From the NCBI GenBank assembly GCA_963681505.1, contig OY811983.1, positions 6,259,001-6,323,000 on the forward strand: DNA of 64,000 nt. The letters run 5' to 3'. A program made the position numbers and the translations under genes. The stretch is from Eunapius fragilis. Its lineage: Eukaryota > Porifera > Demospongiae > Spongillida > Spongillidae. The notes beneath the pieces are model-generated. The model was not told the origin of the DNA, made no database searches, and saw only the letters and a list, made by a program, of their open reading frames with translations. Below are positions 1-64,000 of the stretch, piece after piece; the first letter of the stretch is position 1, and each line of letters starts with the position of its first letter.

Positions 1-12122
<12,122 letters not shown>

Positions 12123-12218
12123 TACACCATCAGCTTCTCCGATTTTCCGCACGTCTTGCCGTTAAATAGAACAATCAGCAGAGACGCACCTCCTCCCTCT
12201 CGTACCCTTTGTAGCTTC
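12123..12218. promoter_or_regulatory. Bidirectional promoter region between PIK3R4 and the aminotransferase
   Basis: Only 96 bp separate the VPS15 start codon (12122, minus) from the chosen aminotransferase start codon (12219, plus). Both genes must share core promoter sequence, or use overlapping transcripts. No TATA box is visible in the gap. The inference rests on the two start codon choices, of which the VPS15 one is very secure. Confidence 0.7.
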
Positions 12219-12782
12219 ATGCAAGCCGTCAGGTCATTACTTCATCGCAGCGGTTACAGGTTTGTGTGCGCCACCCAGAAAATGCTCTCTAGGTAACGGA
12301 AGATTAAAGATTTTCGGCGAGCAGTGTATGTGATCTTCGTACCCTCAGCTCTGCTGGACTCGACGCGGCGAGCTCCAGAAAGATTACGGTAAGTGCGTGC
12401 GCATTGGTTCGTTGTTGCGGTCACAAGTCGTGCTCACACGTACACGTGTTGAAAAGCGATAACGCACCCGAAGTAACAAAATACACTAGCTAGTTATGTT
12501 AGCTAGCAGACGCGAGATGCAGATGCACTTCTTACGTGCAACTGAAGTTGAAGCTTGTTTGTACTTACAAACAAGCTTCAACTTCAGTTGCACGTAAGAA
12601 GTGCATCACCCACCCACGCGCACACACATCCACTTACATTCTCAACATCATCCACTACATACATAGGGTACTTCACACTTGCACACACACACACACACAC
12701 GCACACACACAGAAAGTATTATTCATCGTGTTTGCTCCTACAGCCATCAAGATCACTTGAAGGCCTTGACAGGAATGTATGG

Positions 12783-12817
<35 letters not shown>

Positions 12818-15800
12818 ATGTGTGTGCGTGCATGTGTGTGTGTGTGTGAAGTACCCTATGTATGTAAGTGGATGATGTTGAGAATGTAAGTGGATGTGTT
12901 GTATTGCCACCCGTTTTGTATTGCCACCTGTGTTGTATCACCACCTGTGTTGTATTGCCACCTGTGCTGTATTGCCACCTGTTGTATTGCCACCTGTGTT
13001 GTATTGCCACGTGTGTTGTATTGCCACCTGTGCTGTTGTATTGCCACCTGTGTTGTATCGCCACCTGTGTTGTATTGCCACCTGTGTTGTATTGCCACCT
13101 GTGCTGTATTGCCACCTGTGCTGTTGTATTGCCACCTGTGTTGTATCGCCACCTGTGTTGTATTGCCACCTGTGTTGTATTGCCACCTGTGCTGTATTGC
13201 CACCTGTGCTGTTGTATTGCCACCTGTGTTGTTGGCTATCATATCCCTTAGGTGGGGATTGTGAGGAGTACGGACAACGCACATTACATCAATAATTAAC
13301 TTGTAATAATAATAATAATAACCAATAACACGTAGGCTGCCTTTCTGCAGCATGCTCCTTCTCTCTCACCTCCACCTCCATTATCCCAACTTCTCAGTTC
13401 CCACTCTCAGCTCCTCTTCTCCCAGCCCCTCCCCTTAGATATAGCAAGTCCCCTTACCACACTGTGTATAAAATGTACTTTTCTGTAACGGTAGGACAAG
13501 TGGATGTAGCATCCTATAATTGATATGATTACCTCATCCTTGCACAGGGTGGAGTTCACAGCATTAGCTGCTCAGACCAAAGCTGTCAACCTTGGTCAGG
13601 TTAGCACAACCCTCATGTTTCTACCACTCCCTTATTATGGTCACTTCCCTCTCTCTTCTCTCTCTCTCTCTCTCTCCTGTCTGCTGTGCTCCTACTCAGG
13701 GTTTCCCTGACTTCAACCCTCCTAAATCCCTGCTCAATGCTCTGGCAGAGGTCAATACCAGTGTCAGTGCTCACCAGTACACACGTAGTCAGGTAGGTAG
13801 GTGAGCTGTCCCCTGTGTTACACTTATTTCTGCCTCTTCCCTAGTGATCTCTTCTTTGCCTGCATCATTCTGTAACCCTTCCCTTCTCTCTCTCCTCCTT
13901 TCAATGAAGGGCCATCCTAAGCTTGTGAAATCTCTGGCAAAACTCTATGGCACCTTGATGGGCAGAGAGATAGACCCCTTAAAGGAAGTAAGGATATGTG
14001 TTTGCATATGTGGCTTCCCTTTCCCACCTCATCTCTCTCTCTCCTACCCTTCCTCCTACCCTCCCCTTCCTCCTCCCTCCCCTTCCTCCTCTCCCCTTCC
14101 TCCTCCCCTCCCCTTCCTCCTCTCCCCTTCCTCCTCCCCTCCCCTTCCTCCTCCCCTCCCCTTCCTCCTCCCCTCCCCTTCCTCCTCCCCTCCCCTTCCT
14201 CCTCCCCTCCCCTTCCTCCTCCCCTCCCCTTCCTCCTCCCCTCCCCTTCCTCTCCCCTTCCTCCTCCCCTTCCTTCTCCCCTCCCCTTCCTCCTCCCCTC
14301 CCCTTCCTCCTCCCTTCCCCTTCCTTCCTCTACCCCTTCCCTTCCTCCCCTCCCCTTCCTCCTCCCTCCTCTCTCTTCCTCCCAAGGTCATCATCACCCA
14401 TGGAGCCTACACGGCTCTATCACATGCAACTCGTGCATTTCTGAATCCAGGGGACGAGGTATGTGTGATTGGTGTGATCCAGGGGACAAGGCGTGTGTGA
14501 TTGGTGTGACCCAGGGGACGAGGTAACTGTGATTGGTGTGACCCAGGGGACGAAGTGTGTGTGATCGGTGTGACCCAGGGGACGAGGTGTTTGTGATTTG
14601 TATGACCCAGGGGACGAGGTGTGTGCGATTGGTGTGACCCAAGGGACGAGGTAACTGTGATTGGTGTAACCACGTTGGCATAGAAACAGTGGTCATTGCA
14701 AATGAGTGTGATTCATGTGATCATGACTGCACATCACAGGAGGGTCAATGTGATTTCTCTGCAATTGCCACATGACTGCATATTCTTTTTAATGTAAAGG
14801 CGGGTTCCCATTCCACAGGTCATAGTTCTGGAACCATTCTTCGACTGTTATGCGCCAATGGCCAAGATCATTCATTCAAGTGTTCGCTATGTTCCACTGA
14901 GACCAGTTGAGTTAATGATACCAGCTCACATGATACATGGTCCACACGGCCACAGGCCATAATAACAGAGCCATAGGTTTAACGTGTAAGGCCTCATATA
15001 GGGTCCTAGATTTAACATGTAAGACCTCATATAGGGTCATAGGGTTAACATATAGGGCCACTTTAATGCACATGAAGTCATATAGCGTCATATACCCCCC
15101 CCCCCCACCCACCCCAAAGTGTGGCTAGTTCTGTGTATCTTCACTATTCCCCATTCTCTCCACCCTCTCTCCCTCCCCCTCCCCTTAAATACAGCGAGGC
15201 ACACACCCTGGGTCATCCAAGGACTATGTGTTGGACCCACAGGAGCTCAGAGCTGCATTTTCAGACAAGACAAAAATAATAATCATTAATAACCCTAATA
15301 ACCCACTCGGCAAGGTAAGAATCACCCACAATGTAAGGGAGGATGGGTGAGGGTGGTGGATGAGGGGGATGGTATAAGGGTGGAGGTGATGGATGAGAGT
15401 GGTGAGGGTGGAGGTGATGGTATAAGGGTGGAGGTGATGTATAAGGGTGGAGGTGATGTATAAGGGTGGAGGTGATGGATGAGGGTGGTGAGGGTGGAGG
15501 TGGTGTATAAGGGTGGAGGTGATGGATGAGGGTGATGGTATAAGTGGAGGTGATGGATGAGGGTGATATGTGATGGTATAAGGGTGGAGGTGATGGATTG
15601 ATGGAATTGAGGATTGGTAGGGTGAGGGTGGAGGTGAAATGAGGATGTGATGGGAAGGATGATGTAATCCAAAGCCATCTGCAGGTATACACAAGAGATG
15701 AATTGGAACTAATAGCCAGTCTATGCAAGGAGTTTGATGTACTGTGTGTCAGTGATGAGGTGTACGAGTGGCTGGTCTATGATGGACTGGAGCACATCAG

Positions 15801-18025
15801 GATGGGTACGGGGAACATGATGGGAAGGGGGGGCGTGATGGGAGGGGGGGCACATCAGGATGGGTAGGGGGTCTGATGGGAGGGGTGCACATCAGAAACA
15901 TGATGGGAGGGGACACATCAGAAACATGATGGGAGGGGACACATCAGAAACATGATGGGAGGGGACACATCAGAAACATGATGGGAGGGGACACATCAGA
16001 GACATGATGGGAGGGGGAGGGAACACATCAGGATGGGAGAAGGGCACATGTTTTTTCTGTTAGCACTTTAAGCGGGTGTCACCCCTCTCCCCCCCCCCCC
16101 CCCCCCCGGTCCCCAGCCACCCTTCCTGGCATGTGGGAGAGGACACTCACCATCGGCAGTGCGGGGAAGACATTTAGTGCAACAGGGTGGAAGGTGGGTG
16201 TGCCTTATGTATTGTACAGTGGGTGTGGTCATGACTTTCCCCCCCCCCCCCCCCCCCCCCCCCCTTCCACCCCCAGACGGGCTGGGTGTTAGGTCCTCAG
16301 AACCTCGTCACTCCTCTGCAGGTGGTCAACGCAGCGAGTGGTTATACGATGATAACCCCACTTCAGGTGTGGCTCTGTACGGGAGGAGGGCAGAAGGGCT
16401 AATGTGTCTGCCATTTTGTCATGAGTAAAACAGGGTAGTAATCCCTCAGTCACTCATTGACTCCACTATGGGAAGCCTTGGTGGCTATGGACAGGGGGGG
16501 GGGGGGGGGAGGGGGAGGTAGCTAGGTTGTAATAACTTGTCAGAATTCATTTCTGTTGCCATTGGTTACCCTCCTCCCACAGGAAGCTTTGGCTGAAGCG
16601 TTTGAGGTAGAGATAGCTAAGCTTGGGAATCCGGACTGCTACTTTGCTGAGCTGCCACGCCTCCTGCACAGGAAGAGGGATGAGGTGGTGTCGGTACTGA
16701 GGGAGGTGGGGTTTGAACCCATAGTACCTGATGGGGGCTACTTTGTCATGGCAGACGTGTCCAAATTTAGTAAGTTTATTACCCCCCCCCCCCCCCTCCC
16801 CCCTCTTGAGAGAGAGAAGTAGAAATCTCAGTGGGTCTCTGGTCACCACCTAATTAACTAAATAACACACTGATATTAGGGCCAGAAGCTAAGAGGCTTT
16901 GCATATAATCCTTAGGTTTTCACTTTCAAAATGTGGGGCTTTTAGGGCCAGAAGCTAAGAGGCTTTGCATATAATTTTCACTTTCAAAATGTGGGGCTTT
17001 CACCATCCCATCTACACATACCTGCTCCACCATGTATACCTCCACCTACACATATCTGCTTCTCTCCCTTGCTTATTCCCAATACGCGGAGATGTGGAAT
17101 TTGAGAACACAGATGAAGCCTATGACTTTCAATTTGTAAAATGGATGACAAAAGTGAAGGTATTTGACTTCACGTACGATTTGTGTAAAGTACCATTAGG
17201 GGCTGTTTAATAAAAAATATGAGACCAGGGTATTAACCAGCCCCACTTTTTTTCTGTTTGTGCAGTACCTTAGTGTATATCATTATCTGTCTCCCTCACA
17301 CACACATTTCAGGGTGTGGCAGCCATTCCCCCCACTGCCTTCTACAGTCAGGAACATGCTCACCTCTCTGGCAAGCTGGTGCGATTCTGCTTCTGCAAGG
17401 TTAGCATGTCACCCATACGCACTGAGGTTAGCATACCACCCATACGCACTGAGGTTAGCATACCACCCATAACCACTGAGGTTAGCATGCCACCCATATG
17501 CACTGAGGTTAGCATGCCACCCATACGCACTGAGGTTAGCATACCACCCATAAGCACTGTGCCACCCATATGCACTGAGGTTAGCATACCACCCATAACC
17601 ACTGAGGTTAGCATACCACCCATAACCACTGAGGTTAGCATACCACCCATACGCACTGAGGTTAGCATACCACCCATAACCACTGATGTTAGCATACCAC
17701 CCATAAGCACTGAGGTTAGCATACCTACCACCCATAACCACTGAGGTTAGCAATATCTGCTGTAGGCACTAAGAATAGCTTCATGTATAATGTTACTGTC
17801 CGTAACTCCTCCATTGCTTGTAAATGCCCTCCCACAAAAATAAGATTAGCATTTTCAGACCTTTAAAAAAAAATCTCATATCATAGTACTTCCACAGGTG
17901 ATGTGTGTGTGCAGTTTCATGTGACCCTTGACCTCATTACGACCTATTTCTCGCCCCTAAAGGAGGAGGGCACACTTCAAGCTGCCTTCAAGCGACTCAG
18001 GGAGTGGGCACAGGAGAAGAGATGA
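12219..18025 (+). CDS. KYAT1/3: Kynurenine aminotransferase / cysteine-S-conjugate beta-lyase (KYAT family), complete
   Basis: A PLP enzyme that transaminates kynurenine and glutamine and can cleave cysteine conjugates. Fifteen exons join in phase to 432 residues: 12219-12292, 12752-12781, 13548-13599, 13700-13792, 13910-13987, 14387-14458, 14819-14905, 15195-15314, 15685-15805, 16117-16193, 16277-16366, 16583-16769, 17092-17159, 17313-17399, 17963-18025. Vertebrate relatives are 422 to 454 long. Seen: EGLDRNVW, VNLGQGFPDF, NNPNNPLGK (194-202), SDEVYEW (225-231), the PLP lysine K260 in GSAGKTFS, PDGGYF, and R407 in VRFCF for the substrate carboxylate. The first 25 residues, MQAVRSLLHRSGYRFVCATQ..., are basic and acid-free, so likely a mitochondrial presequence. 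An in-frame ATG at 12087 was not chosen because it overlaps VPS15 exon 1. Exon 2 has only 30 nt. KYAT1 and KYAT3 features are mixed. Confidence 0.95.
12522..12607. repeat. Perfect 42-bp palindrome with 2-nt loop in KYAT intron 1
   Basis: 12522-12563 and 12566-12607 are exact inverted copies (arm begins GATGCACTTCTTACGTGCAA). Such a hairpin is usually unstable in cells, so a recent origin or a fold-back transposon is likely. An assembly artefact is also possible. Confidence 0.93.
12624..12899. repeat. Inverted repeats (~55 bp) flanking KYAT micro-exon 2
   Basis: The left arm 12624-12678 (contains TCCACTTACATTCTCAACAT) and right arm 12844-12899 are inverted copies with about one difference. 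The 30-nt exon 12752-12781 and CA/TG repeats lie in the loop. Confidence 0.9.
12897..13232. repeat. Minisatellite, 17-20-bp unit, KYAT intron 2
   Basis: Copies of TGTTGTATTGCCACCTG, sometimes with an extra CTG, run for about 335 bp directly from the right arm of the inverted repeat. Confidence 0.95.
14036..14382. repeat. Polypyrimidine minisatellite (CCTCCTCCCCTCCCCTT), KYAT intron 5
   Basis: About 345 bp of strictly pyrimidine sequence reaching the acceptor of exon 6, so almost the whole intron acts as an extended polypyrimidine tract. Such mirror-type tracts can form triplexes; that is inference. Confidence 0.92.
14459..14671. repeat. 32-bp minisatellite seeded at the KYAT exon 6 splice donor
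   Basis: Six units of 32 bp plus a partial one begin exactly at the exon 6 / intron 6 junction. Each ends with a copy of the last exon bases (CCAGGGGACGAG) followed by GT, so each unit contains a copy of the splice donor. Confidence 0.93.
15340..15640. repeat. GGTGATGGATGAGGGTGGAG-type minisatellite, KYAT intron 8
   Basis: Irregular units of 18 to 40 bp built from GGGTGGAGGTGATG and TATAAG blocks fill the intron between exons 8 and 9. Confidence 0.9.
15806..16040. repeat. Minisatellite seeded at the KYAT exon 9 splice donor
   Basis: The exon 9 end CACATCAGGATGG plus GTA recurs at 15851-15865, and shorter forms (ACACATCAGAAACATGATGG) repeat five or more times. A long C run of about 18 nt just before exon 10 (16090-16107) forms its pyrimidine tract. 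Confidence 0.88.
16239..16264. repeat. Poly-C tract, ~26 nt, KYAT intron 10
   Basis: A pure C run lying just before the exon 11 acceptor (exon starts 16277), serving as its pyrimidine tract. Confidence 0.9.
16870..17000. repeat. Direct duplication (~65 bp), KYAT intron 12
   Basis: TTAGGGCCAGAAGCTAAGAG to CAAAATGTGGGGCTTT occurs twice in tandem with a small indel. Confidence 0.85.
17400..17757. repeat. 27-bp minisatellite seeded at the KYAT exon 14 splice donor
   Basis: About 13 units of GTTAGCATACCACCCATA plus AGCACTGAG start exactly at the junction (TTCTGCAAG|GTTAGC). Each unit junction reads GAG|GTTAGC, a plausible donor copy. Confidence 0.93.
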
Positions 18026-18966
18026 GACTCCTTCCCTGCTTGCAGAGTGTCACACAGAATGGAATGATGGAATGGTTTTAGTGAATTCTATTTGTTGTAG
18101 TTTGTTACATGTACTGAAGATAAAATTTATGCATAACCACCTAAGTGTACCATTTCCATGGAGATGATCAATGGTCTGCACTGGACCTTGTTTAGCACAT
18201 CACAGCCCAAATAGTCAAGCTTCACTCCATCACCTCTCATTACCACTGCAATATACTTGCATGTATGACTGAGCACTGGCAAAGCAATCTATAGCCTCAG
18301 TCATGTAGTTCAAAACTTGATCATTGCCGAGTAGCTGTTTCACCAACCAAGTTGGTGTGTTAAGTGGACTGATGATTACGATGTGCACATTAACCTTGCC
18401 GCATTGCTTTGCATACCCTTCGATTTTTGATGCTGTAGTAAATTGATCCCATCATTTTTATTGAAGCTGCCATTTTGCAACTGATCAGTTGTACTTAGAT
18501 ATTAGAGTAATATCATCTATAACTGGTCAGTCAGGTTCCCAAACTACTTACAACCACAAATAGTTTGTTCATAAATCTTTGATTTTGTGATGGTAGTCCC
18601 TTCCAGCGGGATTGTGCTACACAGCCTATTTTGAGCGTATTAATAAATACAATTTGATTATTATGTTGCTATAGTGTGAGTGGATATTTTTAAAGAATTC
18701 ACAATGGATGAGATTTTATGACTAACACCCACCCCCGACTCTGATACCTTAATAAATGTTATCCGTGCATCCTTCTGAAGGAATGTGAGTACCATATTAG
18801 TGATACTCTATTTACTCTACAAAGTGGGGGGGGGGGGGGGGGGGGGGGTGGGAATGGTGTCTTTGACTTTGTTCCCCCTCCCCATGGCCTCTCACAAAAA
18901 AGTATATGTCTCCACAGCAACATAATTACACTTTTATTAACGATGAGAACACATACATCATGTGGC
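18026..18966. other. Convergent 3' intergenic region between KYAT and SIDT
   Basis: No gene seen. It should hold both 3' UTRs. AATAAA occurs on the plus strand near 18642 and on the minus strand (TTTATT) near 18933, about 30 bp beyond the SIDT stop, so the latter is a good polyadenylation signal. A G run of about 21 nt lies at 18827-18848. Confidence 0.6.
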
Positions 18967-21900
18967 CTAAAAAACAGGCACCTTACTGATAGGTTTATTA
19001 GACATCATCAGTCCATCATCAATGACCAGGATTGCCTATGAGGTGAAAGGAATGGCATGACTGCTGATGTTCTGGTCTCCCCATTGTTTCCACTCCACCC
19101 TCTTGATGTGTTCCCCCCCTCCTCTCACTATCAGTGTTCCCATTGCCCCCTCACTGTTCCCCTCATCCTCCCAGTGCACCTCTACCTACCCCACCCTCCC
19201 TATGTTCCCACTCCACCCACACAATGTTCCCACTCCATCTTCCCAATGTTCCCACATGACCTTCACACTCCACCCTCCCGCTCCACCCTCCCTATGTTCC
19301 CACTCCAGTCTCTCCATGTACTTACCAAAAATGTGAAGAAAACTGTAAGTCCAGAGAAGAAATGCCACACATCATGGTTGTCATAGAAACCAAACCATAC
19401 GCAAGGCCTGTTAATATTCCTAGATTCAGCTGGCATCAGCTGAGAAAAGGAACACTACATCAGTCTAAACGTTTAATACAACTAAGGTCATACATCTGAG
19501 TTGTAGGAAGTTTGCTTAAAATGGTACAGAGCTAGACCAAGAAATGTGACAGAACATGTGGTTGTCAGGAGAAATGGACCAAGACCTGTTTCAGAATATA
19601 CACACTGCAGGAAAGAACAGGGCAGTTGGGGTGATAATTTCATATAACACAACATACTTTGAACATTATGTATGCTGCAAGGATGAGCATAGCATTTGCC
19701 AGAAAGGTGTAAAGAACTGCTGATGGTATGGAGCTGACAGTAACAATCAAGGCAGGGATTCTAGCAGACATATTTAAACTGGTCACATTATTGTATGCTG
19801 CTGTAAAGATCTGACATACGTGATGCAGTTGAAGATGAACAAAATGGCCAGCTTGCCTAGCAGGACCTGTAAGGGTGAGTGAGGAGTGGGTGTGTAAGGG
19901 TTATAAACGGAAGAATGTGGGAGGGGAGTGGAGGGATGAGGAAGAGAGATGAGGAGGGAGAAGAGTGCTGGAGAGGTGAGAATGGAGGAAGAAAAGAGGG
20001 GGCTGCATTTATGAATTACCTTGTGCTTTTTTATGATCGGCCAAGAATACGCTAAGGATTTTTTTGGATCACACAAACAAGCGAATGCTACAGATCAGGA
20101 AGTGAAGGGTGTGTTAATCTGTCTCATCAAAATATGATACTCACAGCATTTCCAAGGATACAGGTAGCAAAACAAAGCCAAAAAGACAATAAATATCCCA
20201 AGTAAAGCAACAGCCACAACGGCTCTTGAAGCAGTTTGATTTCTTCTATCCAAATACTAGAAGGTGTAACAATAATAACACTCACTCCTCCAGAAGTATG
20301 AAGCCCCAATTCAGATTAGGCCCAAATACATTCCTGCCTGACTGGCTTCATTGTAAGCACAAACAGACCACTCACAAGCCCCATAATGGTGACCAAGGTA
20401 ATCAATGAAAACATGAAAAAGGCAAAGAATGCCTTCCCCACAGTGTCTGTGTGCCTGCCCTGGAGAATTGCAAAGATGATCAGTCCTCCAATGATGAACA
20501 TAACGCTGGTATCTTTTGGTGCAGTGTAGGCACATAAGAGGGTGGAGTGCCGTAAGTGTGGGGTAGACGACAATAGGAGTAACTTACCAAACTGAAAGTT
20601 GGCATATGTTGGGCAAATGTGGTACATAGCACTCATAATTCCCTCTATTATTAGAGCAAATCCTGTATAGGGAAGGGAGCAGGAGGAGGAAGGGGAGAAA
20701 GGTGGGAGGGGAAGAAAAGAGGAAGGGGAAAAGGAGGAGTGGAGCGGAGAAGATGAGAGGAGGAAAGGAAGGATGAGGGAGATGAAAGGTGGGGGAGGTG
20801 TAGAAGAAAGGAACCGGATGAGGAAGGGGGAGGAGGACATGTGTCAATATGGGACAACATACTAGGTAATTGCAAGAAGTTATCAGGAATACTTGCTAAA
20901 AAGGTTTTAGTGCCCCTCCCACTGTCACCTGGACACCTGGGACCTTGGATCCACTCACCCATTGCATAGTAGATGCCTCCGTGCTGGGGTAGTGTGTGCC
21001 TAGCCAATGTCACACTGAGAACACAATAGCAGAATAAAGAGAACACAATAGCAGAATAAACCTAGTCCATATGGTGCTTGCACAAACCTGTTGGCTCCTG
21101 TCTTCTGAGTGGCAGAGCCAGGTAAATCTCTTGGCTCACATGATCTAACTCTAAGCTCCTCCTCTTCCTGCTTCCTGAATACCAGAATTGCCACATGTCG
21201 CAAGTGACATTGTAGGACAGTACCATCTATACCTTAGCTTGAATTTCACACACCGTTGTCTGTTAAACAACAACAATAAAAAGATCCATCAGTGTTAATG
21301 TCAGCGTTAATTTTCAGTGTTAATGTTAGTGTTAATGTCAGTGTTAATGTTCAGTGTTAATGTCAGTGTTAATGTCAGTGTTAATGTCAGTGTTAATGTT
21401 AGTGTTAATGTCAGTGTTAATGTTAGTGTTAATGTCAGTGTTAATGTTCAGTGTTAATGTCAGTGTTAATGTTCAGTACACTAACCTTATTATTACAATG
21501 ATAATAAACGTTATCCCGAGAAAAACATATCCAATGTTGCTCCAGATGTTATTAAAGGCACTGCAAAATGGGAGGCCAATAAACAGGACCAGCCTGTTAA
21601 GAAGGCAAGAGCTATGAGCATACATAACCGTGTTTAATGAAACAGTGCACTTGTAGTTGTAGTAACACAAGTTTGCATCAGTGTTTGAGGCCTGGCAATA
21701 CAATGGATGCAATCAATAATGGCGGGGGGGGGGGGGAGGGGGGGTTCGGGGTTTAGGTACAACTAACACTCTGTTGTGACAGTACCAACTGAAGGGCAGG
21801 TATGCCATAGTAGATTCCAATGGTCGCAGTGCTCCTGCACCCAAAATGCAGACCAAAGTCTAATAACACTCATGTGGAGGCCATTGCTCACCATGCATAT

Positions 21901-23870
21901 GTGGCATACTGCAACCCTTGATGGTGGAACTCATGGCTTGGGAAGTGCTCCACTGTTAGCTGGGAATCATTCTGCAGGCACATAAGAGACCATATGACAG
22001 TACACATCGACAGTAGTAATCCAGTGTTACCATATCCTCAACCTGAATGACTGAATGCACTGCAAATGTAAAATTTTCATTTAAAAAAAAAAAAAGTTAA
22101 GAATATAGGGAAGCCTACCTTCATGTCCTCCATTGCGCACTGTGCTATTGCTAATCACCTTAGGAATTTTCCAGTTTCTAAAAAAGGACATTTGCACTTC
22201 AGAATGTAGCATGAAACATGTAGGATAAAGCCACTTAAGCCTATATTACACAACAGCTGACTAAAACTACAGAAAAAAGCATGTCCAAAACTGAACACAT
22301 GATAACTGTTAACTAGCTGGATGGGGAGGAGACCTCAACCAGCTGGATGGGAGAAGACCTCAACTAGCTGGATGGGGAGGAGACCTCAACCCGCTGGATG
22401 GGGAGGAGACCTCAACCAGCTGGAGGAGACCTCAACCAGCTGGGTGGGGAGGAGACCTCAACCAGCTGGATGGGGAGGGGACCTCAATCAGCTGGATGGG
22501 GAGGAGACCTCAACCAGCTGGATGGGGAGGAGACCTCAACCAGCTGGATGGGGGAGGGGGGAGTAGACCTCAACTAACTGGAGGGGGAGGAGGAGACCTC
22601 AACTAGCTGGATGGGGAGGAGGAAACCTCAACCTTCCGCTAAGAAGTAGTTAGCAATGTACTCATTAGGGTCCTCTGTTACTTTTAACACATTATTATAG
22701 CTGCAGTCAATTTGATTACTCACTTGAACCAGCAGTAGAAACATGTACCAGCTTCAGCAAAGTACGATGAATCTGTAAGAGCAGTATTAGATTTATGCCA
22801 CAGGTACAGAGGAAAAACTTACTGGAAAATAGGCAGATGTAGTCAATTGCACACCACAGAAACCAAAAACCATGGCAACCTGGATACAAAATATAGTGAA
22901 CAATGTTTTAAGGCTACACCAACTACACCCACCTCATCAACCCCACCCACCCATCCACCAACTCCACCCACCCCCCAACTCCACCCACCCACCCACCAAC
23001 TCCACCCATCCACCAACTCCACCCACCCCCCAACTCCACCCATCCACCAACTCCACCCACCCACCAACTCCACCCACCCCCACCCCACCCACTCCACCAA
23101 TTCCACCAACCTGTGGACCTGCCTGTACAGCATTCCTTACAACAGAAACTCTCCTGGTCTCGTCTGCCTTCCCCAATTACTGCACATCTACACTAAAAAT
23201 GATAATTTGCAATGCACTGAAGAACTGACAATGAAGAATTCCCTCTTCCCCAGTCCCCTATGGTGTTCTACACTTAACAACTACCCTCATCTACATACAA
23301 ACATATTGCTGTTGCAAGAAAAAGTTAGTAAAGCCCAGATAGGAATTATGAATTCCCAACCAGCAATCCTGAATTTTGTTAGATAAATACAGGGTGGTTC
23401 TTTTCACATGGTGGACTCAATGCCTTAAAATTGCTGAGCTTTGCTTGAATCACCTAGGATTTTGCTCACAAAACCCAGCCTGGATGTTTGTAACTTTTTT
23501 TTTCTGTGCATGTATTAGCAAGCGTTCAATGGAATATATGACACGTGCCAACAAACTGCTCCACTACCTGAGCAGCCACCATGAGATACAAACAGTAGAC
23601 AAGTATGATAAGTGAACTGATTCCAGCTAATACAACAGCAGTTCCAAGGATGGCTCCAAGAAAATTGGATGCTGGAAAATGAATATGAATTATGATGCAC
23701 AGAATGATAAGAAGGGGTGGGGGGGGGGGGGGGGGGGGGGAGAAGAGGAGAGGAGAGGAGGGGAGGGAAGGATCTGGAGGGAGGAGGGGAAGGGCATTGT
23801 TGGACAGAACTGAGTACCTATCAGAGCCGGTTGAATAATGATCTCTATGGACTTGGAGTCTTCATTGGCT

Positions 23871-23902
<32 letters not shown>

Positions 23903-24320
23903 CATCACTCCCCTATTCATTACATGGGAGACATAACATACCATACTGCATAGTGTTGGAACAGAATGAACCATTGACTTGTATGATGACAACGAAGAAG
24001 GATGAATTGGTTAGTTTAGATTTCTGTGTGTTTCATAGTGAGCAAATAAAAGGTATAGTTGCTCCAGTACCTACTGGTATGGTAAGAACAGCTGTGGTGG
24101 TCATTGTTTGGAACATGCTCCCTGACATTGCATCATACAGGGTGTCACGCTGAGAACACTCCTATGAAGGTCAGGAGACCCGACAACTTCATACAATTGG
24201 ACTTGAGGCTAAACTCACTGAGGTGTTCTGTATGGACACCCAGGCACATGACCTGGAGCATGGAGAGTTCACTGTGATGGCTACTGCCGTTAGCTCAGCT
24301 GAAAACTCAAAGTAGAATGT
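18967..24320 (-). CDS. SIDT: SID-1 transmembrane family dsRNA channel (SIDT), N-terminus not resolved
   Basis: SID-1 family proteins carry dsRNA and possibly cholesterol across plasma or lysosomal membranes. Exons read, 3' to 5': 18967-19035, 19326-19439, 19658 to about 19769, 19820-19866, 20145-20256, 20376-20512, 20588-20662, 20959-21014, 21088-21174, 21486-21560, about 21632-21694, about 22119-22177, about 22723-22772, 23568-23671, 23818-23868, about 24075-24149, 24219-24320. Family hallmarks: FEFSAELTAVAITV and FQTMTTTAVLTIPV in the extracellular part, LCYYNYKC, AFNNIWSNIGYVFLG, LPQHGGIYYAMG, MSAMYHICPTYANFQF, YLDRRN before a helix, PAESRNINRPC, YDNHDVWHFFSG, and the end SKVPVF. The conserved D, H and W residues of the last helices are present. 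Middle exons of the cytosolic loop are tentative, and upstream exons for the first beta domain were not found between 24320 and 27000. The stop at 18967 is secure. Confidence 0.88.
21293..21478. repeat. 12-bp minisatellite (GTTAATGTCAGT), SIDT intron
   Basis: About 15 copies of TCAGTGTTAATG with TTCAG and TTAG variants, ending 8 bp from the donor of the SIDT exon 21486-21560. Confidence 0.95.
22313..22635. repeat. 26-bp minisatellite, SIDT intron
   Basis: About 12 copies of CCAGCTGGATGGGGAGGAGA plus CCTCAA with length variants. Confidence 0.95.
22918..23105. repeat. CCACCAACTCCACCCAC minisatellite, SIDT intron
   Basis: Irregular units of 14 to 20 bp rich in CCACCC. Threonine/proline reading frames here are artefacts. 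Confidence 0.93.
23719..23900. repeat. Two long poly-G tracts around a SIDT exon
   Basis: G runs at about 23719-23740 and 23873-23900 (plus strand) flank the small SIDT exon 23818-23868; on the coding strand the second is a C-rich pyrimidine tract directly before the acceptor. Confidence 0.9.
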
Positions 24321-25084
24321 CTGTGAATGAAAAGTGACAGCAGGTTATATGATATCCTTTCAAAGCTCCACTGCACCATTTACAGTACTTAAGACTGATT
24401 GTGCACCTAAGATCTACAGAATCGTCTGCCATGTCAAGCATAAAGATTTTAATCCCAACTTTTCTTTAGCAGGTTGTCCATCCCAACTGTTACATTGTGC
24501 CAAGTGGGCAAACACTGCGCACATACCTGAGGCATTTCCATAGTAACAGTGGTGGAATATGATTTGGACGCACTTGGAAAGGAGAAAAGTACAATTTAAC
24601 AACCACAGCACATTCATGTGCACATGAGTCTCATGGAAGTCCTACTAGATGAATGCATGTGACACATCCCAACGTAAGCCCCCCCCCCCCCCCCCCCCAG
24701 CAACTATTTGGATTATAAAGGGTACTACATGCTTCATCATGAACTCAAAGCACACCCACACCTAATGTGTGTAGGGGGAAAGGGTTAGGAGGAAGAAAAG
24801 GAGGACATTGAGAGATTCAGCTAAAAAGCTACAGGATGATTACATTCAAACATATTCCTGATCAAGACACACGTTATGTTCATTTTGTACTTCTGTAGTT
24901 ATAAAGTACTTCAAAATAAGAAAGGTGCTACAATTTTATGCAAACAGTTGGGGAAACTGGATGGGTGTAGATAGGAAATGTAGTGTGCGAATGAGGGATG
25001 GGGTGATTATGGAGTAGGGAGGGTGAGGGTGGGGGAGGGTAGATAACATCATCAGTTGTGCCCTGACATTGCATAATATGTTTT

Positions 25085-25200
25085 GGTAGCAGATTGGTTG
25101 GTTGGAAGGCCAGCTGATGTGACGTCACTGTTGTTGAAAGAGGCAGGCACGAGTGCAGCTGCTGCTATTTTCAATGACTCTAAGGGCTCCATGAGTGTGT
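25085..25200 (+). mobile_element. Fragment of LINE C-terminal domain
   Basis: The plus strand reads VADWLVGRPADVTSLLLKEA then GTSAAAAIF. This resembles the segment VPNWLIGKPAVLTIVSPL...EAG of the LINE at 31640-31760, so it is an eroded piece of the same family. Confidence 0.6.
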
Positions 25201-26563
25201 GTTCCCCAGGCCATCGAGACATAAGGTAACTGGGGCAGCACACATCAAGTCAAAAGTGTGGGACAGGCTGCTTTCCAGAATGGCTCTTAGGCTGAGTGCC
25301 ATTTTAAATATAGGGGTGGGCATGCCTCCTCACACTTTATACCAGCGAATGCACCGGTTGTGCATACATTTCCTTTTTGAATACAAACAAATTAATACCA
25401 ATCCTTCACTCATGATTAGTAATTCTAAACTGCAATTTTTGTTTGGTACTGATTGGGGATTGCTATGTCTTATCACTACCCTATTTCATGCTCTGCATAA
25501 CTCTGCCGTTGACTCGCAGATGGTAGAAACAAGATATTATTGACATTTATTGATTTATAAAATGTACATTTGCATACTTAACCTTGCAGGTTCATTTAAT
25601 GTTTTTAAAATGAAAAAGAAAAAACCAACGTTCTTGTTTGTTGAGCTCCTTAGCACTGCAATGCCAGGCCTCTTCTACCTTTGCAGCTTAAAAAAAGCAA
25701 GCACAATCGAATGTCAGATAATCCATGTTCGCTATCCAGCTCAGCACGTGAACATGTGGACATGTGTGGAAATAATATTTAGAGCAGTAATTATTATTAC
25801 GTTGTGATGTCACGTCCAATGTGGTGTTCTGATTGGTACTTCATATTTTAGAAGCACAGAACAATATCCTTAGACACCTGGTGGCCAGACAGACTAGATC
25901 CATGGGGACAATTCCCATGCCTCTCTCCCCCCCCCCCCCCCCCCTCCTCTTCTCAAAGGCTTATAAATGCAGTGATCTTGGTCCTGGACCAAAATTCTGG
26001 CTCCCTTGGACCAATTTTTATTGAGAAAAAAATGGTCCAGGTGAAAAATTGGTCCAGCTAAATTTACACGTGCCATGTGTATCTATCTATCTATTGGATG
26101 ATGATAAAGCCTATGCTTATTTGACTGTGAAGCGGTACCCTGAGGGAGGTTTGATAGGCAAAAAGAGTGATAAGAAAGAAAGCCATGACATTTATGGGTA
26201 ATAGATCCGTATTGTGATTGTGCCTTAATTTGCGGGTGCAAGACCAGGTGCACGTGACAAGATGGTGTCAATGTAAACATATTGCTTCAGCTTGCAGGAA
26301 GTACTGCCACCCCAACAGAACATGTGTGAACAGATCCTGAAGCAGAACTCATCTACCTCAGTACAGAAGAACAGCTATTTCTAGTAGTGAAAAGGTGTGA
26401 CTACGGTTAAAGAGACAACACTGTTGGAGGAAGATAAGAATGTATTGATGAATGGGGTGGATGGCTGACTGACAGTCATTTACACCGGGATGCAACTTCT
26501 TAAAGGTGCTTTTGCTCATTATCAGGATTTCAAAACCAACCAACTGCAAGGGCTTATGACATG

Positions 26564-26636
26564 GTGAATAAGAAGTTGAATAAATTCAGTTTTTGACTTC
26601 AAGTCACAAACTGAATTTATCCAACTTCTTATTCAC
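26564..26636. repeat. Hairpin, 29-bp arms, 15-nt loop
   Basis: GTGAATAAGAAGTTGAATAA at 26564 is repeated inverted, with one or two changes, ending at 26636. Probably a fold-back MITE remnant. Confidence 0.8.
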
Positions 26637-27019
26637 TACGTCGTAAACCCTGGCAGTTCCCTACTGTTGCTATGGTGATCCAATGCATCCCAGCAACATT
26701 CAGACATTGATTCATTGAAACTGATGCAGTTTCCTTCAAATATGCAGTCTTGGTACAGCAAGGTCACATGAAAATTCATTGATATACCCGGCTTGCACTT
26801 GCATATGCCAAACAATGGTCAGTAAACGATATGCAAAGAATGGTACCTCTAAGAGCACCATAAGACGTATTGAACAATAGTCTATATTGATGTTGTGATT
26901 GTGAAAAGTTCCAGCTTGTATATCTAATTAATCGTGCAAGTACTAGCTATTTCATAACAGACGAAGAATTTAATTAATTTGTCGTCACATCCGGACTGCT
27001 GGCTAGCTTACCGTGTTTA

Positions 27020-27345
27020 ACTTAGGGGGCTTGTCCAAACTATGTTTGGAAAAATTAGCGTCATTGTGACGTTAACATATTAACCCCCCCCCCCCCCCCC
27101 CCCTCTAAGCGTCATAGCGTTTTTGTTAGATTAGTAGCATGAAACATTACTCAATGTGCAGTGTAGTCTGAATAAACGTAACTGCTGCCACTGGAGTCAA
27201 CGCTGCAGCTAACTAGATGTTCAGTATTATAAAACAATACTTGCGGACAATAAAATTTTTCTTAACGTCACAGCCTCCCCCCCTCCCCCCTAACGTCACA
27301 ATGACGCTAATTTTTCCAAACATAGTTTGGACAAGCCCCCTAAGT
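27020..27345. mobile_element. MITE, ~326 bp, ~55-bp terminal inverted repeats
   Basis: The left end ACTTAGGGGGCTTGTCCAAA is repeated inverted at the right end (27291-27345, ending CAAGCCCCCTAAGT). The repeats continue inward to GTCATTGTGACGTTA. A C run of about 18 nt lies inside. No coding capacity. Confidence 0.88.
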
Positions 27346-27965
27346 CATAAAGCTTCACCATCGCGCGTTTGCTCCATCAGACATTTTCCAAATAGCGATG
27401 CGAATAACAACCCCGAAACTACACTCGGGAAAAGCTTATCCTCGCCCCCTCGAGCCAAGAAGGCAAAAAACCGAGAGGCCTGGACTAAGATTTTCTATCG
27501 TCAACGTCAGTAACATCGGCACCATCGCTCATGTACGGAATTGAAAAACGAAAACTAGATCCAGAAAATCAACGTTGGTGAAGCTAAGGCTAAATCTCAT
27601 GACTAAACGTTACTGTTTAGGCTAACAACTTTAAGACACAGTAGTTATCTAGTAGACCAGCAGTCCGGACGTGACGTCACGTTCAATCACACGCAGCAGT
27701 CCATTGAAAAAAATATAACCCGGACCATTTTCCCAGAAAATTGTTTTGGACAGGGACCAAAAATTTATCGCTAACCATAATCCCAGCGACAGTGCACCTA
27801 AATAACGCGGCTCTTTGCACCGGGGGAAGCATGCGTGAATAAAATTATAGGCGACCATGAATGAGTATGATCGTTCATGTATCCAATTTACTACAAAGAC
27901 CAAACTAACAACACAGCAGTTCAGCCGTCAGCACTTCACTGATATCATCCAAAGCCATCGACAGA

Positions 27966-28829
27966 ATGAGCAATTTTAATGTTTCAATTTTATCGGATGT
28001 CATAATCACAGGAACCAACAGTGCGTCAGTACTCGTGTGTCTGCTGGCAGCCTTTCTGGTGTATCATCTCAGGTTGTACAGAACGGTGGTCTACCGATTG
28101 GCGCTCTACCAAGTGTTGGCTTCGTTGGCCTTTGCTACGGTCGAGGTCTTCCAAATCATTTTCGTTAACTACAGCAAAGCTCCGGAGGTCTACGATCGCG
28201 CGTGTATGGCTATTGGATGGTTGATCATGTACTCGCTATGGGTTAAAATTTTCTTCATGACGTGGGTAACCTTTCATCTCTTCTACTTCGCAGTACTACA
28301 GAAGAACCTAAAAAAATTTGAAGTGTTGTATGTTGCAACTTCGCTACTCATCCCAGCACTGATAGCATCGATACCGCTGACGACTCGCACTTACGGATTA
28401 AACAAGTATGGCTTTTGTTTTCTAAACGATACTGCCAGCGTTGCAACAATAGAGAGGTTTTCTCTTTGGTATGGTCCAGCATTGTTAATTCTTCTTGCAA
28501 TATCAATAGCCATGATTGTCATGGTGATAACTCTGGCTCGACGGGTGTATTCACGGTCCAAGTACGAACCTATCACGGAAGGGGATCAGTTTTGGACAGC
28601 TGTTAAGCAGCTCCTTCCACTGTCTGCTTTCCCAATATTATTCTTCATCTTTTTAATACCAGTTTTCATAGATGCCGTCATTGCACATATATATGCGGCC
28701 AACAAATCCCTGACTATTACAAATCTATTTATCGCTCTATGGAGTATGTCTTCCGGTGTAACATTATTAATACACATATCCGTTGTTCGGTGTTTCTCAG
28801 CGAAGAGAAAGAGAAAGCTTTACTCATGA
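27966..28829 (+). CDS. Seven-helix G-protein-coupled receptor-like protein, paralogue 1
   Basis: An intronless 287-residue protein with seven hydrophobic segments at about 19-37, 42-66, 80-108, 119-139, 165-190, 215-237 and 250-273. Cysteine 80 (start of helix 3) and cysteine 151 (second outer loop) could form the usual GPCR disulfide. The N-terminus is short with one N-glycosylation motif (NVS), the third inner loop holds RRVYSRSKYEPITEG, helix 6 begins with PLSAFPILFF, and the tail is short and basic (KRKRKL). The layout resembles cAMP-receptor-like or GPR157-like receptors rather than rhodopsin family members (no DRY or NPxxY). The ligand is unknown. About 55 bp of sequence before the ATG is shared with paralogue 2 (45702-46607). 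Confidence 0.85.
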   Translation: MSNFNVSILSDVIITGTNSASVLVCLLAAFLVYHLRLYRTVVYRLALYQVLASLAFATVEVFQIIFVNYSKAPEVYDRACMAIGWLIMYSLWVKIFFMTWVTFHLFYFAVLQKNLKKFEVLYVATSLLIPALIASIPLTTRTYGLNKYGFCFLNDTASVATIERFSLWYGPALLILLAISIAMIVMVITLARRVYSRSKYEPITEGDQFWTAVKQLLPLSAFPILFFIFLIPVFIDAVIAHIYAANKSLTITNLFIALWSMSSGVTLLIHISVVRCFSAKRKRKLYS

Positions 28830-28995
28830 AAACTTCTGCATCAACATTCTTAGCAGAAGAACATTAATTCAAATTGCTCCTTATCTATGAGAAACTCGGT
28901 TTTGCTGCTCTGCACACATTTTTCATCAGTATAGAGATTGAGTATTCCATTAATGCACATACCATGAATGTGGTACATTTTGGATTACACGTACA

Positions 28996-29266
28996 TATAG
29001 ACCAGTGCGGCCGAACGTTTATCGTTGGGATGGCTTTAAGGTCATAATAACGACGAACGTGTTAGTCGTGGGCGTCAGTTTCGGCGGCCATGTTGGTGGT
29101 CAAAATGTACAGGTGAGTATGGGCCAAAATGGAATGGTCAAGAGTTGTGTCCATTCCATTTTGGCCCATACTCACCTGTACATTTTGCCCAGCAAAATGG
29201 CCGCAGAAATTGACGCCCACGACTAACACGTTCGACGATAAACGTTCGCGCCGCAACTGGTCTATA
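28996..29266. mobile_element. Fold-back MITE, family A copy 1 (ends TATAGACCAG)
   Basis: The whole element is nearly palindromic, about 130-bp arms around 29130. Ends are TATAGACCAGTGCGGCCGAA and its inverse. A second copy lies at 33007-33382. Confidence 0.88.
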
Positions 29267-29734
29267 CGCAACACACTAGATTGCGCATCGTAAACTGGAA
29301 TCGAAAGACCCCATTTTTCGAAAATGGCCCAGCCAAATGCTCGAGAAACTAACACAGATAGATAGATAGGTAGGCTATCCGAGTATTATAAAAAGTTGCA
29401 TTGTTATTATTCGGAGGTGATGTTGACTTCCGTTTTGGGGCATTTCTTTCAAACCCGTAGACCGTACATACATTAGCAACGGGACAACGGATAATAAAAT
29501 ATTACATAATACTTGAATGCGCGCCATTTAACAGCAGGAACAGAGAAACAAAGAGAGAAAAAGGTGTGAAATACAAAAACGTAAACCCGTCATTGTCTGC
29601 GCATCGTAGAAAGGATTCGAAACAGCCAGCCAAACGCTCAAAAAGTGAACATAGACGGACAGACAGACTGACTATTAGCCGGCGGTAATAGATATTAATT
29701 TATGAATGTACGTGCATTGTTGCGTAGCCTATAA

Positions 29735-29983
29735 TATAGACCTTCTGCAACTCGCGTCCTACGTAATTGTTATTGCTAGTCACGTACTTACGTCATATGT
29801 ATGTTGCTATAAATATACCCCGCGTGGGTACGAGATAAACAATAACCGGAACGACGGAGGAAACAATATGCTCACGTGTAGTTATTTATAGCAACTGTAT
29901 ACATAAATAGCAACATACATATGACGTAAGTACGTGACCAGCAATAAACAATTACGTAGGATGCGAGTTGCAGAAGGTCTATT
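29735..29983. mobile_element. Fold-back MITE, family B, ~80-bp inverted ends (TATAGACCTTCTGC)
   Basis: The left end TATAGACCTTCTGCAACTCG and about 75 further bases are repeated inverted at the right. The first eight bases match family A, which suggests the same transposase. No coding capacity. Confidence 0.88.
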
Positions 29984-30169
29984 GCTGTCATGATACTTCC
30001 CGTTTAGATTATATTAACTGTAATGTGCATATATGTAATTTCATTGGACGCAATATATGTCCACAGTCATTACATTTTTTATGACTTTAGGAATGCCTTT
30101 AATGAAGTATCATGACAAGCCCTTCTAGATGAGTGTGCAACTCACTTCCCTGAACTTTTTTTTTTTTGG

Positions 30170-31800
30170 TGTTATGGACAACATCCCACCTTGTAGCACT
30201 CCATGGGCACTCTTGGGTCTGAATAAGGAGTTCAGCAGGGAGACCGTTTGGGTCCTCTCCTGTTCTCTCTAGTTCTGCATAAACTTGTTCGATCTATTGC
30301 TTCTGACAGGGAGTGTTCCAAGCTTTTGTTCAACTTGTGGTACCTTGACGATGGTACTCCTCTTGCAAGTCCTTTAATTGTGCTATTCTCCTCATTCAGC
30401 AGGTTGGTCCCCACCTTTCCTCCCCCCTCCCCCTGGGGTTAAGGATCAACACTACCAAGTGTGAGCTTTTTTCTCAAGGTAACTTGGATGGCTTTCCAGC
30501 TTACACGAAGATGTCTCATGAGCCTAACTTCGAGGTCCTGGGTGCACCTATTGGGGATGTCATATTTTGTGCCAAATTTTTTGTGCCAAATTCTTGCGCC
30601 AAGGCAGTCAGGTTGCTGTCCCAGCTGTCGGGGATGGGTGCCTTAGATCCTCAAATTTCACTTCTCCTCTTACGTCATTGTGCCTCATTTTGTAAGCTGG
30701 TTCATTTAGCTCGCTCCATGCCACCTTCTCATGATGAGCATGTCAGGGTCTGGGGACCCGACAGGATGATATCATGCTCAATACAGGCGGGATATTACAG
30801 CTGCCCTTAAAAGAGCGATCCTTTTAGTTGTCGCGGGCTGACTCATGTCAACTTAAGTATGGACATGATATTTAAGGTGCTTGTTGGGGGTTTGTGTGGG
30901 ATCGGTCAAGAGTATATCCATATATACTGAGCTAGCGGGCTGCGCAAGCTGCATTTGTGATGTGGGGGACCAAAGAATCCTTTAAGAGGATGCCAGTCGT
31001 TACTTCTCTGATTATGCTGCAATTGATGCTTCGGACTGCGAGTTCAGCTGAGCCTTATTAGGGGTGGTCTTGACTTCTGTAGGTTGGTTTTACATTGTTC
31101 AGCTGCTTATTTGGCATCAATTATCAAAGCTGGTTGTGCAGATCCTCGTGCTGAGTTCGCTCTGCAAGCTGTTACCATATATAATAGCTTGGTTCCTTCC
31201 AGCAAGTTCAGTCTCAGTCGAGTCTTCGTAGATTCTGGTCTCAGTCAGAAAAAAAAAAAAACTATCTGGCAGGATTGATGACCATCAATTTGACCAGTTG
31301 TCATCTCCAGCCAACCGTGCCTGAGTATGATGCCCCAGAGGATCCAGCTGGTGGTCAGGGTAGTAAGGGTAATGTACATGTGATGATGTGTCCATCCCAA
31401 GCCACCATTTTAAGGCAGCCTGGAACTCCTTTGCATGACTCCAAGCTAAGATTAAGTCCCTCAGACGTTATAACAGCTAGCCAAGATGAAGCATGACGCG
31501 AAGAGACCGATAGCAGACGGGTGTGATGTGCAAAGGGGGTGGTGATGTTGTTGTGCGCCACAATGCCCTGAGGATGTTTTTGCCCAATTTTTTCATAGGG
31601 CTCGGCTTGGTGGGCAACTTGAAGTAATAGTTCACGTCGCCGGCCAGCAGACATCCTGGTGCCGAATTGGTTGATTGGCAAGCCAGCTGTTTTAACCATA
31701 GTCTCTCCGCTTAACTCCAATACATTGAATGAAGCGGGAGCTACAGGTGGGTCAGCAGCTGGTAAGGCCGAAGCTCACAAGCAATACAAGCACATATATA
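30170..31800 (+). mobile_element. Degraded non-LTR retrotransposon (LINE), RT to C-terminal endonuclease region
   Basis: The plus strand reads GVQQGDRLGPLLFSLVLHKL, then LWYLDDGT (RT active site), then LGAPIGDVIFCAKF and LLLRHCASFCKLVHLARSMP (30540-30720), IRGGLDF (31060), and at 31640-31790 ADILVPNWLIGKPAVLTI followed by EAGATGGSAAGKAEAHKQYKH. Frames change repeatedly and stops occur. The C-terminal part matches the segment that in related copies follows a C-x2-C-x9-H-x4-C motif, as in LINEs with a restriction-enzyme-like endonuclease. A segment near 31370-31500 is inverted (see findings). Non-functional. Confidence 0.8.
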
Positions 31801-32657
31801 CAAGCTTCAAAACTGAACCATATGCTATGATGTAATGCTCGTTAGCAATCTTTCCCACTTTCAACATCAGTTCTTATATAACGAAGACTACATATATTCA
31901 TGCCATCATAGCATCTGTCAAGGTATACGGATTTTCACTTCAGACCTCATACCTCTGGCGAACAGAACCCAACCCCCCCCCCTCCACCCCCCACCCTCAC
32001 CCCCAACATGTAAATTAAGTGATACCTGCCTCAATTTGAAGGGAACAGCCAATTCAACAGCTAATGTGTACTGAAGAGGTGTCACTGAGCTGGTCAGTAC
32101 ATCAATGTATAGTGGATCTTGATTTCTCAGCAGAATGCCTTTCTGACAAGGTATATTCATATATGATCTCCCATAGGAACGATTTGTGAAGCTAAAAGAA
32201 ATTCCATATGTGCTTTGAAATTACACATTGATGCACCAAATGCATATAAAATACTCATGCATGCAACCTTTATACTGAACTTATGTATTGAGCTGCATGT
32301 ATCGCAGCTCTACGGAGGACTCAAACACCAATTCGCATTTACTAAACATCGTCACTTGACAATGTATAATGTGATCCATGCACTCATCCGTACCGTTGTA
32401 ACATTCGGATTAATTAATAAACCGGCTTAATACAGCCGTCAGAATTAAAACGATAAACTGAGGAAACAAAGCTTGCAAATGCAGTATGGGCAAGTTCGCC
32501 GCGTCACTAAGTTATTCTTCCTCTTAGGGATCGATTAAGGTATGAAGGTAATAGTACTGAGCTAAATGATGCACTCCGCTCACAATACGCGCGCCTAGTA
32601 CGCGGTACACGCGGGAGGCTGACATGCAACGGACAGATTTCTTGGCCTCTTGTGACT

Positions 32658-32916
32658 CAGGGGAGGATCCAGGAATTTTGAAACGGGGGCACCAATAATG
32701 AAAAGGTATAATTAAGTGAGAAATGGGCGTGGTTCACCGAAAGGAGGTGGGGATATGCCCCCTTCCCGCGCGAAGCGCGGACGCTTTTGGTAGCTGTACG
32801 TTCAAATTAAACGCGACTATGAATATATAATTAGACGAACGAAAGGGGGAGGGCACGGGCCCCCGATGCCCCCCCCCCCCCCCCCCCCACCCCCCCCCCC
32901 CCCGGATCCACCACTG
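32658..32916. mobile_element. MITE, family C copy 1 (CAGGGGAGGATCCAGG ends) with long poly-C
   Basis: Ends CAGGGGAGGATCCAGG and, inverted, CCGGATCCACCACTG. The inside shares CTATGAATATATAATTAG and GCTTTTGGTAG with the copy at 52343-52547. A C tract of more than 30 nt with one A lies near the right end. Ends of this type are common on hAT-like elements; no clear target duplication. Confidence 0.8.
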
Positions 32917-33006
32917 ATTGTTTAATTTTAGTTTGTGCAGCTTCTTTATGGATATGATGCCGAGCTTTGACTCAGTGCAGATTACATGCACGCATGCACG
33001 TAACGA

Positions 33007-33382
33007 TATTGATCAGTTGCGGCGCGAACGTTTATCGTTGGATGGCCTTATAAGGCCATAATAACGACGAACGTGTTAGTCGTGGGCATCAATTTCGGCG
33101 GCCATTTTGGTGGGCAAAATGTATAGTTGAGTATGCTCTAAAATGGAATGGTGTGTGTACAATCGGCTGAACAAATCGGTTCGAAAATAATTGTGACAAG
33201 TAAACATTCAAATTTCTTACCGATAGCTAACTTTTTCGAACCGATTTGTTCAGCCGATTGTACACAACTCTTGACCATCATTTTGGAGCATACACACCTG
33301 TACATTTGCCCACCAAAATGGCCGCCGAAATTGACGCCACGACTTAACTACGGATAAACGTTAGCGCCGCAACTGGTCTATA
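33007..33382. mobile_element. Fold-back MITE, family A copy 2, with a nested inverted repeat
   Basis: It matches 28996-29266 at both ends (CAGTTGCGGCGCGAACGTTT and its inverse) but its centre carries another inverted repeat: 33154-33187 and 33233-33266 (GTGTACAATCGGCTGAACAA). The latter looks like a second element inserted at the hairpin tip. Confidence 0.85.
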
Positions 33383-33614
33383 GGTCTCCGCGTTATACAT
33401 GCAGAGAATGTCCGTGAATGAACACAGCGCTTTTAATTTTTCTCGTTCAAAATGCGTATATATTATACATGATATGCAAATAACAGAAGTGGGCTGCGCG
33501 TTCACTTGTGGCACCATTATAATCTCATACCACGTATATAAATCCCTTGCATAGAATTATATACTTCTCAGATCATTCAACACTTACGCAGTCATGCTCG
33601 AAGTGCAAGCTTAC

Positions 33615-33979
33615 CTGTCGGGTGTGTAAGGTAAGGTCCACGCGCTTATCTTCCCATTTCCCCTTGCAACGAACTGCACCGGTTTCTCGTCATTACACGT
33701 TGTGCTGTGACACGCTGACCAAATTCTGTACGCCTGCATTCGAAGAGCACACACATACAGCTACGCGTCTTGCACAAGCCGTGACAAGGCGGTGCCGCGG
33801 CTTACCACGGGGTCAGATCCCCCTAAGGGTTGTGAGCACTTCGCGTAGTCCTGTGATACGGTGTACGTGCCGGGTGAGTTGAGCGTGACGCTGGCATTAG
33901 TCGGCGGCTCGCACGGATGAAGAGTACTCGCTAATGCCTGCTGCCCACAGGTACCCATAAGTAGCAATAGAGCTAGCAT
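33615..33979 (-). CDS. Unrecognised secreted protein, first two exons (partial)
   Basis: Exons 33806-33979 and 33615-33733 join in phase with good AG and GTAAGC sites, giving 97 residues and continuing. The first 18 residues (MLALLLLMGTCGQQALAS) form a clear signal peptide. The mature part has TLHPCEPPTNASVTLNSPGT, an N-glycosylation motif, YAKCSQP, then AYRIWSACHSTTCND and cysteines that could pair. A TATA-like TTTAAATATATAA lies near 34030-34042, about 55 bp before the ATG. The third exon was not found to the left, where MITEs have inserted, so the gene may be broken. Family not recognised; a small cysteine-rich extracellular domain is all that can be said. Confidence 0.55.
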
Positions 33980-34373
33980 CTATTCACAGCTTCAGCGAGT
34001 ACGCTAGTGCTGCATGGCCATGCATGGATTATATATTTAAAATTGACTGCATATTGTATAATCTTGTGTTATACAGGCCACACACGTACGTATACGTCAC
34101 ACGGTTCAGCGTATTAATTAGCGAACCGATCAATGGCAGAACATTTTGGCCTGTCCGGGTCAAGGTTGCTTAAGTTATACCCATATAAGAATGTTGCAAG
34201 AGTTCGCTGAATCCAACATTTAGCCGGCTTCGACCTTTTCATCGTCAATGTCTCAAGCCTTTAGCATTGCTGGATATAATATTGCATAACATAACAATGT
34301 CCTCCATGATATCCATCCTCTATCAGGAACTATGTTAGTAGTTCCTATATGGAATTGACCCGGGTCGTGCATA

Positions 34374-34825
34374 TCATTTAAAAAACGCGACCCGCGCATG
34401 CATAACTCGCGTACCAAGAAATGGGTAGTTTAGCTCTTTGTTTCTATCGATCCAGAAGGCAAAGACGGTGTCATTTTTATGTTTTGTTCCAGTCTCCGAA
34501 CTGTTTGCTTTCAGAGAACACAAAAGCTCGTGTTTTCTTCTCGTTCCCAGACCAATTCTTCTCTGTAGTCGTTCTTTCTTCTTCTTTCTCCTCCTCCTTC
34601 TCCTTCTCCTCCTCCTTCTCTTCCTTCTCCTTCTCCTCCTCCTCTTGCTGCTCCTCCTCCCTCCTCCTCCTCCCCCTCCTCTTCTTCCTCCTCCTCCCCC
34701 TCCCCCTCCTCCTCCTCCCCCTCCTCCTCCCCCTCCTCTTTCTCCTCCCCCTCCTCCTCCTCCTCCCCTCCTCCTCCTCCTCCTCCCCTCCTCCTCCTCC
34801 TTCTCCTCCTCCTCCTCCTTCTTTC
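34374..34825. mobile_element. Dispersed repeat, family D copy 1, with a (TCC)n-rich tail
   Basis: From TTTAAAAAACGCGACC (34377) through GTTTAGCTCTTTG, AGAGAACACAAAAG and TTCCCAGACC, ending in about 250 bp of TCC/TTC repeat (34565-34823). The same order of blocks is found at 37621-37926. Long poly-Ser, poly-Arg and poly-Glu frames are artefacts of the tract. Confidence 0.7.
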
Positions 34826-35780
34826 CCTGTTCCCATAGGGTAGGTGTGTGTGTATATGTGAGGATGGGGAACCAACACCATGCACAGTTCCTCAACGCCA
34901 AAGCTACTTAGGTGACCCCCAATGAAATTATTCATCTGTCAACTTCACTGGAGATGGATGCCGCCTGCATTTGTAAGTTCTAAAGCAGATCTGGACAATC
35001 AGGTAACAGTTCCCTGTTCCCACAGAGTAGGTACGTACAAGTGAGGGTGGGGGACCCAACGCAAGGGGTGGTTTTCCAACACTGTACGTACTTGTGAGTG
35101 ACCCCCAATGAATTCATGGAAACTGTTCCCAACTACCCTGTTCATTGGGGATCACTCACAAATTGCTTAGGCATTGGGGAACCACACGTGGTGTTAGGTC
35201 CCCCATCATCACCTGTACACGCCTACCCTTTGGGAACAGGGAACTGTCACCAAATTGTCTGGAGCTGCTTTTTAGATGGCATCCATAACCAGTGAAGATG
35301 ATATATGATAATTAATTTCATTGGGGGTCACTCTCAAGTTGTTCCAGCGTTAAGGAACCATGCATCACATGTACACATCTACCCTGTGGGAACAGGGAAC
35401 TGTTACCAGATTGTCCAAATCTGCTTTAGATCTTACACAGGTGGCATCCATCTAGTGAAGTTGACATATGAATAATTTCTTTGGGGACTCAACACCAGGG
35501 GTGACTCCCCAATGAAATTACTTATATGTCCTCATCACTGGAGATGGATGCTACCCGTGTAAGTTCTAAAGCAGATAAAGATAAAGACAATCTGGTATCA
35601 GTTCCCTGTTCCCACAGGGTAAATGTGCACATGTGAAGATGGAGGACCCAACGCCACACGTGGTTCCCCCAATGCCAGACCTACTAGTGGGTGACCCCCC
35701 ACCCTTTCATGTACACACCTACACTGTGGGAACAGGGAATTGTCACCGGATTGTCTTGGATCTGCCTTAGAACTTACATG
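34823..35780. repeat. Mixed-orientation array of a ~190-bp repeat
   Basis: Units start TTCCCTGTTCCCACAGGGTA and contain GGTGACCCCCAATGAAATTA and GTTCTAAAGCAGATCTGGAC. Forward copies begin near 34823, 35010 and 35600; inverted copies (GGGAACAGGGAACTGT) lie near 35230, 35385 and 35725. No coding sequence. The region 35781-36348 holds no recognisable feature. Confidence 0.8.
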
Positions 35781-36348
35781 AGTAGCATCCATCTGTGAAG
35801 ATAATTCTATTGCTGTACTTATTTGCACACATTCAGCATGCATATATAACAAAGATAGTGTCATAACAACTATAGCATAGCACTCCATGAATTCTGTCCA
35901 TTGCACTATTTCAGGAAATGATTGATGAGTTCAGAGCATAATACATCGCAGGCCCACAATTTTGGAAACCAGTCGTGCATACTCTTTTTTAAAATAAGAG
36001 CTGGATGCATGCAAGCTTGTAATTACAGATGTGCCTTGATATGGTATGTATCTATCAGAATGATGGTTTTACAATAATAAAAGGATTTAAAAAACAGGTA
36101 CATGTATCTCCCTTTTCATAATAGAGGTTGAAAGCGATGTTAATAGTACAGCGTCAGTTTCAGAATCACAAACTAACCAATTCATCGTTTGAGCTACATT
36201 CTTCAGTACTATAGTACTCATTCAGTTATCCCCTTTTTCAGATTATCACAGTAAAACGTATACTACGTCTTATTTTAAGAAATAAAAATTTACATACCAT
36301 GCAGTTTGTAAATACTTTCTGCGTTAAATACTGCATTCAAGAATCAGC

Positions 36349-37251
36349 TCACATTAAACTTCCAGCTACTTTGGAAGCCCATGTCTTCAAATCTGTTGGT
36401 CGTTCATTAGTAATTCTAAAGTAATCCGAAACGTCTGCCTCATTTGTAATAGGTGATCCATCATCAATCAACCGATACAATTCAGTAATCCCATCAGCCT
36501 TCCATTCCTCCTTATAGCTAACGACCAGCATCGCCTTTCCTGTCTCGTAGGTGACTCGGACGTATCGTATTTCCCTTCCGAGAGCTTCGCCGATGGCCTC
36601 AGTCACCTCGCCGAAGGTACTCCTGTGACTGATGATCTTGTACGTTTTGTTTCCGTGCCGGCTCGAGTCCGCCAAGATTGCGGCGGCAGCGTTACCGCAA
36701 TCGCTCGTGGTGACCGGAGTGTAGGGCTTATCGGGGTCGACTGGACAGCGAAAGGTTGACTCCAACTTCATGTTTTCCTTGTTAAGGATCAAGTGATTCT
36801 CCACAAAGTACGGGAGGCGGAGAAAGCAGTAAGGGACCCCTATTCGTGAAATGTCCTCCTCGATCTTCTTGAACTGGGCTCCGAATACAGTGTCGGCGAG
36901 GTCTGCCGTTAGGACGCTGACGAGCATGATGAACCGGACCCCCGCATCCCGGGCTATCTCCGCTGTAGTGACGACCACTTCCGCCCTGTTACATATGCAA
37001 GGAGTCACGATGAACAGGGCATCCACACCGCTCAGGGTGGAGGGTAGGTTTTCCCTATCCGCCATGGCCGCGGCTACGATGGAAACGTTAGGTAGATTTT
37101 TCAGCCTCTCCGCGCTGGCGGGATTTCGAGTACCCGCTCGTATTTCGACCCTATCGGCGTATTTGGCGGACAGGGCAGCGAGCGTCGGAGGGCCGATGTT
37201 ACCGCCGTTTGCGCCAAGAACGAATACCACTGGTTTTTTACTGTCAGACAT
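36349..37251 (-). CDS. NmrA-like NAD(P)-binding Rossmann protein
   Basis: An intronless 300-residue protein of the NmrA / atypical short-chain dehydrogenase family, which bind NAD(P) and act as redox sensors or isoflavone-reductase-type enzymes. Seen: start strand PVVFVLGANGGNIG (7-20), a variant of the GxxGxxG nucleotide loop; RAGTRNP after strand 2; DALFIVTPC; RFIMLVSV; PYCFLRLPYFVENH (typical of the family); YTPVTTSDCGNAAAAIL for the domain that follows. The usual YxxxK catalytic pair is not evident, as in NmrA. The ATG is unambiguous because an upstream stop precedes it. Neighbouring sequence at 37395-37510 copies its 5' end. The absence of introns, against multi-exon neighbours, allows retrocopying or transfer, but GPCR genes here are intronless too. 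Substrate unknown. Confidence 0.88.
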   Translation of the reverse strand: MSDSKKPVVFVLGANGGNIGPPTLAALSAKYADRVEIRAGTRNPASAERLKNLPNVSIVAAAMADRENLPSTLSGVDALFIVTPCICNRAEVVVTTAEIARDAGVRFIMLVSVLTADLADTVFGAQFKKIEEDISRIGVPYCFLRLPYFVENHLILNKENMKLESTFRCPVDPDKPYTPVTTSDCGNAAAAILADSSRHGNKTYKIISHRSTFGEVTEAIGEALGREIRYVRVTYETGKAMLVVSYKEEWKADGITELYRLIDDGSPITNEADVSDYFRITNERPTDLKTWASKVAGSLM

Positions 37252-37389
37252 CTCTGCTGATGATATAGAGTGTTTTACACAGCGCGTGATTTAATGCCAT
37301 ACATATTTGTTAAATTAATCTCCCATATTTGCTATCAGAGAATAGTAACTAACGTCACCAAGTATGTTGCTATTAATAGGCATTCCCTC

Positions 37390-37510
37390 TCGAGGGCCGT
37401 GATGTTACCGCCGTTTTTGCCAAGAATGAGCGCCAGTAGTTCTTTAAATTACTGCTAAACTTCTCTGCTGATGATGATCGAACCACTCTCAGTGCGTGTT
37501 TTAACGAAGT
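37390..37510 (-). pseudogene. Partial duplicate of the NmrA-like gene 5' end
   Basis: About 120 bp match the start region of the NmrA-like gene (37190-37300): GATGTTACCGCCGTTT, GCCAAGAA, then TTCTCTGCTGATGATGAT. The shared part includes the start area and the Gly-rich loop (GKNGGNIT in place of GANGGNIG). The following 100 bp also align loosely, so a tandem duplication covering promoter and N-terminus is likely. No continuing reading frame. Confidence 0.7.
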
Positions 37511-37620
37511 ACATATTAAATTCAAATTCATATATGGGTTTCTTTTTTATATGAGCATATAGTATAGTTTACTTATTAGAAGTTTCGCTATGTATTGTAG
37601 GATTTGACCCCGACTATGAA

Positions 37621-38010
37621 GTCATTAAAACACGCGACCACTTATCGAGACTCCTGATGATCGGATCGTTTAGCTAGTTGTTCTCATCGAACGAGAAGAC
37701 GAAAGTGAGTAATTTCGTAGTTTGTTTTATGTCTCAAAACCGCGCGGTTGTAGAGAACAAAAGGGCACTGCTCGTCCCCTCGTACCCAGACCCTGAATTA
37801 TCCTCCTCCTCCTCCTCCTCCTCCTCCTCCTCCTCCTCCTCCTCCTCCTCCTCCTCCTCCTCCTCCTCCTCCTCCTCCTCCTCCTCCTCCTCCTCCTCCT
37901 CCTCTTCCTCCTCCTCCTCCTCCTCTTTCTTGACCACGGATTACTAGGAACACATTTAAAGAATGGAGATTTCACCAATAGAGCTCTTTCATCGCGTGAC
38001 TTAATAGCAT
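37621..38010. mobile_element. Dispersed repeat, family D copy 2, with (TCC)n tract
   Basis: Shares with 34374-34825 the blocks TTAAAACACGCGACC, GTTTAGCTAGTTGTTC, AGAGAACAAAAGGGC and ACCCAGACC, followed by a nearly pure (TCC)42 at 37801-37926. The far end (37991-38008, ATCGCGTGACTTAATAGC) is an imperfect inverse of the start, hinting at terminal inverted repeats. Confidence 0.65.
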
Positions 38011-38963
38011 TTTGCAGCTGCATGAGAACACTGCACCGCTCTTATAACGACGAAGTTTAATACAACCCCGAGAAGCAGCTATTTCGCATGCCCTTACCCG
38101 CACATTGCCACAATAGCTGCAGATACAAACCTGCATGATATGCCACTGCATTATACACACAATGAATATTCAAGATGATTATCATTAGCCGTATGGCCTA
38201 ATTGTAGGTGATAATTGCTTGGAATCCACAAAGGGTAAAATATAATTTTTAGAATGGCAAAAGCCAAACTAAGTGGCGTTAAATTGGCATGCTTCATCTA
38301 AATATGTCAGTGATGGAACGTGAGCAGATTCCCGGTGGCGGTGTGACTGGGGTGAACCCGCGTAGCCCTGTACGTTCGTATGCTTGTAAGTATTTTCTAG
38401 TTTGCTGATGATTATGCAGAGAAATACTGGTTTGCCCCCCCCCCCCTTCCCGCCACTGGCCGGATTCCGGGACGCGCTGCGTATAACTATTTTTGCGTCC
38501 TATTATTGCGTCATTTTACATGCATTCGATACGTTATGCCTTTACTGCGCTTTGAGATGCATACGAAACGTCCCATCCGGCACCAGCCGCGCATTCGTCG
38601 GCCCCGACACCAACGGATATTAGGAATACTTTCTTCGTGCCCTAACGATGACACTTATATAGTAGGCACTGCAATCCGTGATTTTAGACCGTAAAATCCT
38701 AGCCGGATGTCAAAAGAAAAATTTTCTGTTTGCAAATTATTGACACCATTTGGTAAAAACGATCTGGTAGCTTTATTGTGCTTCATTATGGCTTACTATG
38801 CATTCAGAACGACTGCCGAATGCGTCAGAAATAGACCAGACTAGCTTTTAAGTTTTAAAACACGCACCGTTAAGTTTTGTTCAAATCGAATACAGTTCCG
38901 CATTTTCTACTCGAAGATTAATAATTAAAGAGTTAATTCGAAACTCGACCACGTGGCATAAAT
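38011..38963. other. Intergenic, nothing recognised
   Basis: No gene, tRNA or repeat family identified, apart from a short C run (38437-38446) and a further TTAAAACACGCACC motif at 38855. The last part should contain the DUSP promoter; no TATA box stands out. Confidence 0.5.
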
Positions 38964-40830
38964 ATGGAGAGAGTCAGCGAGGATCACTTGTGGTTTGTTC
39001 AAGTACTCGACAGAATGGGCTCACCCTGTCCGAAAAATTTCTCATGGTTTGTAAGGAGTAAGCTTGCAGGAATGGGATGCCCTCGAAATAGAGCACAACT
39101 TGCCTATTTGGCCCAAAACGGCATTAAAACCGTGGTCAATCTTACCGAGATGAGTCACTATTCAGAAGAAGCCATAAGCCATGGTATTACTGTACACCAG
39201 ATACCCATCGCAGATTATTGTTCACCATCGCTTGTTCAGATACAGCAATTTATGTCTCTCCTGGATAGCACAAGCGAGGTGAGTACTAGTGTTCTGTAGT
39301 TACTTGTGTTCAGCGTTTTGTATTTCAAAACAATTGATAACAAACTAGGAGATAATGATTCATTCCTACGATTGAATTATATTGCACTGCAGTGGTGATT
39401 TTAGATTCACTAGAAGGGATTTTAATATTTAGGAACATTGCCAAGAAAAAGGGACCTAATACATGTATAACTTTGGCCTGGATTATGTGTCATGGGCAGA
39501 TCCAGAAATTTTGAATGGAAGTTGCGAGCTGTATGAAAATTATGGTCCACTAAAAATTACAGTCCCAGACCATAATTTAAGAATTGGTTTAGGTGGACCA
39601 ATATTACAAGGAAATCTAGGTTAGGGTAAGAAATAACTGGTCCCGGTATTAAAAGCACGTGTGTTGATGGAGCTAACAGTAGTGAAAACAGTGTGCAATC
39701 TTGTCAAGGAAGTGACCTGTTCGGCAAAACCTATCATGCTGGGAAAAAGAGTCGTAAGTTAGAAGGCTTTAAGTTTCAGCTTTCAAACAATGGAGAGCTT
39801 ATGTATAGGCAACTGCTAAAGGAAAAGGTTGTGTTTTAGCGTTCATGCACCACAAAAGTATATGATATGGTATCCTATATTAGGGCACGGTTTTGCTGCA
39901 GTACTTTCAGAAAAGATCGGGTGAAGTAGCATTGGTTTGTCTTGTGGTTGGCACATGGGAGAGAGCAGAACGATGTTAAGTCTAATGGTAACTATTATAG
40001 CTTTGCCCTGCAAGGAGCATGGATAAAATTACACATGCAAGAGACGATGTATACATCTCACAAATCTGTGAACATAATTGTAGTGAAGCGAATGAAGTGA
40101 AGAAACAAATGTTGCTTAATAATTATGTAATCAGTGGTTGCATGAAGTTGATTTTCGTTATACATGTACACATGTTTATATTATCTATCAAAGTTGTTGG
40201 CAATTTTTAATAACATCCATTGGACCAACATTTTCAACCTGGACCATAATTTTTGGTAATTTTGGTCCGAGCAGACCAACTTTCCAATGACAGAGCACCA
40301 ATGGATACTAATGACATTCAGAACCTAATTGTAAGTGCCAGTGAAATTCATTATGTTAATTGCAATGGTGGAGAAGACCGCTCAAAAAAGGAGGGGATCA
40401 ACCACAGTGTCCCTCCCCCCCCCACCCCCTCCATCTGCCACTGTACATTTCAGTTAACAGTCATCAAATCAGCTTACCATCCTTTTTGCACAATCTATAA
40501 TAACCTTTTGCACAAAGAAAAGTGATTTCTTGATAATGGCCTTTTACATGTTTCATATAACAAGAGCGGGTAGTGTGGGATCAGACGTATTATTCACAAC
40601 CCCATGTGATGTTCTCACCCTTATAGGCAGTGGGTGTCCACTGTGGTGGGGGTTATGGGAGGACTGGTACCATGCTGGCATGCTATCTGGTGGCCAAGGA
40701 GGGTTACTCTGCTGATGAAGCAATCGAGGAGACACCGAGGCGGAGGCATGGCTCCATCGAAACACAATCACAGGAGCAGATAGTGAAGGTATTTGAGGAG
40801 AGCCTGAAGAAGCCTGCACATAGTATTTGA
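38964..40830 (+). CDS. DUSP23: DUSP23-like small dual-specificity phosphatase
   Basis: Two exons, 38964-39278 and 40627-40830, join in phase 0 to 172 residues. DUSP23 (VHZ) is about 150 residues and removes phosphate from phosphotyrosine and phosphoserine/threonine. Seen: NFSWFVRSKLAGMGCPR near the start, VVNLTE (57-62), general acid region IPIADYCSPS with D84, and the P-loop VHCGGGYGRTGTM with catalytic C111 and R117, then RRRHGSIETQSQEQ. Met18 (39015) aligns better with the start of known DUSP23 proteins than Met1, so the true protein may lack the first 17 residues. The 1.35-kb intron contains TGGTCCA repeat scraps but no gene. Confidence 0.93.
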
Positions 40831-41519
40831 GGAGAACCTGGATATGCCTGCATGTAGTGACATTGATAGTGCCACATATCTCTCCACGTTCATTGGTAGC
40901 AGTAGTTTCTAGGTTACTGGCTGCATTGGCAAACTGCTGTTTGTGTTTTTTTTTTTCAGTTTGCATGCAAATTACAGTTATCTAAGAAAAGTGATTAATT
41001 CAGTGCTATTTTTAGAAGTTATGATAGAACAGTTTATGTGTGGATGAGACACATGTATGTGGCATTGCTTTTTAAAAATATAGTGTTTGAACAAGTACAG
41101 TGCATGTGCCATTCATTACCTCACATGCACAGCAAAACCTGTGCACACACACAGTGTTTATATTATAAAGCAAAGCCACATACAGACAGACCAAGGATTT
41201 TGAGGCAAGGGGGACAAAGTGATAGGTAAGGGTGGGGAAGAGGCACCAGCTAGACGGCAAGGGAGAATGCTGTAAACTCCACCATTGTGGTTTAGGACAA
41301 AGTGCCTTTTAACAGTTTTTGGGTCAGATGAGTATTACAGAATCCCATGAATCATACACCAACTTTTGCTCATTGTGCCTCATCACGCGTTACATGTTGA
41401 ACATGTAGCCCACAAAATCAAAGGTGGTGCTGGTCCCAGTGGAACTGATTCTGTACAGTGGCAGAGTTTTCTACTACACCATGGTGCCCATAGTAATCAT
41501 TTGAGGTTGCCGCACTGAC

Positions 41520-42300
41520 ACGTCAATCAATGGCAAACATTGTGCTTGAATGGGACAACATCAAAGCCAACTCATTGCCTTGGACAAGTGTCCTGGTGTT
41601 CGACCTATTGGCATTGGAGAGTGTTTGCATCACATTTTATTGGTAGAGTGCCATTGATTTTGAAATGATGTGAGCAGGCATAGAAGGGCAAGTGCAGCTG
41701 TACACCCAGCATTTTGGTAATGGATGGGAGCTTTTATTAATGTATGCCAAGACATTCTTGAGTTGCTGCCTTGTGGAGTGCTCATGCACTACAACCTTGA
41801 TGCAGCCACTTTTTGTTCAATACCTATCAAGAATTTGCTTGGCTTGTGTTAAAAGAGGATCAGATGAGTGTCTATTCAGTAGGGAGGGTGTTACTCAAGA
41901 TGATCCTCTATCCATACACTATTACCTACTTGTAAAGTCACTGAAGGTCAACAAAAGAAGGCTGCAGACCTGGTACGCAGATGACTCAGCTTGAAGTGGT
42001 AATACCTTGCAAGGAGGTTTATTATTGGGCTGAACAAGGCTGTAGTGTATGGTTACTTTCCTGAGTCCAGGAAAAGCTGCTTGATTTTTACCCCACAATT
42101 TGAAGATGAGGCCAGGCTAGTCTTTGGTGCAAATAGTGAATGGACATTACTATCTTGGGGGTGTAATAGGAGGCTGTATGACAGTGGACAATTTGTTGAG
42201 AAACTATCCCAGGCAGCTACCAGACACCCCAAGCCGCTTATACTGCTCTCTCCAAATTGTGATGGCCATACCTACAATGAGTCATGAATATAACCATGGA
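41520..42300 (+). mobile_element. LINE reverse-transcriptase remnant
   Basis: The plus strand reads GVTQDDPLS, LVKSLKVNKRRLQTWYADDS (active-site YADD), FPESRKSCLIF and GHYYLGGVIGG in different frames separated by stops. This RT differs from the YLDD type at 30350, so a second LINE family is present. Non-functional. Confidence 0.8.
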
Positions 42301-42479
42301 GATGCCGGTACATTTACCGTACCTTTTTTTTTTTTTCAAAATCATTTACATGCCATTTCATGTATGCAGTAAAAGGTCGCAATAGCGTAATAACAATTAC
42401 GGACTATTTTAAAAAAAGGATGCATAAAGACATAAATAATAATAGTCTGCGTTTAAATACACTTATTATTATTGTTAAC

Positions 42480-43610
42480 TAATCACACAATACAACGTTC
42501 CCAGAGAAACAATCCCAGTGGCCGGCACCAGGGATCTCATCAGTATGTAGACCGGACGAGGATGATACCAAGTTTGCCATACAAGTTGGACAGGATCATC
42601 GACTTTGGTTTGTTCATAGTGATGGCAATCCGGGAAGCAATAAAGGAGAATGTGTTGCATGCTTCAGCTCCCCATGCTCCATACGATTCTACGGCTAAGG
42701 GAGTGCATCGCCACCCTAGTTCAGAGCACTTAGCATCATACTTGGAATGTTTACGCACCTCTGCTGCTTTGGCTGCTGTACCTGCTGAAACTCCCGCTTC
42801 CAAAATAGTTGAGGGATTAAGTGGTGAAGTAACAGTGATATCGTAAGCAGCACTAGCAGAACCACTTGGATTAGAGAGTACAGCTGGACGGGTGAGAGTC
42901 TTGTCCTTACCTAAACCACCACCTGCTTCCAAGCGAACTGAAAGGGATGCCTGGCGGCAGGCTTCATAGACTGCATTGCACAGAAGATTATGGCGGTTAG
43001 TCACATCCCCCCCACGCTTGCAGGTGACACTATGGTGACACAATGGGTCCAGCATGCTCTCTGGGCATAGTGGGCAAGTCTGAGGAATGGCATTATTCTC
43101 AGAATGAGGATTTAAACCCAACCACCATTTGACTGCAATGTTGAGCTCTCATGGATTGAGGTGAAGTCCCATGACTTCAGAAGGGACGACTGAGAGCCAG
43201 GCAGAGGCGTGCACTGAGAGAAGTCGTGCTTTGTTAGCACAGGACATGGAGTTGTAAAGGCTAGCAAACTGTGAGTCTTCTATAACATATGTCTGGGTGT
43301 CCTCAAAATAAGAGTACTTGGCTTTTTTCACGCAGGTCCTGTAGAACTGCTGCCGTAAGTGAGAAGGAGCATAGGTGGCATCCAAAACCATGGGGCCAAT
43401 GTGATCCCATCAGGATGCTTCGTCTGGAATTAAGGAATGTGGGAAGTGGTCAGGTCTCAATGGATGATGTCATGCATTTAGAGTGGCATGACGATAGTGA
43501 TGACCAGTACTGAAATGGCAGCTGAAACCACGGAGTCATGCCCAGAGCAATGTTAGCAGAAATGTGGGCTGCACAAAGGTACATCAAGGCGGAGACTAAC
43601 TGCCACTACA
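42480..43610 (-). mobile_element. LINE C-terminal fragment with CCHC and endonuclease-like domain
   Basis: Minus strand: NKARLLSVHASAWLSVVPSE (43150-43240), then a 193-residue open stretch with CPLCPESMLDPLCHHSVTC (C-x2-C-x9-H-x4-C), RGGDVTNRHN, SAAYDITVTSPL, EAGVSAGTAAKAAEVRKHSK and ELGWRCTPLAVESYGAWGAE. A CCHC motif followed by D...E..K..K is the layout of restriction-like endonucleases in R2/R4-type LINEs. The element is 5' truncated. Confidence 0.78.
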
Positions 43611-43783
43611 ATTGTCGCGTTGAAGCCTAGTAAGGGGTGGCATGAAACCAGGCAATATGCAGACTCCTTAAAAAATTTTTTTCCCAATACATGGGGACGG
43701 ATGTGCGTGCAGCTTATTCAAAATTATACTCTATATGGTATGTGTTTGTTGAATTGCTGGATGATATCATTACCTGTTAGGGT

Positions 43784-43809
43784 GGGGGGGGGGGGGGGGG
43801 GGGGGGGGT
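43784..43809. repeat. Poly-G tract, ~26 nt
   Basis: A G run separating two LINE fragments. The flanks (43611-43783) show nothing recognisable. Confidence 0.9.
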
Positions 43810-43829
43810 AGCTAAAAAATCATCATTAT

Positions 43830-45225
43830 TGAATAAACAGGATTACACAATGTATTTATTTGTCCTTCCATTATTAGAATGAATAGTAATAGGGATAACA
43901 CACAAGAAACAACAACGGAAACAAAACATACTGTCAACCAGTGATACCAATGAAGGTAAAGCTCTTGACAGCAGAGCTCTTGCACAGGACCTAACCAAAG
44001 TGAGGCTGAGTCTGCCATAAATGGCAGCAGTGGCCTGGGACTTGGTACACCTCATGGGTATGGCCAGACAAGTGGCAATACGCAATAGTGTTTCCCTGGC
44101 TTCAGCACCCCAGCAGCCATAGGTCTCCAATGCTAGTGGTGTGCATTTCCAGCCCAACTCGGAGCACTTTGGGTCATTCAAATCATGCTTGCAACACTCC
44201 GCCACTAAAGCTGCAGACCCTGCCGTCACTCCTGCTTCAGACAAAATAGAAAGGTTTAGCGGTGAGGTAACGGTAAGACCAAATGCAGCTGGCTTCCCAA
44301 GAGACCAGTTGGGGACCAGAACATCTGCTGGTCTGGTGTTGCATTTGTCATGCCCAAAGCCACTGCCAACCTCGACTTGGGCAGATACATTAGCTCGCCC
44401 ACAAACACATCACGGAGTTTATTGTGGCGGGAAACCACATCACCCCCATGCTTGCAAGCAATGACATGGTGACCCAAGGGATCCAAGGCAAGACTTGGGG
44501 CAGAAAGTGCAGTTGAGGCCCTGAGCCAAATCCATACCCAGTCACCGTTTTAAGGCAATTTGTAATTCTGGAGAGTCCATGTGCAGGTTAAGAACTGGTG
44601 AGGGAATAACTGAAAGCCAGGCTGCAGCATTGGGAGAAGAAACTGATAGCAAACGTGCTCTGTCAGGTAAGGATGAATTGTCAAAAAGAAGCTTAAATTG
44701 GTGATTCTCAATCTTACTAGACAGAGTACGCTGACGGCACGGTGAAGAGACAATGTCATCTAGAATGATCGCATCAGCAGGTGGAATGAGTGCATTGAAG
44801 TGGTTCACTGAAGTGAAGAGGTGGGGCATGGACACTGAACACTGCTCAGATGCACTTACAGATGAAATGTAGGCTGCTGCTGAGTGGAGTGAAAGGCTAT
44901 GTAGACCCAGCCCACCTTTGCTAAGAGAGAGTTGGGCCTGTTGCCATGAGTTGCCAAAGGCATCCACTGCAGTGCATTCAGCAAAAGCATGATGAAGTCA
45001 TTATCAAACATTTGCAGTGCATCAGCCATAAGAGAGGGAGGTGTAGAACGAACAAGATGTACCATCTTACAGAAACTGCCACACTGATGAAGGAGAAGCA
45101 GCGCCACCTGAGGATCCACAGAATCAACATCCTCCAACACGTGCAGAACCCCCTGGGCCTTTGCACATTTCTGAGATGCATATTTGGCACAGAAGACAAA
45201 GTTACCAATTGGAGCACCTAGAATT
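43830..45225 (-). mobile_element. LINE 3' half, second copy of the same family
   Basis: Minus strand in order: GAPIGNFVFCAKYASQKCAK, VDPQVALLLLHQCGSFCKMV, LSKGGLGLHSLSLHSAAAYI, DRARLLSVSSPNAAAWLSVI, MDPLGHHVIACKHGGDVVSR, CSELGWKCTPLALETYGCWG, ending near 43840. It parallels both 30540-31800 (plus) and 42480-43610 (minus). Frame changes and the lost first zinc cysteines make it non-functional. Confidence 0.8.
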
Positions 45226-45379
45226 ATTATTATTTTAAATAATTCTGGCTTTAGTTTACATTTGCTTTAAAATGTGGGTAAAAGAAAGGGTTGAAGGCAA
45301 ACGTTCCCACAGCATCTGTGTGGCGACTATGGTCCTCACGCAATGGGATCATACTGGGGTCAGAATTCCTGTATCCGCC

Positions 45380-45396
45380 CCTGTGTGGAGCCGGAG
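45380..45396. mobile_element. Solo end of a family-C-type element
   Basis: GTATCCGCCCCTG is the inverse of the CAGGGGCGGATMC ends seen at 32658 and 52343. Only the end is recognisable. Confidence 0.4.
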
Positions 45397-45701
45397 AATA
45401 CTTTAAATTAACGATACTCAAAGCTTACGGGCACTTCGCGCCTATTTTGTGACCGACGCCCCTTTATTTCCAGCGGTTAATCGAACCCCCTTTCCAAAAT
45501 CCTACGCACGGGCCCGACTATAGTGTTCACGGCGACACCCAGCCATACCTTTATGATTATGTTCTAACTGACTAGTGAATTTTTATTAAATCCAAAATTC
45601 ATCTATATATTGCTATTATATATATATATAACTGTCGACACAGCAGTTCTGCCGTCAGTATTTATTTATTTTTTAGTGGTATCATCCAAGGCCAGGGACA
45701 G

Positions 45702-46607
45702 ATGAGCAATATCAGTTTTTCCTTTACCTCGGAAGTTATTGTAACCGGAACCAACAGTGTGTCTGTACTCGTGTGCCTGCTAGCAGCCTTTCTGGTGTAT
45801 CATCTCAGGTTGTACAGAACGGTGGTGTATCGACTGTCATTCTACCAGGTGTTGGCTTCGTTGGCCTCTGCCACGGTCGATGTCTTCCAGATCATTTTCA
45901 TTGACTACAGCAAAGCTCCGAAGGTCTACGATCACGTGTGTATCGCTATTGGATGGATGACCATGTACACACAATGGGTGAAAGTTCTCTTCACGACGTG
46001 GGTAACCGTTCATCTCTTCTATTTCGCAGTACTACAAAAGAACCTAAAAAAATTTGAAGTGTTGTATGTTGTAACTTCGCTACTCATCCCAGCCCTGATA
46101 GCAGCAATACCGCTGACGACTCGCACTTACGGATTAAACAAGTTAGGCTTTTGTTTTCTAAACGATACTGCCCGCGTTGCAATAATAGAGAGGTTTTCTC
46201 TTTGGTATGGTCCAGCATTGTTAATTCTTCTTGCACTGTCAATAGCCATGGTTGTCATGGTGATAACTCTGGCTCGTCGGGTGTATTCGCGGTCCAAGTA
46301 CGAACCTATCACGGAAGGGGATCAGTTTTGGACAGCTGTTAAGCAGCTCCTTCCACTGTCTGCTTTCCCAATATTATTCTTCATCTTTTTAATACCAGTT
46401 TTCATAGATGCCGTCCGTCTATCTGAAAGTTCCGTCGCTGCCAACAAATCCCTCTCAGTTACCCTTCTATTTATCTCTCTATGGAGTATGTCTTCCGGTG
46501 TGACCCTAATAATACACATATCCGTGGTTCGGTGTTTCTCGAAGAGAAAGAGAAAGCTTAATTCAAATAATATTCAACCTCCGCTTCAATATTCTGAGTT
46601 GAAATGA
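45702..46607 (+). CDS. Seven-helix G-protein-coupled receptor-like protein, paralogue 2
   Basis: An intronless 301-residue paralogue of the receptor at 27966-28829. It is nearly identical from helix 4 through helix 6 (for example KNLKKFEVLYV, RTYGLNK, YSRSKYEPITEGDQFW) and more divergent in the N-terminus, helix 3 and the third outer loop (VRLSESSVAANKSLSVT). The tail is longer (SNNIQPPLQYSELK) and may be a cytoplasmic signal. The sequence before the ATG (CACAGCAGTTCTGCCGTCAG, then ATCATCCAAGGCCA) is shared with paralogue 1, so the duplication included the promoter. Ligand unknown. Confidence 0.85.
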   Translation: MSNISFSFTSEVIVTGTNSVSVLVCLLAAFLVYHLRLYRTVVYRLSFYQVLASLASATVDVFQIIFIDYSKAPKVYDHVCIAIGWMTMYTQWVKVLFTTWVTVHLFYFAVLQKNLKKFEVLYVVTSLLIPALIAAIPLTTRTYGLNKLGFCFLNDTARVAIIERFSLWYGPALLILLALSIAMVVMVITLARRVYSRSKYEPITEGDQFWTAVKQLLPLSAFPILFFIFLIPVFIDAVRLSESSVAANKSLSVTLLFISLWSMSSGVTLIIHISVVRCFSKRKRKLNSNNIQPPLQYSELK

Positions 46608-46866
46608 CAGTTCCGCGCATGTGCATGCCTTCCAATCCTATGTGCCACCAACTTTTTCATAGAGAATGTTTTTATTACTTGTTCACTAACACATTTGCAC
46701 TACATTTGATGAATAGTAAATACATTGTAAATCCAAATTATCATGTTGTGTACAATGTCATTGTGTGGACTATTGCAATCCTCATTATACTGTCAAGCTG
46801 GGCTGCGCACGCATATATTATTGACACTTCCAGACTCCCACTACCACTTTGACCTCTCGCTATTAG

Positions 46867-47160
46867 AGCTTTGACTATTAGATATCACCAACCACTATCA
46901 AAGTTGCTTGCTGACTGTGATGGATGTGGTGTACTTTCCAGCATGCTGAAAAGGTGGTTTGGTCTGCAACGCCGGCACAATGAGGTACTCTACCATCCAT
47001 TGTATTCAGGGACATGCATGATCAGAGAACAAGTTTCCCTGCCTTGCACGGTAGCTGACCTTGGTGTGAGAGGAGTGTGGGCTACCCAAACTGAGGCATT
47101 GCTTGACATTGTGACATGGAAACTGATGAAACTGATGCTCAGACTATAGCTTAGTCCTAT
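46867..47160 (+). mobile_element. LINE C-terminal fragment
   Basis: Reads CDGCGVLSSMLKRWFGLQRR, then HNEV, then ADLGVRGVWATQTEALLDI. The CDGCG...RRHNE and LLxRGxWxxQTEALLDV pattern is a known C-terminal signature of invertebrate LINEs. Fragment only. The region 47161-48050 shows nothing else recognised. Confidence 0.6.
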
Positions 47161-48049
47161 ACTAACTGCACTGTTGATTCTGTTTTTTTAATCAGCTGAG
47201 AACGAAAGAAAAATGAAGGCTGTGGAGGCCAATCACGGTCTCACATTTTTTTGTTATATCAGCTGATGGTGTCCTTGGTCATAAAGCAAACTTGGTGATG
47301 AAACTGCTGGCAACAAAAATAGATTGAAGAGGGAAAAATCACTAACTGAAGTGACCAATGCGTGGGTAAGGGCCAGAATGCCATTAGACCCACAAATTTA
47401 TGTGCCATGGACAATGAGGCTGGAATACCCATACCACTTTATGAATAGAAATCAGTTGCATATGCATCATGAGGTTTGGGAGTTTGCTTATGTTATAACA
47501 TTTTACACTTTTATTTCATTATTTCACATGCACTTATTGTTTTTGTTGAACAAGGTAATTATATAGTTCATTATAATTATATTGATTAAATTAGAAGATG
47601 ATGCATACATGTACAATAGGGTTATACCACTACAGTTAAAATAGTTTAAGCTACGAGTGATGAATTACGTGTTCTCTATTAAACATACATTTATTATTTA
47701 AGTGTGCATTGTCATCTATAGTGCATTGTGGGAATATAATAAAATTGTAACATCATTTATACACATCACACATATACTAACACTTTAAGATAGTGCATCA
47801 TAGATTGTTCATGAATAGCATGCATTGTCCAGACAAAATGGCTCTTAATTGTATTGGACCACACAAGAGTGAGACTGCGCCTGCCATAGAGAGCTGTCGT
47901 GACGCATGACTTTTGAGCAGTGCAAGATGCTATCTGTTTACGCTATGTCTGGCAACCTTCTTTATTACCATCATGTGGCTCCGTGTATGCTGTGGAACAT
48001 GCCATGAATTGCCCATCAGGAGACTTTCCTTCAATCTGGCGCGATGAGG

Positions 48050-48325
48050 TGCGTGATCTGACCCCGCATTCCTCAGTGATGTAAGTCATAATCTGTATAC
48101 AGAACCTACTTTGCAGCCATCGCAGGGTGAGCACATCAGATATAAGACTGCCAATGGGGAAGTTGGAGCTTGACTTGACGTTGCTGCACAGAATTTCTAA
48201 GGGAAACACCACCAAACGGCTTACTTTGATCTGACCCCGCATTCCTCAGTGAAGTAAGTCATAATCTGTATACAGAACCTAAGGGAAAGACCACCAAACG
48301 GCTTATTTTGACGTCAGAATATTCA
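48050..48325. repeat. Direct repeats of ~60 and ~30 bp, period ~173
   Basis: GATCTGACCCCGCATTCCTC and the next 35 bases occur at 48055 and 48228; GGGAAACACCACCAAACGGC and its variant occur at 48200 and 48283. A local duplication, not coding. Confidence 0.8.
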
Positions 48326-48623
48326 ACCCATTCAATCCTATGCCAATTTCTCCATGTCAAAATGCTACAGAAAACATAACTCATGCCAGCTGCATGCCAG
48401 TGTCACAAAATAATCGGCACCCCCTTAATTTGGTACCCCCGAATTTGTTCCTCATCTTCATGATACCAGTACTATTCATCCAGAGCAACAAATTAGCGTA
48501 ATGTGGGGGGGAGGTGGGAGGGGGGGAGGAGGCATAAATTGCATGCGTAGGTCTTATTAACACTTCTTGTCATACGTGTGGTACGTGTGCATACAGCCAT
48601 TACTGAAAACTTTTATCAAGCAG

Positions 48624-49184
48624 ATGAGTAACCTTTCCATTACTTTGATACTGTCCATCAACTGCAGCACCAACGGTGTGTCCGTACTCGTGTGCCTGCT
48701 GGCTGCCTTTCTGGTGTATCGCCTCGGATTGTACAGAACGATGGTGTATCGGCTGTCACTCTACCAGGTGTTGGCTTCGTTGGCCTTTGCTACGGCCGAG
48801 ACCTTAGAAATCATTTTTGTCAACTACCAAAGAAATCCACAGGTGTACGAACGGGCGTGTATCGCTATTGGATGGATGATCATGTACACTCGATGGGTGA
48901 AAGTTCTCTTCACGACGTGTGTAACATTTCATCTCTTCTACTTCGCAGTACTACACAAGAACCTAAAAAGATTTGAAATATTGTACGTTGTGACTTCATT
49001 ACTCATCCCAGCCCTGATAGCAGCGATACCGCTGATGACTAGCACTTACGGAGTTAACCGACTGGGCATGTGCTTCCTTTATACTGCTGCTGTAAACGAC
49101 ACCAGCAATATCGCAAAAATAGAATTGTTTTCTCTCTGGTACGGTCCCGCCATAGTTATTCTTTTCTTACTATCCTTTAACTAG
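48624..49184 (+). pseudogene. Truncated third GPCR paralogue (stops in helix 5)
   Basis: The frame from Met at 48624 (an in-frame ATG at 48567 precedes it) matches paralogues 1 and 2 through helices 1 to 4, with LVCLLAAFLVYRLGLYRTMV and IPALIAAIPL. It ends after FSLWYGPAIVILFLLSFN with a stop. Beyond 49185 no similarity to the remaining helices is visible on any frame. So it is a 3'-deleted pseudogene, or a five-helix protein. A second outer loop insertion (YTAAVNDTSN) distinguishes it. Confidence 0.75.
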
Positions 49185-49353
49185 AGCTCCTCCATCTGCA
49201 CCATTTCATATCCAAGCCATCAAATTAAAATGAACCATGGTGAGGTTGTAGATAGCGTTGATGCCCACTATCACCACTGTGATTCACTATTTTAGATCGT
49301 ATTCACCTGTCTGTGTGATGGAAAATTAAAGTAAACTGTAACACGTTTTACTT

Positions 49354-49568
49354 AACCAATTCAATGACGTACGCGTACGTCATAAATTTTTGTCAGACTG
49401 TACTATACGTCATGACTTCAGTACTTCGTGTAGAAACTGCCGTACATCACTGAGAGCTGTTTTTTAATATATCTAAACAATATACATTTTGCTATAATTC
49501 GCAAAATATGGCATCGCGCTCGAAAACCATGTTGATTCAAAATGCTTTAGAGGGTCTTAGAAGGGGTA

Positions 49569-49601
<33 letters not shown>

Positions 49602-49760
49602 GACTACTACCACGACAGCGATTCGGGTGATGACTTCATGGGTGCGTCGGACGGCCCTGAAATTACGGATATCACCGACGATGATGTCGACGACCACGAA
49701 TCAGACAGAGACCCTGAAGAAGCGCCTACACATACCAGCAAGTGGCAGGTGAGGAAATAT
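49354..49760 (+). pseudogene. Possible piggyBac-like element 5' end with acidic N-terminal coding start
   Basis: TTAACCAATTCAATGACGTA begins at 49354, followed by an inverted motif (GACGTACGCGTACGTC). TTAA plus such palindromic ends is typical of piggyBac elements. An ATG at 49508 gives MASRSKTMLIQNALEGLRRG, then a run of 33 G, then DYYHDSDSGDDFMGASDGPE and more acidic residues to a GTGAGG donor-like site at 49750. The two halves are in different frames because of the G-run length. Acidic N-termini are usual in piggyBac transposases, but no catalytic region is visible downstream. Tentative. Confidence 0.4.
49567..49599. repeat. Poly-G tract, ~33 nt, inside a possible coding region
   Basis: A pure G run; its length decides the reading frame of the surrounding acidic ORF. 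Confidence 0.9.
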
Positions 49761-50089
49761 ATTTAGAAGAGGAACCAGAAGGAAATGAACTGGATTGTGG
49801 GTACCTGACTGTTTCAAATTGTATCGCACTAAAATGCTGTTCTAAGTAGGTTTTCTTATCCTGTTTACTATTTTATGTTTATACGTCAACAAATTTGCAT
49901 AGTGAATTTAATTATTTATCAACAAATAGCCTTATAACACTTCTTGATTTATAGTCACCAACAACACCATCTATAATAAACACAGCAAAAAAAAAAAGAG
50001 CGCAAATCACATTTTGATTTTGTTTGATTTTACAGTGGTAACTGGTGATTCCACGTTCGACTTTTCTACCTCACAAATCAGAAGATGGA

Positions 50090-50135
50090 GTGTGGCGCCG
50101 AAGGCGCCAAGTACGGCGCCGCAGGCGCCTCCCCA
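50090..50135. repeat. Cluster of GGCGCC palindromes
   Basis: TGGCGCCGAAGGCGCC and CGGCGCCGCAGGCGCC, two short GC-rich hairpins 4 nt apart, contrast with AT-rich surroundings. CGGGCCTTCGGCCC follows at 50258. Likely the end of an unrecognised transposon; 49761-50760 is otherwise featureless. Confidence 0.55.
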
Positions 50136-50799
50136 TAGCCAAGATGGCGTTTATTAAGGGGGACGGAGGTTAGTGAGTTTCAATGAAGAGTGTCGGGAGG
50201 GAGGGACGGGTGCAATTTGAGGTCGGATTCGGAGAGGGGGTGAAAAGTTGAAGGGCGTAGCGGGCCTTCGGCCCCCCCTACCCTGCCCTAAGCCCTAATT
50301 TCTTCTCCTAGCACTCACAGTCCTCCGGACTGTTTGTGTCATATGCTGATTTCTGAGATAATTACAAATCACATTGTAATATGTCATTGATTCCAAATCT
50401 TTTGACAAATCTGAGAATGATATTCAGGTGATTTTCAAATGGTTCCGAGTATCACATAAACAATTTTTGTGAGATTTTACAGTGGTAACAGTATAGTTTC
50501 ACATGTGATTTTTTTACCGTAAGAAAAAAATCATTTGCTGATTTTTGTTACTATGGTTACAAATAACATTAGGATATGTTTAGATTCTACATATGTACGT
50601 TCAGCGGGTTTGTTGCAGGAGCCAAACAAGGATTGATGTCTTCTGATAGTTGTGTAGAAGTGCAATTTGCTTGTTTTACACTGTTGACAATCCGACATTT
50701 TTACCGCCGAAAATGTACGGATAAAATAATTTCCGTTCTACGTTTTAAATAACGCAACATGCTCACTATCATGGCAGGAAAGAGTAATCGAGAGAAAAA

Positions 50800-51135
50800 T
50801 GTACTCTACGCCGTAAAATATCGGTCCTTGAAGCAAGTATGACCAGTGTAAATGATCGGTTGGACGAAATGGATGAGAAGCTCAAAGCCATGGAATCAGA
50901 ACATGAAGGTAAATGTATGTAATTATAAATATCAATATGGGCTTCTGTGGTTCTATTGTGAGACTGTGGCGGGTAAGGAAATGTGTGTATATATATATAT
51001 GCATCGTGGGATTTTTTTTTTTTAATGAATAATAAAATTAAGTATCAAGAATGGATTGATTCGTGGGAATGGATTGAGGTCATGTAAACACTACACTTTT
51101 ATATGTCTCATGAATTCGATGCATTGAACACATTC

Positions 51136-51171
<36 letters not shown>

Positions 51172-51671
51172 CTGCAGGAAATAGTTTTCCAACGTCTTCA
51201 AAAGCGGGGTAAGCACTTTAACGTCACGGGACAATATCAAGTGGTGTTTGAAGAGTATATTGAGCAGTTATTAAGAGACACCTTTGAAGATCCCAAACCA
51301 GAATAATTCAATCAGTTGTGAGTCCCCTTCGCCTTTGTAAGTTTCCAATACCTTCAAATGGTGACAAGAAGAAAAGGATAATGGTGTACTATGCAAGCCA
51401 GAGGAACACAGCTATCGTGAAACTGAATGATGAAAAAGACAACAACATATGTCATTGAAGTGAAATTGCCTTGCTTATGTAAGCATTACATATTTGAGTA
51501 ATATGCACAAATCTAGAATTTTACTGACGTTGCTGCGAGCAGGTCTGGGGCCGAGACTATTGCTGGGTAGATCACGCGTCCTCTGATACATATACCAGGC
51601 TAAGCGTCATTGCACCAGTTACGAAGAGGAGGCTGAGCGAATTCGGATTTGAGTTTGTCACTGAGCACGAG
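50800..51671 (+). other. Possible short gene or exons of unknown function
   Basis: Three open stretches look coding but do not join cleanly. 50800-50909 reads KISVLEASMTSVNDRLDEMD then EKLKAMESEHE with a GTAAAT donor (coiled coil). 51175-51306 follows a 32-nt C tract and CTGCAG, reading EIVFQRLQKRGKHFNVTGQY to a TAA stop. 51543-51671 lies between AG and GTAAGC and reads VWGRDYCWVDHASSDTYTRL and so on. The phase between the first two is wrong, so at least one border is misread. No family recognised. Confidence 0.3.
51138..51169. repeat. Poly-C tract, ~32 nt
   Basis: A pure C run just before a CTGCAG acceptor-like site. Confidence 0.9.
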
Positions 51672-52342
51672 GTAAGCAACTCGGAAGTGCAGGACGTATT
51701 TCTATGAAAACGAGTCGATGCGCAGAGCATAGGCAAGGGATAATATCTCTCGAAGGTTGAATGCGAAGCCATTCGCGTTCAACTGGCTTCAACCAATTCG
51801 CTTGGAAGTTAATGTGGCAAAAAATGCCGGATGGCCTTCAGTTTGTCGATCTCCTATTTCCAATTTCACCCACAACCCGGTCCCCCTGTACGTAACAGTG
51901 TACTGGTGAATTGTGTTGAATCACACTGTAACAATCGCTCAACTTACTGATTCAAGAAACAGATTGAACTTGCTATTATTGTCAAATGATTGAAAGCGGC
52001 CATTTTGCGGGTGGGGTTGTGACCGTGGGGGGACCGGAGGAGGGGGGGAGGAGGGGGGGGTGCGGAGCAACACAGGAATCATTGCGCGTTTCTGCCTTAT
52101 AATTGGATTTCTAAAGTCAATACATTCCCGTTGTTCTGCAAAACAACCTTCAGGAATGAATTACGGAAATAGTTTGACAGATTGCGTGTTCTTTAAATTG
52201 TTTTTCGGAACGACGTAACTAAACCGTGTTGACCGGCTTAAACGAGGCTAGAAACGCCGCAATGAACTCTGTGATTTTCCATTGTTCTAGTGAGTTGTTC
52301 CATGCAGTGTTATTTTCCAAGCTCCCATAAATTACTTCATGT

Positions 52343-52547
52343 CAGGGCGGATCCAGGAAGGGTGGGGGACAATTATTAAATGTAACAATTATTAAATGTA
52401 ACAATTAAGTGGGCAATGGGCGTAGTTCGGAAGCTTTTGGTAGATACGTTCAAAAACGCTATATTGCGCAACTATGAATATATAATTAGTCGAACGAGGG
52501 GGGGGGGGGGGGGGGGGCACGTGCCCCTACCCCTGGATCCGCCACTG
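52343..52547. mobile_element. MITE, family C copy 2 (CAGGGCGGATCCAGG ends)
   Basis: Ends CAGGGCGGATCCAGG and CCTGGATCCGCCACTG (inverted). The inside shares AACTATGAATATATAATTAG and TTTTGGTAGATACGTTC with 32658-32916. A G tract of about 19 nt lies near the right end, at the position where copy 1 has its C tract but on the opposite strand sense. Confidence 0.8.
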
Positions 52548-53173
52548 CCATGTTTGGCTAACAATACCATTATATTAGAAGGTAAATTACAAAATGGAGC
52601 TTGCATGGTATTCTACTCACCCGCTTTGACAAAACAAACTTGGATGTGTATGTAGTATATCATTCTTGAAAAGTTATCTATGATGATTATTTCAAGATTC
52701 AACATTGCCTTTGCATGGGAGGCAATTCAGTTTACCAAGAATACTTCTAGTGGTTATAGCTATTAGATTACAGTTTTAAGTCCTTGAAAGGAAATAGGGT
52801 ATCAAGTAGAACTGATTACATGTAAAAGGCTTGAATGGTTCTCTGTCAGTTAATAAATATCGCTACGTAATAAAGCAGATTTACATCAAAATGAGTTATT
52901 TGGAATTAAGGAACTAAATGTTGCAAAAAGTAAGCATGCTGCTGGCACTGTGCTGGGGTGGGATGGATGGATGAGCCCTACCTGGTTTTTGGCCAAGTCA
53001 ACGTCATTTATTTGACTATTGATTCTGAAATCATGGTTCATTTGGAAGCTTCTATTTTGATCTGTACAAACTACCATTTTACCAACATGTATTCAATTGT
53101 AACATGAAAGAATTGCTATGGTACTCTTGCTTATTGATTTATCTCCTTATGTATTGAAAGAACAATTAAGATA

Positions 53174-56100
53174 ATGACCAGCCAGAAGCCACTGCACATG
53201 GCCAATATCATGGCTGAAGTGGACGTCATGACTGACTCTATACAGAAAATGCCTTCAAACCAGTGAGCGGGATCTGCCCTTAGCATGTTTAATTAGTGTG
53301 TGTATACGTATACATCTGTGCATCATGACACAGCTCAGTCCTGCATGTATGTGTGCAAAGTTTATGAATGCATTTCATGTGTTAGGGGTCAGTTTTTATG
53401 CATGCTTTGCCTTCCCTATGGCACCCAAATGAGTGTGTGCCTTCATTTTCTGTACTCAGGTTATGCTCGTTTGGTGAGTCGATATTTCAGAAAGCTAAAG
53501 ATGCTCAGCTATCAGGAGATGAGGAGCAGTCGTATATTCTTTTCACGACGTACCTTAATGTGGTGGAAGCAGTTATGAAGTCTGAAGAGTACATGTATGC
53601 AGATGGTAACAAGGTAATCTTGGCTCAATTTGCTTTTTATAATTTTTACATAGCAGTTTCATACAAGAGATTGCTGCCACGAAAAAGACTCTATCACATG
53701 TTTTTTCAAGTTTCCAAACTATTTCATTAAATAAAAAAAATAGATACCTACGGTGTACGTAAGTCCTCTACAACTTGTTTTCTTATAAGCACTGGAAATC
53801 AGTTTTTCCATCATGGAGTTACATTTTTTTCAAATTGCACATATCAGTGTTTCTTGACGCAGCAGTGATCTCACAGTAATTTTTTTAATGACCCCTCGTT
53901 TATATATGCATACAAGGTTATTAAAATGCTCTCAGGTTATTAAAATGCTCTGCATTGGAATTAATGTAACTTCCGAACCATTAGCGCTTTAGACCTCATA
54001 TTTTTGCTCCATACTTCATTTCCCTATGAAACGTACAAAGGGCATCTCTCTTTGGGGTTAAACGATCATATGTCTTTCTGCAGGAGTGTTCGAATCAAAT
54101 TCAATAGTGATAGGACCACTCCATGTACCCTCCCAATTTGAAGCGATTTGAACACTCCTACCTGAAGATGTGGTGTTTTGAACCCTATGGGGTATCGGAC
54201 ATTGCAACATCATTACTCCACGTAACTAAGACACCAAAATGTATTTTCACATATACTAATGGTGTGGCATGCTGCGTTAAAAATAGCAACCCGATGGCAT
54301 CAATATTTTGGAAGATATATCAATTTGATTTGGATGCTGATGCTATATATATATATTTATGGGGTCGAGACAGCGAAAAGGGACTTAGTGCATATTATAA
54401 AAATTTCCAGGAAGGAACTTCAAAGTTGACGCATGCAATTAAAATGTACGCGTAATTTAAAATGAGGTCCACTGTAACTCCATGATCAGGACATGCTAAT
54501 TTCCAGTGCGTAAGAAAGAAGTTGTGAGGACATTGGTGTCTCTTAGAAAATTTTTAAAAATTGAAAACTTGAAAAAATATGCACTAGGTCCCTTTTCGCT
54601 GCCTCGATCCTATATATATATATAAATCCACGAGGGTGAAAATCTCCTAGAATGTTCCATATATATAAATGAGGGTGAACTGTCCCTTATATGCAGCCCT
54701 GTCGTGCATGCATATTAGTACATTCATCTATTCAAACCTGGTATGCGTTATTTCTATATCAAGGAATTTGACCAACTTCTAAATGAACTGCGATTAAGGG
54801 AGGTGAAGAAAGAAAGCGAGAAGCTGTTTATTAGCCTGGCAAACAGGTTAGTGCATTTTCTGGTTTTACAGTGCTGTTGCATGATGTGTTTTACAGTGCT
54901 GTTGCATGATGTGTTTTACAGTGCTGTTGCATGATGTGTTTTACAGTGCTGTTGCATGATGTGTTTTACAGTGCTGTTGCATGATGTGTTTTACAGTGCT
55001 GTTGCATGATGTGTTTTACAGTGCTGTTGCATGATGTGTTTTACAGTGCTGTTGCATGATGTGTTTTACAGTGCTGTTGCATGATGTGTTTTACAGTGCT
55101 GTTGCATGATGTGTTTTACAGTGCTGTTGCATGATGTGTTTTACAGTGCTGTTGCATGATGTGTTTTACAGTGCTGTTGCATGATGTGTTTTACAGTGCT
55201 GTTGCATGATGTGTTTTACAGTGCTGTTGCATGATGTGTTTTACAGTGCTGTTGCATGATGTGTTTTACAGTGCTGTTGCATGATGTGTCTTGTGCAACA
55301 ACACTTGTGCATTCTCATTTTCTGTAAAGACCTGCTGTTATTTTATTTATTTTTTCAGAGAAGAAAGAGGGTTGGCAGTTGGTATGGAAGACACAGGGGG
55401 TTAGTGACAATCTTTTAGTTCCATTGCATCCTTAAACTGATCTCTTTACCTCCACATCATCACTTCTCCCTGTACCACCACATCATCACTTCTCCCTGTA
55501 CCTCCACATCATCACTTCTCCCTGTACCTCCACATCATCACTTCTCCCTGTACCTCCACATCATCACTTCTCCCTGTACCTCCACATCATCACTTCTCCC
55601 TGTACCTCCACATCATCACTTCTCCCTGTACCTCCACATCATCACTTCTCCCTGTACATCCACATCATCACTTCTCCCTGTACCTCCACATCATCACTTC
55701 TCCCTGTACATCCACATCATCACTTCTCCCTGTACCTCCACATCATCACTTCTCCCTGTACCTCCACATCATCACTTCTCCCTGTACATCCACATCATCA
55801 CTTCTCCCTGTACCTCCACATCATCACTTCTCCCTGTACCTCCACATCATCACTTCTCCCTGTACATCCACATCATCACTTCTCCCTGTACCTCCACATC
55901 ATCACTTCTCCCTGTACCTCCACATCATCACTTCTCCCTGTACCTCCACATCATCACTTCTCCCTGTACCTCCACATCATCACTTCTCCCTGTACCTCCA
56001 CATCATCACTTCTCCCTGTACCTCCACATCATCACTTCTCCCTGTACATCCACATCATCACTTCTCCCTGTACCTCCACATCATCACTTCTTCCTGTACC

Positions 56101-59100
56101 ACCACATCATCACTTCTCCCTGTACATCCACATCATCACTTCTCCCTGTACCTCCACATCATCACTTCTCCCTGTACCTCCACATCATCACTTCTCCCTG
56201 TACATCCACATCATCACTTCTCCCTGTACCTCCACATCATCACTTCTCCCTGTACCTCCACATCATCACTTCTCCCTGTACATCCACATCATCACTTCTC
56301 CCTGTACCTCCACATCATCACTTCTCCCTGTACCTCCACATCATCACTTCTCCCTGTACCTCCACATCATCACTTCTCCCTGTACCTCCACATCATCACT
56401 TCTACCTGTACCTCCACATCATCACTTCTCCCTGTACCTCCACATCATCACTTCTTCCTGTACCTCCACATCATCACTTCTCACTGTACCTCCACATCAT
56501 CACTTCTCCCTGTACTTCCACATCATCACTTCTCCCTGTACCTCCACATCATCACTTCTCACTGTACCTCCACATCATCACTTCTCCCTGTACATCCTTT
56601 CCTTCACTCAGTTCAAGTACTGTCTCATCTTCACACTTGTTTCTTTACCATTCACAGTTATTTGCACTCCATGTTACTAACTGGCTTATTCTCCTTTCCA
56701 CTCAGATGGAACCAGGCATGTGAGAACTGAACTTTACTTTCCTAATGAACATTTGAAGCAGGTAATACTTTTGATTTTATTGAAACACGTAATGTGTTAG
56801 TGGATCTATCCTCTGATCACTTCACCGTTACCCTTTGACCTCCACATAACCTCTACCCACTGACCTCTACCTCCACCCTGACCTCTACCTCCACCGACCT
56901 CCACCGACCTCTACCCTACACTAACCTCCACCTCTACATAACCTCTACTCCTGACCTCTACCTACACCCCTGACCTCCACCCTTGAACTCTACCCGACCT
57001 CTATCTACACCCTGACCTCTACATAATCTCCATCCCTGACCTCTACATAACCTCCACCCCTGACCTCTATATAACCTCCACCCCTGACCTCTACATGACC
57101 TCTACCCCTGACCTCTACCTACACTGACACAGCAGTTTAGCAGTCCACATATGTAAGAAACCCCATGCACTTGTCTCATTGTTTGGATGGTTATTCACAC
57201 ATAGACAAGCGGGATTTGCACGCTTATAGTTGTAAGTAGATCTGGACTGCTGAATTCTACTGTGTGATTTCTACCTCTGTAACCCTACCTTCTGTGCTCT
57301 CTGGTGTTTGTAGGCTCCTATGAAATTAATTTATGCTTTCTTGTTGTGTTTGGCTTCTAGAATAACACTGCCACCATCAAGCATCCTGAATTCCTTCCTC
57401 CAAACCTTTCCGTGAAGGTTGGAGATATCCTACAATGTAGGGAAGAATATCTGGTCCATCAGTGTCACTGTTGTGACGTGGCTCCTGTTGGTGGTCTTGC
57501 AGAAAAGATATTTCTCAAATACCCTACCAGCAATACTTACCACACCAGGTACATTCAGTCACAGAGAGGCATTCCCTTGGCCCCAATTGAGCCTGGCACT
57601 GTAGGTATATATGAGGTTGCCACTGCCTCTCGTCCGTCAGCGGCTCAGTTGATGTATGTCATCAACATGTATGCTCAAAACGATCCTGGACCACCATGTG
57701 ATCAGCCTTTCTCAAAAGACTCGTCATCTTGTCGTTTGGAACTGTTCAACAAATGTTTGAATACACTTTCAAGTATGGATCTTAAATCTTCATTCAAACA
57801 ACATAATCCAAGTCTTGCATTTCCATGGAGAATTGGTTGTGGTATTGCTAAGGGAGATTGGAAATTGTATTTCGATTCCATTGTAAAGTTTTGCACCCAA
57901 TCTCCCAATTATGATGTAGTGATCTACCAAATGGCAGCAGAAGGACAGCCCATTGAAGGCATACCTTTACCACAGGGACATCTGATTATGACTGCTCCAC
58001 ATGCACCACTTCCTTCCTCTCTCTACCCTGCATCGCAGCAAAATATGTCTCAAGATACAGTGTGCCAAAATTCAAGCAATTCTGCACCCGCTCTTCCACC
58101 AAAGGCAATTATTCCAACCCAGATGTGGACCGGCATGACAAGTGAGCAACAACTTCCACAACCAAAGGTTGTTGCATGCATGAACGAAGACCAAGTTCAA
58201 GAAGCTGTAGAGAAGGAACGCTCTTACTGGAAATTTATTGTTAGAAAACTGGAGAATGATCACCGAGAGCAGATGGTTGTACTCCAAAGAAAATTTAAGG
58301 ATGAGCTTCAAAAAATCCAGAATATTTCTGAGCAACAGGTTGTTGAAATCAAACAAATGCTCATGTCTGTGTCTAGTGAGCTGTCAAATGAACAAGAGCA
58401 ACGACAGAAAGCAATGGAAGCAAAAGTGCTCGCTCAGCAGAAACTTGCAGAAGGGATAAAGAAACTTGAGGAAGAACGGAGACAATACCAAAACCAAATC
58501 CAGAAAAGTAGCTGTGTTCCAGAGTATTGGTCAACTGATTTTGCATTTATATCTCATAATCGTCATGTTCTGCTTGACCATGATAGTGAAGAATACAGAG
58601 TTGTGGCCAGTTTAATGTGTAACTTTCGAGAAATAGGAAGGACAAAAAAAGAGAAAGATGATGGCTTTTTTGATATTTCCACAAAATATCTGTTTGATGT
58701 CACTCAGATTGAGAGGGTAGAAAACCGTGAGTTATGGGATGCTTACTGTTATGAGCGCCAAAAATTGGTCAACTGCTATAGGAAGTTTGATGCAAAAGAA
58801 CACGGGGCAGCCACGTCACATCTTACTGATCCTGAATCTCGTGCTCGCTTCTTGCATCGCCACGAGTCTCTAGCCAATTGTGAATTATGTAATCATTTGA
58901 CACACTACCCAATGTTGACACCTTGCCATGATGGCGATCCTGAAAATCCTGTCAATGAATACTGGCTTTTTCATGGTACTGACTCGAACACAATTGACAA
59001 ATATCTCACAGTGGCTCCTGGGTATGACCCTAGAATGGGAGGAGGGTTATTTGGCCATGGATTCTACTTAGCTGAGGATCCTAGAAAGTCATTTCTCTAT

Positions 59101-59634
59101 ACCAAATGTGGGGTTTGTAAAAGTCAGAATAAACCTTGCTTGTGCTTTCAAGCTCGCGCAGGAACTTTACGCCGAACCACCTTTAACGCAGCTGGTGTTA
59201 CTTTACCCCGAACCACCTCTAATGCAGCTGGTGTTACTTTACGCCGAACCTCCTCTAACGCAGCTGATGTTACCGAAGAGACTCCCACAAGGATGCTAGT
59301 CTATCGTGCCATGTTGGGTAATGCCCAGGTCGTTATAGACAACTCAAAAGCAGATGAAATGGGCAAACTGATGAAACCCAAGCAAGATGTCCGTCTTGAT
59401 ATCCCCTATGATTCTATTCTTGTGGAGTGTATGTCTAATGTTCAGGAAGCTAGCATGCTTTTCCGTGAAATAATCCTGTACGAAAAGTTCAAAGCATACC
59501 CGGAATATATCGTCACCTTCCAGCGCCGACTTAATGACGGGGGGCCTCGACGTAATACCATTACCTTGATGCTGGACAAGGCCAAGGCATTTATAACCCG
59601 CCGGAACAGGATTTTGAATGCGGAATCTAAATAG
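53174..59634 (+). CDS. USP8-dimerisation/macrodomain/coiled-coil/PARP fusion protein
   Basis: Six exons join in phase: 53174-53262, 53460-53613, 54764-54846, 55359-55399, 56706-56761, 57361-59634, giving 898 residues. Residues 1-110 resemble the helical USP8/AMSH dimerisation domain (SIFQKAKDAQLSGDEEQSYI, then LFTTYLNVVEAV). Residues 161-335 look like a macrodomain: VGDILQ, LVHQCHC, GGLAEKIFLKYP, VINMYAQ, WRIGCGIAKGDW, a fold that binds or hydrolyses ADP-ribose. Residues 415-525 are a charged coiled coil. Residues 530-865 are a PARP catalytic domain: LWDAY, WLFHGTDSNTIDKYL with H679, GHGFYLAEDPRKS with Y710, and REIILYEKFKAYPEYIVTF with E844, so the H-Y-E triad is complete. A basic tail follows. 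Inside the PARP domain lie a CGVCKSQNKPCLC cluster and three 12-residue repeats. Macrodomain and PARP together recall PARP9/14/15; the N-terminus does not. Probable role: ADP-ribosylation signalling. Confidence 0.88.
54083..54610. mobile_element. Two inverted-repeat elements in intron 2 of the PARP fusion gene
   Basis: 54083-54157: GGAGTGTTCGAATCAAATT and inverse. 54362-54610: GGGTCGAGACAGCGAAAAGG and inverse, about 45-bp arms. Probably MITE remnants. TA repeats adjoin the second. Confidence 0.65.
54857..55290. repeat. 25-bp minisatellite, intron 3 of the PARP fusion gene
   Basis: About 17 almost identical copies of GTGCTGTTGCATGATGTG plus TTTTACA beginning about 10 bp after the exon 3 donor. 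Each copy contains TTTTACAG, an acceptor-like motif. Confidence 0.97.
55440..56597. repeat. 26-bp minisatellite, intron 4 of the PARP fusion gene
   Basis: About 44 copies of TCCCTGTACCTCCACATCAT plus CACTTC. Variants (ACATCC for ACCTCC, CACTG for CCCTG) recur in a partly regular order, a higher-order structure. No fixed spacers, so not a CRISPR. Confidence 0.97.
56830..57125. repeat. ACCTCTACCCCTGACCTCCA-type minisatellite, intron 5
   Basis: Irregular units of 12 to 24 bp made of GACCTCTAC, ATAACCTCC and ACCCCT. It is followed (57125-57270) by a weak inverted repeat (TTTAGCAGTCCA / TGGACTGCTGAA). Confidence 0.85.
59163..59270. repeat. In-frame 36-bp tandem repeat in the PARP catalytic domain
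   Basis: Three copies encode TLRRTTFNAAGV, TLPRTTSNAAGV and TLRRTSSNAADV. Copies differ by few bases, so the expansion is recent and keeps the frame. Confidence 0.95.
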
Positions 59635-59759
59635 CATAGTCCAAAATTGTTGCATAAAAATAGAACTATAATTCTATATTCTTCCTATTGTATGTTTAGA
59701 ATATGTGTATATTGCTATGGTATGTGTTTTTTAATGTAAAGGGCAGTACACCTTAAGGC

Positions 59760-60600
59760 ATTCAACCCCCTTGTCCCATCAGAGGCAGTCTCTTGGAAGA
59801 CATCACCCATCCTCCTGAAGGCGCTGTCCAACAAGGTAGACAACCAACCTCTCCAAGCTGCTAGTAGAGAACTCTTCCCACTGTATGCTGTCAGAGCTCA
59901 TCTGCTTTCTGCCTCCTCCCCATGCCCACATATTACTTCATGGATTTCTGTCACACACCTCCAAGGGGCTTGGCCTTCATCTCCAGCCTTCAGAGCTCCA
60001 GGTAGCCATCAAAGTGGTGGCTGGGCCTTGGCACTGCTGGTGGCTCCATGTGTGTTCTCTATATCCAGGGAGTGTGCTGTGACCCCCTTGGCCATCATTC
60101 TCTCTCACTTGCAAGTGTGGTGGTGATGTCATCACTGGCCATAACCACCCCCCTCTAGCTAAGGCATGTCACAAGGCCCACCTCGATGTTAAAGTGGAAG
60201 ATGGAAGCCATCTCACCCACAATGATAGCCATTCGCATCCAACTGGTACCCTGGTGCCAACTGGTCTGTCGGTAAGCCCAGCAGCCTTTTGACCTGTGTA
60301 ACATCACCTCTAAACTCTAAAGTATTTTGGAAGTGATGGGGGCCAGCCAGAGCTTACTCGGGAAGCCCGAGATCAACAACACACAGTGTAAGGAGCTCAG
60401 GTGGGTCTGTGTCCCCAATGGTAGGTGAAGCATGCAGTGTGCTTGGGGGACTGAAAGGCCATGGAGTCACTGTCACTTCTGGCCTCCCAGATCAAGCAGA
60501 GGGCCAAGCAGTAGTCCTTTGCCAACCTATACGGCACGTTTGAGCCTCAACTTTGCCAGAGCAAATGCTGTCCAGATGCTTTGCCTCTGACATGTTGGGT
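59760..60600 (+). mobile_element. LINE C-terminal remnant
   Basis: The plus strand reads CCDPLGHHSLSLA, then KCGGDVITGHNHPPLAKACH, LDVKVEDGSH and VPTGLSVSPAAF, all resembling the CCHC and endonuclease region of the LINE copies at 42480 and 43830. Frames shift. 59635-59760 should be the PARP fusion 3' UTR. Confidence 0.6.
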
Positions 60601-60847
60601 GCTACACATATGTGTGTGCTTTATGTACAAAACATTTTTACGACAGAGATTTCATTATTTAGTTTAACGTTGTATTTATATAAGACAGTCAATTAAATAT
60701 GGCCACTTTATTAACATTATTTAAAAATTGGTATACTTACCCGGGTACCTGAGCCTCTACGATGTGCCGGACATATCTGGAGTTGGAAACATATCTTTAA
60801 TACATTCACATTGATTGTATATACTGGTACATCCGCGGTCTACTAAT
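60601..60847. promoter_or_regulatory. Upstream region of RTEL1
   Basis: AT-rich sequence between the LINE remnant and the RTEL1 start codon. A TATATAAGAC-like stretch near 60675 is possible but far upstream. No clear core promoter. Confidence 0.35.
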
Positions 60848-63800
60848 ATGGAGAGCGTCGAGTTCACTATTGACAATGTGAAGGTGGAGTTCCCGTTCAA
60901 ACCTTACCCTTGCCAATTCGTGTACATGGAAAAAGTCATACAGTGCTTGCAACAGGTAAAATAACTATAAGCCATAGGTTCATGGATGACAGCATTCCAG
61001 CATGCAGATATCGAATGGCACCTGGCCGATTAAATAATTTACCCGCGTTCTCCACTCAGTGCATGCCTCCTCGTGTCCTTTCTCGCGCAGGGTACCAACG
61101 CTATCCTTGAGTCTCCTACGGGCACGGGAAAAACTTTGTGTTTACTCTGCGCAACGTTGGCATGGCGAGAGGAGCAGCTGCGACGTGGGAGCGGGACTGT
61201 GGAAGGAAACGTGTGGGACACGAGAATACCCTTGAACTCAGGTGAATGTGTGCGTGTGTGTGTGTGTGTGCATGTATGTATGTGTGAGTGTGTGTGCATA
61301 TAAATGTGTGTGTGTGCATATGTGTGTGGGTGGGTGTGGACATGCATATTTATCATTATCTAGGTGTTGGTGAAGGCATTCCAAAGATTATCTATGCATC
61401 CAGGACTCACTCACAGCTCTCACAAGTCATTCGCGAGCTCAAAAACACCAGCTACAGGTTTGTATTTCCTCCCCCCCCCCCCCCCCCACCCCTCCATTCC
61501 CTCCCCAAAATCCAAACACCAATGCCAAGACACTTATGTCTGCACAAGTGCAATCACAAGACCATCTTTAAGTTATAAGTTGGATATTAATTTTCTTACA
61601 TATCAAAGCCAACTGATCCTGATTCCCTGTACAGCTGGAACAGACATATACCTGCACATAGTGGTTTCTGTCATGCTTTTTTATTCAGACCAATCATTTC
61701 TTGTTCTTCCTTACACTGCAAGAAAAGTATGGTTATCCAAAGTTATCTTGGCTTGAGAAACTTGGGATAAACTCACAAAAGTTACCCTAAATCCAGTATA
61801 ACTCTGCACAACTACCACAAAATTACATTCATAGATCAGATAACTGTAGTTGTGCAGAGTTATACTGGATTTAGGGTAACTTTTGTGAGTTTATCCCAAG
61901 TTTCTCAAGCCTAGATAACTTAGGATAACCATACTTTTCTAGCAGTGTTAGGCCTGGGGTTACATCATGGCTTGTTCTTCCGTAGGTCTGGGGTTTCCGT
62001 CATGGCTTGTTCCCACATAAACTCAGGGCGGCTTCCATCATGGCTTGCTCTTCCATAGGCCTGGGGTTTACATCATAGCTTGTTCCCCCCATAAACTCAG
62101 GGTTTCCATCATGGCTTGCCCAGTTTCCATCATAGCTTGTTCTCCCATATAGATAGAATTTCCATCATGGCTTGTTACCCCTTAGGCCTAGAGTTTCCAT
62201 CATTGGGTCAAGGGAACAGATGTGCATCCACCCTGAGGTGCAGAGAAAGGAGACCAACACAGAGAAGGTGTGGTCGACTGGTCTGATTGGTGGAACCTTA
62301 TACCTCTGTGGGTGTCTTAGGTTCACCTCTGCAGGGCCAAGGTGAAGGCAAACTCCTGCACCTACTACAACCACTTAGATGGTTAGGTTTGCCGCTCTCC
62401 TTGCCGTACTGGTTCCTCCCTCCCTTCTCTGTTACCTTTCTGCTTTTCTGTATCTCATTTCCACTCTGTTTAACAATGTTTTCTCTTTACCACCACTCCT
62501 CCATCTTTACCACCACTCCTCCATCTTTACCACCACTCCTCCATCTTTACCACCACTCCTCCATCTTTACCACCACTCCTCCATCTTTACCACCACTCCT
62601 CCATCTTTACCACCACTCCTCCATCTTTACCACCACTCCTCCATCTTTACCACCACTCCCCCATCTTTACCACCACTCCTCCATCTTTACCACCACTCCT
62701 CCATCTTTACCACCACTCCTCCATCTTTACCACCACTCCTCCATCTTTACCACCACTCCTCCATCTTTACCACCACTCCCTCATCTTTACCACCACTCCT
62801 CCATCTTTACCACCACTCCTCCATCTTTACCACCACTCCTCCATCTTTACCACCACTCCTCCATCTTTACCACCACTCCTCCATCTTTACCACCACTCCT
62901 CCATCTTTACCACCACTCCTCCATCTTTACCACCACTCCTCCATCTTTACCACCACTCCTCCATCTTTACCACCACTCCCCCATCTTTACCACCACTCCT
63001 CCATCTTTACCACCACTCCTCCATCTTTACCACCACTCCTCCATCTTTACCACCACTCCTCCATCTTTACCACCACTCCTCCATCTTTACCACCACTCCT
63101 CCATCTTTACCACCACTCCTCCATCTTTACCACCACTCCTCCATCTTTACCACCACTCCTCCATCTTTACCACCACTCCTCCATCTTTACCACCACTCCT
63201 CCATCTTTACCACCACTCCTCCATCTTTACCACCACTCCTCCATCTTTACCACCACTCCTCCATCTTTACCACCACTCCTCCATCTTTACCACCACTCCT
63301 CCATCTTTACCACCACTCCCCCATCTTTACCACCACTCCTCCATCTTTACCACCACTCCTCCATCTTTACCACCACTCCCCCATCTTTACCACCACTCCC
63401 CCATCTTTACCACCACTCCTCCATCTTTACCACCACTCCTCCATCTTTACCACCACTCCTCCATCTTTACCACCACTCCTCCATCTTTACCACCACTCCT
63501 CCATCTTTACCACCACTCCTCCATCTTTACCACCACTCCTCCATCTTTACCACCACTCCTCCATCTTTACCACCACTCCTCCATCTTTACCACCACTCCT
63601 CCATCTTTACCACCACTCCTCCATCTTTACCACCACTCCTCCATCTTTACCACCACTCCTCCATCTTTACCACCACTCCTCCATCTTTACCACCACTCCT
63701 CCATCTTTCTCCTCAATCACATCCCCCTTGCCATCCTTCATCCTTCCTCTGTCACTCCTCCCTCCTCCCCACACCTCTGCCACTCCTCTTCCTTCATCCC

Positions 63801-64000
63801 CACACCTCTGCCACTCCTCCTCCCCACACCTCTGCCACTCCTCTTCCCTCCTCCCACACCTCTGCCACTCCTCTTCCCTCCTCCCACACCTCTGCCACTC
63901 CTCTTCCCTCATCCCCACACCTCTGCCACTCCTCCCCACACCTCTGCCACTCCTCCTCCCTCCTCCCACACCTTTGCCCATTGTCAACTGCACAGCAAAG
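60848..64000 (+). CDS. RTEL1: RTEL1, regulator of telomere elongation helicase 1 (first five exons, continues beyond window)
   Basis: RTEL1 is an XPD-family 5'-3' DNA helicase with an iron-sulfur cluster that dissolves D-loops and G-quadruplexes at telomeres and forks. Exons 60848-60955, 61091-61241, 61364-61457, 62186-62267 and 62321-62381 join in phase to about 165 residues. Seen: [20 protein letters not shown] at the start, Walker A in [33 protein letters not shown] (motif Ia), [32 protein letters not shown]. The cysteines in MCIH, HLCR and SCTY fit the first three iron-sulfur ligands. The loop after Walker A is shorter than in vertebrates. The intron between the last two exons is only 53 nt. 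The last 1.6 kb of the window is satellite within the next intron. The ATG is the first in frame and matches the family. Confidence 0.93.
61714..61947. mobile_element. Fold-back MITE, ~108-bp arms, RTEL1 intron 3
   Basis: Ends CACTGCAAGAAAAGTATGGT and its inverse, arms continuing almost perfectly to AACTCTGCACAACTAC. TTA flanks both sides and may be the target duplication. Non-coding. Confidence 0.88.
61950..62165. repeat. CATCATGGCTTGTTC minisatellite, RTEL1 intron 3
   Basis: Six or seven units of 30 to 45 bp containing TCCATCATGGCTTGTTC and TAGGCCTGGGGTT. The last unit runs into the acceptor of the exon at 62186, whose first bases CCTAGAGTTTCCATCAT match the repeat. Confidence 0.85.
62482..63706. 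repeat. 20-bp minisatellite, ~61 copies, RTEL1 intron
   Basis: CTCCATCTTTACCACCACTC repeated with almost no variation (only CCC for CCT or CTC in a few copies). The near perfection suggests recent expansion or homogenisation. Confidence 0.97.
63720..63985. repeat. CACACCTCTGCCACTCCTCT minisatellite
   Basis: About nine irregular units of 21 to 33 bp follow the 20-bp satellite and reach the window edge. Confidence 0.9.

Follow-up and report, generated by a model that had tools for sequence, protein, structure and literature searches.

A sponge gene model joining a USP8-type MIT domain, an ALC1-like macrodomain and a PARP catalytic domain in one predicted protein

We describe a gene model from the freshwater sponge Eunapius fragilis that joins, in one predicted protein of 898 amino acids, an N-terminal MIT domain of the USP8 type, a single macrodomain nearest the ALC1/TARG1-like class and a C-terminal PARP catalytic domain with an intact H-Y-E triad. 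The window analyzed is the 64-kb stretch C13:6259001-6323000, on chromosome 13 of assembly odEunFrag1.1 (PMC12616128), and coordinates are positions in it unless a contig is named; statements attributed to papers by PMC number refer to excerpts of those papers. Our preferred reading, which we hold with about even confidence, is of one protein in which the MIT domain would dock on ESCRT-III tails, the PARP would write ADP-ribose, and the ALC1-like macrodomain would hold or recognize it. The component domains are known, and we saw no described precedent for the MIT-macrodomain-PARP combination among the literature matches listed.

Results

Splicing of the six plus-strand exons proposed in a sequence-only reading of this DNA (53174..59634) gave 898 amino acids without a stop and GT/AG at every border, reproducing exactly its claim of six exons in phase. 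Exon 1 (53174..53262, residues 1-30) begins the USP8_dimer/MIT domain, which Pfam PF08969 places at residues 4-109. Exon 2 (53460..53613, residues 30-81) continues the MIT domain and was matched separately in the genome search (E 1.6e-7), and exon 3 (54764..54846, residues 82-109) supplies the final MIT helix, with E100 at the position of USP8 E103. The USP8_dimer homology (residues 4-109, E 2e-16) runs across exons 1-3, spanning both the 1/2 and the 2/3 junctions, and thus supports these junctions. Exon 6 (57361..59634, 757 codons plus stop) encodes the macrodomain, a helical region and the PARP domain, and no other frame in the window that passes an entropy filter is as long. Exon 6 starts right after a TAG, and its first methionine comes only at exon residue 98, within the macrodomain and past the first strands and binding loop, so it requires upstream coding sequence. 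The linker exons 4 (55359..55399, 41 nt) and 5 (56706..56761, 56 nt), also on the plus strand, have no homology and are placed in the gene model by splice signals and frame alone. Under simple splice criteria, exon 3 can be joined to exon 6 in frame through a single exon in one way and through two exons in six, the modeled pair among them, and the bridge through exons 4 and 5 is therefore not unique. The gap between exons 3 and 6 is 2.5 kb long and is filled mostly by two minisatellites, one with 17 copies of a 25-bp unit and the other, which makes up most of intron 4, with 44 copies of a 26-bp unit; no frame lies in this gap among the best 30 frames of at least 100 amino acids that passed the entropy filter. 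The fusion gene model is known from sequence alone and is confirmed at that level, with exons 4 and 5 not uniquely determined. The 25-bp minisatellite (54863-55289, 17.1 copies, 100% match) begins 16 bases past exon 3, and each of its units contains TTTTACAG, which resembles a splice acceptor.

The N-terminus belongs to the USP8_dimer family, PF08969 scoring 54.8 bits (E 1.2e-14) at residues 4-109 of the whole protein and 60.6 bits (E 2e-16) on the N-terminus alone, against a Pfam cut-off of 24.6 bits. Its PDB matches were to the USP8 N-terminal domain (8y9a, E 7.7e-5; 2a9u, E 8e-5). In a survey of human MIT domains, 2A9U is the structure entered for the MIT domain of USP8, and this domain and that of AMSH are reported to bind ESCRT-III subunits (PMC9477494). 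We read this part of the sponge protein as a MIT domain of the USP8 type and as a putative ESCRT-III docking domain. USP8 residues E103, K74 and N71 are contacts in models (PMC12057046) and correspond, by HMMER alignment, to E100, M69 and E66 in the sponge protein. One is kept and two are changed, and the changes at the K74 and N71 positions could alter ESCRT-III binding or abolish it. The deubiquitinases USP8 and AMSH share this N-terminal domain with the sponge protein, but no UCH, JAMM or rhodanese domain was found in the latter by Pfam scan, and the enzyme is a PARP instead. The genome searched comprises 218.9 Mb in 24 contigs, with a BUSCO completeness of 60% (PMC12616128), and the searches score best candidates only. 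USP8 itself was not found in the search of this assembly, and just one second USP8_dimer match was, on contig C10 and AMSH-like by eye. That match runs uninterrupted in one frame across profile positions 66-114, whereas the fusion gene is interrupted by an intron after profile position 77.

The macrodomain (57406..57933, plus strand, residues 157-332) was delimited by profile, phage matches and an AlphaFold2 model. Neither Pfam, which returned no macrodomain match on the sponge sequence, nor an NCBIfam search detected it. Against PHROG it matched phrog_335, labeled "phosphatase" (E 5e-10), and tblastn found 426 phage records, 375 of them with coverage of 80% or more. Structure prediction yielded the macrodomain fold anticipated for this region, with a mean pLDDT of 87.9. 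Classes are intermingled in the Foldseek ranking, where Poa1p leads, an alphavirus macrodomain comes fourth and PARP14 appears at ranks 47-49, and we based the class assignment mainly on fold and sequence-profile comparison, by which the domain is nearest the ALC1/TARG1-like class. Its likeness to ALC1-like macrodomains (TARG1, DarG, Poa1p, BT1257/SCO6735) lies in the fold, the profile and the SCO6735-type glutamine; it differs from them by a histidine in place of the conserved asparagine and by its fusion to a PARP.

These two active-site positions bear on whether the macrodomain reads or erases ADP-ribose. Gln247 (57676..57678, plus strand) stands at the position of SCO6735 Gln85, which is glutamine in 49/49 chosen relatives, and His177 (57466..57468, plus strand) at the position of SCO6735 Asn27, which is asparagine in 49/49. 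The relatives were fetched with two scan patterns, one of which covers the His177 position but permitted both Asn and His. Gln247 also falls at the position of TARG1 Lys84, where the sponge protein has no lysine, and we take Ala304 to be the counterpart of TARG1 Asp125. The sponge macrodomain has neither the TARG1 hydrolase pair (Lys84/Asp125) nor that of SCO6735 (Gln85 with Asn27). Given that the active-site asparagine has become His177 while the glutamine is kept, and that the TARG1 lysine is also absent, a reader is more likely than an eraser, with hydrolase activity probably lost. His177 might still support catalysis. Of the two functions suggested earlier, binder or eraser, the first has fared better.

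The PARP catalytic domain (58510..59529, plus strand, about residues 525-864) was identified by Pfam PF00644 and by tankyrase matches; PF00644 scored 27.3 bits on the whole protein and 29.8 bits on the domain alone, just over the Pfam cut-off of 26.7. The triad residues H679 (58972..58974), Y710 (59065..59067) and E844 (59467..59469), all on the plus strand, were found where the sequence-only reading had placed them and in the contexts usual for the PARP superfamily. The best PDB match was Tankyrase-2 (E 1.9e-6), with E844 aligned under the glutamate of the tankyrase AEYVIY. Catalytic activity is predicted from this intact triad, and the product likewise can only be predicted. Glutamate at the third position had been taken for the poly-ADP-ribosylating state. 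Glu844 is present, but human PARP3 also has the H-Y-E triad and is reported to be mono-specific, so this glutamate does not suffice to prove polymer synthesis, and H-Y-E alone cannot tell whether the product is a polymer. The domain has an insertion of ~50 residues ahead of its HGT motif, and Pfam found no PARP regulatory domain in the protein. A CxxCx6CxC loop read from the sequence within the domain (59107..59145, plus strand) is a possible metal site. Tankyrases resemble the sponge protein in the H-Y-E triad, in being the best PDB match and in having a Cys-rich loop in a comparable position, which in tankyrases is a zinc site; a Pfam scan of the 898 residues detected neither the ankyrin repeats nor the SAM domain that would make it one of them. 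Also within the PARP domain is a 36-bp coding minisatellite (59164..59273, plus strand, 3.1 copies) encoding an in-frame 12-residue repeat, the number of which may vary among individuals.

Between macrodomain and PARP lies a long helical region (58183..58503, plus strand, residues 416-522) that is possibly a coiled coil. It is helical in a low-confidence model of exon 6 made without an alignment (pLDDT 36.4), 36% of its residues are charged, and it contains one Pro/Gly in 107. A heptad test on it was not significant (210/500 shuffles as good), and the coiled coil claimed earlier is upheld in its helical character but not in its heptads. The proposed order of the three domains, USP8-type N-terminus, macrodomain and PARP, was borne out by Pfam, PHROG/tblastn and the AlphaFold2 model.

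Among the best candidates scored in this assembly, there was no close paralogue of exon 6, of the macrodomain (next match E 0.195) or of the PARP domain (next match E 0.24). A phmmer search against the frames of 28 own-genome loci gave a best E of 2.8e-5, at a locus (L006) that is PARP14-like by eye. PF00644 has at least 38 exon-level matches in this genome, from which the PARP domain of the fusion gene is missing, and eight other open frames match Pfam Macro as well as Pfam PARP. The fusion protein resembles PARP14-like (Clade 3) proteins, sponge ones included, in having a macrodomain N-terminal to the PARP catalytic domain. It differs in having one macrodomain, unmatched by Pfam Macro and nearest the ALC1-like class, in its MIT N-terminus, and in keeping Glu844 where nearly all Clade 3 enzymes have replaced it. 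In eight aligned full-length paralogues from this genome, the E844 position is Ile in three and Val in five, as judged by eye where the alignment program had placed a gap. The third-triad glutamate is described as kept in just one Clade 3 member and lost in nearly all (Citarelli et al., PMC2964712), and in A. queenslandica the domains that accompany PARPs are given as WWE, RRM and one Radial spoke3 (Perina et al., PMC4245714). Two PARP14-like genes of E. fragilis, L003 and L004 (C21:1863773-1864306 and C21:1871478-1872011), lie 7.7 kb apart, and their 678-residue translations look identical in the fetched stretch; either one was copied in tandem very recently or the assembly has duplicated it.

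Relatives of the macrodomain were found in viral collections. No close relatives of the PARP domain turned up in viral contigs with five pattern stretches, nor did a search of 50,697 phage records with E values of up to 1 yield any. The best rows for the macrodomain against viral contigs were 30-36% identical, with some contigs of 435-459 kb. In BFVD it matched a protein of Marseillevirus LCMAC101 best (E 1.5e-14) and also one from a Pithovirus, at 35% identity over 120 columns; the BFVD fold matches also include a toad endogenous retrovirus Gag. Capsid_NCLDV was detected in 0/10 contigs carrying the nearest macrodomains and in 0/14 controls, and given that this capsid family is silent in the controls too, a giant-virus identity of the contigs is unproved either way. 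We collected 119 macrodomain-relative loci, of which 80 are viral and 39 prokaryotic, with flanks reaching up to 5 kb on each side for the viral loci and up to 3 kb for the prokaryotic ones. Eight of them have a PARP frame near the macrodomain relative, confirmed by Pfam, a count that stands without a background rate for random viral genes. Four loci on viral contigs (L103, L105, L106 and L107) have an ALC1-like macrodomain gene preceded, on the same strand and at 0.6-2.9 kb, by a WGR-PARP_reg-PARP gene; as they resemble one another, we count them as one arrangement. At the others, also ALC1-like macrodomain loci on viral contigs, the PARP gene is upstream (L122 and L129) or downstream (L110 and L135). 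The macrodomain family therefore accompanies PARPs outside the sponge too. Like the sponge gene, the four WGR-PARP loci pair a PARP closely with a macrodomain of this subtype, but there the genes are separate, the PARPs are PARP1/2-like with WGR and a regulatory domain, and no MIT domain was seen. One open frame at a further locus (L181, contig NYTS01000020.1) combines a same-subtype macrodomain with a reverse transcriptase and RNase H; the contig is binned as a deltaproteobacterium, and the element is probably from a protist retroelement.

Discussion

In our preferred reading, the N-terminal MIT domain would bring the protein to ESCRT-III tails, where the C-terminal H-Y-E PARP could write ADP-ribose on nearby proteins or on itself. 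The ALC1-like macrodomain, its hydrolase activity probably lost, would then keep the protein on the ADP-ribose that it wrote, and the helical region that separates it from the PARP may assemble copies of the protein. Such a protein might have a role at endosomes or in immunity.

We considered whether writer and eraser could be combined in one chain, the macrodomain still hydrolyzing ADP-ribose and undoing the marks of the PARP, in the fashion of PARP14, for which both writing and erasing activities have been described (PMC10499325). The retention of Gln247, invariant in the 49 relatives, fits this idea. In SCO6735, whose Gln85 has been equated with TARG1 Lys84, the Q85A change abolished all activity on DNA and protein, and most active-site mutants retained about half of their activity on protein substrates (PMC9411070). 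His177 points in the other direction, given that N27S cost SCO6735 nearly all of its DNA activity and that the asparagine at this position is conserved in almost all active macrodomains (PMC9411070). None of the 49 relatives has a histidine there. The TARG1 Lys84 position is likewise not a lysine, nor, on our assumed placement, is that of Asp125 an aspartate, and we regard a working eraser as unlikely. A self-dimerizing ADP-ribosylation switch, in which the N-terminus would dimerize and thereby activate the PARP, is somewhat less probable again. The Pfam name favors it, as does the proposal that the N-terminal USP8 domain dimerizes, but the paper that cites this proposal also notes one study with a monomeric full-length USP8 (PMC12057046), and the domain is a MIT domain of the kind with measured ESCRT-III binding (PMC9477494). 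For these reasons dimerization is the weaker reading; the family match behind the earlier label of a USP8-type dimerization domain stands.

Exons 1-3 could also be a separate MIT gene or fragment that adjoins a macrodomain-PARP gene with another first exon, an arrangement that the tiny linker exons without homology, the non-unique bridge and the minisatellite-filled intron 4 would allow. We think it improbable, given that exon 6 needs coding sequence upstream, that bridges keeping the frame exist, and that the mostly minisatellite gap of 2.5 kb holds none of the listed frames. To an origin of the macrodomain by capture from a large DNA virus, with the protein serving as an immune effector that senses or blocks viral ADP-ribosylation at ESCRT budding sites, we assign a similarly slight probability. 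The viral matches at 30-36% identity, those on the contigs of 435-459 kb included, and the Marseillevirus and Pithovirus proteins speak for it; on the other side, relatives were sought in viral and prokaryote collections, so a cellular source is possible, and Capsid_NCLDV was absent from the nearest contigs, as it was from the controls. The single protein with an ESCRT-III-docking MIT domain, a PARP writer and a macrodomain reader is the reading that we carry forward.

The sequence-only reading knew of no PARP with such an N-terminus, and in keeping with this, we found no description of a MIT/USP8-type domain together with a PARP or macrodomain in the open-licence literature (titles and abstract openings, among the matches listed). 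By word search, "USP8" is absent from the texts of two PARP surveys (Perina 2014, PMC4245714; Citarelli 2010, PMC2964712) and "PARP" from that of the human MIT survey (PMC9477494). Across the sponge's own genome and the viral and prokaryote collections, this gene is the one sequence found with the MIT-macrodomain-PARP architecture. Nor was a direct link between ADP-ribosylation and membrane scission or budding found among the literature matches listed; the ESCRT-I protein TSG101 binds PARP1, independently of its ESCRT role (PMC9627669). We speculate, and hold it doubtful, that in sponges, and perhaps in other animals, membrane scission or viral budding is under the direct control of ADP-ribosylation by a class of ADP-ribosyltransferases that are anchored to ESCRT-III and have converted a virus-type macrodomain into a reader. 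If true, MIT/ESCRT-III membrane remodeling and ADP-ribosylation would be tied within one protein, where the known links listed are indirect, and an animal would have joined a macrodomain with a PARP by another route, with a macrodomain of a different class and a glutamate that is lost in PARP14-like enzymes. Such a gene would let one ask whether cells control their membrane-remodeling machinery by ADP-ribosylation.

A tRNA scan of the 64-kb window found none. Three plus-strand frames upstream of the fusion gene (27909-28826, 45579-46604 and 48561-49181) look alike (VLVCLLAAFLVY) and by eye form a tandem family of multi-pass membrane receptors, and the downstream neighbor on the same strand (61034-61578) by eye resembles a DNA helicase of the RTEL1/FANCJ type.
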